In this document: in pieces, positions 1 to 64,000 of the stretch | Layout: every line of letters begins with the position of its first letter | Numbering within the stretch: the first letter of the stretch is position 1 | From: Flavobacterium sp. J372 | GTDB lineage: Bacteria; Bacteroidota; Bacteroidia; Flavobacteriales; Flavobacteriaceae | DNA length: 64,000 nucleotides | NCBI RefSeq assembly: GCF_024699965.1 | Contig: NZ_JAJOMZ010000004.1 | Span: 3,070,001-3,134,000, forward strand | Reading direction: 5' to 3' | The notes under the pieces: generated by a model | Databases searched by the model: none | Seen by the model: the letters and a program-made list of their open reading frames with translations, nothing else | Told to the model about the DNA's origin: nothing | Made by a program: the position numbers and the translations under genes

Positions 1-20
1 GAACGCTATGCAAAAACAAC

Positions 21-93
21 GGTACCTTAGCTCAGTTGGTAGAGCAATGGACTGAAAATCCATGTGTCCCTGGTTCGATTCCTGGAGGTACCA
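21..93 (+). tRNA. tRNA-Phe (GAA)
   Basis: Complete cloverleaf. The acceptor GGTACCT (21-27) pairs with AGGTACC (86-92). The D arm is GCTC/GAGC, the anticodon stem ATGGA/TCCAT encloses the loop CTGAAAA with anticodon GAA at 54-56, and the T loop reads TTCGATT. The discriminator base is A93 and the next bases are CAA, so the 3' CCA is not encoded. A rho-independent terminator follows directly. Confidence 0.97.
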
Positions 94-100
94 CAAGAAA

Positions 101-128
101 AACCCGCTTAAATTAAGCGGGTTTTTTT
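101..128 (+). terminator. Terminator after tRNA-Phe
   Basis: An 11-bp GC-containing inverted repeat (AACCCGCTTAA / TTAAGCGGGTT) is followed by a run of T. It lies 8 bases beyond the tRNA end, as expected for rho-independent termination of the tRNA transcript. Confidence 0.85.
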
Positions 129-148
129 ATGACTTCATCTCAAGACAT

Positions 149-183
149 TAAAAAATAGAAAACCCACTCAGTTTTGAGTGGGT
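149..183 (-). terminator. Terminator of the leftward secreted-protein gene
   Basis: Hairpin AACCCACTC / GAGTGGGTT (161-183). Read on the minus strand it is followed by a T-rich tail (TTCTATTTTTT). It lies about 20 bases downstream of the stop codon of the leftward adhesin-like gene. Confidence 0.8.
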
Positions 184-202
184 TTGAGATAGACTAATAA
201 AG

Positions 203-3200
203 TTAGTCTTTTATAATTTTGATTGTCTTATTCATAGCATCTGCCGAAACTTTTACTATATAATTACCTGCAGGCAGGCGTGACATATCAATTGATGCTT
301 CATTTTGGTTGATAGCAGTATTTATTACTGCCTGCCCAAGAAGGTTGTAAACCGTAACATTTGTAATTTCGCTTGTATATGACAGTTTCAACACATCTTT
401 TACAGGGTTAGGGTAATATGTAAATACACCTGCTTGTATCGGTGCAGTGCCTAATGCTGCATCTATAGCAATATCATCAAGATACAGGTCATATTCGTTT
501 GCATCTGAATAAGCATGGAAACCGAAATAATAGGTACCTGTTGTAGGAGCAGTAAATGTTACCTCATTTACTGTGGCGGCTGCTCCTGTAATTTCGGGGT
601 GGTCAGCCAGGTCAATTGTCATACCGTCTACATCAGGGCTAAGGCCATACATCACTTTCATTTTTTCAGTATAGGTATCTTCACTGTTGTTACCATACTT
701 GTATGAAATCTTATACGATTCTCCTGCTGTAAGCTGAAGGCCACGGGTAAATAACCATGCATCGGCAGCATAATCTGAATTATAAGAATACGATGCAACT
801 TTATTTGTAAAGCCATAACCAGGATTATTTTCTGTTGCCCAGTTATTACCTTCACCAGCATTAAAAGATGTCATACATCCGGCAAGTGCAGGTGTTACAG
901 CACTTTCAAAGTTTTCTGTGTAAGGCACAGTGCCCGCAACACATAATGTTGTGAATGTAACCGGGCCTATCCAGGCACCGTTACCATCTGTGCCACCACA
1001 TACAGAACGTACCCATACCTTATAAGCAGTATTATCTGTAAGGCTTGGTAGAGTATATGTAGTTACAGGTTGAACCGGGCTTGGAGTAAGTGTAGCTGGG
1101 TCAATTGTACTTACAGGTCCATAGGCTACCTGCCATCCGCTTTCGCTGCCGCCTGCTGTCCAGTTTACGTTTGCAGTGGCAGTAGTTATACCATCAACAT
1201 ATATATCATCAACATCTGCACATAGTGGCATAACTTCCCATTTAATATCATCAAGATATGCAGAGCTGTAGGTTCCTGTTATATTCCTTATACCAATGTA
1301 GGTGTCAGTACCGGTATAGTTTGTAAAGTCTACAACATATTCATCAAATTCATCACCAATTGTTATTTGATCGTATACTGTAAATGTTGCAGTATCTGTA
1401 TTACCGTTTAATGTACCTATTTCAAGTGTACCGCCGTTATAAATATACGATTGGAATTTAAGCCTGTGTGTTCCTGCGCCGAGTGTACTAAGGTTTGGAG
1501 ATACAAGCATCACATAGTCTTCTTCGCCTGAGTCGGATACATAAATTTCAACTGAATTTTCACCTGATACTGATGCTCCGCTTGTTGTTTCAACATAGGC
1601 ATATTGTGAAACCGTGTCACCTGAAACTATGGCTGACCAGCAACCAGGAAGCTCATCAGTATTTGTAGTATCAAAATCTTCATTAAATGTGGCTACAGGT
1701 AAGCATGCAGTTGTGAAAGTAACCGGACCAATCCATGCACCGTCACCAATTGTGCCGCCACAGGCAGAACGTACCCATACATTATAAGAGGTATTCGGAC
1801 TAAGCCCGCTTATAGATGCACCCGGGCTAACTGATGGCGCAGGCGATATCGGCGTAAGTGCTGAAGGATCTGTAGCCGTTGCCGGGCCATATACAACATC
1901 CCATGCAGACTCACCGCCATTGGCAATCCAAAATACTTCTGCAGAAGATGTAGTTATTGTATGTATTTCTATATCAGTTACATCAGCACATGCAGGTGCA
2001 ACTTCCCACCTTACATTATCAATATTTATTCCGGTATAAGTGATGTTACCGGCATATCTAAGGCCAATAAAGGTATCAGTACCTGTATACCCGGTAAAGT
2101 CAACAACATATTCAGTATAAGTACCCGTAAGGTCAATTGATTCCATGCTGGTAAATGTAGTACCATTGGTTGCAGAGCTTAAAGTACCTACTTCAAGGCT
2201 TGATGTACCATCTGTACGGGCCATAAACTTAAGGCGGTGTGTACCGGCAGATAAGTTGCCGAGATTTGGCATTACTGCTATAATATTAGAGTCGCTGCCA
2301 GAGTCATTATTATACAGTCTCAGGCCTTTTCCGCCCTCAACACCAGATCCGCCTGAAACTTCTATATAAGCGTACTGAGACACATCTTCACCATCAAATA
2401 TTGCTGCCCAGCAATCAGGCATTTCACCTGTTGGAGTAGATGTAAAGTTTTCACTGATTGCATTTACGGCCAGGCAAGCTGTTCTAAAAGTAATTGGGCC
2501 AATCCAAGCGCCGTCTCCATCTGTACCACCGCATACAGAGCGCACCCATGCATTATAAGCAGTGTTTGGTGTAAGGCCCGGTATGGTAGCCGCAGGTGTA
2601 CCTGTTGGTGCAGGTACAATTGGGTTAAGGCCTGTAGGGTCACTTACAGATTGTTCAGCATAAACAACATCCCATTGTGTTTCTGCGCCGCCCGGTGTCC
2701 AGCTCACAGATCCTGATGTAGTAGTTACGCCATCAACTGTAAGTGCGGTAACATCAGGACATAAAGGTGATAGTTCCCATCTTATGTTGTCAAGAAAAAC
2801 AGGATTGTAGGTTGACACATTTGGGTGACGGAAAGCAAGATAAGTATCTGTCCCTGTATAATCAGAAAAATCAACAACTGCTTCTGTATATGTGTTAGAA
2901 ACAGGAACGGTTTCCTTTAGTGTAAAAGTAGCGTTTGGTGTCTGGCTATTTACAGTACCTACTTCGATCTCACCGTCTCCGTAACCAACAGTATTGAATT
3001 TAACACGGTGTGTGCCGGTAGTCATTGTTGAAAGCGGTGGTGACACCAACATTATATTTGCTGTAGGTGCAGAGTCAGCGTTGGCAAGTTGGATGGAATT
3101 AGTGCTTTGGTATCCCATAAAATCTCCTGTCTCTATAAAAGCATAATTTGAAGCTCCTACAAGCAGTGCTGTCCAGCATTCAGGCACTTCTTCTAAAGCA

Positions 3201-3928
3201 GTTGTTTCAAAATTCTGCGTAAAGGCTGCAACTGAAGTGCATGCGGTTGAAAAGTTATACGGCCCTCCCCATGGGCTGTATTCTGAACCACAATCAGACC
3301 TTACATAAAACTTATATCCAGTTCCAACAGCAAGCGGCACTGTAGTTGTCCAGGCAGCAGTTGTCAATACCTGAGTTCCTGATGTAGAAGAAGTTGGTGC
3401 ATCTTCGTTTTCGCCAAGTACCAATACCTACCATGCCGTTTCACTGCCGCCTTGCGTCCATGTAAAAGATGCGCCTGTTGTTGTAACGGCCGAAAGCTGC
3501 GCATTTAATGGCAGCGGGCAAGACAAAACTGTAAGTATAGTAGCGGTAGAACATTCCGTATCAGTTCCGCAATCTGCATCTATACTGTAGTGCAGCCTGA
3601 TGCTTGAAGCTGTGATGTCATTTACCGTTAGCGGCGAAATACCGTGGGCAATCACGTTATCATCAGCGTCTTTCACTGTAAGATACCTGTGAACGGATGT
3701 ATCATCATTCCAGGTACATGTAAATTTGTAATCTCCGCCTACGGTGAGGCCGTTGATAACAGAATAATCTCCGGCATAAACGCAGTCAGAGATTTGTTGT
3801 GCCACCCCTGAATTATCAGATGTGGCAGGCGTTGAGGGGTACAAATCTTCACTTGTACATTGCCCGTAGGAAGGTATCAGATACCCCGCCAGTAGACACA
3901 AAAAAATTGTAATTTTTTTCATAATCAT
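203..3928 (-). CDS. Secreted fibronectin-III repeat protein with T9SS sorting domain, interrupted by an in-frame TAG
   Basis: A large cell-surface or secreted protein, probably an adhesin-like cargo of the type IX secretion system. It has an N-terminal signal peptide (MKKITIFLCLLAGYLIPSYG), then alternating fibronectin type III-like segments ('GDGAWIGP' and 'VRSVCGG' recur) and jelly-roll or MAM-like beta segments ending 'YLDDIKWEV'. The last ~75 residues form a typical type A sorting domain (YYPNPVKD, then 'VYNLLGQ', then 'GNYIVKV'). The reading frame is continuous over 1,241 codons except for one TAG at 3428-3430, placed where the sister repeats read Trp-Gln/Asp-Val; a single CAG-to-TAG change explains it. 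The part after the stop has only a TTG as apparent start and no signal peptide, so it is not an independent gene. It is either a real nonsense mutation or a base-call error. The ligand is unknown. Confidence 0.85.
955..3290 (-). repeat. ~765-bp tandem repeats encoding FN3 plus beta-sandwich units
   Basis: The stretch encoding 'GAWIGP..TF.T.C' recurs near 965, 1728 and 2499, with a degenerate copy near 3260, giving a period of about 765 bases (~255 residues). The copies have diverged, so this is an old internal duplication within one protein and not a mobile repeat. It is a natural spot for recombination or misassembly. Confidence 0.75.
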
Positions 3929-4273
3929 TTGTCAGATTTTTGTTTGCAGTGACTAAGTTATTAAAGTTTTAATACAAAAAATGTAGATAAAACAATTATC
4001 ACAAAGTACTTCAGAGGTGTGTAATTTATAACTATTATAAATTAGGATTTATCAACACATAATGGAACTGCCTGGCTTTAAAAAACTTACCTGACAATGC
4101 ACCAATAATGCGATAGTACTACTATGATTGAGCCCAATTATTTTTCTTGCGACTGCCGTTTTTAAACTTAAAACGTAAAGGATGGGTGTGCAGCTATTAT
4201 GATTTCTTTAACACATTCTTTTATAAATCACAAACACCTTTGAATGCTACCGGCTGTTTCTTAAATTTAGCAC
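3929..4273. other. 345-bp divergent intergenic region
   Basis: This separates the leftward adhesin-like gene from the rightward DUF255 gene. It is AT-rich and I see no ORF, RNA or strong hairpin. Both genes must be transcribed from here. On the plus strand a TTTG at 4239-4242 lies 19 bases before TAAATTTA (4262-4269), close to the Bacteroidetes -33/-7 pattern. It would start transcription almost at the ATG at 4274 (leaderless), so I treat it as weak. Confidence 0.4.
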
Positions 4274-6295
4274 ATGAATGAACTATCTCTTGAAACCAGC
4301 CCATACCTGCTGCAACACGCCAATAACCCCATTTTCTGGAAAGCATGGAGCGACAAAACCCTTGCCGAAGCTAAAACCTCAAACAAGCTCATGGTGCTGA
4401 GTGTAGGCTATTCTGCCTGTCACTGGTGCCATGTTATGGAACATGAAAGCTTTGAAGATGAAGAGGTAGCAGCTGTTATGAACGAGCACTATATCTCGAT
4501 AAAGGTTGACCGTGAAGAGCGCCCTGATGTTGATGCAACATACATGAAAGCTGTGCAGCTCATGACAAACCAGGGTGGCTGGCCCATGAATGTGGTGCTG
4601 CTGCCTGACGGAAGGCCGGTATGGGGCGGCACTTACTTCAGGAAAAACGACTGGATAAACGCACTCACGCAGCTACAGGAACTTTTTGAACGAGATCCTT
4701 CAAAAATGGAAGAGTACGCTTCAAAACTGCATGATGGCCTTCAGGCAATAAGCCTGCCGGTATTACCTGCAAAAGATGACTTACCGGGTGTTGAAGCCAT
4801 TGAACCGCTTATAAAAAAATGGATGAAAAGCTTTGACTGGGAGTTTGGCGGATATGCCCGGGCGCCGAAGTTTATGATGCCGGTTAATTACATCTTCCTT
4901 CAGCATTACGGCTACAGGTATAACGTACCGCAGCTTCTGGAATTTACTGACCTTACGCTTACACGTATGGCACACGGCGGGCTGTTTGACGTATTGGGCG
5001 GCGGCTTCTCCCGCTATTCGGTTGATATGAAGTGGCATGTGCCGCATTTTGAGAAAATGCTGTATGACAATGGGCAGCTCATGAGCCTCTATGCCCAGGC
5101 CTACCGCCGTACCAAAAATCCTTTGTACAAGGAGGTGATTGAAAAAACACACGGTTACATTAAAAGAGAGCAGACATTGCCCAATGGTGCGTTTTATTCA
5201 GCCTTGGATGCCGACAGCCTTGATATGGCGGGCCATCTTGAAGAAGGCGCCTTCTACGTTTGGGAAAAACAGGAACTCTGCGACCTTCTGGGTACTGACT
5301 TTGAGGTTTTTGCAGAGGTTTTTAATATAAATGAGATAGGATTTTGGGAAAACGGCAAGTATGTACTCATACAAGTAGAACCGCTGAAAGAACTGGCAGA
5401 AATAACCGGGCTTACCCTTGAGCAATTAAAAAGTAAGAAACAGCAATGGGAAAAACTGCTGTTTACAGAAAGGGAAAAACGCCCGCGCCCGCGCCTTGAC
5501 GATAAAACCCTCACTTCATGGAATGCCCTCATGCTGAAAGGCTATGCCGATGCATACAAGGCGTTGGGTAACGAGGAATACAGAAATGCTGCTGAGAGTA
5601 ATGCGCAATTCTTACTCAATACCATGTGGCAGGAAGATGGGAGCCTGCTGCGAACATATAAAAAAGATACTGCAAAGATAAGCGGCTTCCTTGAAGATTA
5701 TGCCAATGCCGCTGATGCGCTTATTACTTTATATGAAGCCACGCTTAATGAAGAGTGGCTCTCGGCGGCAAAGCAACTGGCTGATTATGCTCTTGACCAT
5801 TTTTATGATGGCAAGCAGCCTTTCCTCAGCTATACCCAGCTTGATGGGGAGCAGCTTATCGCGCCGCATTATGAAATTGAAGACAACGTGATTCCGGCAT
5901 CAAACTCGGTAATGGCAATTGTACTGAAAAAGCTGGGAACATTTTATGGCAACACGCATTACGAAGAAATGGCCCGCACCATGCTGCTGCACATCAAACC
6001 CGGGCTTGATTATCCTTCAGCCTTCGCTAACTGGATGGAGCTATGGCTCAGTTTCCTGCCGGGAAGCAAAGAACTTGCAGTTACAGGAGAAGGGGCTTTT
6101 GAAACTGTAAGGCAAATAAACAGTGAATATTTGCCGCATGTTGCCGTTGCAGGTTCAGATGCGGCATCTACAATTCCATTCCTGCACGACAGGTTTGCCA
6201 ATAACGGCCTAATGTTTTATGTTTGCGAAAACAAAGCCTGTAACCTGCCGGTTTCAGCACAGGCAGAAGCCCTGGCGCAGTTACAGAAATTATAA
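4274..6295 (+). CDS. Thioredoxin-domain/DUF255 protein (YyaL, SPATA20 family)
   Basis: 673 residues, the normal size for the family. The N-terminal ~160 residues form a thioredoxin-like DUF255 domain with C49-H-W-C52 inside the signature 'SACHWCHVMEHESFED'. The rest is an (alpha/alpha)6-barrel-like part related to N-acylglucosamine 2-epimerases ('HVPHFEKMLYDNGQL', 'DDKTLTSWNALM'). No signal peptide is visible, so it is cytoplasmic. The family is widespread but its substrate is not established; the fold suggests a carbohydrate or redox role. The mscS gene starts 3 bases after its stop, so the two are probably cotranscribed. Confidence 0.88.
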   Translation: MNELSLETSPYLLQHANNPIFWKAWSDKTLAEAKTSNKLMVLSVGYSACHWCHVMEHESFEDEEVAAVMNEHYISIKVDREERPDVDATYMKAVQLMTNQGGWPMNVVLLPDGRPVWGGTYFRKNDWINALTQLQELFERDPSKMEEYASKLHDGLQAISLPVLPAKDDLPGVEAIEPLIKKWMKSFDWEFGGYARAPKFMMPVNYIFLQHYGYRYNVPQLLEFTDLTLTRMAHGGLFDVLGGGFSRYSVDMKWHVPHFEKMLYDNGQLMSLYAQAYRRTKNPLYKEVIEKTHGYIKREQTLPNGAFYSALDADSLDMAGHLEEGAFYVWEKQELCDLLGTDFEVFAEVFNINEIGFWENGKYVLIQVEPLKELAEITGLTLEQLKSKKQQWEKLLFTEREKRPRPRLDDKTLTSWNALMLKGYADAYKALGNEEYRNAAESNAQFLLNTMWQEDGSLLRTYKKDTAKISGFLEDYANAADALITLYEATLNEEWLSAAKQLADYALDHFYDGKQPFLSYTQLDGEQLIAPHYEIEDNVIPASNSVMAIVLKKLGTFYGNTHYEEMARTMLLHIKPGLDYPSAFANWMELWLSFLPGSKELAVTGEGAFETVRQINSEYLPHVAVAGSDAASTIPFLHDRFANNGLMFYVCENKACNLPVSAQAEALAQLQKL

Positions 6296-6298
6296 TGT

Positions 6299-7132
6299 AT
6301 GAAAGAGATTGATTATTACTGGGATAAGCTCAATGCCATGACGGTTGAGTATGCTCCCAAGGTTGTTGTTGCGGCCATAACGCTCATCATTGGTTTACTT
6401 ATCATCAAGCTTTTCAGGCGTGTATTGAAAAGGCTGATGACCGAGCGCGACTTCGATCCTACCCTGCTCAAATTCGTAATGGATGTTTTCACCTGGATAT
6501 TCCGGGTACTGCTTATCATAAGCGTTATTGGCAAGCTGGGTGTTGAAACCACATCATTTGTGGCAGCTATTGGAGCCGCAGGTTTAGCAATAGGCTTATC
6601 GTTGCAGGGCTCGCTTTCCAACTTTGCAGGCGGACTGCTTATCGTTATGTTCAAACCGTTCAGGGTAGGAGATTATATAGAAGCTCAGGGGCAGGCCGGC
6701 ACGGTAAACAGTATCCAGATATTCAGTACACGCATCATTACACCAAACAACCAGGTAATATATTTGCCAAACGGTGCACTCTCAAACGGTACTATTAAAA
6801 ATTTCTCCCAAGAGCCATTGAGACGTACAGAAATTGTAATTAGTGTAGCCTACTCAAGCAACCTGCAACAGGTAAAAGATGCAATTATGAAGATTGCCAA
6901 CGAAGACCCACGGGTTTTAAAAGATCCTGCACCGAGAACCGAAGTAAGGACTTTAGGGGAAAGCGGTATTGACGTTGTTGTATTTATGTGGGCTGAAAGG
7001 CCAAATTACATTCAGCTGGTTTCAGATTTTTATGAAAAGGTTAAGTTAGCATTTGAGCGCGAAGGTATTGAACTGCCATTCCCGCAGCGTGACCTTCACA
7101 TTAAAAACCTACCGGGCGATCCTAAAGCTTAG
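6299..7132 (+). CDS. mscS: Small-conductance mechanosensitive channel (MscS family)
   Basis: 277 residues. An N-terminal region with about three membrane segments (roughly residues 15-40, 60-85 and 85-110) ends in the Ala/Gly-rich pore helix ('GLAIGLSLQGSLSNFAGG'). A beta domain ('FRVGDYIE', 'GTVNSIQIFSTRI', 'PNGALSNGTIKN') and an alpha/beta C-terminal domain follow. This is the E. coli MscS-like architecture: an inner-membrane valve that releases solutes on hypo-osmotic shock. It starts 3 bases after the DUF255 gene. Its stop abuts a decayed copy of the tsaB tail, suggesting that mscS and tsaB were originally convergent neighbours. Confidence 0.92.
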   Translation: MKEIDYYWDKLNAMTVEYAPKVVVAAITLIIGLLIIKLFRRVLKRLMTERDFDPTLLKFVMDVFTWIFRVLLIISVIGKLGVETTSFVAAIGAAGLAIGLSLQGSLSNFAGGLLIVMFKPFRVGDYIEAQGQAGTVNSIQIFSTRIITPNNQVIYLPNGALSNGTIKNFSQEPLRRTEIVISVAYSSNLQQVKDAIMKIANEDPRVLKDPAPRTEVRTLGESGIDVVVFMWAERPNYIQLVSDFYEKVKLAFEREGIELPFPQRDLHIKNLPGDPKA

Positions 7133-7162
7133 CTATTTCCCCGCAATAAAATCTTTCAGGTA
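7133..7162 (-). repeat. Duplicated remnant of the tsaB 3' end (upstream copy)
   Basis: These 30 bases match 7891-7920, the true 3' end of tsaB, at 28 of 30 positions; similarity fades beyond. Read leftward it still encodes 'LKDFIAGK' and a stop. The two copies bracket the orphan gene at 7185-7727. Confidence 0.85.
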
Positions 7163-7184
7163 AAAGGAATTTTAAAAACCAGAT

Positions 7185-7727
7185 TTAGGAAACTTCTATG
7201 TATGAATTAAATATAACTTGGAGCGTAACATCAATAAAAGGATTTCCCTCACCATCAATGCCGCCTTTACCTCGTATCCTGCTTAGGCTTAGCTTACATG
7301 TTTCGCCATACCATCTGTGGTAAATATCGCCTGAATCTTCTTTAATATATTCAGATTCTCCAATTGTTTTACAGAATGAATGATGCAGATATTTTAAGTC
7401 TTCAATTAGAACATTTGAGGATGAAGGGTCATTAAAATTTTCAGTTTTAGATAATGCTATTAACATTAGTTTGTCATTCTTAAACCCTAAAATTATTTTA
7501 TGAAAATGAACTTCAAATACATAATATAAATCTAATGTCTGTGGTTCTAATAGATAGTAACTAACACCATATTCCGTTTTTAAAAACTTTAAATCCTTTA
7601 TATCGGCTCTAACAGTTCCAAACTTTAATGTTTTAAAGCCATTTTTTTGATCTAAAACAGATACATTTTGACCAACCGCATATCCATTTATAATTATTAA
7701 AAAGCAGATAAGTAGTATTTTTTTCAT
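7185..7727 (-). CDS. Hypothetical exported protein
   Basis: 180 residues, not recognised. A clear signal peptide (MKKILLICFLIIINGYAVGQ, cleavage after about residue 19) predicts export to the periplasm or outside. The mature part is mixed alpha/beta with scattered aromatic residues and two Cys (in 'HHSFCKTIGE' and 'GETCKLSL') that could form a disulfide. There is no lipobox and no C-terminal sorting domain. Its DNA looks more AT-rich than the neighbours. It sits between two copies of the tsaB 3' tail, which suggests recent insertion between mscS and tsaB. The ~160 bases upstream presumably hold its promoter. Confidence 0.75.
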   Translation of the reverse strand: MKKILLICFLIIINGYAVGQNVSVLDQKNGFKTLKFGTVRADIKDLKFLKTEYGVSYYLLEPQTLDLYYVFEVHFHKIILGFKNDKLMLIALSKTENFNDPSSSNVLIEDLKYLHHSFCKTIGESEYIKEDSGDIYHRWYGETCKLSLSRIRGKGGIDGEGNPFIDVTLQVIFNSYIEVS

Positions 7728-7890
7728 ATAAAACTATTTAAAATACATTAAAATTCGGTTCACGTCATTGATGATTATTTAAAATCCGTCACATCCGCAT
7801 TACGGCCGTCAAGGGCTTAAAATCCCGTTCTCAGCATCTAACTTATGTCTTTGTGGAATATATCTGTCGAATTTAGTAAAAAAGGAGACA

Positions 7891-7920
7891 CTACTTCCCC
7901 GCAATGAAATCTTTCAGGTA
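7891..7920 (-). repeat. tsaB 3' end, second member of the flanking repeat pair
   Basis: The last 30 bases of the intact tsaB gene, 28/30 identical to 7133-7162. See the finding on the duplicated tail. Confidence 0.85.
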
Positions 7921-8550
7921 GTAAGGTTCAAAATAAGCGACATCTACAGTGTCGCTATTTTTATATCCGGCGTATGATAAAACACCCATTTGTGCCGCCG
8001 ACGGAAAAAGAATCTCATCATGGTAAATGAACTTATTGGCTGTCAGCAAGGCTTTACATTTGGCAGCTCCGTCACCAACCAGGTGAAGCGGGCCATCAAA
8101 TCCGGCAAAACTGTCTTCAGTAATTATCTCTGCTTCCGTATCCCTGATTTTAGTGTGACTATGACTAAAAGCTGCAGTATAAGCTTCCATCCTGCGGGCA
8201 TCAATCATCGGAATGATAGAGCCATTTTCAGGCGATATGGCGTGAGCGAGCACCTCAAGGGTATCAACAGCTATCAGCGGAATATTTAGCGCATAGCAAA
8301 GCCCTTTTGCAGCTGAAACGCCTATGCGCAGCCCGGTATAAGAACCCGGCCCCATACTTACGGCAACGGCATTTAAACTTTTGTAATCAACACCAGCTTC
8401 CTTAAGAACATCTTCTATAAATACGTGCAGTTTTTCAGCATGGGTATAGCCTTCACCTGCATACTCTTTCAATGCAATGGTTTTACCATCTTTTGCAAGG
8501 CTTACAGAACAATTACGGGTTGCCGTTTCAAGATTGAGTATGTATGCCAT
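7891..8550 (-). CDS. tsaB: tRNA threonylcarbamoyladenosine biosynthesis protein TsaB
   Basis: 219 residues. TsaB is an ASKHA-fold partner of TsaD, with which (and TsaE) it makes the t6A37 modification of ANN-decoding tRNAs in the cytoplasm. Family hallmarks are the start 'ILNLETATRNCSVSL', 'HAEKLH' near residue 40, and 'VSMGPGSYTGLRIGVSAAKG' around residues 64-83. It lacks the full metal-binding set of TsaD, as expected. Its ATG overlaps the stop of the preceding efflux adaptor gene by one base (TAATG), so the two are translationally coupled. Confidence 0.93.
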   Translation of the reverse strand: MAYILNLETATRNCSVSLAKDGKTIALKEYAGEGYTHAEKLHVFIEDVLKEAGVDYKSLNAVAVSMGPGSYTGLRIGVSAAKGLCYALNIPLIAVDTLEVLAHAISPENGSIIPMIDARRMEAYTAAFSHSHTKIRDTEAEIITEDSFAGFDGPLHLVGDGAAKCKALLTANKFIYHDEILFPSAAQMGVLSYAGYKNSDTVDVAYFEPYYLKDFIAGK

Positions 8551-9836
8551 TACTTTTTAGCCTCTCCCTGCTTTTTTACTTTGTCCCCCGGCTTCAGCTC
8601 TTTTGACACCAGCGTATATGGCCCGGTTATCACTTCATCGCCTTTTTTCACGCCTTTAAGCACTTCAATATTGGTATTGTCCTGTATACCCGTGGTTACT
8701 ACGCGCAACTCTGCTTTATCGCCAACCTTCACAAATACGCATTCGTATTTCTTTTCGGCCACGGCATTTTCTTTGTTTTCAGGCTTAGGAGTATCTGTTG
8801 CAGGCTTTTTTGTGGCAGATGTATCTGTCTTCACAACAACTGAACTTATCGGCACAGCAATGATATTTTCCTTCCTCTCGGTAATGATGTCTACCGTAGC
8901 AGTCATACCCGGACGGAAAGGTGAGAAGTTTGCAGGTTTGCCTTTAGTCATATCTGCATAGCTATCCTTAAGTATGCGCACCTTAACCTTAAAGTTTGTT
9001 ACCTGGTCGGCAGTTTGAGCAGCATTGGCAGAGTTAGATATACCGGTAACCACGCCTTTAAACTTGCGGCGCAGGTAAGCATCCACTTCAATTTCGGCTT
9101 CATCGCCAATTTCTATTTTCACAATGTCGTTTTCATTCACATCAACCTCTACCTCCATGTTGTTAAGGTCAGCCACGCGAAGAATTTCGGTACCGGCCAT
9201 TTGCTGCGTACCCACTACCCTTTCGCCAAGTTCGGCGTCAAGCTTAGAAATGGTTCCGTCAACCGGAGAGTATATTGTAGTCCTGTTCAGGTTATCGCGC
9301 GCTTCAGTCACCGTTGCACCCGCACTCTGTACACTAAAGTAAGCCGACTGCTTGTTAGCCTGCGCCACTTCATAAGCTGATGTTATCTTATCCCATTCAG
9401 ATTTTGAGATAACACCTTTTTCAAGCAGCTTTTTGTTACGGTCATAGTTTGCCTTTGCCTCTTTAAGCTGCGCATCAGCCTGGCTAAGCCCTGCCTTTGC
9501 AGTAGATAATGATGCAGCGCTGCGGCTCACTCCACTTTGGTACAGGTCAGGATTTACACGCACCAGCAGCTGGCCTCTTTTAACAGCCTGCCCTTCCTTT
9601 ATCGGCAGCTCAATAATTTCACCCGATACTTCAGATGATATTTTAACCTCTACTTCAGGCTGTACCTTGCCCGTGGCGCTCACCACTTCGGTAAGCGCTA
9701 TTTCTTTCACAATAGAAGTCTCAACCTGAAGGCCGGTGTCGTTATTGCCGATTGCACCTGTTTTCTTAAGTACAACAAGTAATATTATTACGGCCACTAT
9801 GCCGCCCAGCAGGTAGTAAAGCGTTTTTTTAGACAT
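8550..9836 (-). CDS. Efflux periplasmic adaptor subunit (MacA/HlyD/RND type)
   Basis: 428 residues: one N-terminal membrane anchor (about residues 5-24), then a lipoyl-like half domain ('VKISSEVSGEIIELPIKEGQ'), a long alpha-hairpin (about residues 100-180, 'LLEKGVISKSEWDK'), the second lipoyl half ('IYSPVDGTISKLDAELGERV'), a beta-barrel and a membrane-proximal domain ('GVKKGDEVITGP'). Such proteins bridge an inner-membrane transporter to a TolC channel. It follows the TolC gene by 2 bases and no transporter gene is adjacent, so the partner (a MacB-like ABC or an RND pump) must be elsewhere. Low-complexity Lys/Thr/Pro residues near 340-360 form a linker. The substrate is unknown. Confidence 0.88.
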   Translation of the reverse strand: MSKKTLYYLLGGIVAVIILLVVLKKTGAIGNNDTGLQVETSIVKEIALTEVVSATGKVQPEVEVKISSEVSGEIIELPIKEGQAVKRGQLLVRVNPDLYQSGVSRSAASLSTAKAGLSQADAQLKEAKANYDRNKKLLEKGVISKSEWDKITSAYEVAQANKQSAYFSVQSAGATVTEARDNLNRTTIYSPVDGTISKLDAELGERVVGTQQMAGTEILRVADLNNMEVEVDVNENDIVKIEIGDEAEIEVDAYLRRKFKGVVTGISNSANAAQTADQVTNFKVKVRILKDSYADMTKGKPANFSPFRPGMTATVDIITERKENIIAVPISSVVVKTDTSATKKPATDTPKPENKENAVAEKKYECVFVKVGDKAELRVVTTGIQDNTNIEVLKGVKKGDEVITGPYTLVSKELKPGDKVKKQGEAKK

Positions 9837-9838
9837 GG

Positions 9839-11278
9839 TTATTGCTTATTATAGATTGGGACACCAAAGTAAAACTCAAGTATCTTCATCCGGAATATAT
9901 AATCGTATTTTGTTCGAAGCACCTCACTTTTAGCATTTACCGAAAGTGTCTGCGCCTGGTTCAGGTCAAAAATATTAATAAGGCCAACTTCATAACGCTC
10001 ACGTGCATAGTTTAGCGCACCTTCACGCGCCTCGCTCATTGCAATGGCAGCCTCGTAGGCTTTTTGTGCACCCTGCGCATCGGTGTAAGCAGTATACACG
10101 TTGGTTTCAAGATTTACTTCTTCTTGTGTAAGCGTTATCTTAGAACGGTCAAGCGCTATCTTGCGGCGCTCAACATTGTTTCGTACCGCAAGCCCGTTAA
10201 GTATTGGTATATTAAGTGAAAGCCCGAAGCTATGCCCTTTATTATCATCAAACTGCCTCCATATTGATTCAGGACGGCCTAGTATCGGCACAAAATTTTC
10301 AGTAAAAACCAGTTCACCGGTACTGCCCACAGTACCAATAGGCCTGAACGGGGTGCTTACGCTTTGCTGGTAATCCACTATCCTGTCGGCATAGGCAGCA
10401 CGTGTGTTAAAGCTATAAAAACCTTGAAGCCTTGGCTGAAAAGCCCCCTTCGCCAGGAGTATATCACGCTCGGCAACCTCTACATCGGCTTTGGCAATTT
10501 TTACCTCGGTCCGTTCATTACGTGCTTTTTCATATATGGTTGACGGAGACTCGTTCATAATCCCGGTTGTGTCGAGAGGGTAGTCGCTGTCTTCGGTATC
10601 AAAATCCTGAAAATTTTCAAGCTGCATCAATTGTGCAAGAGAAAGTTTTGAGATAAGCAGTGCATTCTCAGCCTGTATGGTTTTCTGAAGATCTGTGGCA
10701 ACGGTGGCTTTTACATCAAGCAAATCGCCTGCCGGTACAGAGCCTGCATCAACAAGGTCTTGTACACGCGCCTGCTGCTGCCTGTCAATTTCAAGCTGTT
10801 GCTGCTGCACCTTAAGATTCTCTTTGTTGAAGAGTATCTGCAGGTAGGCATTTGCAACATTAAGCGCCACATCTTCACGCATTTTTGTAAGGCGGTATTG
10901 TGCTGCGATAATAGAAAGGCTGGCACGTCGGGCACGGTGGTAGTTCTGCATGCCGTTGTAAATGTCAACCCCTACATTTAGCCCCGCTGATGTAAACTGT
11001 GTGGTCTGGTTCTCGAGCAAACCCGTGGTAATGTTCTGGTTAAGCCCCACGTTCCACGAGTGTGATGCCTGTGCAGTAGCTGAGGGCAAGTAAGCGCCGA
11101 TAGCGTCTTTTCTGTCAACTTTTGCCAGTTTCTCATCAAGCATAGACAGCTGGATGGAGATATTTTTTTTCATCGCAAACTCAATGCATTCTTCCAAAGA
11201 CCATTTTTTAGCCTGGGAAAATGACGGCAGGCCGGCTAACAATGCCACTGCCAGTAAAAAGAGCGCTTTAATCTTCAT
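9839..11278 (-). CDS. TolC family outer-membrane efflux protein
   Basis: 479 residues with a signal peptide (about residues 1-22, ending 'GLPSFSQA') and two tandem TolC/OEP repeats: 'KKWSLEECIEFAMKKNISI' opens the first, and the C-terminal one contains 'YARERYEVGLINIFDLNQAQ'. It forms the trimeric outer-membrane and periplasmic tunnel of tripartite efflux pumps. It is first of a leftward group with the adaptor and tsaB. Confidence 0.9.
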   Translation of the reverse strand: MKIKALFLLAVALLAGLPSFSQAKKWSLEECIEFAMKKNISIQLSMLDEKLAKVDRKDAIGAYLPSATAQASHSWNVGLNQNITTGLLENQTTQFTSAGLNVGVDIYNGMQNYHRARRASLSIIAAQYRLTKMREDVALNVANAYLQILFNKENLKVQQQQLEIDRQQQARVQDLVDAGSVPAGDLLDVKATVATDLQKTIQAENALLISKLSLAQLMQLENFQDFDTEDSDYPLDTTGIMNESPSTIYEKARNERTEVKIAKADVEVAERDILLAKGAFQPRLQGFYSFNTRAAYADRIVDYQQSVSTPFRPIGTVGSTGELVFTENFVPILGRPESIWRQFDDNKGHSFGLSLNIPILNGLAVRNNVERRKIALDRSKITLTQEEVNLETNVYTAYTDAQGAQKAYEAAIAMSEAREGALNYARERYEVGLINIFDLNQAQTLSVNAKSEVLRTKYDYIFRMKILEFYFGVPIYNKQ

Positions 11279-11391
11279 GTGAAAAATTCAAAGTGTTACA
11301 AAGGTATAAATTAATCCAACACTACAGCATAAGACTTTTAACCATTGAATATGTTACAATAAATCATAATTTTACACCGTAATAACTTTGT

Positions 11392-12779
11392 ATGAAAAAG
11401 ATTATTTTATTGCTATCTGCAATTATAATATATGGATGTGCCAGTACGGCAAAAAAATCGAAGCGCTAAAGCCCGAACCAAGCAATAATGCCCCTGTGGC
11501 CTTTGAAAGCGCAACATCTTTCATCAATATGCCGGTTACCATTGCCCTTGCAGATGTTGAAGGTCAGCTGAACAAGGCATTTCCGGGCCTGATGTATGAA
11601 GATAACAATGTAGAGGATGACAAGATTGCCATGAAGGTGTGGAAAACTGCACCGATAAGACTGAATGAAGAAAACGGCAGACTGATTTCGGTAGTTCCTG
11701 TAAAAATAAACGCGAAAGTTAAGTACGGAACATCAGCCATGGGTATTGATATGTATGATACCCGCGAGTTTGACCTGAACGCCATTGTGACCTTCAAGAG
11801 CAACGTTGGCCTTGTAAACTGGAAGCTGAATACTGAAACACAAATTGAAAACCTGGAGTGGCAGGAAAGCCCAACAGTTACAATTGCCGGTAAGAAAGTG
11901 ATGATTACCTACGTGATAAACCCTGCGATAAAGCTTTTCAAATCAAAAATTGAAACCAGGCTTGACCAGGCACTCTCTAAAGCAGTGGATTTCAAGCCAC
12001 AGGTACTTGACGCACTCGAAAAACTGAGCGCACCCATGCTTACCAGCCCGCAATATGAGGCCTGGTTTGCGCTGAATCCGCAAGAGCTTTATGTTACCGA
12101 TGCAAAACTGGGCAAAAACCAGGTAACCATGAATATGGGCCTTAAGTGCAGTATGCAGACAACCATTGGCCAGCAGCCGAAGAGTAGCTTTAACCGCAAT
12201 GCTATTGTCTTAAAGCCTGTAAAAGAAATGCCTGATAAGCTGAATGTAGTTGTGGCTGCTGTCTCAACCTATGAAAGCGCATCAAAAGTATTGACTAAAA
12301 ATTTCCAAGGGAAAGAGTTTTCATCTGGCAGCAGGAAGGTTACTGTACAAAAAGTTGACCTGTGGCAAAAAGACAACAAGATGATCATTGCGCTTGATAT
12401 GACAGGCAGTATTAACGGGACTATCTACCTTACCGGTTACCCCAACTACAATGCGGTTACAAAGGAAATTTATTTTGACCAGATGGATTATGTGCTGGAC
12501 ACCAAAAGTGTTTTGATGAGGACCGCCAACTGGCTTGCTGAAGGAATGGTATTGAAAAAAATTCAGGAAAGCTGCCGCTATTCTATAAAACCCAATCTGG
12601 AAGAAGGGCGCAACAACCTGCTGCCATACCTGAAGAATTATTCACCCATGCCGGGAATATTTATAAATGGAAAACTGGGCGAACTTGATTTTGAAAAGGT
12701 GCAGCTTACCAATAATGCCATTATCGCATTTATCAAAACATCAGGAACAATGGATGTAAAGGTTGATGGCATGAAATAA
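11392..12779 (+). CDS. DUF4403 family lipoprotein, frameshifted at an A7 tract
   Basis: The signal sequence and the body are in different frames. ATG at 11392 begins 'MKKIILLLSAIIIYGCAST', a lipoprotein signal with a plausible lipobox Cys at residue 16, but that frame stops at 11467. The body ('IEALKPEPSNNAPVAFES' onward, ~440 residues) is open in the -1 frame to 12779. The A7 run at 11451-11457 is the junction: one extra A restores a single 462-residue protein. The long frame's own start would be a TTG giving a nonsense N-terminus, so I reject it. DUF4403 proteins resemble lipid-binding tubular repeats; the function is unknown. Likely a base-call error, although GCA-AAA-AAA is also a slippery site. 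Confidence 0.82.
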
Positions 12780-13013
12780 TTAAGCCACCTCTTCTTGTTT
12801 TGCTTTTTTCTTTTTACGCGTACGGTAAATTGCATAGCCCACCAGGCCAATCAAAAGGTACGGGAACACCATAAGGTACATAATGCCGTCATTAACGCCT
12901 TCAGCCTTTATTGGCCCATTACTGTTTTCAAGCGCAGCACGGCACATAGCACACTGGGCATTAGCAGTAACTGAGGCAATAAGTAAAAATAATATTATGA
13001 GAAGCTTTTTCAT
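12780..13013 (-). CDS. Small membrane protein at the end of the oxidase-assembly block
   Basis: 77 residues from ATG 13013. It has a signal-like N-terminus (MKKLLIILFLLIASVTANAQ), a C-A-M-C motif just after it, and one membrane helix ('YLMVFPYLLIGLVGYAIY') followed by a basic KKKK tail. Its start overlaps the stop of the DUF420 gene by one base, so it is translated together with the SCO/DUF420 genes. The paired Cys facing the periplasm would suit a metal or disulfide role in oxidase assembly, but that is inference. An upstream in-frame start exists but would lie inside the DUF420 gene. Confidence 0.75.
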   Translation of the reverse strand: MKKLLIILFLLIASVTANAQCAMCRAALENSNGPIKAEGVNDGIMYLMVFPYLLIGLVGYAIYRTRKKKKAKQEEVA

Positions 13014-13600
13014 TAGTGAATGTAATAAGGCGAGATCATAATATACACAATAACACCTGTAACAGCTACATACAGCCACATTGGGTAAGTTATGCGGGCA
13101 ATCTTTTTATGCCGCTCAAAACTGCCTGCAATGCCCCGAACATACGTTATAAGCACAAATGGGATGATAACGATACTTAGCAAAATATGCGTAAGAAGTA
13201 TAAAGTAATACAGGTAGCGCACATAGCCTGTTTTTGCTTTCTCGGCTTCATCAACTATAAGATTACCGTTGATATCTCCAAACTTAGTCTCAATGCTTGT
13301 CATGTGGTACGCTACATACATGGCAAGGAAACATACAGAAAGGAATATTGCAAACTTCATCAGTTTTTCATGTAATGTGCGATTACCTCTTCTTACCACC
13401 ATTACTGCCGTTACCAAAACTATAGCTGTAACTGCATTTATGCCTGCATATATCGGCGGAAGAAAAGTAAGGGGCTTTACATCATAACCCAAGTCATGTA
13501 AGTTAACAGTAAACAATAGCGCTACCACAAGTGGTATGGCAATTGACAATACCACTATCCATTTGTTATACTTTGCCTCGGTAGTATTTTGAGTATCCAT
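13013..13600 (-). CDS. DUF420 domain membrane protein
   Basis: 195 residues with about five membrane helices (roughly 14-35, 45-65, 80-100, 130-155 and 165-190). The DUF420/YozB-like family is usually found with SCO and cytochrome oxidase genes, and a role in oxidase assembly is presumed. Conserved features here include His residues near helix ends ('RRGNRTLHEKLMK', 'YVAYHMTSIE', 'LLTHILLS') that could bind heme or copper. Its ATG abuts the SCO stop codon. Confidence 0.85.
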   Translation of the reverse strand: MDTQNTTEAKYNKWIVVLSIAIPLVVALLFTVNLHDLGYDVKPLTFLPPIYAGINAVTAIVLVTAVMVVRRGNRTLHEKLMKFAIFLSVCFLAMYVAYHMTSIETKFGDINGNLIVDEAEKAKTGYVRYLYYFILLTHILLSIVIIPFVLITYVRGIAGSFERHKKIARITYPMWLYVAVTGVIVYIMISPYYIH

Positions 13601-14316
13601 TATTCTTCAAGTAATTTCTTTATGTCTTCTTTTAATGCTTCCACGCCGGGCCTGTACTTACCGCTAAGGTCTTCTTCCATACCATCTTTATCGGCATAAT
13701 TCAACCCCGAGTAATACATAATCGGGTTTCCGTTTTTGGTACGGCAGCGTATATTTCCGTATTTATCAATGAGGGCAAAAAGGCCGCTGTGCTCAAACCC
13801 GCCTGCCGCCTGCTTGTTTTCGCCTGCGTATATCTTAAAACCTTTATTGGCCAGTTTATAAATGTAGTCTTTATCGCCTGTAAGGAAATTCCAGTTTGGG
13901 GAAACCGCACCCAATTGCTGCGCATGTGCTTTCAACGCTTGCGCTGTATCATTAGCCGGGTCAATGGTTATTGATGCTATACCGAAATCTTTATAGGCAT
14001 TGTAGCTTTCCTGTATATACAGCATGTTTTGGTTCATCACAGGACAGATAGATGGGCATGTTGCGAAAAAGAATTCAACCACGTACACCTTGCCTTTATA
14101 AAACTCATGCGTGATAGTCTTCCCGTCCTGATTTGTGAGGCGGAAAAAAGGGGCTTTGCCAACGGTAAACAAATCACTCTGCTTGCCCTGTACCACATTA
14201 AGGCGGTCATTCTTAACTACATCTTCATTCTTAATCCGGTCTACAATTTTAGGGATTGTAAGTATGCCGAACACCAGGATTATAAATGAAATGCCAATGT
14301 ATGATTTGTTCTTCAT
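13600..14316 (-). CDS. SCO1/SenC family copper chaperone
   Basis: 238 residues: an N-terminal membrane anchor (about residues 7-24) and a periplasmic thioredoxin-fold domain. The copper site is visible: C87-x3-C91 in 'FFFATCPSICPVM' and the distal His176 in 'GGFEHSGLF'. SCO proteins load copper into the CuA site of cytochrome oxidase subunit II. The surrounding genes encode oxidase subunits III and IV and the heme farnesyltransferase, so the role fits. It starts directly after the frameshifted thioredoxin-like gene. Confidence 0.93.
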   Translation of the reverse strand: MKNKSYIGISFIILVFGILTIPKIVDRIKNEDVVKNDRLNVVQGKQSDLFTVGKAPFFRLTNQDGKTITHEFYKGKVYVVEFFFATCPSICPVMNQNMLYIQESYNAYKDFGIASITIDPANDTAQALKAHAQQLGAVSPNWNFLTGDKDYIYKLANKGFKIYAGENKQAAGGFEHSGLFALIDKYGNIRCRTKNGNPIMYYSGLNYADKDGMEEDLSGKYRPGVEALKEDIKKLLEE

Positions 14317-14972
14317 TTAAATCTGTCTTTTGGTTTTGCCGTACTTTTTAAGAGCGAGCCTATACTCTGCCAGTATAACTTTTACATCATCGCCCATCTC
14401 GTTGTGCAGGTCAGCAGCCGAAATGGTATTGTACCCTTCTTTATACTCTATCTCCCCCTTCTTGTTAGCTCCTTTTCTTCCGCGCAGGTTAAGGTTCTTG
14501 TCAATGATGAAAACATTTGGCGTCCCGAGTTTTTCATCAAGCTTGCCTACAAGGTTAAGCGAGTCATAATATGCCTTTATTGCATCCGGCTCAGCAAAAA
14601 CATAGTGCCAGCGCGACATATTGCTTATCTGGCTTAGCTTTTCCACAACTTCCTGAGCCTGTGCTTCACTTCCCTTAGGCGCCAGCATCACTACCTGGAA
14701 ATCTTCAAACTCACGGTTTTTGTTATATATCTTCTGATCAAGGTTAAAGGCGTTACCCTGGTTGTAAACAATAGCCGTACCCGGGAAGCCTAATATGGTA
14801 ATCTTGCCTTTAAGCCGGATTTTTTGCCCCGAAAGCGATGTGCTTTCAGGTAATTCTTTAATATTTTGGGTAACAACAGGAAGCTTCGCAAACTGGTTTA
14901 CGCCCGATGCAAAAAGAGGTAAGCAACAATAGGAAGGGCAAATAAAACAAAAAGTACAAGCGACTTTTTCAT
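14317..14972 (-). CDS. Thioredoxin-fold-like membrane-anchored protein, frameshifted in a T5 run
   Basis: The 124-residue downstream frame is only the C-terminal half of this gene. ATG at 14972 starts 'MKKSLVLFVLFALPIVAYLF', an N-terminal anchor, but that frame stops 25 codons on. One base added to the A5 run at about 14912-14916 (T5 on the coding strand) links it to 'ASGVNQFAKLPVV' and the rest, giving 218 residues. The body has 'KITILGFPGTAIVYNQ' and 'LGTPNVFIIDKNLNLRGR', features of the thioredoxin/SCO-like fold, but no CxxC. It lies between oxidase subunit IV and SCO, so a role in oxidase biogenesis is likely. The indel is probably a sequence error. Confidence 0.75.
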
Positions 14973-14995
14973 GATGGAAAAATTACAGTGCAAAA

Positions 14996-15028
14996 ATAAA
15001 AAAAGACGGTTGAATAACCGTCTTTTTT
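14996..15028 (-). terminator. Terminator after oxidase subunit IV gene
   Basis: Inverted repeat AAGACGGTT / AACCGTCTT with a GAAT loop (about 15003-15024). On the minus strand it is followed by TTTTTTTATTTTT. It falls between the subunit IV stop and the start of the thioredoxin-like gene, so it may separate the oxidase subunit genes from the assembly genes. Confidence 0.75.
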
Positions 15029-15044
15029 ATAATTAATGTGCTAA

Positions 15045-15395
15045 TTAGAACATCCATTTATAATGAGAGTTCTTAAACACTTCGAATATATAATCACCTT
15101 CTATCAGTATTATAAGTATAAGATAAAGAATAAGGAAAACAAGAGGCGCCACTATTGACCATCTGAAGTTTGCCTTTTCTCCTTCAAGGTGCATGAACGC
15201 CCACATAATGTAGTAGGCTTTTACCAGCGTAAGGATGATGAATATCCAGTTAAGCAGGCTCATGCGAAGGAAGTTGGTCATGTAAAGCGACTCGGGCTTA
15301 ATGATACCCAATATAACCTCTACAATTGTTATTAATGAAAGGAAACCGAAAACAAGCCAGATCCTTTTTGTGTTTGATTCGTGTGTATGTGCCAT
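15045..15395 (-). CDS. Cytochrome c oxidase subunit IV family protein
   Basis: 116 residues with three membrane helices (about 14-30, 45-65 and 78-100) and 'KAYYIMWAFMHLEGEK', typical of the prokaryotic COX4/CtaF-like subunit. It is a small accessory inner-membrane subunit of the heme-copper oxidase and follows subunit III by 22 bases in the same leftward operon. A hairpin terminator lies directly downstream. Confidence 0.9.
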   Translation of the reverse strand: MAHTHESNTKRIWLVFGFLSLITIVEVILGIIKPESLYMTNFLRMSLLNWIFIILTLVKAYYIMWAFMHLEGEKANFRWSIVAPLVFLILYLILIILIEGDYIFEVFKNSHYKWMF

Positions 15396-15417
15396 GATGC
15401 TACAGCGTATTTTTTAA

Positions 15418-16399
15418 TTAAACAAGGTAGAAGAAAGTGAATACAAATACCCACACAAGGTCTACAAAGTGCCAGTAAAGACCAACTTTCTCAACCATTT
15501 CATAACTCTTCCTCTTTTCATAAGTACCTAAAAGCACATTGAAGAATATCAGGATATTAATAAGCACACCTGAGAATACGTGGAAACCGTGGAAACCTGT
15601 TATGAAAAAGAAGAAGTTAGCAAACAGCTTATGCCCATATTCATTGCGTATAAGGTTAGCGCCTTCTACAACCATTGTTGCATCTTCAAGCCTTTTAAGA
15701 GATTCTTCGCGGCTAAGGATGGTTTTTCTTTTTATGCGCATCAAGTTTTTCAATCCTTACAAGGATGTTCGGATTAGCCTTAAAGCCTTCTACAACCTCT
15801 TCAAGGCTTACCGTAGGCATCGTTCCACCCTCGGCAAACCACACACCGTTACTTCTTTGTTTTTCAACAGATGTACTTGGCAGGTCGGCTGCAAAATCAG
15901 CAAGCTTTACCCTATTACCATTTGTATCTACAAACTGCAGGATATTACCACCCATTGTTTCTACTGCACCGTACTCACCCTTTATAAAGTTTTTCCATTC
16001 CCATGCCTGTGAGCCCACGAATATTAAACCTCCAATAATGGTAAGGAACATATAAATGGCAACTTTTGTTTTCTTCATCTGGTGGCCGGCGTCAACCGCA
16101 AGTACCATGGTTACTGATGAGAAGATAAGGATGAATGTCATTAACGCCACATAATACATCGGCGCATCAACACCGTGCATGAACGGGAAGTGGTTAAAAA
16201 CCTCATCGGCAATTGGCCATGTCTCAATAAATTTAAACCTTGAGAAACCGTAAGAAGCAAGGAAACCTGAGAATGTAAGCGCATCAGACACGATGAAGAA
16301 CCACATCATCATCTTGCCGTAGCTGGCTCCCATCGGCTCGTTTCCGCCGCCCCATGTTTTGCCTGTAGTAGTAGCTGTAGTAGTAACAGTCGCTGCCAT
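15418..16399 (-). CDS. Cytochrome c oxidase subunit III, frameshifted near 15723-15733
   Basis: Two overlapping frames are one gene. The upstream frame (228 residues) carries the first helices ('KMMMWFFIVSDALTFSGFLA'), then runs off its proper frame at 'DAHKKKNHP' and stops. The downstream frame carries 'TILSREESLKRLEDAT' and the last helices ('FHGFHVFSGVLINI', 'YWHFVDLVWVFVFTFFYLV'). Removing one T from the adjacent T5 runs at 15723-15733 gives a single 326-residue protein, the size I expect for flavobacterial subunit III with its insertion between helices. A terminal oxidase subunit is unlikely to be lost, so a base-call error is probable. It is cotranscribed with a second subunit III-like gene. 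Confidence 0.87.
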
Positions 16400-16444
16400 A
16401 TAGTGTTATTAGTTAAAAAGTTTTCAAATTTACATTTTTTTCTT

Positions 16445-17023
16445 TTAATAGAAATAAAAAAACAAAAACAGGTAAATCCACAAAATATCAAGAAAGTGCC
16501 AAAACATTGCACCCAGTTCTATACCAAGGGTTTGTGCAGGAGTGTATTTTTGTTTAAAATGATTATAAATTACAACAAGCAGTACAATAATTCCGGCAAA
16601 CAGGTGGGCAAGGTGCATTATCGTTACAATGTAAAGGAATGACGTAGTCACGGTACTCTCAGAGCCTGTAAAGTAAAATCCGCTTTCAACAACCTGGCTG
16701 AAACCGTAAAACTGGGCTGCTACAAAAGCAATCCCTAATACCAATGTTGCAAGCAGCATAGCAGTTGTGTTGCTCCTGTTACCTTTTTTCATAGCTGTTT
16801 TTGCCATGTGAAAAGTAATACTGCTAAGCACTATAACAACCGTACTGATTATAAAGGCATCTGGCAGCTTAAAATCATTAAGCCAGTCACGGCGTGTAGT
16901 ACTAACCACATAGGCACTGGTTAGGCCGGCAAACATCATAAACATACTCACCATTCCAAACCAAAGCAGCATCTTGTATGTTTTTGCTTTTCTCTCGTTA
17001 TGTTCAGCAATTGACATTTCCAT
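16445..17023 (-). CDS. Heme-copper oxidase subunit III family protein
   Basis: 192 residues with five membrane helices, beginning after a short charged N-terminus ('NERKAKTYKMLLWFGMVSMF'). The last helices contain the conserved 'IMHLAHLFAGI' and 'FWHFLDILWIYLFLFFYFY'. It is shorter than the next gene product, also subunit III-like; flavobacterial oxidase operons commonly carry two such genes. It starts 3 bases after the ctaB stop codon. Confidence 0.9.
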   Translation of the reverse strand: MEMSIAEHNERKAKTYKMLLWFGMVSMFMMFAGLTSAYVVSTTRRDWLNDFKLPDAFIISTVVIVLSSITFHMAKTAMKKGNRSNTTAMLLATLVLGIAFVAAQFYGFSQVVESGFYFTGSESTVTTSFLYIVTIMHLAHLFAGIIVLLVVIYNHFKQKYTPAQTLGIELGAMFWHFLDILWIYLFLFFYFY

Positions 17024-17026
17024 ATC

Positions 17027-17941
17027 TTATCTAATAAATTTATCTAACACATATATAACCTGCAGCAGCGATATGTAGCTTACGCTCACCAGCATAAGCT
17101 TCCGTGCGGCCGGGCCATCCATTTTATTATACAATTTTACGGCATACACAAGCATCCAGAGCCCTGCCAGCAATACAAGCCCCGCCGAAACAAGACTCAG
17201 TTTCAGGTCTCCTGTATACCCGGTAGCAGGCAGTAATGATGCTATAATAAGCCATACTGTATAAAGTATAGTCTGCAATGCAGTTTTTTTATCTTTTTTG
17301 CCGGTTGGCAGCATAAAGAATCCGGCTTTCTTATAGTCATCATACAAAAACCAGCCAATAGCCCAAAAGTGAGGGAACTGCCAGAAGAATTGTATAAGGA
17401 AAAGCGTACCGGCCTCAATACCAAAATAATCTGTAGCCGCAACCCAGCCCAGCATAAAAGGTATTGCGCCCGGGAAAGCGCCTACAAATACAGAAAGCGG
17501 GGTGATTGTCTTTAGCGGGGTATATATGCTGGTGTATAAGAATATAGATACCGCACCAAACATGGCCGTTTTTGGGTTAATGCTGTACAGTATGGCAAGG
17601 CCTGCAAGCGTAAGGATTCCGCCAAAAATAAAGGCCGTACGTACCGACATTTTACCTGAAGGCACAGGGCGGTTTTTTGTCCTGTCCATCAAGGCGTCAA
17701 GGTCTTTTTCAATTATCTGGTTGAAAACATTTGAAGCCCCAACCATGCAATAGCCACCTAAAACGAGCATGATGAATGTTACCCAGCTAAAAGGATGTTC
17801 ATCTGAAGTGCCAAGAAGATATCCTGCCGCAGACGAAAATACAACGCTGATGGCCAGCCTTGCTTTTGTAATTGCAACAAAATCAGTAAAAAACGATTTA
17901 GAGTGAGATGGGTTTTGCGAAGCGTCCAAGGTAATTTTCAT
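17027..17941 (-). CDS. ctaB: Protoheme IX farnesyltransferase (heme O synthase)
   Basis: 304 residues from ATG 17941; a longer in-frame start adds 15 residues without family character. It is a UbiA-superfamily polytopic membrane enzyme that transfers a farnesyl group to heme B to make heme O for the oxidase. The Asp-rich motif 'NQIIEKDLDALMDRTKNRP' binds the prenyl diphosphate and Mg; the second loop has 'DYKKAGFFMLP'. About eight to nine helices are visible. It leads the leftward oxidase operon. Confidence 0.94.
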   Translation of the reverse strand: MKITLDASQNPSHSKSFFTDFVAITKARLAISVVFSSAAGYLLGTSDEHPFSWVTFIMLVLGGYCMVGASNVFNQIIEKDLDALMDRTKNRPVPSGKMSVRTAFIFGGILTLAGLAILYSINPKTAMFGAVSIFLYTSIYTPLKTITPLSVFVGAFPGAIPFMLGWVAATDYFGIEAGTLFLIQFFWQFPHFWAIGWFLYDDYKKAGFFMLPTGKKDKKTALQTILYTVWLIIASLLPATGYTGDLKLSLVSAGLVLLAGLWMLVYAVKLYNKMDGPAARKLMLVSVSYISLLQVIYVLDKFIR

Positions 17942-18138
17942 TGTATTTCTTAGCCGGCGCAAAGATACTTGTAAAATGCAATGCAAGCAAAAAACAAGGT
18001 GTCTAAAAATAAAAAAAGATTTTTTTTATTTTTTCACGCAACCTTTTTCAGTTTTCGCATCTTATGTATATAACCAGTCATAAGGTTGTTTATTTAAATT
18101 GCTGCGAAAAAGAAAAATCGCGAAAAATTGCTATGAAA

Positions 18139-18166
18139 GAGAAGCCTTCCTGACGGGAGGCTTTTC
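18139..18166 (-). terminator. Terminator downstream of deoC
   Basis: A strong hairpin (AGAAGCCTTCC / GGGAGGCTTTTCT, loop TGAC) 6 bases after the deoC stop codon, with a pyrimidine-rich tail on the minus strand. The rest of 17942-18138 is AT-rich, holds the ctaB promoter region, and shows no ORF. Confidence 0.7.
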
Positions 18167-18171
18167 TGCTT

Positions 18172-18915
18172 TTAATATCCTCCTGAGGCCGCTTCTCCAG
18201 CCGCAATAGCTTTTGCAGATGATGTGCCTATACGCTTCACGCCAAGCTGTATCATCTCAACAGCTTCCTCATAGCTCCTCACACCTCCTGAAGCTTTCAC
18301 CGGCAAAGGGAAAGAATTTTCAAGCATTAACTTTATGGCTGCAACAGTAGCTCCGTTTGGCTTACCGTTTTCTGTTTTATAAAATCCGGTTGATGATTTT
18401 ACGAACACATGATTGTAATCGTCCTCACAAAGGTGAGTGATTACACAGTTTTTAATTAGCGCACTCAGCTGAACAATTTCATGATCATCAAGTGCGGCAG
18501 TTTCTATTATCCACTTCACTATCTTACCATGTTTTCTGCCCAGGCGTGTACATGCTACAACCTGCTGCTTTACTTCAGCAATGTTGCCTGCTTTAAATGC
18601 TGTATAGTCAATTACAAAGTCAAGATCATCAGCGCCTTCTGCAATAGCCTTTTCAGCTTCGGCAAGTTTTTCTTCCAAAGGAGATTTACCTTCCGGAAAA
18701 TCTATCACTGTCCCCACCAGAACATGTGATTTTGCATCATTAATCATTTGCTTAGCTATTGCCACCATATCAGGCCGGATCATGATAAGCTTAAAATTTT
18801 CTTCAATAGCTTCTGCCACTGCAGCTTTAACTACTTCTACATTTTCAGCGTCCGATAAGCCTGCCTGCTGTGCTGTTTTAAGGTATGTTGAATCTAAATA
18901 TTGCCTAATATCCAT
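18172..18915 (-). CDS. deoC: Deoxyribose-phosphate aldolase
   Basis: 247 residues, class I aldolase TIM barrel. It cleaves 2-deoxyribose-5-phosphate to glyceraldehyde-3-phosphate and acetaldehyde in deoxynucleoside breakdown. The Schiff-base lysine is K173 in 'FVKSSTGF' and the second active-site lysine is K206 in 'PVKASGGVRSYE'. D101-type aspartate context 'DDLDFVIDY' is present. It is cytoplasmic, follows the terminator of gcvH-vanZ and has its own terminator, so it is probably a single-gene unit. Confidence 0.94.
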   Translation of the reverse strand: MDIRQYLDSTYLKTAQQAGLSDAENVEVVKAAVAEAIEENFKLIMIRPDMVAIAKQMINDAKSHVLVGTVIDFPEGKSPLEEKLAEAEKAIAEGADDLDFVIDYTAFKAGNIAEVKQQVVACTRLGRKHGKIVKWIIETAALDDHEIVQLSALIKNCVITHLCEDDYNHVFVKSSTGFYKTENGKPNGATVAAIKLMLENSFPLPVKASGGVRSYEEAVEMIQLGVKRIGTSSAKAIAAGEAASGGY

Positions 18916-18926
18916 AATTAAAAAAG

Positions 18927-18946
18927 AATCCCTCCTGAGAGGGATT
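18927..18946 (-). terminator. Terminator after vanZ
   Basis: An eight-base stem AATCCCTC / GAGGGATT with loop CTGA, followed on the minus strand by TTCTTTTTTAATT. It sits between the vanZ stop and the deoC start. Confidence 0.8.
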
Positions 18947-18949
18947 ATA

Positions 18950-19321
18950 TTATCTTTTGGTGAAAAGCATTCTTAATACTATTACTGCCACTGCCGCACC
19001 CATAGTATTGGCAAGCGCATCTAAAACATCGCCGCTTCGGTTAGTTGTAAAAAAGGCCTGGCAAATTTCAATGATTATACCGTAAACAACCGCAAAGATA
19101 AATCCAAGCAGTATAGGCTTTTTTACCATAGGCCTTGTCCTGAAAAACAATACCCACAATACAGTAAAGCCAAAATAAAACACGCCGTGAAGCAGCTTAT
19201 CTTTATTCGGTAAAGAAAATATTGAATCAGCCTCGCTAAATGTATCCATGCTTACCATACATGCCACCGTGATAATGGCAGTCCAGATAGCAGCCGGCCA
19301 GAAATATTTATTAAGCGCCAA
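18950..19321 (-). CDS. VanZ family membrane protein
   Basis: 123 residues with four membrane helices; the family hallmark '[16 protein letters not shown]' appears around residues 40-55. VanZ-like proteins are named after a teicoplanin-resistance accessory, but most, including short single-domain ones like this, have no known role. It overlaps the end of gcvH by 11 bases, an arrangement common in flavobacteria, and says nothing about glycopeptide resistance here. Confidence 0.85.
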
Positions 19322-19691
19322 TTAGTTCTTTATATTGATCACTGCTAAGCAGCTCATTAATTTCAGAACTATCAGATATCTTTACTTTTACCATCCAGCC
19401 ATCACCGTAAGGGTCGCTGTTTACCGTTTCAGGGCTAGATTCAAGAGAGTCGTTAAACTCAATAATTTCTCCCGATAGTGGCAGGAACAGATCACTCACT
19501 GTCTTCACAGCTTCAACCGTACCAAAAACTTCATCTTTATTAAGTGTCTGGTCAAGCGTTTCAACCTCAACGTATACAATGTCGCCAAGCTCGCGCTGTG
19601 CAAAATCTGTAATGCCTACGGTGGCTGTATCGCCATCAATCTTTACCCATTCGTGGTCTTTAGTGTACTTTAGTTCAGCCGGTATATTCAT
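19311..19691 (-). CDS. gcvH: Glycine cleavage system H protein
   Basis: 126 residues. The lipoyl carrier that shuttles the aminomethyl group between the P, T and L proteins. The lipoylated lysine is K63 in '[15 protein letters not shown]', and the N-terminal '[11 protein letters not shown]' is characteristic. It lies 60 bases after sprA and overlaps vanZ. The other gcv genes are not in this window. Confidence 0.96.
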
Positions 19692-19751
19692 GTTAGTTTG
19701 TTTTTAGCAAATGTATGTTTTTATAAAAAATCCGAAAAGCTTTAATTATTA

Positions 19752-22700
19752 TTAATTTCCAAAATTATATCTCAGCGTAAAGCCCGACCTTATGTTTGTA
19801 AGCGGGTAGGCTGTTGATATAACTGCTTTAGAGAAAGAATGGTCATAATAGAATATGGCTGAAAGGTTTTTGCTGAAGGCATACTGCGCCGTAAACTTAA
19901 TAGACCATATGTCCTGCCCGCCGCCAAGCTGGTTATTATCATAATCAAGGTAGCGCACTATTGTTTCATTTTGCCTCCATGAAAAATTCAGTTTCATGTC
20001 AATATCACTCTTAATGGTATTGGTAGGGTTATCGGCCAGCCGTGAGTTTATCACAACATCTTTAAACCTGTAGCCAAATTCCATGATGTATTCGTTACCC
20101 TTCACCTCAGTAAGCAGGTTATTGTCAAAACTCATGTTAAGCGTCCTGTCTTTACGTACTTCGGCAAGCATTTTAAATGAATTTTTCATTTCAAAATCTA
20201 CACGGATAAGCGGGTTAAACTGCTCGGCAAGGTTCACATTTGATATAATGTTCCTGTTATAGAAGTTACCTATACCGCCGTTATCCCTGCCGTTCGGGTT
20301 TTGGTCATACTCAAAGTTTGAGCGGTAGCTGTTAATGTTGTATGACGCCCTGTAGCCGCTTTGCAATGAAAAACGCTTAAATGTATCTTTAAACAATTTA
20401 TAACGCATAAGCCCTGTGTATTTTACCACCCAGTTAGGCAGCGGCACATCGCGGAAAGGCCCCGTTTTCACATCGCCTGCATCTTGACCTGAATAGGCTG
20501 CAAGGAACGAAGGTAAAAGCACAGCCTGGCTATTGCGGCCAAAACCTACCGGATAACCTGCGTTTGCTGTTGCAAACTCACCCGTATCAACACCCGGGTC
20601 ACCATATCTCGGAAAATCTGTAGTACCGTACTTTTCAGCTGCAAGCCTCTCGGCAATAACAAGACGGTTAGCCCTCATCTGGTCAAAAGCTTCAGAACTG
20701 TTTACATCACTCTTACTGAAAGCAGTTTTAATAAGGATGGTAGATATCTGGAAATTACCAAATTCATATGGCGAGCGCGAGTTATACTCTCTTGTAATTG
20801 GGTCAACATCATACTGCTCGCTATAGTTATTCTGGTAATTACGGTCAGCTGTAAGGTCAATCTTAAAATCAGGGAACAGGTCTACCGATGCGGTTACATT
20901 AAGCAGCCTTGTCCTTACCTGTGTAAAGTTCTGGTTGAAATCCTGATAGTTTGTAAGATAGCCGTTTCGCGCCGCTTCATACCTTACATCAGCGTCCTGG
21001 CTGCCAAGTACAAACCCTAATGTTGGCTTTGTAGTACCCAAAAATCCTACACCCGGCAGGAAGCCCGGCAGCTGCGTACCATTAGTTTCTGAGTATTTAA
21101 CCTGTATATTTTTAACGCTGGTTGCTACGCCTATAAGCCCATTTACCCACATATTACCTTCTTTTGCAGGCGCCTGGTTAGATGTTATTTTCTCTCCCGG
21201 TTTAGGTGCAGCCTTTGGCGGTGCGTTCTTGGCAGCCGGCTTCTTAGCAGTAAGGCCTATGTATTTGTAGAACAGGTCCATATTGAACGCCGTGTTCAGC
21301 TCGTGTGAATTGGCATTTTGTATGGTATTACCCAGGCTGTACTCAATACCATCATCAACTATAAACGCCAGTGCGTCGCTTGAACGCTGCCAGTTATAGG
21401 TATTCCTATATGTATAAACAGGCTTTATGAAAGCGAATACAGGCAGTTTATTTATAGGCACATCATAATTTACCGTGAACTGCTGTGCATGTGTATTGGC
21501 CTCTCCCGTATTCCAGAAATCCTGCCATACGGTATATTCTTCAATAGGCCTGTTGTCTTCATCCAGGTAGTTCCTTACAATATTGCTGGTAGCAACAGTG
21601 TAGTTGAATTTAATAGCCTTTGTAACGTTATAATTGAAGCCATACTGGTAATTAAAGAAATAGTTTCTCCTGTACAGCGGGCTTATCGGGATACCTTCCA
21701 CATCAACATTCCTGAACTGCTGCCTGTTGAACTGCCTTAGGATATTGCTGCTGAAAGTGATGTTTGACGGCAGGTAATTAAAGTTGAAATCGCTTATCGG
21801 CTTCCAGTAACCGCTCTTTTTAAAGAACTGCGACTTGCTGAAAGGTTCCACCGGCTTTGGCTGGAAGGTATAATTATAATCTGCCGATGCCCTTACCTGC
21901 TGGTCAAGTAGGCTCTCGATCTCATAATCATGGTGCTGCGTCTCATTGTAAGAGTACGAGAGCGTAATATTTTCAGGATCATATACATGTGCCTTCTGTT
22001 CAGGGCCGCGTTCTTTCTTAACTCCTATAAAATTGATGCTTGTACGCTTGGTATAGTCTATAGCCCTGTCTCTCAGGTTTTCACGTGTAGCTTCATCCTG
22101 GGTTACATCCAGTAGCTGGTCAAGGCGTACATCCTGCTGGAAAGGGTCATATTCCGGAGTAATTATCTCCTCACCCACCCCATAGTTAAATGGCAGGTTA
22201 ATACCCCACTTTTTCGGCAGTAGCTTGCCCAGGCTGAAGTTGGTTACGATATCATACTGTACCACATCTTCACGGCTGCGCTCATTAGGCGCCTGCTCAA
22301 CCGTACCAAAGCCTATTGTGCTCATACGCCCAGTGGCAGATATTGTTGCAAAATCGGCAAAATTGGTATCCATGCTCGCAACAGCTGCCATACCGCCTTT
22401 ATTATCCATATCACTAAGGCGAAGCTCATTAAACCATACCTCCCCGCGAAGGTTGCGTGCATCGCTCGCGCCTCTGATATAGTTATTCTTAACGCCCAGC
22501 ATAAGCGTACGCACAAGGCCAAAGTTAGGGTTACCCCTTATACCAATCCTCATGTCGGCATCATCCACACCAAGGTCTGTGGCATTTACAAACACGATAC
22601 CGTTTTCATCGGGCGGCACGGGCGCTGTACCCTGCAATACCATAATTTTCAATCTTGTAAGTGCATCAAGGGGTACGGTTATCTCGTTTTCAGCCGGCCA

Positions 22701-25700
22701 TATCCGTTCAGGCTGGGTTTCTCTGAATGCTGTTATCTTCAGCCTTTTTTCAATCTGGTAGAAGTTATCTGTAAAGTCGTTACCTATCCTCAGGAAACCG
22801 CTCATCTCATCATTGCGCAAACCATTAATTTCCGGCACTTCAGGAGTTACCCTGTCAGGCAGCGGCTCAGCATGAAGAAACATCCTAATCTTTTTGTACT
22901 GGCGCATATCAACATTCACGTTTTTAAATACCGCACGTGAATCTTCAGGCTCAAGGCCGGCATCAGACGAGCCGTCACCTGAATATACTCTTAGTGAAAG
23001 CGCCTGTTCATTCTGGTTGATAATTGCATTATTGTTATACAGCTGCTCACGCTGCACACCCGGAGGCGATACATAACGTATAGGCTGGCGGTCGCCGTTT
23101 TCCTGAATGTTTATAGCAATGGCATCAAACCCTGTCGGGTTGGTAGCATTGGTTGCATCATCTTCATTGGGGTCAAGTGAGTTGGCATATCTCCTGAATT
23201 CTCCCCTAACCAGGTCAAGCGCACCGAAACGAAGCGTAACATCTCGGCGGAAACCATCCATTATAAGCCTCATAAAACGTACGGAACGTATGCTGCTGAT
23301 GCCTCCCACGGCCGGGTGTGTGGCAGCATCGATAGGAATTTTATACAATAGCCACCTTACAGGCGTTTGTCCAGGCGTTCCACCTGTACCTGCGTTGCCT
23401 GATACCGGCCTGGTCTGTTCTTTAACATCTACAATAAAGCCCTGCCCTGCCTGTTGGTTTGGCGCAATAGGTATACGATACCTGTAGTAGGCATCTATTG
23501 TATTCATGGTATTATCACGGTTAATATCTTCCGTATCAGGAAGCGTGGTATTACCGCGATTATCACTGCCTACATCAACAGGAGAATTGCCCTGTGTACC
23601 ATTATAGTTCTTATACCTGTCAAGCACATTTCCGCCTGCAGCAAGGAAAAACTGGTAGTTATCTCCTGCAGGGTCATCATAACCCGCAAAATCGGTATAA
23701 GCCGCAGCTTCTTCAGCATCGCTCAAACCATCAAGGCCAACATCCTGCACCGTACGGTTACCGCCATCTGTATCAAAAGCATATATAAGCGACTGTGATA
23801 CCGGCAGCTTACCCCATACTGTTGTAAATGTAGGCTGGGTGCCGCCTGCTGTTGGCAAGCCGTTCTCATATTGCTTGCGGTTATCCTTCAATATATCTTC
23901 GCTTATCTCGCCAAGGTTTATTTCAAGGAAACCTGTATTATCTGCCGCTATCGCATCGCCCTGGTTGCCCACATACGGGTCCATCATCCAGAACTGTATG
24001 TACTCAACGTTTGTCTGCTCAAAGTTAGTAGAGTTTACCGGGCGCATAATACCCCCCCAGTTATTTACTGCCTGTGCCTCAGTAAAGCCATTGGTAGCGG
24101 CAGCGAGAGGATTGAAGTTATACGGACCCCCTTTCCTGCGGGAAATAGCTAAGATCTAGTGTATTGATAACCGTTGTCTGCCCCGGCACAACATCCGTTA
24201 CAGGATACAGCTCTTCATAATAAATACGCCTGGTGCGGTTGCTTGATATATCATCGTTTGAAATACCCGAAGGCCTGTTGCCATCTGTATAGAAAATGGG
24301 GTCTATGCTGTACCACGCCAGCTTTGCCCTGTTGTAACCGTAGCTAAGGTCATTAGTTGGCGGAACGCCTCCTGCAAATAAGCTTGCCGGTGTGCTCGAG
24401 AGGTACCATGATTGCGCAGAACGCATGTCAATTGTGGTTTGTGAGCCTTCAAAGTCATCTACATAGGTTGTAGCTTCACCGTTGAACTGGTCGGCTTTTG
24501 ATGCACCCGGCTTAAGGTATGCCACTTCGCCGCGGAAAGAGAAGTTTGAAGGTACATCAGTATCTACATTCGGCAGCTTGTTCACTAGCCTTGTGAAGAA
24601 AGGTACTTCTGTAGAATAAATTGTATTGATGCCGAATATGGTATTGTTAACCGACTCCTGCCCGTAGTTTGTTTTTTGCGTGAAAGGCCTTTCGCTCATG
24701 TTGAGCAATGTTGCCCCGACAAGGAATTTATCAGTAAACTTATGCTCTACATTAAAGCCCATGAAGCGGCGTGTCTGCTGTCCGAAAACTGCATTGTTCT
24801 CTACAGACACTTCAATGGGTGTGTTTGATGCCTGTAATGATGGGTCAAGTATCTGCACACGGCCTATCTGGTAATTCACGGTATAGTCAACCCCCTCAAC
24901 AAGCACACGACCACCGGCCGTAACCACAACAGAGCCCTGCGGAATGTTGAATGCGCCAAGCGATATACCATCACCCCCTGTAGATTTAAAGCGGCCCCTC
25001 AGCTGGAATTTGTTTTTTTCGCTATCCTGCAATGCATCCGCCTGAGTGCTTTGGTACATGCTGCGGTACACATAACGCTGCTGGTTGGGGTTATACGTTA
25101 TTTCGTTTGCAGCATCATAATCTTCTGTTGGTGATGTACGAAGCCTATCAAACAGGTATTCACCAAAAGGTTCCACCGTTGTAAATATCATGCGCCCGTT
25201 CTGGGTATCAATGGTAAGGCCCGGCACAAAGTCAAAGAAACCATCACCGCCTTCCTGCGGGTCATTGGTATAGTTTAGGCGGTCAACGTTGAACACACGC
25301 AAAAGCGGCGTATCTGCCACGCCTTCAGGCAATGATGTAGCAGGTGGCGCAGGTGTAATATAATTTAATGGAGACGGATCGGTATACAAGATATTGAACC
25401 TGAAGTCTTCCTGAGACAATTGGAACGCTCCCGGTATTACGTAAATGTTTTTCATCATAAGGTCCCAAACAGGCTCTTCCACATTTACAAGGCTGCTCTT
25501 AAGCATCTTCAGGATAAGGCTCTTAGTAGAAACATTAGTTGGCTGTTGAGGATTACCAGGGTTGCCGGGTGCCTGGCCTTCTACAACCGTAGCATCAACA
25601 CCATCATTGGCAAATTCACCCACTTGGTATACCTGGTCGCCTACGGTATACTGGTACGCAACAGCAAGCACTTCATCATTGCTCAGCCTTTGGTTAAGCG

Positions 25701-27132
25701 ATATGTACCCCAGCTGCGCATGATAAGTAAATTCATTTGCTGTAAGCTTTCGTGCGTTTTCAAGCTTTGAATAGTCACGCCCTTCGGCAACACCTGTAAG
25801 GCCCGGGAAACTGCTGTTGCCAACAGTTACAATTTCACGTACTGTCGGGCTAAGGAAACTGCCCGGCTGGCCTATACGTTCAGGGTCAAGGCCGTTATTG
25901 CTATTATCGGGAAACAAGTTAAAGTTCGGGTTGGAAAAAAATCCGGCAGGCTCAACAGGATTAGCAAAACCTACGGCCTCGGGAGTAATATTCTGGCCTG
26001 TATCGCCATCAATGGTAGACCTTGTAATCCGGCTTTCACCTAAATCCTGGAGTGCAAGAATGTTACGTGAGTTATTATCCTGCGGGTTTATCCTGTTCTG
26101 CCTGTTGGTAACCCATACTTCAATACGCGTTATCTGTACCCGGCTTGATATAAACGGATAGTTTTTAAGGGAAGCATCATACTGGTTACGGAAATACTGC
26201 GAAAGGAAAAAGTGCCTGTCGGCATCATAGTCAAGCCCAAAAATAGAGAAATCCTGAACAGTGCCTCCTCCTTGTGCCGTAACGGTTTTGGTTTGTGATT
26301 TTTGTTCTGAGAAGATACCGGTGAATGTGGTTTTACCAAACTGCATTTGCACCTTGGCGCCAAAAAGGCTCTGTGCTCCACGTATTAATGAATTTGAAAG
26401 CGGGAAACTTACGTTACCCACTTCAATTTTCTGTAGGATATCATCTTCTGTCGGGGTATATTCAAGCTTGATAAGATTCTGGAATGCAAAAGTAGACTCA
26501 GTATCGTAATTGGCAGTTACTGCAAGCCTTGTACCTACTTTACCCTGAAGACTCATGCTGATACGCTGGTCAAAATCAAACGTAAAAGTCCGCCTGTTTC
26601 GAGGCGAAAGCGATGGGTTATCCTGCTTGGTATAACGGATACCGAGATCAAGCTCAACGGAACCTGTAGGTTTCACATCTATAGTATTACCTCCGAATAT
26701 CGTCTCAAAAAACCCGGAGTTGACGTAATATCGCGGAAGCAAGTTTTTCTGTGCGGCTTCACTGCCTGCCTTTTGCCCATCCATCGCGCTTGATTTTTCC
26801 TGGAAATAATCACGCATAGATTCACGCAGTACAAGCTCTTCGTATTGCTCGGGAGTTAAGATTATTGGGTATGTAATGTTGAAACCATCAAAAGTTTCAG
26901 TGTAAATGTAGCGGTTGGTATTGGGGTCATAAGTATATGCCTCAACAATACTCCGCGGATTGCCAATATTCACCTGCCCATTGGTATAACCTTTTACCGT
27001 ATCCTGGGCTTTTTGTGCGGCCTCTTCTTCTTCATCAACCTGCGCCTGCATAGTCATCCCCATGAATAGGAATAACGCCGAGATGATATATTTAAGCTTT
27101 ATGGTAAAGTTTGTAGCGTAATCTGTTCTCAA
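19752..27132 (-). CDS. sprA: SprA, outer-membrane translocon of the type IX secretion system, frameshifted at a C5 run
   Basis: Two adjacent frames (1,004 and 1,431 residues) form one SprA of about 2,459 residues. The upstream part has an N-terminal signal region and the start of the giant barrel; it reads correctly to 'LDLSYFPQERG' and then goes out of frame. Removing one C from the C5 run at 24127-24131 gives 'PYNFNPLAAATNGF' and joins the second part, which ends in 'SGFTLRYNFGN'. SprA forms the large outer-membrane pore through which proteins with C-terminal sorting domains leave the cell, and gliding depends on it. Cargo-like proteins at 203-3928 and 37026-39578 need it. The gene follows ruvA by 3 bases, a conserved flavobacterial order. 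Error is more likely than true loss. Confidence 0.93.
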
Positions 27133-27135
27133 AGA

Positions 27136-27717
27136 TTATAAATTTTTTAATGCCTGCTTTATCATCATTTCAACATTGGCTGCCGGGTTATCCTTCAGCA
27201 CCTTCTCTAAAGCTTTTTCTGCTAATTTTTTGTTAAATCCTAATACCTCCAACGCTGATAACGCTTCATCCCTGTTTGTATTGTAACCCGGCGCCGAAAC
27301 TTCTTCCAAATCATAGAGTTTTAACACTTTATCCTTCAGGTCAAGTATCACGCGCTGGGCGGTCTTTGCACCAATACCCTTGATGGCCTGGATAGCCCCT
27401 GCATTTCCTGAAGCTATAGCGCTAATAACCTGCCTTGGCTCAAGTGATGAAAGCATTGTCCTGGCTGTGCCTGCCCCGACTCCAGAAACAGAAATAAGCA
27501 GTTTAAATAACTCCCGCTCAGCCTTTTCAGTGAAGCCGAAAAGTGTATGAGCGTCTTCTTTTATCTGCAGATAGGTATACAATTTCACGCTTTCAGAATC
27601 TGGCAGCAACGAATAGGTATGTAAGGAAATATTAACCTGATAGCCCACCCCGTTGCAGTCTATAACTATCTCTGTAGGTGATTTTTCAACCATCCTTCCC
27701 TGAAGATGTGCTATCAT
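27136..27717 (-). CDS. ruvA: Holliday junction branch migration protein RuvA
   Basis: 193 residues: OB-fold N-terminal domain ('MIAHLQGRMVEKSPTEIVID'), two helix-hairpin-helix motifs ('LISVSGVGAGTARTML', 'IKGIGAKTAQRVILDLKDK') and a C-terminal domain III that binds RuvB. It forms the tetramer that clamps Holliday junctions. ruvB is 3 kb away in the same orientation. Confidence 0.96.
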   Translation of the reverse strand: MIAHLQGRMVEKSPTEIVIDCNGVGYQVNISLHTYSLLPDSESVKLYTYLQIKEDAHTLFGFTEKAERELFKLLISVSGVGAGTARTMLSSLEPRQVISAIASGNAGAIQAIKGIGAKTAQRVILDLKDKVLKLYDLEEVSAPGYNTNRDEALSALEVLGFNKKLAEKALEKVLKDNPAANVEMMIKQALKNL

Positions 27718-27766
27718 AAATTTTTATTAAATGCTTCCAAAAATAGTAAAATTCTTTTACCGATTG

Positions 27767-30064
27767 CTATTCTGGTTTTTTTGACATACGGAAGCGCTTT
27801 TCTTTCTCCTGCGCATCAACAACCGCAACGGCAGCCATGTTTACCATTTCTTCAACACTTGCTCCCAGCTGGAAGATGTGCACAGGCTTATCCATACCCA
27901 GCATTATTGGGCCGATAGATACCGATTTATCAAGTTCCTTTAGCAATTTATATGTAATATTTGCAGCTGCAAGATTCGGAAAAATAAGGGTATTCACTTT
28001 TTTACCTGAAAGTTTTGAGAACGGGAATTTATCGCTCAACATTTCGGCGTTCAGGGCAAAGTCGGCCTGTATTTCACCGTCAACTATCAGGTCAGGATAG
28101 TTTTGGTGAAGGTAATCAACCGCCTCACGCACTTTTACTGCATTTTTATCTGATGATGAGCCAAAGTTTGAGAATGACACCATAGCCACAACCGGCTCCA
28201 TACCAAATAAACGTACTGTACGCGCTGTCATCAGCGCAATCTTGGCAAGGTCTTCAGCGGTTGGGTCCGGGTTTATCGCGGTATCTGACAGGAAAATGGG
28301 GCCGCGGTTGGTCATCATCATATTGGTTGTAGCAATGCGTGTCACCCCGGGTGCTTTGTCAATAAGCTGCATTATCGGCTTCACAGTTGTCGGGTAACTG
28401 CGTGAAAAACCGGTAACCATAGCATCTGCATCGCCTTCGTTCACCATCATTGCTGCAAAATAGTTACGCTCGCGCATCCATTTTTGCGCATCAAGCAACT
28501 GTACCCCACGGCGTTTCTTTTTATCATAAAACACCTGCGCATAGTGGTTCCGGCGAGTATTTTCTTCGTCAGTCTTAGGGTCAATTATTGTAACTTCCCC
28601 CTCAAAATCAATCTCCTTCTTAAGCTCTTCAATAGTTTCCTTATTACCCAGAAGTATTGGTATGCCTATCTTCTCCTCCATCACGATTTGTGCTGCTTTC
28701 AACACAGGCAAATGGTCAGCTTCAGCAAAAACAATACGTTTAGGGTCAGTCTTGGCACGGTTGGTGAGCAGGCGTACCATCTTATTATCATTGCCAAGGC
28801 GGTTCAGTAATTCCTCAACATACGAATCCCAATCGTTTATCGGCCTCCTTGCCACACCCGAATCCATTGCGGCACGGGCCACAGCAGGAGCTACAACCGT
28901 AATCAGCCGCGGATCAAAAGGTTTAGGAATAATATAATCGCGCCCGAAATTAAGCTTTGTTTCACCATACGCAATGTTCACCTGTTCCGGCACAGGGGCT
29001 TTGGCAAGTTCAGCCAATGCCGAAACCGCAGCCATTTTCATAGCTTCGTTTATTTTAGTGGCACGTACATCAAGCGCACCACGGAAGATATACGGGAAGC
29101 CGAGTACGTTATTCACCTGGTTAGGATGGTCACTGCGGCCTGTTGCCATAATAACATCTTCTCGGGTTGCCACTGCAACGTCATAATCAATTTCAGGCAC
29201 CGGGTTGGCCATTGCAAAAACAATCGGGTTGGCATTCATACTTTTCAGCATTTCAGTAGTCAGGATATTGCCAACAGACAGCCCCAAAAAAACATCAGCG
29301 CCTTTAATAGCCTGGCTAAGCGTAACCGCTTCACCATCTTTTGCATATTTCAGCTGGAGGTCGCTCAGGTCGGTACGGCTGCTTACCAGCATACCGTCTT
29401 TATCAAACATTATGATGTTTTCGACTCTAACTCCCAAAGCAATATATAAGTTAGCACATGCAAGCGCGGCAGAACCTGCGCCAGACACTACTACCTTTAC
29501 CTCATCAATATATTTTTCAGCAAGTTCCAGCGCATTTAGCAATGCAGCTGATGATATAATTGCAGTACCGTGCTGGTCATCATGCATCACCGGAATGTTC
29601 AGTTCCTCAACAAGCCGGCGCTCGATTTCGAATGATTCCGGAGCCTTGATATCTTCAAGGTTGATACCGCCAAAAGTAGGCGCGATTGCTTTCACTGTCT
29701 CGACGAATTTATCAATATCAGTAGCATCTACTTCAATATCAAAAACATCAATGCCTGCAAATATCTTAAACAGCAAACCTTTACCTTCCATCACAGGCTT
29801 AGACGCTTCCGGCCCAATATCACCCAGACCAAGCACGGCTGTACCATTTGATATTACGGCAACAAGGTTGCCTTTTGCGGTATATTTATAAACTTTGTCG
29901 GTATCTTTTGCAATTTCAAGGCAGGGCTCTGCAACACCGGGAGAGTAGGCAAGCGAAAGGTCGCGCTGTGTGGCATAAGCCTTGGTCGGTACTACCTGTA
30001 TTTTTCCGGGTTGTGGTTTTGCGTGGTATAAAAGCGCCTCGCGGCGTTTACTGTACTGGTTCAT
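27767..30064 (-). CDS. maeB: NADP-dependent malic enzyme with phosphotransacetylase-like C-terminal domain
   Basis: 765 residues from ATG 30064; a 10-codon upstream extension lies inside the 5' leader. Residues ~1-430 are the malic enzyme part ('LAYSPGVAEPCLEIAKD', 'HDDQHGTAIISSAALLNAL', NAD(P)-binding 'VVVSGAGSAALACANL'). Residues ~440-765 resemble phosphate acetyltransferase ('GIPILLGNKETIEEL', 'FPNLAAANITYKLLKEL') and in MaeB are thought to be regulatory, not catalytic. It decarboxylates malate to pyruvate with NADPH. A good -7 promoter element lies about 28 bases upstream. Confidence 0.95.
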   Translation of the reverse strand: MNQYSKRREALLYHAKPQPGKIQVVPTKAYATQRDLSLAYSPGVAEPCLEIAKDTDKVYKYTAKGNLVAVISNGTAVLGLGDIGPEASKPVMEGKGLLFKIFAGIDVFDIEVDATDIDKFVETVKAIAPTFGGINLEDIKAPESFEIERRLVEELNIPVMHDDQHGTAIISSAALLNALELAEKYIDEVKVVVSGAGSAALACANLYIALGVRVENIIMFDKDGMLVSSRTDLSDLQLKYAKDGEAVTLSQAIKGADVFLGLSVGNILTTEMLKSMNANPIVFAMANPVPEIDYDVAVATREDVIMATGRSDHPNQVNNVLGFPYIFRGALDVRATKINEAMKMAAVSALAELAKAPVPEQVNIAYGETKLNFGRDYIIPKPFDPRLITVVAPAVARAAMDSGVARRPINDWDSYVEELLNRLGNDNKMVRLLTNRAKTDPKRIVFAEADHLPVLKAAQIVMEEKIGIPILLGNKETIEELKKEIDFEGEVTIIDPKTDEENTRRNHYAQVFYDKKKRRGVQLLDAQKWMRERNYFAAMMVNEGDADAMVTGFSRSYPTTVKPIMQLIDKAPGVTRIATTNMMMTNRGPIFLSDTAINPDPTAEDLAKIALMTARTVRLFGMEPVVAMVSFSNFGSSSDKNAVKVREAVDYLHQNYPDLIVDGEIQADFALNAEMLSDKFPFSKLSGKKVNTLIFPNLAAANITYKLLKELDKSVSIGPIMLGMDKPVHIFQLGASVEEMVNMAAVAVVDAQEKEKRFRMSKKPE

Positions 30065-30091
30065 TTTTACATCATTATTTTCACGAACCCA

Positions 30092-30099
30092 CAAAGTTA
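30092..30099 (-). promoter_or_regulatory. -7 promoter element (TAACTTTG) for maeB
   Basis: A perfect match to the Bacteroidetes -7 consensus TAnnTTTG on the minus strand, ~28 bases before the maeB ATG. A T-rich -33 region lies about 20 bases further up. ruvA and sprA may be read from the same start because the gaps between these genes are short. Confidence 0.55.
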
Positions 30100-30166
30100 A
30101 ACCTATACCTGTAATTCAGAAACTTTTAACAGTAAAGTTTTCAGCCGTTGCCAAATTCCATAACAG

Positions 30167-31091
30167 CTATTTCAAGAAACTGATATTCCGTTTAAGCCCC
30201 TCAAACTTTGTCCTTTTCACGGCTGAATTTTTAAACACAGCCCTAAAAGTATCTTCAGTAATTTCTTCCCAGTCTTTTTTGGAAAGAGACATCAAATCAG
30301 GATGCGGATTAAACAGCGGTTCAGCATGCGGCTTACTGAAGCGGTTCCAGGGGCATACGTCCTGGCATACATCACACCCAAATGCCCAATCGTCGAATTT
30401 GCCTTTCATCTCTTCCGGAAGATTATCTTTCAGCTCAATAGTAAAGTAAGATATGCATTTACTGCCGTCAACCACGTAAGGCTGGATGATAGCCTGTGTA
30501 GGACACGCATCAATACATGCGGTACAGCTGCCGCAATGGTCGGTTACAGCATGGTCATGCTCCAGTTCAAGATCAACAATAAGTTCAGCAATGAAGAAAA
30601 AAGAGCCTACCTGTTTGCTCAAGAGGTTACTGTTTTTCCCTATCCAACCGAGTCCGCTTTTGGCTGCCCAGGCTTTGTCAAGTATCGGAGCACTATCTAC
30701 AAACGCCCTGCCCCCCTACCTCACCGATATTTTCGTTGATGGAATGCATTAGTTCCTTAAGCTTTTCTTTAATAACAAAGTGATAATCCTGTCCATAGGC
30801 ATACTTTGAAATCTTGTAAGTACCTTCTGTTTGCTTTTGTTCTGGATAATAATTAAGCAATAGCGAAATCACGCTTTTAGCTCCCGGCACCAGCAACGTC
30901 GGGTCGAGCCGCTTGTCGAAGTAATTCTCCATATACTGCATTTGGCCATGGCGGTTTTCATTAAGCCATATTTCAAGTCTTGGAGCTTCTTCTTCCAAAA
31001 ATCCTGCACGGGAAACACCACATGATAAAAAGCCGAGGCGTTTGGCTTCGGCTTTTATGAAATCTGTATATTTCTGTTTATTGTCAATCAA
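30167..31091 (-). CDS. queG: Epoxyqueuosine reductase QueG, frameshifted at a C6 run
   Basis: The N-terminal frame (132 residues, '[20 protein letters not shown]') ends abnormally after 'IGEVGG', and the C-terminal frame carries two iron-sulfur motifs ('[16 protein letters not shown]' and '[11 protein letters not shown]'). Removing one C from the six at 30711-30716 yields '[16 protein letters not shown]' and a single 307-residue protein, the usual QueG size. QueG is a cobalamin-dependent Fe-S enzyme catalysing the last step of queuosine synthesis in tRNA. Its start overlaps the ruvB stop by four bases. The frameshift is probably an error. Confidence 0.9.
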
Positions 31092-32110
31092 AACAATCCG
31101 CCTTGAATATTATGCTTTATCCTTCCTAAATGTTTATAAGCCTTTTCCGTTACTTCCCTGCCTCTTGGTGTCCTTATAATGAATCCTTCCTGAATGAGGA
31201 ACGGTTCATACACCTCCTCTATTGTTTCACCGCTTTCAGACACTGCTGTCGCAAGTGTTGAGAGTCCAACCGGCCCGCCTTTAAATTTATCGATAATGGT
31301 GGTAAGGATGCGATTGTCCATTTCATCAAGTCCGTGGGCATCCACGTTCAATGCCTTAAGTGAATATTTTGCAATCTCAATGTCTATCTTTCCATTGCCT
31401 TTTATTTGGGCGAAGTCACGCACACGCCGCAAAAGTGCATTGGCAATACGCGGCGTACCACGGCTGCGGCCTGCAATCTCAATAGCCGCTTCCATGGTAA
31501 TCGGCATTTTTAATATCATCGAACTGCGCTGTACAATTGTAGTCAAAAGCTCTGTTGTGTAATACTGCAGCCTGCTTGATATTCCGAAACGTGCCCGCAT
31601 CGGCGCCGTAAGCAAACCTGAGCGTGTAGTGGCGCCAACCAATGTAAATGGATTCAGGCCTATTTGCACCGAGCGTGCATTAGGACCACTTTCAATCATG
31701 ATGTCTATCCTGAAATCTTCCATGGCTGAGTATAGATACTCTTCTACCACAGGGCTAAGGCGGTGAATCTCGTCAATAAATAAAATATCGCGTTCTTCAA
31801 GGTTTGTGAGAAGCCCTGCAAGGTCTCCCGGCTTATCAAGCACCGGGCCTGATGTAATTTTTATGCCCACACCCAGCTCATTTGCCAGGATGTTGGCAAG
31901 GGTTGTTTTACCCAAACCGGGAGGGCCATGAAATAGCGTATGGTCGAGCGCCTCACTGCGAAGGTTAGCTGCCTGTACGAATATCTTCAGGTTTTCCAAT
32001 ACCTGGTCCTGACCCGTAAAGTCATCAAATGAAAGCGGCCTGAGTTTCTTCTCAAGGTCAAGCTCTTCAAGATTGTAGCTCTTATTTGTGGGATCCAGAT
32101 TCTCGTTCAT
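31088..32110 (-). CDS. ruvB: Holliday junction DNA helicase RuvB
   Basis: 340 residues, AAA+ motor of branch migration. Walker A is '[19 protein letters not shown]' and Walker B '[12 protein letters not shown]'; sensor 1 '[11 protein letters not shown]' and the C-terminal winged helix '[18 protein letters not shown]' are present. Length and motifs are canonical. It overlaps queG by four bases (ATGA). Confidence 0.97.
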
Positions 32111-32139
32111 GCCACAAATATAGCGTAAAAAAGTCTTAG

Positions 32140-32433
32140 CTACATCTGGTAGCCATCACTTAACACATCGCTGTATTTGTCATTTTTTGAAATAAACTTA
32201 GCAACATATGAACATTGCGGCACTACGGTAAGTCCGTGCTCACGACTGTATTCCAGAGCCTGCTTTACAAGGCTGGCTGCAGCGCCGGTACCACGTAAAG
32301 CCTGCGGCGCCTCGGTATGCGTAAGATATATTTTATCATTCTGCAATATATATTCCAAGAAAGCTACATGCCTATCTTTATGAAGTTCAAACTGGTTCTG
32401 GCTTTGGTTATTTACAAATTCTGAATTTTCCAT
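32140..32433 (-). CDS. Small GNAT-like N-acetyltransferase (YjdJ/COG2388 type)
   Basis: 97 residues. A minimal Gcn5-related acetyltransferase with '[20 protein letters not shown]' as the acetyl-CoA binding loop and '[15 protein letters not shown]' near the end. The substrate is unknown. It is encoded upstream of ruvB, 29 bases away, in the same orientation. Confidence 0.85.
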
Positions 32434-32509
32434 GATATTGATTTTTATAAAGGTAGAATTATTTAGCAGGTTTTTTGAATATCTTTAGCCAACATTAACC
32501 AAAAACCTC

Positions 32510-33922
32510 ATGCAAAATAATCCTGACGAAAAAGATATGAAACGCGAACTGGGCCTGCTAGACGGCACTATGCTGGTAGTAGGCTCTATGATAGGTTCAG
32601 GCATCTTTATAGTAAGCGCCGATATGGTGCGTAATGTAGGCAGCGCCGGCTGGCTTATATTAATTTGGGTACTTTCAGGCATTATGACAATGATTGCGGC
32701 CGTGAGTTACGGAGAGCTGAGCGCCATGTTCCCTAAAGCAGGCGGGCAGTATGTGTACCTGAAAGAAGCCTACAGTAAGCTCATAGCATTTTTATATGGA
32801 TGGAGCTTTTTTGCAGTGATACAGACAGGCACAATTGCCGCCGTGGGGGTTGCCTTTGGTAAGTTTGCCGCCTACCTTTATCCTCCGTTAAGTGATGAGA
32901 ATGTCCTGTATGAAATTGGCTCTTTTAAGCTTAATGCAGCACAGCTGGTTTCAATTGCTACAATCATATTACTTACGTACATCAACAGCCGTGGAGTAAA
33001 GAACGGCAAATACATACAAACCGTTTTTACAATTACCAAGATCGCGTCGCTGTTTGGGCTCATCATTTTCGGGTTTGTACTGGCTGCCAATGCTGATGTA
33101 TGGGATACCAACTGGGCTGATGCCTGGACGGCAAAACAATACATAAAAGACACTGATGCATGGAATGCCATCGGCGGCGGGGTACTCCTTTCTGCTGTGG
33201 CAGCGTCAATGGTAGGCTCTTTGTTTTCAAGTGATGCATGGAATGGAGTAACTTTCATTTCCGGCGAGATAAAAAACCCACAGCGAAATGTGGGCCTCAG
33301 CCTTTTTTATGGCACGCTGATAGTTACCGTGATATATATTGCTGCCAACATTATGTACCTGGCTGTAATGCCCATTAATGATATTGCGTTTGCCGCGAGT
33401 GACAGGGTGGGTGTTGAAGCATCAAAAAGCATATTCGGCAGCACAGGCACTTACATTATTGCGATAATGATAATGATTTCTACCTTTGGCTGTAATAACG
33501 GGCTGATACTGGCAGGAGCCCGGGTATATTATACCATGGCTAAAGATGGCTTGTTCTTTAACAAAGCGGCCAGTCTTAACCGCGCCAGTGTACCTGGCTG
33601 GGGGTTGTGGTTCCAGTGTTTCTGGGCATCGGCACTGTGCCTTACCGGGAAGTATGGCGACCTGCTTGATTTTGTGATGATCATTGTGGTGATTTTTTAT
33701 ATCCTGACCATTGCCGGGATTTTCATACTCCGCAAAAAAATGCCTGATGCAGAAAGGCCTTACAAAGCATTTGGCTACCCGGTGCTGCCAGCAGTTTACA
33801 TAATACTGGCTACAGTTTTTTGTATTATGCTTTTAAAAGACAGGCCCGAAACCTGCGGATGGGGTGTGTTAATTATGCTGGCAGGCATACCTGTGTATTA
33901 TGCAACAAAAAATAAAAGCTAA
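32510..33922 (+). CDS. APC family amino acid permease
   Basis: 470 residues with about twelve membrane helices and the APC signature at helix 1 ('MLVVGSMIGSGIFIVSADM'). It resembles the LAT/serine-threonine exchanger branch ('FSSDAWNGVTFISGEIKNPQRN'). It probably imports or exchanges neutral amino acids across the inner membrane; the actual substrate cannot be read from sequence. It stands alone, divergent from the acetyltransferase-ruvB-queG group. Confidence 0.88.
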   Translation: MQNNPDEKDMKRELGLLDGTMLVVGSMIGSGIFIVSADMVRNVGSAGWLILIWVLSGIMTMIAAVSYGELSAMFPKAGGQYVYLKEAYSKLIAFLYGWSFFAVIQTGTIAAVGVAFGKFAAYLYPPLSDENVLYEIGSFKLNAAQLVSIATIILLTYINSRGVKNGKYIQTVFTITKIASLFGLIIFGFVLAANADVWDTNWADAWTAKQYIKDTDAWNAIGGGVLLSAVAASMVGSLFSSDAWNGVTFISGEIKNPQRNVGLSLFYGTLIVTVIYIAANIMYLAVMPINDIAFAASDRVGVEASKSIFGSTGTYIIAIMIMISTFGCNNGLILAGARVYYTMAKDGLFFNKAASLNRASVPGWGLWFQCFWASALCLTGKYGDLLDFVMIIVVIFYILTIAGIFILRKKMPDAERPYKAFGYPVLPAVYIILATVFCIMLLKDRPETCGWGVLIMLAGIPVYYATKNKS

Positions 33923-34031
33923 AGACAATTAGGAACAAGTTTTAAAAGCTACATTATTCTTATTTTCTCTGATTATAAAGTCTGGGTGAAATTCTATTGA
34001 TTTGCATGCAGCTGCATTAATATGCTTCATA

Positions 34032-35920
34032 CTAATCCATATAAACCTCCGTTCCCTCTTCAGCAACTAAGTTATAAGGTATTACAACCTTTGTTTTAGT
34101 ACCTTCACCAATCTTGCTTTTTATTTTCACTTTACCGTTAAAGGCCTCTGCCCTGTGCATAATGTTTGATATGCCAAAGCCTTTCCTTTTTTCGTTTACA
34201 TCAAAGCCTTTTCCATCATCTTCCACAGTTACACAAATACAGCCGTCACAAAGATTTAGTGATATGTTTACATTACTGGCATCAGCGTACTTAAAAATGT
34301 TGTGCAGCTGTTCCTGAATTATCCTGTAGATATTGAGCTTTATTTCATCAGAAAATTCAATTGGCGCTGAATATGAAAAATTGATATTTAAAGAAGTATC
34401 GTCATGGCAGTTAAGTTTAAGGATAAGATCATTGATAATTTCCTCAAGATTCACATCCGTTAGAGGTGACACCAGATTTTGGCACAATGAGTGGATTTCT
34501 TCCATTGCTTTGCCTATTTGTTCAGCCGGCTCTTTAATAACTTCTTTTACAGCTTCATTTTTTCTACCCACGGCACCTAGGTGAAATCTGGCTCCGTATA
34601 AAATCTGGTTAATATTGTCATGCAATTCCTGGGCTATGTAGTTCTTTTGTTTTTCCTGCGCTTTAATTATAGCTTTAGAAATCTTTTTCTGCTGCTGTAT
34701 TTTTTGTTCTTTAATCTTTGCTTCAAGAAGCTTCGCGCTTTCTTCAGCGTCTTTACGGCTGGTTATATCCTGTACAATCCCGAACAGCCTTACAGGTACA
34801 TTACCTAAATCATACTCAAACTTCCATTCAATATACCCATGCCTTTTTTCACCCGATGTTGTTACAAACCTGAAATCCCTTTTTGCGTCTTTATGATCAT
34901 ATAGTGCACGTTTAATAAGTTTTTCTGCAATTTGCCTGTCTTCAGGATGTATCAATGATAGGAATAAGTGCACAGATGGCTTGGCTTCATTTGCCTCAAG
35001 CCCGAATATCTTAAATAATTCCGGCGACCATGTGTGCAGGTTTGTTTTCAGGTCAACATCCCAATAGCCCATATGCCCTATTGCCTGTGCTTCATTCAGT
35101 TTTATCTGGTTTTCTATGAGTTTACGCTGCATAAGTGTCTTTTCAGTAATATCGTGAACAATAACAATCCGTACTGTTCGTCCTTCATGCTCAAATGAAT
35201 GCGCGGTTGCCTCTACAATTATTACATCACCATTTTTCTTTATGTGCCTCCAGGTGCTGTTTACTGTGCCGTCAAAATTATTTTCTTTTACTTCTGCTAT
35301 TTCTTCAAGAAGGGGCATTACATCTTCTTCCGGCCTTATATCTTTTATCGTCATTGATAAAAACTCATCGCGTGTATAGCCATAGTGCCTTATAGCAGCC
35401 TCATTTACATCAATAAACTGCAAAGTTTCAAAATCATACAACCATGCAGGAAGCGGGCTTTTATAAAACAGCGTGCGGTACTTCTCTTCACTTTTGCCGA
35501 GTTGTATGCTTATCGATTTACTTTCGGTAACATCCTGGTAAAAGATTGTTGTTCCATTATCAGAAGGATATACCTTTACTGAAAACCATTTGTCAAGTGC
35601 AGCATAGTAACTTTCGCCTTCATGCATCACACCTGTTTCTATAGCTTTATGATAAATGTCCCAGAAAACTGTCCCAACCGTTTGCGGATGTATGTCCCAT
35701 ATTACTTTACCCAGTGTCTTCTCCCGGCCCAAAGGATGTATATTCAGGGCAGCGTCATTTAAAAATATATATCGGCCTTTACCGTCAAGCGAAATCACGG
35801 CATCTTTAATGCGGTTAATAGTTAAATCCAGTTTTTTTTCTTCCTCTTATATTTTCTTATATACCAACCGGCAGTAAGGCTTAAAAGCAGAGTATATATA
35901 ACAAGTAAAGCATTAAACAT
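34032..35920 (-). CDS. PAS-domain sensor histidine kinase (HisKA_3/NarX type), frameshifted at a T8 run
   Basis: The long frame begins inside the first PAS domain with only a GTG, and its in-frame extension soon stops. In another frame ATG 35920 starts a membrane helix ('NALLVIYTLLLSLTAGWYI') and a basic stretch 'RKYKRKKK' that reaches the T8 run at 35832-35839; one added base joins it to 'LDLTINRIKDAVISLDG'. The restored protein is ~629 residues: membrane anchor, three PAS/PAC domains (~30-140, ~150-270, ~280-390), a coiled-coil linker, dimerisation helix with phospho-His in 'AQELHDNINQ', and an ATPase domain ('VEDDGKGFDVNEKRKGFGIS'). Such kinases pair with LuxR-type regulators; none is adjacent. 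Confidence 0.85.
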
Positions 35921-36149
35921 TGGCTGTATCGGTTTTAAATATGTGTCAACTCCCAGTATACAAACATTACGAAATTGTTAGGAATTTCAAAAAAAATTTA
36001 GACCTTTTTTAATGACAAATTAATTTTGTTCATTCTGTTAATTAGCAAAACCTTATTATTTAGCTACAACAATTTTAAGCTTAGCAATTGTAACTTAGAC
36101 ATATAATAAGCACATCTCTTATTGAAATATGCAATTTAATATTACAATT

Positions 36150-36944
36150 ATGTCAGCAACTAAAAACTATGCGTTAATAACCGGCGCAACCGAAGGTATA
36201 GGTTATGAGCTTGCAAAGCTATTTGCAAAAGATAAATACAACCTGATAATAGTGGCCCGCCATGAAGCAACGCTTAAAGAAAAGGCACAGGAATTTGCCG
36301 GCAATGGCATTGAAGTACTCCCTATAGCAAAAGATTTGTTCAGCAGGGAGGCTGCTTTTGAACTTTGCAGTGAAGTAACTGCAAAAGGCATTGAGGTGGA
36401 AGTACTGGTTAACAACGCCGGACAGGGAGCATACGGGCTGTTTCAGGATAATGATATTGAAAAGGAACTTTCAATAGTAGACCTAAACATTGCCTCACTG
36501 ATGATCATTACGAAACATTTTGTAAAAGAAATGATTGCCCGCAACCGCGGAAAAATTCTAAACCTTGCCTCTATTGCCAGTGAGTCTCCCGGGCCGTGGC
36601 AGGCAGTATATCATGGCACAAAGGCTTTTGTGCTGTCTTTTTCGGAAGGGTTGCGCTCTGAGCTTAAAGATACCGCAATAACTGTTACAGCATTGCAGCC
36701 GGGCGCTACTGATACTGATTTCTTTAATAAAGCTGATATGAACCGGAGCAAAATTGTACAGGAGAATGACCTATCTGACCCTGCGGATGTTGCAAAAGAC
36801 GGCTACGACGCATTAATGGCAGGGAAAGACAAAATCGTATCAGGCTTTAAAAACAAGCTTATGACCACTTTAGGAAATATTACCCCTGATACAATGCAGG
36901 CAGAGCAGATGAAAAAGATGCAGGAACCTACTGATAAATCGTAA
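36150..36944 (+). CDS. SDR family oxidoreductase
   Basis: 264 residues from ATG 36150; an in-frame ATG at 36129 adds seven residues ('MQFNITI') without family support, so either is possible. Classical short-chain dehydrogenase: NADP-binding 'LITGATEGIGYELAKLFA', 'NNAGQGAYG', catalytic Ser in 'LNLASIASESPG' and Y-x3-K in 'AVYHGTKAFVLSF'. It resembles DltE/YqjQ-like dehydrogenases of unknown substrate and is cytoplasmic. A strong bidirectional terminator follows. Confidence 0.88.
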   Translation: MSATKNYALITGATEGIGYELAKLFAKDKYNLIIVARHEATLKEKAQEFAGNGIEVLPIAKDLFSREAAFELCSEVTAKGIEVEVLVNNAGQGAYGLFQDNDIEKELSIVDLNIASLMIITKHFVKEMIARNRGKILNLASIASESPGPWQAVYHGTKAFVLSFSEGLRSELKDTAITVTALQPGATDTDFFNKADMNRSKIVQENDLSDPADVAKDGYDALMAGKDKIVSGFKNKLMTTLGNITPDTMQAEQMKKMQEPTDKS

Positions 36945-36970
36945 ATATTATTCAGAGACTAATAATAATT

Positions 36971-37000
36971 AGAAAACCCCGGCTCATCACCGGGGTTTTC
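36971..37000. terminator. Bidirectional terminator between convergent genes
   Basis: Perfect 12-base stem AGAAAACCCCGG / CCGGGGTTTTCT with a short loop. It serves the SDR gene (rightward) and the RCC1-repeat gene (leftward), which converge here. Confidence 0.88.
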
Positions 37001-37025
37001 TCACTATTTCACTCAAAAAAAACTA

Positions 37026-39578
37026 TTACTTCTTGATAATCTTAGAAGTCTTCACATCATTGCCTGAAGCCGCTTTAACAAAGTATGTACCGGCGCCAAG
37101 GCCTGAAACATCTATCACAGCTTCATTAGCTTTTACAACCTTTGTAATTACTTCCTGCCCAAGCAGGTTGTAGATTGTAATATTATCTATCTCCCTGTCA
37201 AGAGAAATTGTAAGCATATCATTTACAGGGTTAGGATACACCTTCATAGCAGCCACAGCTTCAAATTCATTATTTGATAGCGGAGCTGATGTTGGGCATG
37301 CCACATCTGTAAGATAATTTGAGCTTGTAATACCTGTTACGCCCAGCTGTCCGTCAGTATTGTTGCCTGCAACCCACAGTTTTCCGTTAGGGAGCATCGC
37401 AATTGTATGATCATAACCTCCTGCCATTGCAGTCCAGCCATCAAAATTACTGTTTACGTAAGTTGGCACAAGTTTGTTTGTGGTTGAGCCTATGCCAAGC
37501 TGCCCGCTGCTGTTTAATCCCCATGAGTACAATACACCATTTGCAGTTACAGCCATTGAATGCTGGTCTCCGGCTCCGGCTACAGTCCAGGTGGTGCTTG
37601 TACCAATTTGGGTAGGTGTGCTTTTATCAACAATGGTATTGTTGCCAACCTGGCCTGCTTCATTGTTACCCCATGCCCAAAGTGTACCATTTGTTTTAAC
37701 TGCAACTGCGTGGAAACCACCTGCAGCAAAACTTACAATACCTGTAATGGCTATTTGTACTGGCGATGTTTTACTCACTGTTGTACCGTCACCAAGTTGT
37801 CCGTAGGCGTTTAGTCCCCACGCCCACAATGTGCCGTCGGTTTTCATAGCAAAACTGTGGTATGCTCCTGTATATATATTTTGCCATGTGGTGCCGGTAC
37901 CTATTTGTACAGGTACACTTCTGTCTGTAGTACTACCATCACCTACACTACCCACAGCATTAAAGCCCCAGCCCCAAAGTGTTCCGTTTGTTTTTAAAGC
38001 TATAGTATGCCCCTCGCCCGCTTCTACACTTTTCCAGTTGGTTGCAGTACCAATTTGTACAGGCTGAGTCGTAGCTACAGCCGATGTTACACCGTTTCCA
38101 AGCCTGCCATTGGCATTGCTGCCCCATGCCCATAATGTACCGTTTGTTTTAATTGCAACGGTGTGCTGCAAACCGGCTGAAACACTTTGCCAGTTATTGG
38201 CTGTACCTACCTGCTTAGGTATGCTTTGGTTAGTTTGGCTTCCTATGCCAAGCTGGCCTGCCTCATTGGCACCCCAGGCCCACAGAGTACCGTCTGCTTT
38301 TATACCCATGCTATGCGTGGCTCCCGCTGCTATTTGTACAAAACAAGTTACATCTACAGGATTAGGAAGCGTTGTAAAGCTGCCGCCCGCAACCCAGGTT
38401 TGGTTACAAGCCGAAGATACCCACCAGTAGTATGTTGTATTTGGCTGTAGCTGGTCAATCCAAACATGACTTTCCGATGTTTGCCCTGATTGTCCTCCTA
38501 TCTGGTTTACAGTGTTATAATAATATGTATAGCCTGTTGTTGTAGGGTTTGCCGGAGTCCAGTACAATTGGGCAGCATATGTTGATATGCTTTCCTGATA
38601 TACACCCAGGCCTGTAGGCGAACCGCAGCCACCATCTGTCTTATTTATTTTCACAAGGCCACCTTCAAGAGTTCCTGCCCATATAACATTTGAATCAACT
38701 ACATTGATTGAGGTGATATTATTATCAGGCAAGATAGAGTTTGATGTCCTGTAGGTAGTACAATCGGTAAACCTTTGAATACCGCCTGCATAATTTCCGC
38801 AATTCTCCAGCCCTAGCCATACCTTATTGGTTTCATCAATACCCAAAGCTTCTACGCCGCAACTCGCAAGGCATGATTCGTTGTTTACCAGATAAAAACC
38901 TGTATAATCGGTTCCTACAATTTTACCGAAACCATCAAAAGTATCTACATAAATAGTGGTTCCAACAACTTTAAGTATTTTTTCAACCTGGTCGTTAACA
39001 ATTGTAAATGTTGTACCGTTGAATTTCATCAAAGCACCACTTGCCGAAAGCCAAACATTATTACTGCTGTCTGTAAATACAGAGGTAACATTGTTTGACA
39101 CTATTTGTGAATTAGCTGTGTTATAGGTTGTCCAGGTAGTACCGTTAAACTTGCTAAGACCTGATGAGGATGCCATCCATAGGTTTCCGGCGCCGTCTGT
39201 AGCAATACCTGTGGCGGTATTATTCGGCATACCCGGATTGTTTGTATTGAAATTGGTAAAAGTTGTACCATTATAGCGAATAATACCATTACCGTAAGTT
39301 GATATCCAGACAGTTGTGCCTGCAACAGCCACTTTGTTAAGCATATCTGTACCGATAGCAGAATTTGAAGTGTTATAATTTGTAAATGTATTACCTACCA
39401 TTCTTGAAAGTCCGTTGTTGGTAGCAATCCAAAGCGTTCCGGATGATGACTGCTTAAAATCGTTCACGTTATTTGATGCAATGCCGGAGTTCTGGGTGTT
39501 ATACACCGTAAAATTGTACGACTGTGCAAATACCGTAACTGAAATGAAAAGCAGTAACAGAGAATAAAGTTTCTTCAT
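37026..39578 (-). CDS. Secreted RCC1-repeat/beta-propeller protein with T9SS sorting domain
   Basis: 850 residues from ATG 39578, where a signal peptide begins ('MKKLYSLLLLFISVTVFAQ'); a 62-codon in-frame extension lacks any such feature. Residues ~20-300 contain two-component-regulator-type propeller repeats ('GTLWIATNNGLSRM', 'NLWMASSSGLSKF'). A fibronectin III-like segment follows (~310-400), then seven RCC1 repeats ('LWAWGANEAGQLGIG') that should close a second propeller. The final ~75 residues are a type A sorting domain ('VYPNPVNDMLTI', 'IYNLLGQEV', 'GTYFVKA'). It should be exported by Sec and then the SprA translocon. The binding partner is unknown. Confidence 0.9.
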   Translation of the reverse strand: MKKLYSLLLLFISVTVFAQSYNFTVYNTQNSGIASNNVNDFKQSSSGTLWIATNNGLSRMVGNTFTNYNTSNSAIGTDMLNKVAVAGTTVWISTYGNGIIRYNGTTFTNFNTNNPGMPNNTATGIATDGAGNLWMASSSGLSKFNGTTWTTYNTANSQIVSNNVTSVFTDSSNNVWLSASGALMKFNGTTFTIVNDQVEKILKVVGTTIYVDTFDGFGKIVGTDYTGFYLVNNESCLASCGVEALGIDETNKVWLGLENCGNYAGGIQRFTDCTTYRTSNSILPDNNITSINVVDSNVIWAGTLEGGLVKINKTDGGCGSPTGLGVYQESISTYAAQLYWTPANPTTTGYTYYYNTVNQIGGQSGQTSESHVWIDQLQPNTTYYWWVSSACNQTWVAGGSFTTLPNPVDVTCFVQIAAGATHSMGIKADGTLWAWGANEAGQLGIGSQTNQSIPKQVGTANNWQSVSAGLQHTVAIKTNGTLWAWGSNANGRLGNGVTSAVATTQPVQIGTATNWKSVEAGEGHTIALKTNGTLWGWGFNAVGSVGDGSTTDRSVPVQIGTGTTWQNIYTGAYHSFAMKTDGTLWAWGLNAYGQLGDGTTVSKTSPVQIAITGIVSFAAGGFHAVAVKTNGTLWAWGNNEAGQVGNNTIVDKSTPTQIGTSTTWTVAGAGDQHSMAVTANGVLYSWGLNSSGQLGIGSTTNKLVPTYVNSNFDGWTAMAGGYDHTIAMLPNGKLWVAGNNTDGQLGVTGITSSNYLTDVACPTSAPLSNNEFEAVAAMKVYPNPVNDMLTISLDREIDNITIYNLLGQEVITKVVKANEAVIDVSGLGAGTYFVKAASGNDVKTSKIIKK
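37340..38320 (-). repeat. Seven RCC1 coding repeats, ~150 bp each
   Basis: Tandem, diverged copies of a unit encoding 'G.LWAWG.N..GQLG.G' plus 'P.QIG', spaced about 150 bases. This is one blade per repeat, consistent with a seven-bladed RCC1 propeller. It is coding and not a mobile or CRISPR repeat. Confidence 0.8.
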
Positions 39579-39781
39579 AAAATTTGTATATGTAAAGTTG
39601 GTTAAGTTCCTAAATAATAAATTAAAAAAATCAAACGACCTTTCAGGCAGCCCATTAATATAAACCATGCTTTTATGGCCGCTTGAGGAAGTAAAACTAT
39701 TGCTGAAGTATGACACCTGCAATTTATATATAAGAGAATTTATAAAAACCCAAACTATAAACACTATAACAACTTATTGAC

Positions 39782-41524
39782 TTACAGGTCATTCCTCTGA
39801 AGGTTTTCAATATAGTAGTTTGGTGTAAGGCCGGTCTGCTTTTTAAACACTTTTACAAATGTAGTGGCATCTTTATATCCTATTTCATGGGCAATCGCCT
39901 GTAAAGTAAAGTTTCTGAACTGCGGGGAATTGTTTAGCTTCTGCAGCACAAAATTGATGCGCAATTCTTGTGTATACTCAGAAAATGTTTTTTGTAAAAC
40001 CTGATTAAAGTATTGCGATAAATAGGCTGTATTTGTGTTCAGTTTTTTGGCAACAAAAGCCAGTTTAAAATCAGATTTAAGATAAGCCTCTTTATGCTCT
40101 AATCTGGCAAGCCCGCTCTCAATTTTTTGCACTAATTCATCGTCCATATTTTTTGAGCCTGATTCTTCAATAGGGCTTTCAGTAACGATGAAATTAATAG
40201 GTTTCTTTTCTTTTAATCTTTGAATGATTGCTAAAAATCGTTTATGCTTTTGTTTTTGCTTTTGGTAATAATTATAAAAGCTTGAAATTACAAGGACTAA
40301 AAGCAGCCCCATGCCAATCATTATTTTTATAAAAGTATGCCGCCCGCTTAATAATGCATCAGATTCTTTTTTAATTGACATGATATCATAGTTATGCAAA
40401 AAATCCAGCGACTCAGCTTTAATGTTATCCATTTCTTTAATAAGTTCAAGGCTCATTTTAGCGTAGCTGTAGGCCAGCTCTGTCCTTTTTTGTTGGCTGT
40501 AACTTTGTGAAAGAAGTGAATACACTATCAGTAGATTTTCTTTAGATACCTTGGTAACCTCATAGTTTTTGATAAATTTTTTCGAAAAATAAATAGCGGA
40601 ATCCGGCTGATTCAAATGGAAATAACAATCAGCCATCCCTAAATCAAAAATTTGGGCAGTCCGAAGATTCTTTTGAATTTCAGGGTGAAATTTCCGCATC
40701 TTATAAAAATGCAGTGCTTTTGAATAATCGCCCTTCAATACAGCGCTTTTAGCTTTGTGCATGTATAAGAGCGCCTGGGTATAATCAGCCTGCAGCGGAT
40801 CATTGAGCATTAGTTTTGCCGCTCTGTTAAAGTAAACATCGGCCGAATCAAGATATTTTTTTTGACGTGTCTGAAGATAGAATTTTTGATAAGCCTCCCC
40901 AATTTCATTATGCCTGTCTGCAAAAAGCTTATCATTCATTTCCTTTTGTTCTGCAACGCCCAATTTTACGTGCTTGGAAGTACGCAAATCATTCTTCAAT
41001 AACTCAATGCCGTGTGTATAATCACCCATCGCGACTTTCAAAATACCTAACTGTTGCTGATAACGGTCACTTGGGATCTTATCATTATATGTAGTAAGTA
41101 AAATTAATGCCTGATTATATTCGCCAATGTTCTTATAGAGATAAAACAGCTTGTTAACACACATTCCCATTAAATCTTTAAAATTTTCCCTGCTATTTAA
41201 GGTTTGATTCTCATCAATACTTTTTAAAAGGGCCAACAAAAGTTTTTCGGATTTTGGGTAGTTACATTTTGTATAAAAATATGTTGCCACATAATAATCT
41301 CCACAATATCTGGCAAACTGGTTTGAAGAACGCGTCAACTTTTTAGCTTCCTCGTATGCTTTTTCGGGGTCTGTTAATAGGAGCTTTTGAATATTGCGGG
41401 TTTGAATGTTTTCATAGGCAGTCAATTCTTGTGCGTTACACAATAACGTGCAGCAAAAATATAATAGCACAGTAAGTACTTTTAAGAGTTTTTCTCTCAA
41501 AGACTGTGTAATAATGGAATTCAT
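39782..41524 (-). CDS. TPR-containing membrane-bound AraC family transcriptional regulator
   Basis: 580 residues. A signal or anchor at the N-terminus ('KVLTVLLYFCCTLLCNAQ'), a periplasmic helical region with TPR-like repeats (~40-370), one membrane helix (~380-400, 'IMIGMGLLLVLVISSFY'), a charged linker and a C-terminal AraC DNA-binding domain (last ~110 residues, 'AIAHEIGYKDATTFVKVFKK'). Such proteins sense a periplasmic signal and regulate genes directly from the membrane. It lies 203 bases upstream of the RCC1 secreted-protein gene in the same direction, so that gene may be a target, but this is inference. Confidence 0.87.
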   Translation of the reverse strand: MNSIITQSLREKLLKVLTVLLYFCCTLLCNAQELTAYENIQTRNIQKLLLTDPEKAYEEAKKLTRSSNQFARYCGDYYVATYFYTKCNYPKSEKLLLALLKSIDENQTLNSRENFKDLMGMCVNKLFYLYKNIGEYNQALILLTTYNDKIPSDRYQQQLGILKVAMGDYTHGIELLKNDLRTSKHVKLGVAEQKEMNDKLFADRHNEIGEAYQKFYLQTRQKKYLDSADVYFNRAAKLMLNDPLQADYTQALLYMHKAKSAVLKGDYSKALHFYKMRKFHPEIQKNLRTAQIFDLGMADCYFHLNQPDSAIYFSKKFIKNYEVTKVSKENLLIVYSLLSQSYSQQKRTELAYSYAKMSLELIKEMDNIKAESLDFLHNYDIMSIKKESDALLSGRHTFIKIMIGMGLLLVLVISSFYNYYQKQKQKHKRFLAIIQRLKEKKPINFIVTESPIEESGSKNMDDELVQKIESGLARLEHKEAYLKSDFKLAFVAKKLNTNTAYLSQYFNQVLQKTFSEYTQELRINFVLQKLNNSPQFRNFTLQAIAHEIGYKDATTFVKVFKKQTGLTPNYYIENLQRNDL

Positions 41525-41971
41525 TTATGTGGAATATTGAGACAAAAAACCGCAGCATATTCCTATGGATTTGCCGCAATTTTTTATGTAAATATGTTAA
41601 CTTTATGACAATTGTCGCTGCAAAAATATAGCTTTTCTCAAAACATACAGCTTTTAATCCAATGTTTAGTTTGATGATCTTTAAAGGACGGTATAGTTTC
41701 AGGTAAAATTTTAAATCATTTGAAGATTTTTTGATTTTCATTCAAGGACTCAGACGGAAAGTCATTACTTCATGCAGGCTAATAGCTAAGTAAACATATG
41801 AAAACTCTTGTTGGATATGCCGAAACAAAATCCATAAGTCATCGTTAATCTCCGAAATTAATAAGGTAGAGAAGAAATTGCTTCCTATAGTTTAATTTTT
41901 CCAATGGATGTAAGTTTTAAAACCCAGCAAGAATTTACCTAAAAAAGGTAAATTTGCTTAAAATACATGCC
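41525..41971. other. 447-bp divergent regulatory region
   Basis: This separates the AraC-type gene (leftward) from the Kdp response regulator (rightward). It is AT-rich without a credible ORF. A minus-strand TATTTTTG (41621-41628) fits the -7 consensus for the AraC gene, leaving a leader of ~95 bases. A plus-strand TAAATTTG (41949-41956) serves the response regulator and is overlapped by an inverted repeat. Confidence 0.55.
41932..41956 (+). promoter_or_regulatory. Promoter with overlapping inverted repeat for the Kdp response regulator
   Basis: The perfect inverted repeat AATTTACC-N7-GGTAAATT (41932-41954) overlaps the -7 element TAAATTTG (41949-41956), a full match to TAnnTTTG. Transcription would start near 41960, about a dozen bases before the GTG start. 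A dimeric repressor bound here would block the promoter, so autoregulation is plausible. I found no good -33 TTG. Confidence 0.55.
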
Positions 41972-43321
41972 GTGAAAAAGATACTTATAATTGATGATGA
42001 GGAAAAATTGAGAAGCCTTATGTCAAGAATAATCAAATTCGAAGGGTTTGAGGTATTCGAGGCAGGTAACTGTAAATCAGCTTTGCGGATATTACAGCAG
42101 GAAAATATAGATATAGTACTTTCTGATGTAAAACTACCTGACGGTAATGGGATAGACCTTACCAACACCATCAAAAAAGAATATCCAAGTATAGAAATCA
42201 TTCTTTTGACGGCATATGGTAATATTCCTGACGGAGTGCAGGCTATTAAACACGGGGCTTTTGATTATATTACCAAAGGTGATGACAATAATAAGATTAT
42301 ACCCTTAATTCATCGCGCGATAGAAAAATCCACTCTGCAGAGGCGTGTTGAAAACCTTAGTGCGCAGCTTGAGCAGAAGTACAGCTTTTCGGGAATAATA
42401 GGACAATCCAAAAGCATTCTTGAAGCTATAGAATTAGCGAAAAGAGTTGCCCCGACCGATACAACTGTGCTTTTGACCGGCGAAACTGGTACAGGAAAAG
42501 AAGTGTTTGCTAATGCAATACATCAGAATAGTCTCCGAAAAAATGAAAATTTTGTCGCTATAAATTGTTCCGCATTTAGCCATGACCTGCTGGAGAGTGA
42601 GATGTTCGGGCACATGCCGGGAGCATTTACCGGAGCTTTAAAAGAAAAGACCGGACTCTTTGAGGAAGCAAACCGGGGCACGATCTTTCTTGATGAGATC
42701 GGGGAACTCCCTATAGATTTGCAGGCCAAGCTGCTGCGGGTGATTGAAAACGGTGAGTTTTTCAAAGTGGGCAGTAGTAAAGCAAGAAAGGTTAATGTAC
42801 GGATCATAGCCGCAACAAACCGCAATTTCAGAACCGAGATAGAAACAGGAAAGTTTAGGGAAGATTTGTTCTACCGCCTCTCAACCTTTATTATTCACCT
42901 GCCACCTTTGCGTGAACGTGCGAAAGATATCGAGGCGCTCTCCTTACACTTCCTGAATATTTTTTCCCGAAAGACTAATAAAAAGATTTCGCAAATTTCT
43001 AAAGAGGCGCTGCATATATTAAAATCACACCAATGGCCGGGTAACATACGTGAAGTAAAGAATATCATGGAACGTAGCGTAATTCTTGAGACTACCGGTA
43101 CGTTAACTCCTGAAAGCCTTCCCGCCGAACTCAGAACCCAGCCCCCCGGAACAGAGCAATCTGGAATGCTTTCAGCATTTTCTATGGCTGCGGTAGAAAA
43201 ATTGCACATTCAAAAGGTGCTCAATTATACTGGCGGAAACAAAGCAGAGACAGCCCGTTTATTAAATATTGGAGTTGCTACCCTGTACAGAAAGATGGAT
43301 GAGTACCATTTAAATTCCTGA
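41972..43321 (+). CDS. Sigma-54-dependent response regulator (NtrC type), probable Kdp regulator
   Basis: 449 residues from GTG 41972. The TTG 18 bases earlier lies inside the -7 promoter box and is rejected. Receiver domain ~1-118 with acidic pair 'IIDDEE' and phospho-Asp in 'VLSDVKLPDG'. The AAA+ sigma-54 activation domain has Walker A 'GETGTGKEVFANAI', the sigma-54 contact loop GAFTGA near residue 217 and 'GTIFLDEIGELP'. The C-terminal Fis-type helix-turn-helix contains 'AETARLLNIGVATLYRKM'. A -24/-12 promoter lies ~130 bases beyond its stop, directly in front of the kdp genes, and a histidine kinase closes that operon. So it most likely replaces KdpE as activator of K+ uptake. Confidence 0.9.
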   Translation: MKKILIIDDEEKLRSLMSRIIKFEGFEVFEAGNCKSALRILQQENIDIVLSDVKLPDGNGIDLTNTIKKEYPSIEIILLTAYGNIPDGVQAIKHGAFDYITKGDDNNKIIPLIHRAIEKSTLQRRVENLSAQLEQKYSFSGIIGQSKSILEAIELAKRVAPTDTTVLLTGETGTGKEVFANAIHQNSLRKNENFVAINCSAFSHDLLESEMFGHMPGAFTGALKEKTGLFEEANRGTIFLDEIGELPIDLQAKLLRVIENGEFFKVGSSKARKVNVRIIAATNRNFRTEIETGKFREDLFYRLSTFIIHLPPLRERAKDIEALSLHFLNIFSRKTNKKISQISKEALHILKSHQWPGNIREVKNIMERSVILETTGTLTPESLPAELRTQPPGTEQSGMLSAFSMAAVEKLHIQKVLNYTGGNKAETARLLNIGVATLYRKMDEYHLNS

Positions 43322-43345
43322 AAAACTTCTCATTTTGAAATACCG

Positions 43346-43378
43346 ACCCTATCATAATGATAGGGTTTTCTATTTCCT
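43346..43378 (+). terminator. Perfect hairpin after the regulator: terminator and possible activator site
   Basis: ten-base arms ACCCTATCAT / ATGATAGGGT around a single central A (43346-43366), followed by TTTCTATTT. It can end the regulator transcript. It is also a dyad ~105 bases upstream of the -24/-12 promoter, where enhancer sites for NtrC-type activators usually lie. The sequence cannot decide between these, and both may hold. Confidence 0.6.
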
Positions 43379-43450
43379 GATTGGCCCTGCCCGGCGATAG
43401 GCTCTTGTATATCATACATTTACCAAATCTCATATATTATGGTATCTGTT

Positions 43451-43466
43451 TGGCTACTATGGTGCA
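43451..43466 (+). promoter_or_regulatory. Sigma-54 (-24/-12) promoter of the kdp operon
   Basis: TGGCTACTATGGTGCA fits the consensus TGGCAC-N5-TTGCA: the invariant GG and GC are present with exactly ten bases between them, and flanking TGGC and TGCA match. It lies 22 bases before the first gene of the operon and downstream of a gene for a sigma-54 activator, which greatly raises its credibility. Confidence 0.75.
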
Positions 43467-43487
43467 AAACAATAAAATCATTTCATA

Positions 43488-43769
43488 ATGAGAAACCATG
43501 TCAAATCTGCATCTGCCAAGGCGGTACAGTTCGCAGAAATTACCAAGAACCTTATCCGTAAGGGCAATATACCAAGGGCAAAAAGATGTCTGGGCATAGC
43601 TGAACAGCTACTGGCAAATGGTAATGCCGAGACAAAGAACCTGATCGCTAACATTTATGTCTTCTCGGTATCCACTTTTATGGAACTGCACAAATGCAGT
43701 ATCGCCGACCTTTTTCCGCAGTCCCTGCGCAAAGAATACATTGCCCAGGTCAACGCTTCAGGAATATAA
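43488..43769 (+). CDS. Small conserved-looking protein, first gene of the kdp operon
   Basis: 93 residues, not firmly recognised; I recall uncharacterised proteins of this size at this place in Bacteroidetes kdp loci (possibly DUF7674). It is soluble and mostly helical, with a basic N-terminus ('MRNHVKSASAKAVQF') and no signal peptide or membrane helix. Residues ~20-50 look like a single TPR-like hairpin ('RAKRCLGIAEQLLANGN'). It starts 22 bases after the -24/-12 promoter and precedes two tiny membrane-protein genes, so it is made when the pump is made. A regulatory or assembly role is inference. Confidence 0.75.
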   Translation: MRNHVKSASAKAVQFAEITKNLIRKGNIPRAKRCLGIAEQLLANGNAETKNLIANIYVFSVSTFMELHKCSIADLFPQSLRKEYIAQVNASGI

Positions 43770-43787
43770 ACCTTCAAATTAATACAA

Positions 43788-43868
43788 ATGACACTTATCC
43801 TTTACGTAACCGGCATCGCCTTCTTTGCCTTATTTATCAAATCAGTCGATTTTTTCGAAAAAGTCTAA
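43788..43868 (+). CDS. 26-residue membrane peptide upstream of kdpF
   Basis: ATG 43788 encodes MTLILYVTGIAFFALFIKSV followed by DFFEKV. It is a single hydrophobic helix with a short charged C-terminus, the same plan as KdpF encoded four bases further on, but without the KdpF 'PEKF' ending. Its place between the first operon gene and kdpF, with tight spacing and ordinary codons, supports real translation. It may be a second KdpF-like stabilising subunit. Confidence 0.6.
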   Translation: MTLILYVTGIAFFALFIKSVDFFEKV

Positions 43869-43872
43869 AACT

Positions 43873-43950
43873 ATGACAGTATTATTTATTGTAGCATTAT
43901 TGGTGTTCGGATACATCTGCTACGTACTTGTAAAACCTGAAAAATTCTAA
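43873..43950 (+). CDS. kdpF: Potassium-transporting ATPase subunit KdpF
   Basis: 25 residues: MTVLFIVALLVFGYICYVLV followed by KPEKF. One membrane helix ending in the KdpF signature 'PEKF'. KdpF is a small inner-membrane peptide that stabilises the KdpABC complex. It ends three bases before the kdpA start codon. Confidence 0.85.
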   Translation: MTVLFIVALLVFGYICYVLVKPEKF

Positions 43951-43953
43951 ACG

Positions 43954-45657
43954 ATGAACAGTGAAATTTTTGGAATTATTGTGATGTATGGACTAGTGCT
44001 GCTGCTGGCAATCCCGCTGGGCCGTTACATTGGCAAGATATTTAATTATGAGAGCACATGGCTCGACAGGATATTCAACCCGCTTGACAAACTGTTTTTT
44101 ACGATTGGAGGCATCAACCCTAACCGGGAAATGACCTGGAAGCAGCATCTGGGCGCGCTTTTGGTAATCAACTTTTTTTGGTTCCTTATCTCAATGTTTG
44201 TACTCACCAACATGGAGTGGCTGCCGCTTAACCCCGACAGCAACCCTTCGATGAGCGGCGATTTGGCCTTCAACACGTCAGTAAGCTTTATAACAAACAC
44301 CAACCTGCAGCACTACAGTGGCGAAACTGGCCTGTCTTACCTGGGCCAGCTGACACTTATGTTATGGCAATTTATAAGTGCGGGGTGCGGTATTGCTATC
44401 TGCGCGATGGTATTTCATGCCATGAAAGAAAGGACTACGGCACATCTTGGAAATTTTTACAGCTATTTTGTGCGTTCATGCACAAGGATTTTACTTCCAT
44501 TGGCTGTTGTAGTGGCCATTATCCTGGTATTCAACGGAACTCCGATGACTTTTGAGGGTAAGGATACGATCACTACTTTGGAAGGAAAAGAGCAAAATAT
44601 CAGCAGAGGTCCGGTAGCGGCATTTGTGGCAATCAAGCAGCTTGGCACTAACGGGGGCGGTTTTTACGGACCCAACTCGGCAAACCCGATGGAAAACCCA
44701 AATTACCTCACCAACATTGTCGAATCTGTAAGTATCCTTCTTATACCTATTGCCATGATATTTGCCATGGGCTATGTACTAAGGCGAAAAAAACTGGCCT
44801 GGACAATATTCGGGGTAATGACTGCAGGTTTCATGCTGCTGCTTATAACTTCAGTTTATGCCGAAATGAATGGCAATCCTGCGATTGATAAAATGGGGAT
44901 TGCACAGGCCATGGGTAATATGGAAGGTAAAGAGGTGCGGTTTGGTGCGGCGGCAACTGCTAACTGGGGAACCTACACAACCTGCACCAGCAACGGTTCG
45001 GTAAATGGCATGCACGATAGCTTTACGCCGCTTGGGGGCATGACAACCTTATTAGGAATGATGGTTAACTGCTTTTACGGAGGTGTGGGCGTAGGCTTCC
45101 TCAACTTTTACATATTCATCATTCTCGCAGTGTTCATTAGTGGGTTGATGGTAGGCCGCACACCGGAATTTCTAGGCAAAAAGATTGAAGCGAAGGAAAT
45201 GAAGATTGCAATGATAATTGCACTGCTGCATCCTTTGCTCATCCTTGCCGGTACGGCAATAGCCTCGCATGTATATGCAGGCAATCCCGAAGAATATGCC
45301 GGTTGGCTTGCCAACCCGGGTTACCACGGGTTTAGTGAGATGCTCTATGAGTTTACCTCATCATCAGCTAATAACGGCAGCGGTTTTGAAGGATTGGGCG
45401 ACAATACGCCGTTCTGGAACATTGCCTGTGGCATTGTAATGCTCATGGCACGCTACCTCCCTATTATCGGGCCTGTTGCCATTGCGGGAATACTGGCTGC
45501 GAAGAAATATGTTCCCGAAAGTTCCGGTACTCTGAAAACAGATACGCCTACATTCGGCTTCATGACTTTTGCTGTAATCTTCATAGTTGCTGCACTTTCA
45601 TTCTTCCCGGCACTCACGCTGGGGCCAATTGCCGAACATTTTTCACTTTACAAATAA
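43954..45657 (+). CDS. kdpA: Potassium-transporting ATPase subunit KdpA
   Basis: 567 residues, polytopic (about ten helices). It is the K+ channel-like subunit of the Kdp P-type pump. Selectivity-filter-type segments are visible: '[14 protein letters not shown]', '[20 protein letters not shown]', '[13 protein letters not shown]' and '[12 protein letters not shown]'. Length is normal. It is preceded by kdpF and followed by kdpB after 11 bases. It works in the inner membrane for high-affinity K+ uptake when K+ is scarce. Confidence 0.97.
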
Positions 45658-45668
45658 ATCCACACGAA

Positions 45669-47708
45669 ATGAAAAGTCAAGATACAGCCCTGTTCCGGGG
45701 TGACATGGTAAAACAGGCATTAAAGCAATCTTTCGTAAAACTTAATCCCTCATCATTGATTAAAAACCCGGTGATGTTTACGGTAGAGATAGGCACAGCT
45801 ATTATGGCATGCGTATGTGCCTGGATACTGATGGGTGAAACAAGCCAGGGAAGCTTTGCATACAACTTCACAATCTTCATGATTCTGCTGTTTACGCTTT
45901 TGTTTGCCAATTTTGCAGAAGCCATTGCAGAAGCGCGTGGCAAGGCTCAGGCCGACAGCCTGCGCAAAACCCGCGAAGAAACACCGGCTAAAAAAATTGA
46001 ATTAATTGGAGAAATTTACAAGGATGAAGTTCAGGCAGTCACTTCTTCTACCCTAAAAAAGGGTGACATCTTTATCTGCGAGCCAGGTGATATCATCCCG
46101 ACCGATGGTGAAATAATAGAAGGGCTTGCAACTATTGATGAGAGCGCCATTACAGGAGAAAGCGCTCCCGTGATCAGGGAAGCCGGAGGCGATAAAAGTT
46201 CGGTGACCGGTGGTACTAAAGTGCTTTCAGACTATATAAAGGTCCAGGTTTCGACTGATCCGGGTGAAAGCTTCCTTGATAAGATGATTGCTCTTGTAGA
46301 AGGCGCTTCGAGGCAGAAAACACCGAATGAGATTGCCCTAACAATATTGCTTGCAGGTTTTACCCTGGTCTTCATCATCGTGTGTACAACACTGCAGCCT
46401 TTTGCAGCTTATGCCAATATTACCATTACCATAGCATCATTTATATCGCTGTTTGTATGCCTCATTCCAACAACCATCGGCGGTTTGCTTTCTGCTATTG
46501 GTATAGCGGGAATGGACAGGGCATTGCGTGCCAACGTGATCACGAAGTCAGGCAAAGCAGTGGAAACTGCGGGTGATATTGATGTACTGCTTCTGGACAA
46601 AACAGGAACAATAACCATCGGTAACCGAAAGGCAACACACTTCTGGCCCGCAGAAGGCATATCTGAAAAAGACTTCATCAGGGCAACCGTACTCAGCTCA
46701 ATGAGCGATGAAACTCCCGAAGGCAAGTCGATAATAGAACTGGCCGGCGTGAATCCGCTAAGCTATGAGGCAAAAAATCCGGTGTTTATAAAGTTTACCG
46801 CCGAAACCAGAAGTTCCGGAATCGATTATGAAGGCAACAGGATACGCAAGGGTGCTTATGATGCCATTAAAAACATTGTAGAAAAAGCAGACAACAACTT
46901 CCCAATTGCAATTACCCGTAAAGTCGAGGGGATCTCAGGAAATGGAGGTACGCCTCTTGTGGTTTCAGAAAATGAGAAAGTATTAGGGGTTATCGAGCTT
47001 CAGGACATCATTAAAACCGGTATTGCTGAACGTTTTGAGCGCCTGCGGAAGATGGGTGTAAAAACTGTGATGGTAACCGGCGATAACCCCCTCACTGCAA
47101 AATTCATAGCTGAAAAAGCTGGTGTGGATGACTTTATCGCCGAAGCGAAGCCTGAAGACAAAATGAATTACATAAAAGCAGAGCAGCAGCAGGGCAAACT
47201 GGTAGCGATGATGGGTGACGGTACGAATGACGCGCCTGCCCTTGCGCAGGCAGATGTGGGCGTTGCCATGAACAGCGGAACACAGGCAGCCAAGGAAGCC
47301 GGCAACATGGTTGACCTTGACAATGACCCAACAAAACTCATTGAAATTGTAGAAATAGGCAAGCAGCTTCTGATGACAAGGGGTACGCTCACCACCTTCA
47401 GTATCGCTAATGACGTGGCAAAATATTTTGCTATCATTCCTGCGCTTTTCATCATGGCAATACCATCGCTTCAGGGGCTTAATATAATGAACCTGCACAG
47501 CCCTGAAAGCGCGATACTTTCGGCGGTGATATTCAACGCGATCATCATCCCGTTTCTTATACCGCTAGCTTTGAAAGGGGTGGCCTATAAGGCGATAGGC
47601 GCTTCTGCCCTGCTGCGGCGTAACCTGTTTATTTACGGGTTGGGCGGCATGATAGTACCGTTTATCGGAATCAAAATAATCGATATGCTGGTTTCAGTAT
47701 TCTTCTAA
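45669..47708 (+). CDS. kdpB: Potassium-transporting ATPase subunit KdpB
   Basis: 679 residues, the catalytic P-type ATPase subunit. Phosphorylation Asp in '[14 protein letters not shown]', dephosphorylation motif 'TGES' near residue 155, hinge '[18 protein letters not shown]', and the KdpB-specific '[19 protein letters not shown]'. All motifs and length are intact. It hydrolyses ATP to drive K+ through KdpA. Confidence 0.97.
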
Positions 47709-47720
47709 AAATAAATAAAA

Positions 47721-48281
47721 ATGAAACAGAACATAATATCTGCAATAAGGCTCACCTTGTTTTGTGCAGTCTTCTTTTCAGGGATTTACACCATGACTAT
47801 CTGGGGTGTGGCACAACTTGCACCCAACCAGGGTAAAGGCTTTGTTGTAGAACAGGATGGCAAAAAATACCACATTAATGTAGCCCAGAGCTTTACCAAA
47901 CCGGAATACTTCTGGCCCCGCCCGAGTGCGGTAGACTATAATGCCGCCGGATCAGGCGGCAGCAACAAAGGCCCTTCAAACCCTGAGTACCTTGCCACTG
48001 TACAGTCGCGCATAGACACTTTCCTTTTGCAAAACCCGGACCTGACTGCCGCTGATGTTCCAAGTGAGCTTGTAACGGCTTCGGGAAGCGGACTGGACCC
48101 GAACATTTCTGTGCAGGGTGCCAGGGTACAGGTAAAACGAATAGCAGACGCAAGAAACATAAGCGAAGAGCAAGTACAAACACTTATTAAAGAAAATACC
48201 GAAGCCCCGCTTCTCGGCGTTTTGGGAACCGAAAAAATCAACGTATTAAAACTTAACTTAGCATTAGATAAAATTAAGTAA
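47721..48281 (+). CDS. kdpC: Potassium-transporting ATPase subunit KdpC
   Basis: 186 residues: one N-terminal membrane helix (~8-30, 'LTLFCAVFFSGIYTMTIWG') and a periplasmic domain with 'YFWPRPSAVDYNAAGSGGSN', a KdpC hallmark, and C-terminal 'LLGVLGTEKINVLKLN'. It is an accessory subunit for ATP and K+ affinity. Its stop overlaps the start of the porin gene (TAATG). Confidence 0.96.
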   Translation: MKQNIISAIRLTLFCAVFFSGIYTMTIWGVAQLAPNQGKGFVVEQDGKKYHINVAQSFTKPEYFWPRPSAVDYNAAGSGGSNKGPSNPEYLATVQSRIDTFLLQNPDLTAADVPSELVTASGSGLDPNISVQGARVQVKRIADARNISEEQVQTLIKENTEAPLLGVLGTEKINVLKLNLALDKIK

Positions 48282-49387
48282 TGAAAACACTTTTATCCGC
48301 TTTTGCAATCACTGCGCTAACTTGCGGGGCTGTAAATGCACAAACCAGCGATACAATAAAAATACTACCACAACCTGAAATCCCGGCATTAAAATTCAGC
48401 GGCTATGCGGAAGTATATTATACCTACGATTTTGGGCAGCCGGAAAGCAACACCCGCCCCGGATTTATATATTCGCACAACCGCCACAATGAGGTAGCCC
48501 TCAATCTGGGCTTTATTAAAGCAGCCTACGACAACGGCATAGTACGCGGTAATCTGGCGTTGATGGCAGGTTCGTATGCCAATGCCAACCTTGCCGCTGA
48601 AGAATCGACATTAAAAAACGTGTACGAAGCCAATATAGGAGTGAAACTGAGCAAGACTGCAAACATCTGGATTGATGCAGGGATATTCGCTTCGCATATC
48701 GGCTTTGAAAGTGCTGTTGGTAAAGATTGCTGGACCCTTACAAGAAGCATTCTGGCAGATAACTCTCCTTATTATGAGAGCGGCGCAAAGCTGTCATACA
48801 CCTCGCCATCAGGCAAGTGGTTTATAAGTGGCCTTGTATTGAACGGCTGGCAGCGCATACAAAAGGTAGAAGGAAATAAAACCCTTTCTTTCGGGCATCA
48901 GCTGACATATAAGCCCAATACAAAAGTAACCCTTAATAGCAGCTCATTTGTCGGCAACGACAAGCCTGATGCAGACAAACGCATGAGGTACTTCCATAAC
49001 CTCTACGGAATTTTCCAACTCACTGAGAAATTTGGGCTTACCGCAGGGTTTGATATCGGTGCAGAGCAAAAAAGCAAGGGTAGCGAGCGTTATAGCAGCT
49101 GGTATTCGCCTGTGATTATTGCACGCTATGCCTTCAGCGACCGGTTTGCCATTGCTGCCCGCGGTGAGTATTACACAGATAAGGAAGGAGTAATAATTGC
49201 AACAGGCACGGAAAACGGCTTTCAAACTTTCGGATATTCGCTTAATTTTGATTACAATATCTACAGCAATGTAGTGTGGAGGGTTGAAGCAAGGACATTT
49301 AACAGCAAAGATGATGTTTTCCTAAGCAATGATGATACGTCACACAATAACAACTTTATTGCTACCGCACTGGCAATTTCATTTTAA
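48281..49387 (+). CDS. Outer-membrane beta-barrel (porin-like) protein of the kdp operon
   Basis: 368 residues with a signal peptide (~1-20, 'LTCGAVNAQ'). Many amphipathic strands with alternating aromatic residues follow ('AEVYYTYDFGQPE', 'FGYSLNFDYNIYS'), and it ends in Phe ('TALAISF'), as outer-membrane barrels do. No plug or TonB box, so a passive pore or structural barrel. Overlapping TAATG junctions on both sides tie its translation to kdpC and kdpD. A role in letting K+ cross the outer membrane when K+ is limiting is inference. Confidence 0.82.
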   Translation: MKTLLSAFAITALTCGAVNAQTSDTIKILPQPEIPALKFSGYAEVYYTYDFGQPESNTRPGFIYSHNRHNEVALNLGFIKAAYDNGIVRGNLALMAGSYANANLAAEESTLKNVYEANIGVKLSKTANIWIDAGIFASHIGFESAVGKDCWTLTRSILADNSPYYESGAKLSYTSPSGKWFISGLVLNGWQRIQKVEGNKTLSFGHQLTYKPNTKVTLNSSSFVGNDKPDADKRMRYFHNLYGIFQLTEKFGLTAGFDIGAEQKSKGSERYSSWYSPVIIARYAFSDRFAIAARGEYYTDKEGVIIATGTENGFQTFGYSLNFDYNIYSNVVWRVEARTFNSKDDVFLSNDDTSHNNNFIATALAISF

Positions 49388-50514
49388 TGGAAAGCGAAAA
49401 GGAAAATAATGTAAAACACTTTCTTGACCTGATACAAAAGTCGAGAAAGGGTAAGTTTAAGGTCTACATCGGCATGAGCGCCGGTGTAGGCAAAACTTTT
49501 CGCATGCTCCAGGAAGCCCATACGTTATTGCGCAATGGCATTGATGTTAAGATAGGATTTGTAGAAACCCACCGCCGAAAAGAAACACATGAACTACTGG
49601 AGGGTTTGCCCGTCATTCCGCAACGTTCTATCTTTTATAAAGGCAAATACCTGGAAGAAATGGATGTGCAGGCCATAATCAATCTTCGCCCGGAAGTGGT
49701 AATTGTGGATGAACTGGCACATACCAATGTTGAAGGCAGCAAAAACGAAAAGCGATGGCAGGACGTGATGGATATTATTGACGCGGGGATTAATGTAATC
49801 AGCGCTGTGAACATCCAGCATATAGAAAGCTTAAATGATGACATTAAGGAAATTACGGGAATTGAGGTAAAGGAGCGCATACCTGACAGTGTGCTTAAAG
49901 CCGCAGATGAAGTTGTAAATATTGACCTTACTGCCGACGAACTGATTACCCGCCTCAAAGAAGGAAAAATTTATACTGACGATAAAATTCAACCGGCACT
50001 CAATAACTTTTTTAAATCACAGCACATACTCCAGCTTCGGGAACTGGCGCTTAAGGAAGTTGCAAGCCAGGTTGAGCGGAAAGTAGAATCAGAAATCACA
50101 GGTTCGGGCAGCTTAAGGCACGAACGCTTTTTGGCGTGCATCAGCAGTAATCATAGTACGGCAAAGACAGTTATACGTAAAACCGCAAGGCTTGCCAATT
50201 ACTACCACAGCAAGTGGTATCTGATGTATGTTGAATTACCCGGTGAAAAGCCGGATCGTATAGCGCTTGACAAGCAGCGCCACCTGATCAATAATTTCAA
50301 GCTTGCCACCGAGCTTGGCGCAGAAGTAATCCGCGTGCAATCGGGCAGTGTTGCCTCTGCTATTATAAAGCAAGCCGAAGAGCGTAAGGCAACTACGATA
50401 TGCATCGGCAAGCCACACCTTACCCTTATCAAGGTTATCCTTTCAACAAACATATTTAATTCGCTGCTAAATAAGCTTTCCAAAAGCGAAATTGACTTAA
50501 TCATTCTTTCATAA
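49387..50514 (+). CDS. kdpD: KdpD-like sensor protein without kinase domain
   Basis: 375 residues equal to the N-terminal half of classical KdpD (~900 residues): the KdpD domain with Walker A 'GMSAGVGKTFRMLQEA' (~28-43) and 'VETHRRKETHELLEGLP', Walker B-like 'VVIVDELAHTNVEGSKNEKR', then a universal stress protein-like domain (~245-375). The membrane segment and histidine kinase of KdpD are missing. The next gene, overlapping by one base, encodes a separate membrane kinase. So the sensor appears split in two polypeptides. In E. coli this part binds ATP and c-di-AMP-type or ionic signals; here only ATP binding is supported by sequence. Confidence 0.9.
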   Translation: MESEKENNVKHFLDLIQKSRKGKFKVYIGMSAGVGKTFRMLQEAHTLLRNGIDVKIGFVETHRRKETHELLEGLPVIPQRSIFYKGKYLEEMDVQAIINLRPEVVIVDELAHTNVEGSKNEKRWQDVMDIIDAGINVISAVNIQHIESLNDDIKEITGIEVKERIPDSVLKAADEVVNIDLTADELITRLKEGKIYTDDKIQPALNNFFKSQHILQLRELALKEVASQVERKVESEITGSGSLRHERFLACISSNHSTAKTVIRKTARLANYYHSKWYLMYVELPGEKPDRIALDKQRHLINNFKLATELGAEVIRVQSGSVASAIIKQAEERKATTICIGKPHLTLIKVILSTNIFNSLLNKLSKSEIDLIILS

Positions 50515-52232
50515 TGAAAATCAAAACAAAACTGGCGCTGTCGCTAAGCCTGTTATTTGCATTGACCATAGCACTGGCAGGCCTTGCCATTTGGCAGGTA
50601 CGCCAACTCTCATCAGACACTTCCAATATACTGGTGGCAAACTACCAGTCACTGGATTATTCGCGCAATATGTATAAGATTCTGGACGAGGGAGGCCCGG
50701 ACTTTGAGAGAGCTAAATTCAGCAAATTTCTAAACAGGCAGTTAAATAACGTTACTGAGATTGGTGAACAGGAATATACAGCTGAGCTTTATGATGACTA
50801 CAAGGCTTACATACTCTCGCCTACCCCATTACGTGCAGCGGAAATCAGGGGTGACCTGAACAATATTATGAAGCTTAACATGGATGCCATAAAGCGTAAG
50901 AGCCTCAAGGCGGAAACTAATGCTGAGCAGTCTGTATTATGGCTTTCCTTTACAAGTTCTTTTTGCCTTATAATCGGCTTTACACTGTTAGTAAATGTTC
51001 CGGGATACATTGCAAATCCGATAAGGGAATTAACAGAGAGCATCAGGCAAATTGCATCCAGAAACTACTCACAAAGGGTATATAATAAAGGCAATGATGA
51101 ATTTTCAGTCCTCGCCAGGTCATTTAATACAATGGCCGAGAAACTCGAAGAATACAACAATTCCGACCTTGCTAAGCTGATGATTGAAAAAAAACGCATA
51201 GAAACACTTATTAACAGCCTCTCAGACCCGGTTATTGGCCTTGATGATAAAAACAGGATATTGTTTATTAATGAGCAGGCATTAGTAATAACAGGCCTTG
51301 CTAACTTACAAGTCATTGGCCGGAAGGCTGAAGAACTGGCACTGAAAAATGATCTTTTGCGAACCCTTCTCAAGAATATGCTGAGTGGGAACGCAAAGGG
51401 CGAGAACCTGAAAATATACAGCAATGATAAGGAAAGCCACTTTGAACAGCTGATTGTTCCGATTAATATATTACCAACAGGGGAGGCTGAAAAGAGGCAT
51501 ATAGGAACCTTCATGATACTTCGAAACATTACAGCTTATAAAGAACTTGACGCTGCCAAAACAAATTTTATTGCTACTGTTTCCCATGAATTCAAGACAC
51601 CTATAGCTTCCATGAAAATGAGCCTACAGCTTTTAGAAAATGAAAAAACAGGCGCACTTAATGATGAGCAATTAAGCCTTGTTGAAAGCCTTCGGGAAGA
51701 TACCGAGCGCTTGCTTAGAACCACTGGCGAGTTGCTTAACATAACACAAGTAGAAACAGGGAAGGCACAATTTCAATTGGCAAATTTAGATATTGCACCA
51801 ATAATACAGAAAGCCATTGAATCTAACGATAAAATAGCTGGACGTAAAGACATACGATTGATTGTGCCCAAACTAACTCATTTGCCACAAATCTCAGCTG
51901 ACGCAGAAAAAGCAGAGTGGATCATATCAAATCTTATTTCTAATGCAGTCAGGTATTCTTATGAAAATTCTGAAGTTAAAATTCATACAGCCCTAACGCC
52001 GGCATACGTTGAGATTGCGGTGCAGGATGATGGGATCGGGATACCGGAAGAGCATCACGGCAAGGTCTTTGAAAAATATTTCAGGGTTCCCGGCAATGAA
52101 AAAGATGGCACAGGCCTAGGCCTGAGCATCAGTAAAGAATTTATTGAGGCGATGGGCGGTTACATCAAATTACAAAGTGACATTGGGCGTGGGAGTATAT
52201 TTACGGTAGGTTTCAGACGGAACCATGGCTAA
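50514..52232 (+). CDS. HAMP/PAS sensor histidine kinase of the kdp operon
   Basis: 572 residues. Membrane helix ~7-28, periplasmic segment ~29-140, second helix ~143-165, HAMP domain to ~217 ('REFTE'-like 'PIRELTESIRQIASRNY'), PAS ~230-335 ('DPVIGLDDKNRILFINEQAL'), phospho-acceptor H358 in 'TVSHEFKTPIASMKM', and the ATPase domain with 'WIISNLISNAVRYSY', 'DDGIGIP' and 'GTGLGLSISKEF'. It is the likely phosphate donor of the NtrC-type regulator at 41972-43321. It lacks any KdpD domain; the kdpD-like gene before it supplies that part. Confidence 0.9.
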   Translation: MKIKTKLALSLSLLFALTIALAGLAIWQVRQLSSDTSNILVANYQSLDYSRNMYKILDEGGPDFERAKFSKFLNRQLNNVTEIGEQEYTAELYDDYKAYILSPTPLRAAEIRGDLNNIMKLNMDAIKRKSLKAETNAEQSVLWLSFTSSFCLIIGFTLLVNVPGYIANPIRELTESIRQIASRNYSQRVYNKGNDEFSVLARSFNTMAEKLEEYNNSDLAKLMIEKKRIETLINSLSDPVIGLDDKNRILFINEQALVITGLANLQVIGRKAEELALKNDLLRTLLKNMLSGNAKGENLKIYSNDKESHFEQLIVPINILPTGEAEKRHIGTFMILRNITAYKELDAAKTNFIATVSHEFKTPIASMKMSLQLLENEKTGALNDEQLSLVESLREDTERLLRTTGELLNITQVETGKAQFQLANLDIAPIIQKAIESNDKIAGRKDIRLIVPKLTHLPQISADAEKAEWIISNLISNAVRYSYENSEVKIHTALTPAYVEIAVQDDGIGIPEEHHGKVFEKYFRVPGNEKDGTGLGLSISKEFIEAMGGYIKLQSDIGRGSIFTVGFRRNHG

Positions 52233-52325
52233 CGTTAGCATAGAAGAATTTAAAGAGCATTCTGAGAATTTGCAGGCAGCTAAAAAAAAAAACCACAACA
52301 TTATCTGCTGCGGCTTCAAAACTTG

Positions 52326-52353
52326 TGGAGAAGATGGGAGTCGAACCCCACCT
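52326..52353 (-). other. tRNA 3'-end-like fragment, possible attachment site
   Basis: On the minus strand GGTGGGGTTCGACTCCCATC and then TTCTCCACA resembles the T arm (TTCGACT loop) and 3' acceptor strand of a tRNA. The T stem would pair perfectly with one G fewer. I find no D arm, anticodon arm or 5' acceptor upstream, so it is a fragment and not a gene. It lies between the kdp operon and the metal-resistance genes. Tyrosine recombinases use such 3' tRNA ends as attachment sites. Confidence 0.35.
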
Positions 52354-52523
52354 TTTCAACCCGCGTGGTTGCTGGGTTTGTATAAATTTGGTTGGATGTG
52401 CCACGATTTTGCCACAAACTTAACCTGCTTAACTTGCTGATTTAAAGAACGGTATAATTTCCCTACAAAGATACAAAAAAGTTAAGTTTATGGTGGTGAT
52501 GGCTCACTATTTCTACATAGTAA

Positions 52524-52886
52524 CTATGCCTTTTTACAGCATCCATCAAGGCCATCGTAGGCAACAGGATCTGCTTTTATTTCATCGGCATCATAGCCAA
52601 GCTTGCTTATTGCCATCTTAATTTTAGCTATATCTGTCTTCTTTGTATTGTAAGTCACTTTGATAGTCATTGCCTTGTCATCAAGAACAACCATCTGCAC
52701 TCCCTTTTCCTTCAGAAGTGCCTGATTGAATTTTGGCCCACAGGTCTCGCATGCCTTGCAATGGTCGCAATAGATAGCTGTTTTTATGGTTGCTGTCTGG
52801 ATTGTCTTCTTATCCTGTGCAGAAACAGCGTTAATGCATAAAAGTAAAGTGAAGGCCAGAAGGAATGTTTTTAAGATTGATTTCAT
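52524..52886 (-). CDS. Exported heavy-metal-associated (HMA) domain protein
   Basis: 120 residues with a signal peptide (~1-24, ending 'CINAVSAQ'). The mature part has the ferredoxin-like HMA fold with an enlarged metal site, C40-x2-C43-x2-C46-x2-C49, and a C-terminal Cys pair in 'GLDGCCKKA'. The usual MxCxxC loop is thus replaced by four evenly spaced Cys. It is last gene of a leftward operon with a P1B-ATPase that lacks its own HMA domain, so it could hold metal in the periplasm. Metal identity is not determined. Confidence 0.85.
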   Translation of the reverse strand: MKSILKTFLLAFTLLLCINAVSAQDKKTIQTATIKTAIYCDHCKACETCGPKFNQALLKEKGVQMVVLDDKAMTIKVTYNTKKTDIAKIKMAISKLGYDADEIKADPVAYDGLDGCCKKA

Positions 52887-52927
52887 TGTCGTGTTTTAAA
52901 AGTTGTGGGTAAATATACTGATTGATT

Positions 52928-54841
52928 TTATAATTTCATTTTCTGGATGCGGACCGCATTCAGTATTGCCAGAAGGGCAACACCAACATCAGCAATAACT
53001 GCCTCCCAAAGGTTAGCTACTCCACCAGCCCCTAGAGCAAGTACCAGGACTTTAACCGTCATTGCAAGTATGATGTTCTGCCATACGATTCGCTTGGTCA
53101 GCTTTCCGACTTTTATGGCGGTGACGATCTTAGACGGCTGGTCATTCTGTATAACAATATCCGCAGTTTCAATGGTTGCATCACTGCCAAGGCCGCCCAT
53201 GGCAATGCCCGCATCAGCTAAGGCGACAACCGGTGCATCGTTAACCCCGTCCCCGACAAATGCGATGCGCTTGCCCTGGTCTTTCAACTGCTGTACCTTT
53301 TCAACCTTTCCTTCCGGCAGCAGATCGCCATATGCATTATCAATGCCCAACTCCTTTGCCACCTGCTGTACAACAGCCTGCTTATCTCCCGAGAGCATTA
53401 CCGTCTGAACCCCCAGCTTGTGCAGCTCCCTGATAGCCTGAGGGGCATCCTCCTTAATCTTGTCAGCAATGGTGATATGCCCGCTGTATTTATTGTCTAT
53501 AGCAACAACAACAATGGTGTACACAATTGCGTCTACTGCCTGCGGGTATTCAATGTTAAATTTCTTCATCAATTTGGTATTGCCGGCAAGGACTTCTTTT
53601 CCTCCGATAGTACCCTTGAGCCCGTGCCCAGAAATCTCTTCAACGTTCGAGATCGAAATTCCCTGTAGTGCTTCTTTGCCCGTGTGCTCCACGATAGCAA
53701 GGCCAATAGGATGCGTGGATTGGCTCTCCAGCGCAGCTGCTGTTCTGAGTAGTTCTTCCTCCGGAATGCCCTGAGTAGCCACTTCCTGTACCTTGAAAAT
53801 ACCTTCAGTAAGCGTGCCTGTTTTGTCCATTACCACTACATTTACCTCTGTCATAACATCCAGGAAGTTAGAGCCTTTAAAAAGGATGCCTTTGCGGGAG
53901 GCAAGGCCGATACCCCCAAAATAGCCAAGCGGTATGGAAACCACTAAAGCGCATGGGCAGCTTATTACGAGGAATACCAAGGCTCTGTAAAACCATACCC
54001 TGAAAATATAGTCCTCTACAAAGAAGTAAGGGACAAGGCAGACTGCAAGCGCCAGGGCAAAGACGATTGGAGTATATACTTTGGCGAAGCGGCTGATAAA
54101 GAGCTGCGTCTGGGATTTGCGGGCGGTGGCGTCCTGCACCATCTCCAATATCCTGCTGAGTTTGCTGTCTTGGAACAGAGCAGTAACCTTAACCTCGGCC
54201 ACGGTATTAAGATTGATCATACCTGCATAAATCTTTTCACCCTTAGCCTTTGTATCTGGCTTGCTTTCTCCTGTCAGCGCAGCAGTGTTGAAGGAAGCCT
54301 TCTCTGAAGAAAGCTCACCGTCAAGGGCCACCTTTTCGCCGGGCTTTACCTGTATCACTTCACCAACTTGTACCTCCTTTGGATGTACTACTTCAGACTT
54401 GCCGTTGCGCAGGACGGAAACCTCTTCGGGCCGCACATCAAGCAAGGCCTTAATGCTCCTTTTTGCCCTGTTGACCGCACTATCCTGAAACCATTCCCCA
54501 ATAGAATAGAAAGCCATTACCGCCACGCCTTCGCTATAAGAGCCGATAGCAAAGGCACCAATGGTCGCCACGCTCATAAGGAAGAACTCATTAAAGAAAT
54601 CAAAGCGCATCGCTTTACGCCACGCCATATACAGTACATTATATCCTGCTAAGAGATAGGCCACTGCGTAGATAATAAAATTAAGGGGGAATTCGGGGTT
54701 GTATTCGAAAGCGTATTCAAGCCCCAGCATGGTAAATAATATGGCTATGGCCGCAAGCAGCGGTAAATGTTCTTTCAACTCTTCTGCTTCTTTCGCCGAA
54801 GACGATGAAGCAGGGCTATTAATACTATTGTTCGTTTGCAT
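52928..54841 (-). CDS. Heavy-metal P1B-type ATPase (Zn/Cd/Pb class)
   Basis: 637 residues. Intact P-type motifs: actuator 'TGES', membrane metal site 'SCPCALVVS' (residues ~294-302), phosphorylation Asp near 339 in 'MDKTGTLTEG', 'STHPIGLAIVEH' (the HP motif) and 'GDGVNDAPVVALADAG'. There is no N-terminal HMA domain. The CPC motif and the final helix 'GVALLAILNAVRIQKM' place it with the ZntA/CadA-like Zn2+/Cd2+/Pb2+ exporters. It lies 25 bases after a TonB receptor gene and 41 bases before the exported HMA-protein gene. Confidence 0.9.
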   Translation of the reverse strand: MQTNNSINSPASSSSAKEAEELKEHLPLLAAIAILFTMLGLEYAFEYNPEFPLNFIIYAVAYLLAGYNVLYMAWRKAMRFDFFNEFFLMSVATIGAFAIGSYSEGVAVMAFYSIGEWFQDSAVNRAKRSIKALLDVRPEEVSVLRNGKSEVVHPKEVQVGEVIQVKPGEKVALDGELSSEKASFNTAALTGESKPDTKAKGEKIYAGMINLNTVAEVKVTALFQDSKLSRILEMVQDATARKSQTQLFISRFAKVYTPIVFALALAVCLVPYFFVEDYIFRVWFYRALVFLVISCPCALVVSIPLGYFGGIGLASRKGILFKGSNFLDVMTEVNVVVMDKTGTLTEGIFKVQEVATQGIPEEELLRTAAALESQSTHPIGLAIVEHTGKEALQGISISNVEEISGHGLKGTIGGKEVLAGNTKLMKKFNIEYPQAVDAIVYTIVVVAIDNKYSGHITIADKIKEDAPQAIRELHKLGVQTVMLSGDKQAVVQQVAKELGIDNAYGDLLPEGKVEKVQQLKDQGKRIAFVGDGVNDAPVVALADAGIAMGGLGSDATIETADIVIQNDQPSKIVTAIKVGKLTKRIVWQNIILAMTVKVLVLALGAGGVANLWEAVIADVGVALLAILNAVRIQKMKL

Positions 54842-54866
54842 ATCTGTTCATAATATAGTGAATGTG

Positions 54867-57035
54867 TTACAATCTGATTTTTAAGCCCGCATTAATAACA
54901 AAACCATCTAAGGGTGCATAAATATCTCTGAAAACAGGATTATCCCTTGTTCCTGTGTAGATGCTATCAAACCTCGTTTGCCTTGTATCGGTAAAATTTT
55001 CGAAGTTTATATATACCGAGAAATTCTCCCATAGCTTCTCAGCCATAAAGCCAAAAATCCAATAGTCTTCCCCAGTAGCCCCATCATTTAGTTGTTGTGT
55101 CCCATAGTAATAGGCCTCTAGTCCAACCTTCCACTTATCTTCCAATTCATACATCAACACATTGTTTATCCGGTGTTTTGCAGTCAATGGGTGTTGTGTG
55201 GTAACGTTGCCTTCCCTGACTTTGGCATCTGTGTAGGTATAACCTAAAAACAAGTTGAAATCTTCGTAGCCGATCTTTATGTTTGTCTCTGTTCCTTTAG
55301 TGTCGATAAAACCATCAGAATTGATGAATTGAAGATTAGCATTGGGCAGCGATTCCAGAAGCAGCGGGTCATTTATAAACGTATAAAAAAACAGTTGATT
55401 TACGTTTAGCGAAATAACATCAGCTATTCGGGTCTTGTAATTAACATCGAAGTTCCCGCCATAACTTTTTTCCAATTTATTAAAGTCGCTGTCAATAGGC
55501 AAGACATTCTGATACTGTATCCTTTCGCTTTCCTCTGTAAAAATTGTGGGTGTCTTATACCCTAATCCGCCACCCAGGCGTGACGTTAATTTATCCGTTA
55601 TGGTAAACTGAGCTGAAAATCTTGGTAAAAACACAAAGCCATAGTCAACTATATAATCGCCTCGTACTCCCGTTTCAAGGCTTAGCCAATCCGACGCTTT
55701 AACCGTATTCTGGATGAATAAGCCGTAGGTAGTCTGGTTATAATCACGCACCGGAAAAACTGAAGTTGGCTTCTCAGCAAAATCATCAGTCCATAAATTC
55801 AATCCGGCGATCCAGTCTGAAACCTCGCCATTACGGGAATAAGTTATTTCAGAGAAAGTACTGTTCTGCACGCCGTCAAAAACATATCCTGGAATTGTGA
55901 TTACTCTCTTAAAATTATTAAAACTGTTCTTAACCGATAGCCTGCTGCTCTCGTTAAAGCGGTGCTGGAAGTTCATCTGCGTACTTACGCGGTCTGTTTT
56001 ATTTTTCTCAAAATAGCCGTCAGCATTGTCATCTTTAATGAAATCAATATCACCACCAATCCTGTTCTCAAATGCTGTATTTACACCGACATCTAGGGTT
56101 GTGCCCTCATTAAAATAGATAAATATTTTTGGGTTGATATTGACCCTCTCAAATTTTGGTATAGCGGTAAAGTGTGTATCTGAGGGATCATATGGTGCAT
56201 TACGGTTATGGGAGGCAAATAAAGTGACGCCAAACTTTTCAAAGCGCTGTGAATAGAACCCGTTTATATCAAGTCCTAGTGCAGATGTACCGTTAAGATG
56301 AAAACGTAACTCCCTTTCTTCCGATGGAGTTTTTGAGATAAGGTTCACAAGCCCTGCAATTGCACCTCCTCCATATAATGTTGATGAAGACCCTTTAATA
56401 ATTTCAACTTGCTTGAGGTCTAATGGGGGGGTCTGAAGCAGGCCGAGCCCACTTGCTGCACCTGAATATAAGGGGAAGCCATCCTTTAAGATTTGGGTAT
56501 ACCTTCCATCCAAGCCCTGTATTCTTATTGAAGCGTTTGCCGAGGTTGCCGAGGTTTGCTGTGTTTGGATGCCGGTACTCTCACTCAGCAAGAGCCTGAT
56601 ATCTCCCGGTTTCATATTTGCTTTCTCTTCCAGTTCCTCACCGGATATAAATTCAACCCGGGTAGGAATGTTCTGGATCGTCCTGGTACTTCTTGTAGAG
56701 GATATAATTACTACCTCTTCTAATTCCTCTGAATCACTTATTAACAAGACATCTATTGGCAGATCCGAGTTAAGAGGAAAGCTTACTATGGTAACATTCT
56801 CATTGTAGCCTAAGAAAGAAAATTCAATTTCATAGGTACCATCTGGAATATTACTTATTGTTACCAGGCCATTCTCATCGGCCGATGAATGTAACCGGAG
56901 GGAATCTATAGATGCGCTGGCTCCTGCAAGGGCTTCTTTTGTTTCACTGTCAAGTATTCTTGCAGAGAAAGTATTCTGTGAATACGCTATGCCTGTAATG
57001 AGCATAACCATCCACATTAAAATATATTTTTTCAT
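54867..57035 (-). CDS. TonB-dependent outer-membrane receptor, metal-associated
   Basis: 722 residues from ATG 57035, where the signal peptide starts ('MKKYILMWMVMLITGIAYSQ'); an upstream extension is rejected. Carboxypeptidase-regulatory-like domain ~20-100 ('FSARILDSETKEALAGASAS'), plug ~110-235 ('RIQGLDGRYTQILKDGFPLY'), then a 22-strand-type barrel ending '..AGLKIRL'. Such receptors import ligands with TonB energy. Its operon partners, a metal-exporting ATPase and a Cys-rich HMA protein, suggest a metal or metal-complex ligand. No TonB/ExbBD genes are adjacent. Confidence 0.9.
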   Translation of the reverse strand: MKKYILMWMVMLITGIAYSQNTFSARILDSETKEALAGASASIDSLRLHSSADENGLVTISNIPDGTYEIEFSFLGYNENVTIVSFPLNSDLPIDVLLISDSEELEEVVIISSTRSTRTIQNIPTRVEFISGEELEEKANMKPGDIRLLLSESTGIQTQQTSATSANASIRIQGLDGRYTQILKDGFPLYSGAASGLGLLQTPPLDLKQVEIIKGSSSTLYGGGAIAGLVNLISKTPSEERELRFHLNGTSALGLDINGFYSQRFEKFGVTLFASHNRNAPYDPSDTHFTAIPKFERVNINPKIFIYFNEGTTLDVGVNTAFENRIGGDIDFIKDDNADGYFEKNKTDRVSTQMNFQHRFNESSRLSVKNSFNNFKRVITIPGYVFDGVQNSTFSEITYSRNGEVSDWIAGLNLWTDDFAEKPTSVFPVRDYNQTTYGLFIQNTVKASDWLSLETGVRGDYIVDYGFVFLPRFSAQFTITDKLTSRLGGGLGYKTPTIFTEESERIQYQNVLPIDSDFNKLEKSYGGNFDVNYKTRIADVISLNVNQLFFYTFINDPLLLESLPNANLQFINSDGFIDTKGTETNIKIGYEDFNLFLGYTYTDAKVREGNVTTQHPLTAKHRINNVLMYELEDKWKVGLEAYYYGTQQLNDGATGEDYWIFGFMAEKLWENFSVYINFENFTDTRQTRFDSIYTGTRDNPVFRDIYAPLDGFVINAGLKIRL

Positions 57036-57085
57036 GTGATTTTGCTTAAAAATAAATAAATGTGAATAATTAATTCTGTATTTAC

Positions 57086-57388
57086 TTAAGCAATCTTGGG
57101 AGGCTGCCAGATAGCGCCTGAATGACACGAAATTTGTATAACCTGGTGAGAATCCAAACCTTTATGAGACACGAATTCTGTGGCTATAGATATGTTTATA
57201 GACAACGGTAGGATAAATCCTGCACAAGTCCCGCAGGCATGAAATGGTGAGCAGCATAACGAGCAATCGTCAACATGCGTATTTTCTTTTTGGCATCCGT
57301 CAGTTTCATTCGCATCAGCACAAATATCGCATGGCAGCACCGAAAGGGCTGTGATAAAAAATGCGAGTATTATTGCTGCGAATTTCAT
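57086..57388 (-). CDS. Small Cys-rich protein (DUF6660-like)
   Basis: 100 residues with an N-terminal hydrophobic segment (~1-18), then ten Cys, most in tight clusters ('PCDICADANETDGCQ', 'DDCSLCCSPFHACGTCAG') with His ('QISCHSG'). It looks exported or membrane-anchored with a metal-binding head. It is first gene of the operon with the TonB receptor and P1B-ATPase, 50 bases upstream of the receptor. I associate this pattern with DUF6660, which has no known function; metal sensing or capture is inference. Confidence 0.78.
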   Translation of the reverse strand: MKFAAIILAFFITALSVLPCDICADANETDGCQKENTHVDDCSLCCSPFHACGTCAGFILPLSINISIATEFVSHKGLDSHQVIQISCHSGAIWQPPKIA

Positions 57389-57401
57389 GACTACGAATTT
57401 A

Positions 57402-57429
57402 TAAATTTATCAACTACGCTTTGGTACAA
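57402..57429 (-). promoter_or_regulatory. Promoter of the DUF6660/TonB/P1B-ATPase operon
   Basis: Minus strand: TTG (57429-57427), 17 bases, then TAAATTTA (57409-57402), one base off TAnnTTTG. Transcription would start ~10 bases further, shortly before the DUF6660 ATG. It shares the 142-bp divergent region with the arsR promoter. Confidence 0.5.
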
Positions 57430-57505
57430 TCGAACATTTTAATTTATCAGTATACCACACACACAAAAAATTAAAAAAAATATTTACAATTTTCATATAT
57501 TATCG

Positions 57506-57523
57506 TAATATTGCAATATAATA
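57506..57523 (+). promoter_or_regulatory. arsR promoter with overlapping palindrome (candidate operator)
   Basis: TAATATTG (57506-57513) is one base from the -7 consensus. The perfect 12-base palindrome ATATTGCAATAT (57508-57519) overlaps it and ends 11 bases before the arsR start. ArsR-family repressors bind such AT-rich dyads over their own promoter, so metalloid-relieved autorepression is likely. Confidence 0.55.
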
Positions 57524-57530
57524 ATAAACA

Positions 57531-57863
57531 ATGGGAGCAACTAAAACCGATCATTTTACGGATAACCAAAATGAACTGGCTGTCTTAGCCAAAGCTTTGG
57601 GACATCCAGCACGAATAGCAATCATCGAATACCTGATGAAAGTCGATACGTGTATCTGCGGCGATATCGTGAATGAGATGCCTTTGGCCCAGCCAACGGT
57701 TTCACAGCACCTGAAGGAACTTAAGAATGCAGGCCTTATCAAAGGAAATATTGAAGGCACCGCAATTTGCTACTGCATCAATGAAGAAGGATTCGAGAAG
57801 ATTAAGGGTTTCTTCCAGCATATCACCGAGTATATCGAAAAGAAAAAAGCAAACTGCTGCTAA
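57531..57863 (+). CDS. arsR: ArsR/SmtB family metalloregulator
   Basis: 110 residues, winged helix ('LAKALGHPARIAIIEYLMK', recognition helix 'LAQPTVSQHLKELKNAGLI'). Two close Cys in 'VDTCICGDI' sit at the alpha-3 position used by arsenic-sensing ArsR proteins, and a Cys pair ends the protein ('KKANCC'). It should repress the ars operon until As(III) binds. It heads the operon with DUF6428, arsC and acr3. Confidence 0.93.
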   Translation: MGATKTDHFTDNQNELAVLAKALGHPARIAIIEYLMKVDTCICGDIVNEMPLAQPTVSQHLKELKNAGLIKGNIEGTAICYCINEEGFEKIKGFFQHITEYIEKKKANCC

Positions 57864-57878
57864 CTAAATTATAATCTT

Positions 57879-58355
57879 ATGAAATTATCAGAAATTAAAA
57901 ATCATCTTAATGGACTAGCTACATTGTCCTTCCAGCTTCCTGATGGAGCATTTGTGCCGGAAAACTTCCACGTTACAGAAGTGGGATTGATTACTAAGGA
58001 CTTCATCGACTGCGGGGGTACCATTAGAAAGGAAACTGTTGTGAATTTTCAACTATGGGAGGATTCCAATGACGAGGACCACAGGCTTAAACCGGAGAAA
58101 CTTTTAAAAATCATTGAATTGTCTGAAAAGGTTCTGGGCATCGGCGATTATGAAATTGAAGTGGAGTTCCAGGACAGGACGATAGGGAAATATGACCTTG
58201 GCTTTGACGGCGGGAGATTTTTGCTGCTGAATAAGCAAACCGCATGCCTTGCCTCAGACCAGTGCGGCGTTCCTGCTGAGAAGAAAAAAGTTGCTCTTTC
58301 GGAAATTGCTTCCGGAACTGCCAACAGCTGCACACCGGGTGGGGGCTGCTGCTAA
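57879..58355 (+). CDS. DUF6428-like protein of the ars operon
   Basis: 158 residues, no signal peptide. 'FHVTEVGLITKDFIDCGG' and 'NFQLWEDSNDEDHRLKPEKL' match my memory of DUF6428 proteins found in Bacteroidetes ars operons. The C-terminus is Cys-rich ('QTACLASDQCGVPAEKK', then 'NSCTPGGGCC'), which may bind As(III) or another thiophilic metal. It lies 15 bases after arsR. The function is unknown; the operon position indicates a role in arsenic response. Confidence 0.8.
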   Translation: MKLSEIKNHLNGLATLSFQLPDGAFVPENFHVTEVGLITKDFIDCGGTIRKETVVNFQLWEDSNDEDHRLKPEKLLKIIELSEKVLGIGDYEIEVEFQDRTIGKYDLGFDGGRFLLLNKQTACLASDQCGVPAEKKKVALSEIASGTANSCTPGGGCC

Positions 58356-58382
58356 TAATTTAAACCAATAACAAAAGACATC

Positions 58383-58997
58383 ATGATTTATCCGGAAATA
58401 GCTAGTATCACCAGTAAGTTCAGTCCCGAAAATATTTCAGAGGAACGTAAAGAGGTGCTCAAGCCATTAATTGACTTTGTACAGGCAAAAGCCTTTTCTC
58501 AGGAAGAAATAAGACTTAACCTGATATGTACCCACAATTCCCGCAGGAGCCACCTTGCTCAGATATGGGCACAGGCAGCAGCGGAATATTACCAAATCCC
58601 GAAAGTTTTTTGTTATTCAGGCGGAACAGTGGCAACGGCCATGTTTCCGGTTGTAGCTGAAACCCTAAAGTTGTCAGGCTTCAGGATACAGGCACTCTCT
58701 ATTGGGTCTAATCCGGTTTATGCTGTAAAATATTCAGAAAACCAGCACCCTGTAATTGCCTTCTCTAAAACGTACGATAACGAATTTAATCCCGAAGGCG
58801 GCTTTGCAGCGATAATGACTTGTTCGCAGGCTGATGGCGGGTGCCCTTTTATTTCGGGCGCCGAAAAGCGGATTGCCATAACGTATGAAGACCCGAAGGC
58901 ATTTGATAATTCACCGCAGCAAGCGCAAAAATATAATGAGCGCAGCCTTCAGATCGCCGAGGAAATGTTTTATGTATTCTCCCAAATAAAAAAATAA
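58383..58997 (+). CDS. arsC: Arsenate reductase-like low-molecular-weight phosphatase
   Basis: 204 residues of the LMW protein tyrosine phosphatase fold. The CX5R loop is in '[17 protein letters not shown]', and '[14 protein letters not shown]' resembles the C-terminal redox Cys region of thioredoxin-linked ArsC. It is longer than typical ArsC (~130-140), with an N-terminal helical extension of ~35 residues. It probably reduces As(V) to As(III) in the cytoplasm for export by the next gene product. The acr3 start follows by 2 bases. Confidence 0.88.
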
Positions 58998-58999
58998 GT

Positions 59000-60082
59000 A
59001 TGTCCGCAAACAATTGTGCCCCTGCAGCTGATAGAAAAAAACTTGGATTCCTGGACCGGTACCTAACTTTATGGATTTTCCTGGCTATGGCAATAGGCGT
59101 AGCACTTGGCTACCTGCTGCCGTCAAGCAGTGACTTCATCAACTCCTTCTCAAGCGGCACCACCAATATACCCCTTGCAATTGGCTTAATCTTAATGATG
59201 TACCCACCGTTAGCAAAAGTAAATTACAGCAAGATGGGCGAAGTTTTTGCCAATACTAAAGTTTTAGGTGCTTCGCTGCTGCTTAATTGGGTTATCGGGC
59301 CAATCCTGATGTTTGCCCTTGCTTTACTATTTCTTAAAGGTTATCCGGAATATATGATTGGGGTTATCCTCATCGGGCTGGCGCGCTGCATTGCGATGGT
59401 GGTAGTTTGGAACGACCTTGCTGATGGCAATCGTGAATATGCTGCCGGGCTTATTGCGCTCAACAGTATTTTCCAGGTTTTTCTATACAGCGTATATGCC
59501 TATATTTTTATAACAATTCTTCCGCCCTATTTCGGTTACGATGGCTTTGATGTAGATATTAGTATTGGCCAGATTGCAGAAAGTGTGGGTATTTATCTAG
59601 GTATACCTTTTGCTTTGGGTATCATAAGCAGGTATGCTTTGATCAGGCTTAAGGGAATTGAATGGTTTCAGACTAAATATGTTCCTTTTATATCACCAAT
59701 AACCTTAATAGCTCTTCTGTTTACTATCGTAGTAATGTTTAGCCTTAAAGGAGAACTGATTGTTCAGATACCAATGGATGTTGTCAGGATTGCGATACCG
59801 CTAGTAATTTACTTTACAATCATGTTTGTAATAAGCTTCTTCACGGGGCGCTTCTTTGGGGCCGACTATTCAAAAAGCACGTCCATAGCATTTACGGCAA
59901 CGGGAAATAATTTTGAACTGGCTATCGCTGTAGCCATTGGTGTGTTCGGGATTAACAGCGGCCAGGCTTTTGCGGGGGTTATAGGCCCATTAGTAGAGGT
60001 ACCTGCTCTAATTGCGCTAGTCAACCTTGCTTATTATTTCCGAAAGAAATTTTACATAAAAAATGGTCCTGCAGAAAACTAG
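59000..60082 (+). CDS. arsB: ACR3 family arsenite efflux transporter
   Basis: 360 residues, ten membrane helices. The ACR3 hallmark '[19 protein letters not shown]' contains the conserved Cys needed for As(III) transport, and '[20 protein letters not shown]' the helix 9 motif. It exports arsenite across the inner membrane. Commonly labelled arsB or acr3; it is not the unrelated ArsB antiporter of E. coli. Last gene of the ars operon. Confidence 0.94.
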
Positions 60083-60126
60083 TAAAATACATAGTAAAAT
60101 TTATTTATTGCACCCAGCTTACAAAT

Positions 60127-60699
60127 TTATGCGCAGCAGTTGTTTCCGCTTTGTATAGGTGGGCACGGCACAGTGCCATAACTGCAGTACACGCAGCAAT
60201 CTCCCTGTTTAGGTTTTAGTGTGGTACTGCAACTGCTGCACTGGTAAAAGAACGTACAAGCATTTTCCGGCATTAGCTCTTCATTTTTGAAGCCGCACTC
60301 CGGGCAGGTTATCACCGATACCAAATTAACTTTATTTCCTTTCGTATGCAGCCTGTTGCGGTAATAGTTTACAAGCGCTGAGGCTAACAGCACAAACATT
60401 CCAGCGTAGATAAAGGTTAGTTCCATGGTAATGTAACCATATACGATAAGGCCTCCACCCGGCACACCTACCATCAAGGGATACAAGCAACGATGTCTAC
60501 GGTAAGAAAGAAGCAAGCCGATGAGAAAAACGCCTATGAGCGCCAGAAAGACCGGCATGGTCCATCTGCCAAAAAGTTCAACGCCTCCAAGGCCTAAGGC
60601 AGAGGCGCCAAAAGCAAATAGCGGAAAGCAGCATGGTGACAGCAATGCAGTTAGGAAAATAGCGCCAACTCCTATACGGTCAATCTTATAATTTTTCAT
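60127..60699 (-). CDS. MerC-like membrane protein fused to a GDCCVxC domain
   Basis: 190 residues from ATG 60699; a TTG 21 bases upstream overlaps the -7 promoter box and is rejected. Residues ~1-110 hold four membrane helices of the MerC/mercury-transport type with a Cys pair in helix 1 ('LLSPCCFPLFAFG'). Residues ~125-190 are a soluble Cys-rich part: 'CPECGFKNEELMP', then 'CSSCSTTLKPKQGDCCVYC' and 'PCPPIQSGNNCCA'. GDCCVxC proteins normally occur as separate ~70-residue proteins in mer/ars/copper loci. The substrate may be Hg2+ or another thiophilic metal. No merA or merP is in the window. Confidence 0.85.
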   Translation of the reverse strand: MKNYKIDRIGVGAIFLTALLSPCCFPLFAFGASALGLGGVELFGRWTMPVFLALIGVFLIGLLLSYRRHRCLYPLMVGVPGGGLIVYGYITMELTFIYAGMFVLLASALVNYYRNRLHTKGNKVNLVSVITCPECGFKNEELMPENACTFFYQCSSCSTTLKPKQGDCCVYCSYGTVPCPPIQSGNNCCA

Positions 60700-60717
60700 G
60701 TCGTGTAACGATTTCAG

Positions 60718-60725
60718 CAAATATA
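60718..60725 (-). promoter_or_regulatory. -7 promoter element (TATATTTG) of the MerC-fusion gene
   Basis: A full match to TAnnTTTG on the minus strand, 19 bases before ATG 60699. It overlaps the alternative TTG start, which therefore cannot be used on this transcript. Confidence 0.5.
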
Positions 60726-60877
60726 ATAATTCCCATGCTTAATTATGTTTAATACGTGAATGTGATGCATGAGTGAATGGTAATTCCGTCTGGGTTTCGA
60801 TCCTGCTGGCAAACTGGCTGGGTATATTCAAATGTTAACAGTCTCTAAAGCCCGTAGGGTATGCAGCAGGCATTAAT

Positions 60878-60885
60878 TATCTTTG
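60878..60885 (+). promoter_or_regulatory. -7 promoter element (TATCTTTG) of the DUF305 gene
   Basis: A full match to TAnnTTTG, 26 bases before the ATG at 60912. I see no clear -33 TTG at the expected distance. Confidence 0.45.
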
Positions 60886-60911
60886 ATAGTTAACTTCAAA
60901 CCTCTTACATT

Positions 60912-61592
60912 ATGAAAAATAAAATTCTGGTAAATGCAGCTATTGCCGGGCTGTTGCTGCTATCCGGCTGCAAAAACAAAACGGCAGAAGATGCCGATAA
61001 TAAAGGTACTGCTATTGATACTGTACAGCAAACCACTTCTCATGCGACAGCAGGCGCAAAGGCGACCGGCGACCTGATGGCTGACATGAATGAAATGATG
61101 GACAAGGTACATGCCTTGGAGAAAAAGGGAATTGCCGACTACGACCTTGCCGCCGAACTAAGGGAACACCACAAGGGCGCAATAGCAATGTCAGAAACGC
61201 AGCTGGATTCCGGTATAGATGCACAGCTCAAAGAGATGGCACAGAAGATAATGGACGCGCAGCAAAAAGAAGTAGACCAAATCGACAAGATGCTTGACGG
61301 TTACGATGACAAAGCAAAGGATTATGACCCTATGAACACTGATAGTGGATTAGGCAAGGCCATGATGGATAACATGCAGGCTATGATGAAAATGCCGGAG
61401 ATGGATGCGGTTTCGGTAGACAAGTCATTTGCAACGATGATGATCAAGCACCATCAGGATGGCATTAAGATGGGCAAGACAATACAGCAGTATGCAAAAG
61501 ATACGAAATTTAAACAGATGGCGCAGAAGATGATTTCAGACCAGCAAAAAGAAATTGAGGCACTTCAAAATTGGCTGACGCAGCATAAATAA
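60912..61592 (+). CDS. DUF305 lipoprotein
   Basis: 226 residues. Lipoprotein signal with lipobox 'LLLSGC' (Cys20), an acidic low-complexity linker, then two DUF305 half-domains with the His-rich motifs 'LREHHKGAIAMSETQLDSG' and 'MMIKHHQDGIKMGKTI'. DUF305 proteins are ferritin-like four-helix bundles frequently encoded with copper-resistance genes; metal binding by the HH and Met residues is presumed. It is convergent with the second DUF305 gene and ends at a strong terminator. Confidence 0.88.
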   Translation: MKNKILVNAAIAGLLLLSGCKNKTAEDADNKGTAIDTVQQTTSHATAGAKATGDLMADMNEMMDKVHALEKKGIADYDLAAELREHHKGAIAMSETQLDSGIDAQLKEMAQKIMDAQQKEVDQIDKMLDGYDDKAKDYDPMNTDSGLGKAMMDNMQAMMKMPEMDAVSVDKSFATMMIKHHQDGIKMGKTIQQYAKDTKFKQMAQKMISDQQKEIEALQNWLTQHK

Positions 61593-61608
61593 AAAATAGG
61601 TTATAGTA

Positions 61609-61637
61609 AAAAGCCCCTGCTGTGCAGGGGCTTTTTT
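61609..61637. terminator. Bidirectional terminator between the two DUF305 genes
   Basis: Perfect stem AAAAAGCCCCTGC / GCAGGGGCTTTTT with loop TGT and T runs on both strands. Confidence 0.9.
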
Positions 61638-61683
61638 CGTTCAGGTGCAGTGATGCACAGGTGATCCGATACAGTCCCTATTG

Positions 61684-62307
61684 TTACCTTTTGTTAGCAA
61701 TAAGCCAATTGCTCATTTCGATTATCTCCTGTGACTGCATCTCGACAATACCATTGGCCATTGCCGATAGTTCAGTGTCGCTCCCGTGGTGAAGGTAGGA
61801 TGATGCGCTGTCTATCGCAGCCTGATGGTGTATGATCATAAGGCTGGCAAAATCATTGTCAATATCACCGGTGATCACCTGCTGGTCAGCCATGGCATCC
61901 ATTTTATTCATCCCCATCATCTGCTCCTCCATAAATCCCATATCCATATCATCAACCGCTAGCCCTGAAAGGATAGCCTGAAGCTCCTGTATCTCCTGCT
62001 GCTGTTCGGTCATTATAGCCTGCGCCATGGACTTCATCTCTGCATTGTTACCTTCCTGCAGCTCCAGGTTAGCCATAGCGATGGCGCCCTGATGATGCAT
62101 GATCATCATCGCGGCAAAATCCACATCCGGGTCATGGGTCATTTCCATGGCCGCCATTTCATCCATCATGCCATGCATGGTATCCATCATCTTGTTGTCA
62201 TCATGAGCCTGTAGCTGTACCGCATTGTCGGTTGCGCTGTCATCATCGGAACATGAAACCATGAATGACAGGGCAGCTGCTGTTACTAATACAATTGTTT
62301 TTTTCAT
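61684..62307 (-). CDS. DUF305 lipoprotein, copper operon
   Basis: 207 residues: lipoprotein signal with lipobox Cys ('ALSFMVSCSDDD'), then a Met/His-rich two-part DUF305 domain ('MMIMHHQGAIAMANLELQEG', 'LMIIHHQAAIDSASSYLHHG') with many Met between ('MDMGFMEEQMMGMNKMD'), suggesting Cu(I) binding. It is a paralogue of the gene at 60912. It follows the Cys-rich four-helix protein gene by 10 bases and belongs to the leftward multicopper oxidase operon. Confidence 0.88.
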   Translation of the reverse strand: MKKTIVLVTAAALSFMVSCSDDDSATDNAVQLQAHDDNKMMDTMHGMMDEMAAMEMTHDPDVDFAAMMIMHHQGAIAMANLELQEGNNAEMKSMAQAIMTEQQQEIQELQAILSGLAVDDMDMGFMEEQMMGMNKMDAMADQQVITGDIDNDFASLMIIHHQAAIDSASSYLHHGSDTELSAMANGIVEMQSQEIIEMSNWLIANKR

Positions 62308-62317
62308 AATTGTCGGT

Positions 62318-62662
62318 TTAGTTGTTTGTTATCATATTGTTGCACGCATCGGCGCACGACCTGCAGGCTTCTGCGCATTGCACGCAGTGCTCCATTCCCA
62401 TAGCAGCATGTTTTTCGCATTCCTCTGCACATGCATTGCATACCTCAGCACATAAGCGGCAAAGCTCAATGCTGTAATCACTTCCCAGGCTCATCATCTC
62501 CGCAGCCGCCCTGCAGATAGCCGCACACTCCAAATCCAGCCTGATACACCTTGCAAGATGATTCACCTGGTCTTCGCTTAAACACTCTGTTGCGCAATGA
62601 TTGCACGCGACCGCACAGGCCAGGCAGGCTCTGATACAGTCCATAAATCTTTGATGTGACAT
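62318..62662 (-). CDS. Four-helix-bundle copper-binding protein (Csp/DUF326 family)
   Basis: 114 residues containing 19 Cys, spaced mostly CxxC and CxxxC on predicted helices (Cys 9, 13, 16, 20, 23, 27, 39, 46, 50, 68, 71, 75, 78, 82, 93, 96, 100, 103, 107). This is the copper storage protein plan, in which Cys line the core of the bundle and bind many Cu(I) ions. There is no signal peptide, so it is cytosolic like Csp3. It sits between the multicopper oxidase and a DUF305 gene, 28 and 10 bases from them. Confidence 0.9.
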   Translation of the reverse strand: MSHQRFMDCIRACLACAVACNHCATECLSEDQVNHLARCIRLDLECAAICRAAAEMMSLGSDYSIELCRLCAEVCNACAEECEKHAAMGMEHCVQCAEACRSCADACNNMITNN

Positions 62663-62690
62663 AGTCTAAAAATTTAAAATTAAATACTTT

Positions 62691-64000
62691 TTAATAGGTG
62701 AAGGCAAGGCCTCCTCCAAGACCCATATCACTGTCGTAATGTGCCGACAGTGACCAGAATTTGGTCAGGATGTACCTGCTTCCCACGCTATACTCGTAAT
62801 CGGTGTTCCACATCCCCCACAGCCTGAGCCTCGAGGTGACCGGGATATCATCCCTTGTGAACTGAAGCCTCACCCTGCCTTCATGGTCGACCCTTAAATC
62901 GCTTTCTACAAACCACGGCAGCACATATATTAATCCCAGGCACGCTACTGCCCTTTGATCCTGCGTGTTGATCTGCCCGAAGAGGTTTTTCTCGGCATCG
63001 CTGGCATCATGGTACCTGAAATCAAAACCTACGTAAGCGGACAGGAATTGCATCTTGTCGAGATACCGCCCTATGTGCGCCTCGGTCTCATAACCTGCTT
63101 CATTATTGTAACCGAGCCTCCATTCCAGGTCCGCAAAATTGCGGGTGCCGTCAAGGCGAAGCTCGCCATCGCTGCCGTTGCTTTCAAGGCCGATGTCTGC
63201 GGAAAAGTAGTAGCGCCTGTCGTCAGCATATACTTTGCCTAGTGCCTCTTCGGCATCGGGTATTTGTGGATTCGGCGGGGAATTTTCATAGGTAAAGATC
63301 CTCCCCATGCCTGACATCATATGGTATAAGATATGGCAGTGGAAAAACCAGTCACCGTACTTCGCATCGGCATGGAATTCGATGGTATCGGTTTCCATCG
63401 GCATGACATCGATAACATTCTTTAATGGAGAATAATCACCATGCTGGTTCACCACCCTGAAGTAATGCCCGTGCAGGTGCATCGGGTGGCGCATCATGGA
63501 GTTATTGGTCATTACAATGCGGATATTCTCCCCTTGTTTTATCAGTATTTTGTCGGTCTCCGATACTACCTTATCATCAATGGTCCAGACGTAGCGGTTC
63601 ATATTGCCTGTCAGTTCGAAATGGATAGTGCGTACCGGACCCTCCGGCAACGTTGTTTTCTTGGGTGATTTGAGCATATTGTAGTTCAGCGTGACGATTT
63701 CGCTGCTTGCGCTGCTATGGGCACTGTGGTCCATACCTGCGTCCATTCCCATATCCATAGCCCCCGCATCTGCTGATTCGCCAGTTATCTCAGGATACAT
63801 CACCGCGTTCATGTCCATGGTTTGCAGGCTCATATCCATACCCATATCCTTCATTTGGCCGCCTACCGTCATCATGTCGTTCATCATTTTCATGCCTTCA
63901 AAATAGTTCAGGCGCGCAAGTGGCTGCTCGAGCTGCTTTATGCCCTGCCCAAGCCAGAGCGAGGCTTGCCCGGTTCTGTCTTCGGCAGTAGCGACAAATT
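62691..64000 (-). CDS. Multicopper oxidase fused to a CopB-like domain (partial, runs off the window)
   Basis: The frame is open to the right edge, so the N-terminus is missing; the first visible residues are 'FVATAEDRTGQASLWLGQG'. A Met-rich region of CopA/PcoA type follows ('MGMDMSLQTMDMN'), then the third cupredoxin domain with type 1/3 copper motifs 'HPMHLHGHYF' and 'HCHILYHMMSGM'. After a Pro-rich linker, ~170 residues of strands resemble the outer-membrane CopB barrel ('YFSADIGLESNG', 'RYILTKFWSLSAHYDSDMG') and end in 'LAFTY'. It probably oxidises Cu(I) in the periplasm. In Pseudomonas CopA and CopB are separate proteins. Confidence 0.88.
   Translation of the reverse strand, partial: FVATAEDRTGQASLWLGQGIKQLEQPLARLNYFEGMKMMNDMMTVGGQMKDMGMDMSLQTMDMNAVMYPEITGESADAGAMDMGMDAGMDHSAHSSASSEIVTLNYNMLKSPKKTTLPEGPVRTIHFELTGNMNRYVWTIDDKVVSETDKILIKQGENIRIVMTNNSMMRHPMHLHGHYFRVVNQHGDYSPLKNVIDVMPMETDTIEFHADAKYGDWFFHCHILYHMMSGMGRIFTYENSPPNPQIPDAEEALGKVYADDRRYYFSADIGLESNGSDGELRLDGTRNFADLEWRLGYNNEAGYETEAHIGRYLDKMQFLSAYVGFDFRYHDASDAEKNLFGQINTQDQRAVACLGLIYVLPWFVESDLRVDHEGRVRLQFTRDDIPVTSRLRLWGMWNTDYEYSVGSRYILTKFWSLSAHYDSDMGLGGGLAFTY

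Follow-up and report, generated by a model that had tools for sequence, protein, structure and literature searches.

Apparent sigma-54 control of the kdp potassium pump operon in Flavobacterium sp. J372 and many other Bacteroidota

KdpD and KdpE (KdpDE) form a textbook two-component system. Sigma-54 systems of the NtrC/NifA type consist of a regulator with receiver, AAA+ and Fis domains, dyads located upstream, and a -24/-12 promoter. According to two reports on Desulfovibrio vulgaris (Rajeev 2011, PMC3333781; Kazakov 2015, PMC4641369), kdpFABC is targeted there by DVU3334, an NtrC-family regulator with a GAFTGA loop, and KdpD takes the form of two proteins, a K+ sensor/Usp protein and a kinase. 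A survey of 5495 species (Nat Commun 2024, PMC11018627) linked kinase-less KdpD to the absence of KdpE; to KdpD without its kinase part, in species predominantly lacking KdpE, it ascribes a solely post-translational role, and in its statements on this point it does not deny other regulators. From the comparison of kdp loci described here it appears that in many Bacteroidota, unlike E. coli, kdp is switched on by sigma-54 together with an enhancer-binding regulator.

The window, i.e., the whole stretch of 64,000 nucleotides of Flavobacterium sp. J372 which was analysed, contains an NtrC-type response regulator gene preceding the kdp operon, as judged from profile matches (Table 1). This regulator and the histidine kinase as last operon gene had both been named in the original prediction, and both were recovered in the domain scans: Response_reg, Sigma54_activat and HTH_8 were matched, i.e., a receiver, an AAA+ sigma-54 interaction domain and a Fis-type helix-turn-helix as in the NtrC family, with the GAFTGA loop seen in the translation, and a HAMP-PAS-HisKA-HATPase protein was found at the operon end. 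Trans_reg_C, the domain of OmpR-type regulators such as KdpE, was not found in the domain scan of the regulator. The operon genes are arranged in the order DUF7674, two KdpF-like peptides, kdpA, kdpB, kdpC, porin, kinase-less KdpD and separate HAMP-PAS kinase; KdpA, KdpB and KdpC all exceed the curated cut-offs, as in a KdpFABC pump. The genome encodes rpoN with the box sequence ARRTIAKYRE, which we take to be the RpoN box motif. At Rfam gathering thresholds, one tRNA was the only match in the window; therefore, no known riboswitch precedes kdp. The dyads at 43328–43365, the TAnnTTTG element at 41949 and the lack of a kinase domain in KdpD had been missed at the first reading of the sequence.

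Table 1. Features of the kdp locus in the window (positions are those of the whole stretch)
Feature	Position	Strand	Basis
TAAATTTG, fits TAnnTTTG, before regulator gene	41949..41956	+	motif enrichment in relatives
NtrC-type (sigma-54 activating) response regulator	41972..43321	+	Response_reg, Sigma54_activat, HTH_8 domains; GAFTGA loop in translation
Candidate enhancer dyad 1; core TCATTTTGA 43330–43338	43328..43341	+	conservation in relatives
Candidate enhancer dyad 2, CCCTATCATAATGATAGGG; core 43352–43360; stem of terminator-like site of regulator	43347..43365	+	conservation in relatives; terminator-like stem
Best-supported -24/-12 promoter; GG 43441–43442, N10, GC 43453–43454; predicted start ~43466	43438..43455	+	held-out model
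Originally predicted -24/-12 site, overlapping; GG 43452–43453, GC 43464–43465; less likely register	43449..43466	+	score 0.3
DUF7674, operon gene 1, unassigned function	43488..43769	+	domain match; ATG at 43488
KdpF-like short hydrophobic peptide 1	43788..43868	+	by-eye sequence reading
KdpF-like short hydrophobic peptide 2	43873..43950	+	by-eye sequence reading
KdpA	43954..45657	+	TIGR00680
KdpB, TGES motif present	45669..47708	+	curated profile and motif
KdpC	47721..48281	+	profile matches
Outer-membrane porin (BBP2)	48281..49387	+	domain match
Short KdpD, KdpD domain and Usp-like part, without histidine kinase	49387..50514	+	profiles; Walker A GMSAGVGKT
Separate HAMP-PAS-HisKA-HATPase histidine kinase, probable partner of regulator	50514..52232	+	domain matches and loci of relatives

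A regulator of one clade was located within about 10 kb of kdp in all 40 loci with a short KdpD (window included), and the 42 kdp-type regulators formed a single clade with a support of 0.911. The loop G[AS]FTGA was present in 35 of the 37 relatives having an uncut regulator copy in the stretch, the variants being GAFTSA in L036 and GAYTGA in L043; a kinase match was obtained in 39 of the 40 loci (L001 is cut, L038 has short matches only). This class, in which L001 was kept despite its KdpD being cut at 79 aa, accounts for 38 of the 85 genomes of the phylum with KdpA above the cut-off, the window included. Bacteroidota loci with full-length KdpD are a separate class (n = 14 here); the clade regulator was not found in these 14, and the eight of their regulators which were scanned were all of the OmpR type (Trans_reg_C). 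In the distant family f17 a different NtrC-type regulator is located at kdp; short regulators there (177–215 aa) are cut by the stretch edge, and what lies upstream of the regulators was inspected visually for only a small number of loci. Of the 30 P-type loci, 29 of which are from f17, none showed TTGGCAY and one showed a dyad core within 900 bp of kdpA. Loci without usable kdpA or KdpD context (L024, L052, L054, L068, L072, L090) were placed in no class; L121, with KdpD and a frame resembling a kinase, was dropped, as kdpA was not seen in its stretch, and a short KdpA fragment on a second contig of G120 is outside the sample. Sigma-54/NtrC-type control of kdp, as originally proposed, is supported: regulator, dyads and promoter are conserved, and the KdpDE loci stand in contrast; the idea that "this lineage" had been rewired is too narrow in view of the 38 genomes, the other NtrC-type regulator of f17 and the D. 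vulgaris case.

The dyads share the core consensus YCAWWWTGR and occur in tandem; the promoter typically follows about 80 bp downstream. Pairs were present in 33 of 42 loci, against 1.1 expected, and in none of 13 KdpDE loci, from which L064 (full-length KdpD, 2 bp upstream) had been left out; nine of the 42 lack the pair, and the pair of L023, with a spacing of 26, is probably due to chance. The exact core was not found in three of 40 loci (L015, L031, L038). The intact regulator gene lies apart from kdp in Bacteroides finegoldii and Parabacteroides distasonis, and this separation in Bacteroidales therefore served as a test of the dyads: dyads and promoter are kept before kdp in both species. 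"Plasmid" matches in Bacteroidales were rejected as kdp loci, since the regulator there sits away from kdp.

Motif discovery was carried out with 27 loci, excluding the window (41 relatives, less L031 and L038, which have no anchoring dyad, and 12 close kin, which were held out); the dyads of L058, L063 and L120 were picked by hand, and the site of L001 at +13 is probably false. Upstream of kdp a -24/-12 motif, TTTGGCAT-N3-TTTTG, was obtained with a log-likelihood of 168.9, compared with 60.8 ± 4.4 (maximum 75.1) in 20 shuffles, which ignore relatedness. In the relatives the GG at -24 is strong and the C at -12 is relaxed, with TTG being followed by G, A or C; the window has an exact GG-N10-GC and a weak overall match. 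Its site is at +77 from the dyad core end, the same distance as in genus relatives; outside the genus, promoter and dyads are 53 to 122 bases apart. A strict GG-N10-GC scan upstream of kdpA gave high scores in some loci only, because many relatives carry GG or GA at -12, and was replaced by motif discovery. Conserved TTTTGGCAT was adopted at first as the -24 element and later rejected, because a conserved GG precedes it by 10 bases and TTTTGG takes the -12 position in the EM motif. The genome pattern TTTGGCAY-N7-TGC gave four matches versus three control matches; three of the four were inside same-strand frames, and the other was L114.

The original prediction had placed a -24/-12 site 22 bases before the ATG and had called for a promoter comparison across Bacteroidetes kdp loci. 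GG-N10-GC is present at that site, and the comparison did yield a conserved -24/-12 motif, but the register is probably not the right one: the conserved promoter lies 11 bases further upstream, and transcription would probably start at about 43466 rather than 43477. That sigma-54 control is kept and the lineage of the window uses the downstream site, with a start at about 43477, seems unlikely. Its exact GG-N10-GC with TGCA, a TTGGC which suits a -24 element, and the departure of the window from its relatives at exactly this point would speak for it, and a simple consensus score computed by hand rated both registers about equal. In the held-out model (window not in training), however, the upstream site scored 4.9 and the downstream site 0.3; genus relatives carry GG-N10-GG in the upstream register at equal distance from the dyads, and the downstream GC is not kept among them. 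A score of 4.9 is matched or beaten at 119 positions in the 64 kb; with 120 shuffled bases, 12% of trials reached it at any position and 0.7% at five given offsets. A motif run that included the window put its site at +19 instead. By itself, the originally proposed GG-N10-GC does not exceed chance: TGG-N9-TGCW was counted 16 times in the window, with 25.7 expected.

Could the dyads be merely the transcription terminator of the regulator gene, their conservation mimicking an enhancer? In the window and in genus relatives, the stem formed by dyad 2 resembles a terminator, with T residues after it, as would be expected; yet a further dyad, not part of that stem, is conserved as well, in most cases at a distance of 19–22 bp, the T run is missing at the dyads of L045, L058, L063 and L065, and B. 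finegoldii and P. distasonis retain the dyads without an intact regulator gene preceding kdp, which renders this explanation quite improbable. The tandem dyads look like a candidate enhancer, one of them apparently also serving as the terminator of the regulator gene.

TAnnTTTG, presumably the Bacteroidota housekeeping -7 element, precedes the regulator gene in 25 of 38 loci (2.9 expected) at no more than 120 bp from its start, which was estimated from the DD[ED] motif; L059 was left out. The kdp promoter region shows no such excess (3 of 37 loci, 4.9 expected), and this distribution makes it very improbable that a housekeeping sigma factor transcribes kdp from a -33/-7 promoter while the regulator controls something else, even though a sigma-70-like match exists at 43450–43478 (28 such matches in the region versus 23.4 expected) and the regulator is away from kdp in B. 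finegoldii and in P. distasonis, where it adjoins nrfHA and has its own kinase.

The short KdpD (375 aa) lacks the kinase domain of one-chain KdpD of the E. coli type; its best NCBIfam match is KdpD_non_kinase (NF038185) with 357 bits, under the cut-off of 550, and its Usp match of 23.1 bits is just below the cut-off of 24. A KdpD domain with Walker A and B and the TGES serine of KdpB, the sequence hallmarks of the atypical serine kinase, are present, and Walker A was conserved in 37 of 37 relatives, TGES in 36 of 37. Diadenylate cyclase was not found in the genus with PF02457 (none of 61 genomes) or TIGR00159 (none of 25), though a cyclase of a kind which these profiles miss may exist. Constitutive transcription, with control exerted solely post-translationally by this serine kinase, would agree with the post-translational role, the sole one which PMC11018627 assigns to kinase-less KdpD, and with the conserved Walker A and TGES motifs, but is scarcely credible beside a regulator and a kinase accompanying kdp so regularly, and both modes of control are compatible, not exclusive.

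The gene set, the single regulator clade, the dyads, the promoter motif and their spacing are evident from the comparison of sequences. From these we infer binding by the regulator, dependence on sigma-54, pairing of kinase and regulator, and low K+ as the signal. We consider it highly probable that sigma-54 promoter, regulator on the dyads, terminal kinase and a post-translationally acting short KdpD operate jointly. The response regulator itself would be expressed from a housekeeping-type promoter and be phosphorylated by the kinase from the operon end; it would bind the two dyads and drive open-complex formation about 80 bp downstream, where sigma-54 RNA polymerase would transcribe the kdp operon from the -24/-12 promoter. 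Dyad 2 would additionally terminate the regulator transcript. The kinase-less KdpD would have no part in the transcriptional signal; by homology, it would be the serine kinase which shuts off KdpB.

A broader reading is put forward tentatively, and we would sooner doubt than assert it: in many Bacteroidota families, the sigma-54 switch could be ancestral for kdp, with one regulator family and a YCAWWWTGR pair which doubles as terminator. The kinase would lack the K+-sensing part of KdpD, and therefore transcription and shut-off by the serine kinase would depend on two unrelated sensors; since no c-di-AMP from a known cyclase is expected in the genus, both sensors would read K+ by undescribed mechanisms.

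The results suggest that kdp has not lost its transcriptional control in many Bacteroidota, where it would rest with another regulator class. They offer testable candidates for enhancer, promoter and start site, and the loci supply a comparative -24/-12 set for the phylum, with a relaxed -12 element. They also raise the question of the signal for the short KdpD where a c-di-AMP cyclase was not found.

With E. coli KdpD/KdpE, the locus shares two-component control beside the same pump and the N-terminal domain of KdpD; the difference lies in the OmpR-type regulator and the one-chain KdpD of E. coli. The short KdpD resembles that described for Deinococcus geothermalis, which has Walker motifs as well as KdpD and Usp-like domains, without histidine kinase, although gating there is by c-di-AMP (PMC11018627), and diadenylate cyclase was not found in the genus of the window. 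Regulator architecture, upstream dyads and -24/-12 promoter are those of NtrC/NifA-type systems, the target here being the Kdp pump and the -12 element being TTG with G, A or C instead of strict TTGC. Judging from the published descriptions, D. vulgaris is similar in having an NtrC-type regulator and a split KdpD at kdp, but belongs to another phylum, DVU3334 lies inside its target operon, and two further regulators target that operon. Sigma-54/NtrC control of kdp with a split KdpD is thus already known, as far as these descriptions go, from D. vulgaris, and the Bacteroidota version would appear to be new and well delimited.

The NtrC-type regulator that the original prediction had placed before kdp was confirmed in its domains and its GAFTGA loop, as was the histidine kinase as final gene of the operon. 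The genome contained one rpoN match, carrying the box ARRTIAKYRE, the box that reads the -24 element, as well as four strong sigma-54 activator domains, of which one lay in a frame interrupted by a stop. A DUF7674 gene between regulator and kdpA was confined to the window, its relatives in the genus and L001 (a fetched locus in which KdpD is cut); one further match lay elsewhere in locus L043. Immediately downstream of kdp, and convergent with it, a heavy-metal-type gene pair was recognised by eye.

Features of the kdp region (window positions)
Feature	Position	Strand	Remarks
TAnnTTTG	41949		before regulator gene
Response regulator	41972-43321	+	receiver, sigma-54 interaction and Fis-type HTH domains; GAFTGA loop
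Terminator-like stem	between response regulator and kdp operon	+	
Dyad 1	43328-43341		
Dyad 2	43347-43365		
DUF7674	43488-43769	+	first kdp operon gene
Two KdpF-like peptides	after DUF7674	+	identified by eye
KdpA, KdpB, KdpC, then BBP2 porin		+	kdp operon
KdpD-domain protein, 375 aa		+	Usp-like part present; kinase domain absent
HAMP-PAS-HisKA-HATPase kinase	end 52232	+	last of kdp operon
Small cysteine-containing heavy-metal-type protein and heavy-metal-type P-type ATPase	52524-54841	-	by eye

Of 296 genomes sampled across the phylum, 86 gave a KdpA match (85 above the cut-off), compared with just 3 of 120 genomes from the family of the window. Stretches around KdpA, reaching at most some 5 kb to its 5' side and 9.5 kb to its 3' side, were fetched (L013-L100), in addition to L001; a KdpA frame was present in 88 loci, and neighbouring genes were called by phmmer with the window's proteins as queries. 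Three arrangements were encountered. The first (S) combines a KdpD of 368-426 aa with an NtrC-type regulator and comprised the window together with 38 loci that had been fetched, 37 through the phylum draw and one, L032, through the family draw; L001 was placed here as well, which brings the total to 40. The regulator lay inside the fetched stretch in every locus but L042, whose copy was located some 9 kb upstream; the L059 copy was situated 3' of the kinase and cut at the stretch edge. A kinase match was obtained everywhere but in L001, with short matches only in L038. The second arrangement (E, 14 loci) has a full-length KdpD of 881-932 aa; none of the 14 contained a sigma-54 regulator within the fetched stretch, and 13 possessed a receiver protein of 228-257 aa (L069 had a 60-aa piece only), all eight of those scanned being OmpR-type. 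The third (P, 30 loci, 29 from family f17) has a KdpD of mostly about 550-580 aa, with kinase and regulator 5' of kdpA. No class could be assigned to three of the 85 (L054, L068, L090). Locus L024 (G245:C23) contained an additional, divergent KdpA; neither KdpB nor KdpC was matched within that stretch.

In a FastTree phylogeny of 71 regulators (midpoint root), the 42 S-type regulators (the Parabacteroides distasonis and Bacteroides finegoldii proteins among them) formed a single clade (support 0.911), separate from the P regulators and from the other activators of four genomes. The recognition helix region (TTLYRK type) was alike in the window, the two Bacteroidales and the 13 others compared with them. 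In P. distasonis a 61-aa HTH protein precedes kdp (L119:3090-3275), which looks like the leftover C-terminus of a kdp regulator; a complete orthologue, accompanied by a kinase of its own, adjoins nrfHA on a separate record (L117). The circular records of strains TSDC17.2-1.1 that are labelled "plasmid" (L118, L120; also L117, L119, L121) contain genes of chromosomal appearance, rplS in L118 and guaA in L120, and are perhaps fragments of a chromosome under the wrong label.

Two dyads with the core YCAWWWTGR, spaced mostly 19-22 bp apart, were found 5' of the promoter as candidate enhancers. Of the 40 S loci, 37 had at least one core (9.4 expected), versus 1 of 13 E loci (2.2 expected). A pair, counted where an exact core was joined by a second one deviating at no more than one position, was present in 33 of the 42 loci formed by S and the two Bacteroidales (1.1 expected), versus 0 of 13 E loci (0.1 expected); since the shuffles preserve composition and not kinship, these numbers overstate independence. 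The sites were kept across several families. In many loci the terminator of the regulator gene has dyad 2 as its stem. A role of this dyad beyond termination is suggested by stems without a T run (L045, L058, L063, L065) and by the dyads 5' of kdp in B. finegoldii and P. distasonis, although the intact regulator gene sits elsewhere.

The motif TGG-N9-TGCW by itself is no proof of a promoter, since it was rarer in the window than expected (16 matches versus 25.7). Alignment of the window with 12 genus relatives and L001 showed TTTTGGCAT to be kept, except in L001; the GC of the originally proposed site was not. Expectation maximisation (EM; one site per sequence, 140 bp following the dyad, 27 loci, window left out) yielded TTTGGCAT-N3-TTTTG with a log-likelihood of 168.9, compared to 60.8 +- 4.4 (maximum 75.1) in 20 Markov shuffles. 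This motif is a putative -24/-12 promoter whose -12 element reads TTG followed by G, A or C. B. finegoldii and P. distasonis, which were among the training loci, had sites near consensus (TGGCACGCATTTGGCA, TGGCACAGCTTTGGCA). Sites began 77-79 bases past the dyad core in the genus and the order's family f2, and at 53-122 elsewhere, L001 set aside. In the held-out window the top site was 43438-43455, at +77, with a score of 4.9, versus 0.3 for the originally chosen 43449-43466; the predicted start would accordingly move from about 43477 to near 43466. In itself the window's site is weak: 4.9 was reached at 119 positions of the 64 kb, with a chance of 0.12 within 120 shuffled bases and 0.007 at five given offsets. 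Best scores in 13 KdpDE control loci ranged from -1.4 to 7.3, so that the score alone is unremarkable; its position stands out.

TAnnTTTG is the housekeeping -7 element of Bacteroidota. Of 38 loci, 25 had it in the 120 bp 5' of the regulator start as estimated (2.9 expected), but the region of the kdp promoter had it in 3 of 37 (4.9 expected); this contrast, seen inside one set of loci, speaks for a housekeeping promoter at the regulator gene, and not at kdp.

According to a 2024 study (PMC11018627), the N-terminal domain of KdpD is a serine kinase targeting KdpB, for which gating by c-di-AMP was proposed; a short KdpD was noted in Bacteroidota, and KdpD without the kinase part was associated with absence of KdpE. 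Among the S relatives, all 37 of those counted had the Walker A motif, and 36 of the 37 had TGES. A diadenylate cyclase was matched in none of 61 genomes of the window's genus with PF02457 and in none of 25 with TIGR00159; of 15 members of the order from outside the genus, 12 matched the latter (10 above the cut-off). The short KdpD of this genus would so be gated by other means, or by an unrecognised cyclase, which bears on the c-di-AMP model for short KdpD.

Searches of the open-access literature turned up no description of sigma-54 control of kdp in Bacteroidota, and kdp and potassium are absent from the main text of a 2025 sigma-54 regulon survey (PMC12316311). The f17 loci (L071, L073-L100 minus L090) contain a different NtrC-type regulator and a kinase 5' of kdpA, next to a KdpD about 550-580 aa long, and may have coupled kdp to sigma-54 independently. 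A search of the 30 P loci within 900 bp of kdpA, where most of the sequence codes for the kinase, gave TTGGCAY in 0 of 30 and the dyad core in 1; among these loci, -24/-12 sites were strong in L075 and L096 and fair in L061. Sigma-54 control of kdp as such is already known: in Desulfovibrio vulgaris the NtrC-family protein DVU3334 (GAFTGA) targets its own kdpFABC operon (PMC3333781), and KdpD is split into a sensor/Usp protein and a kinase protein (PMC3333781, PMC4641369).
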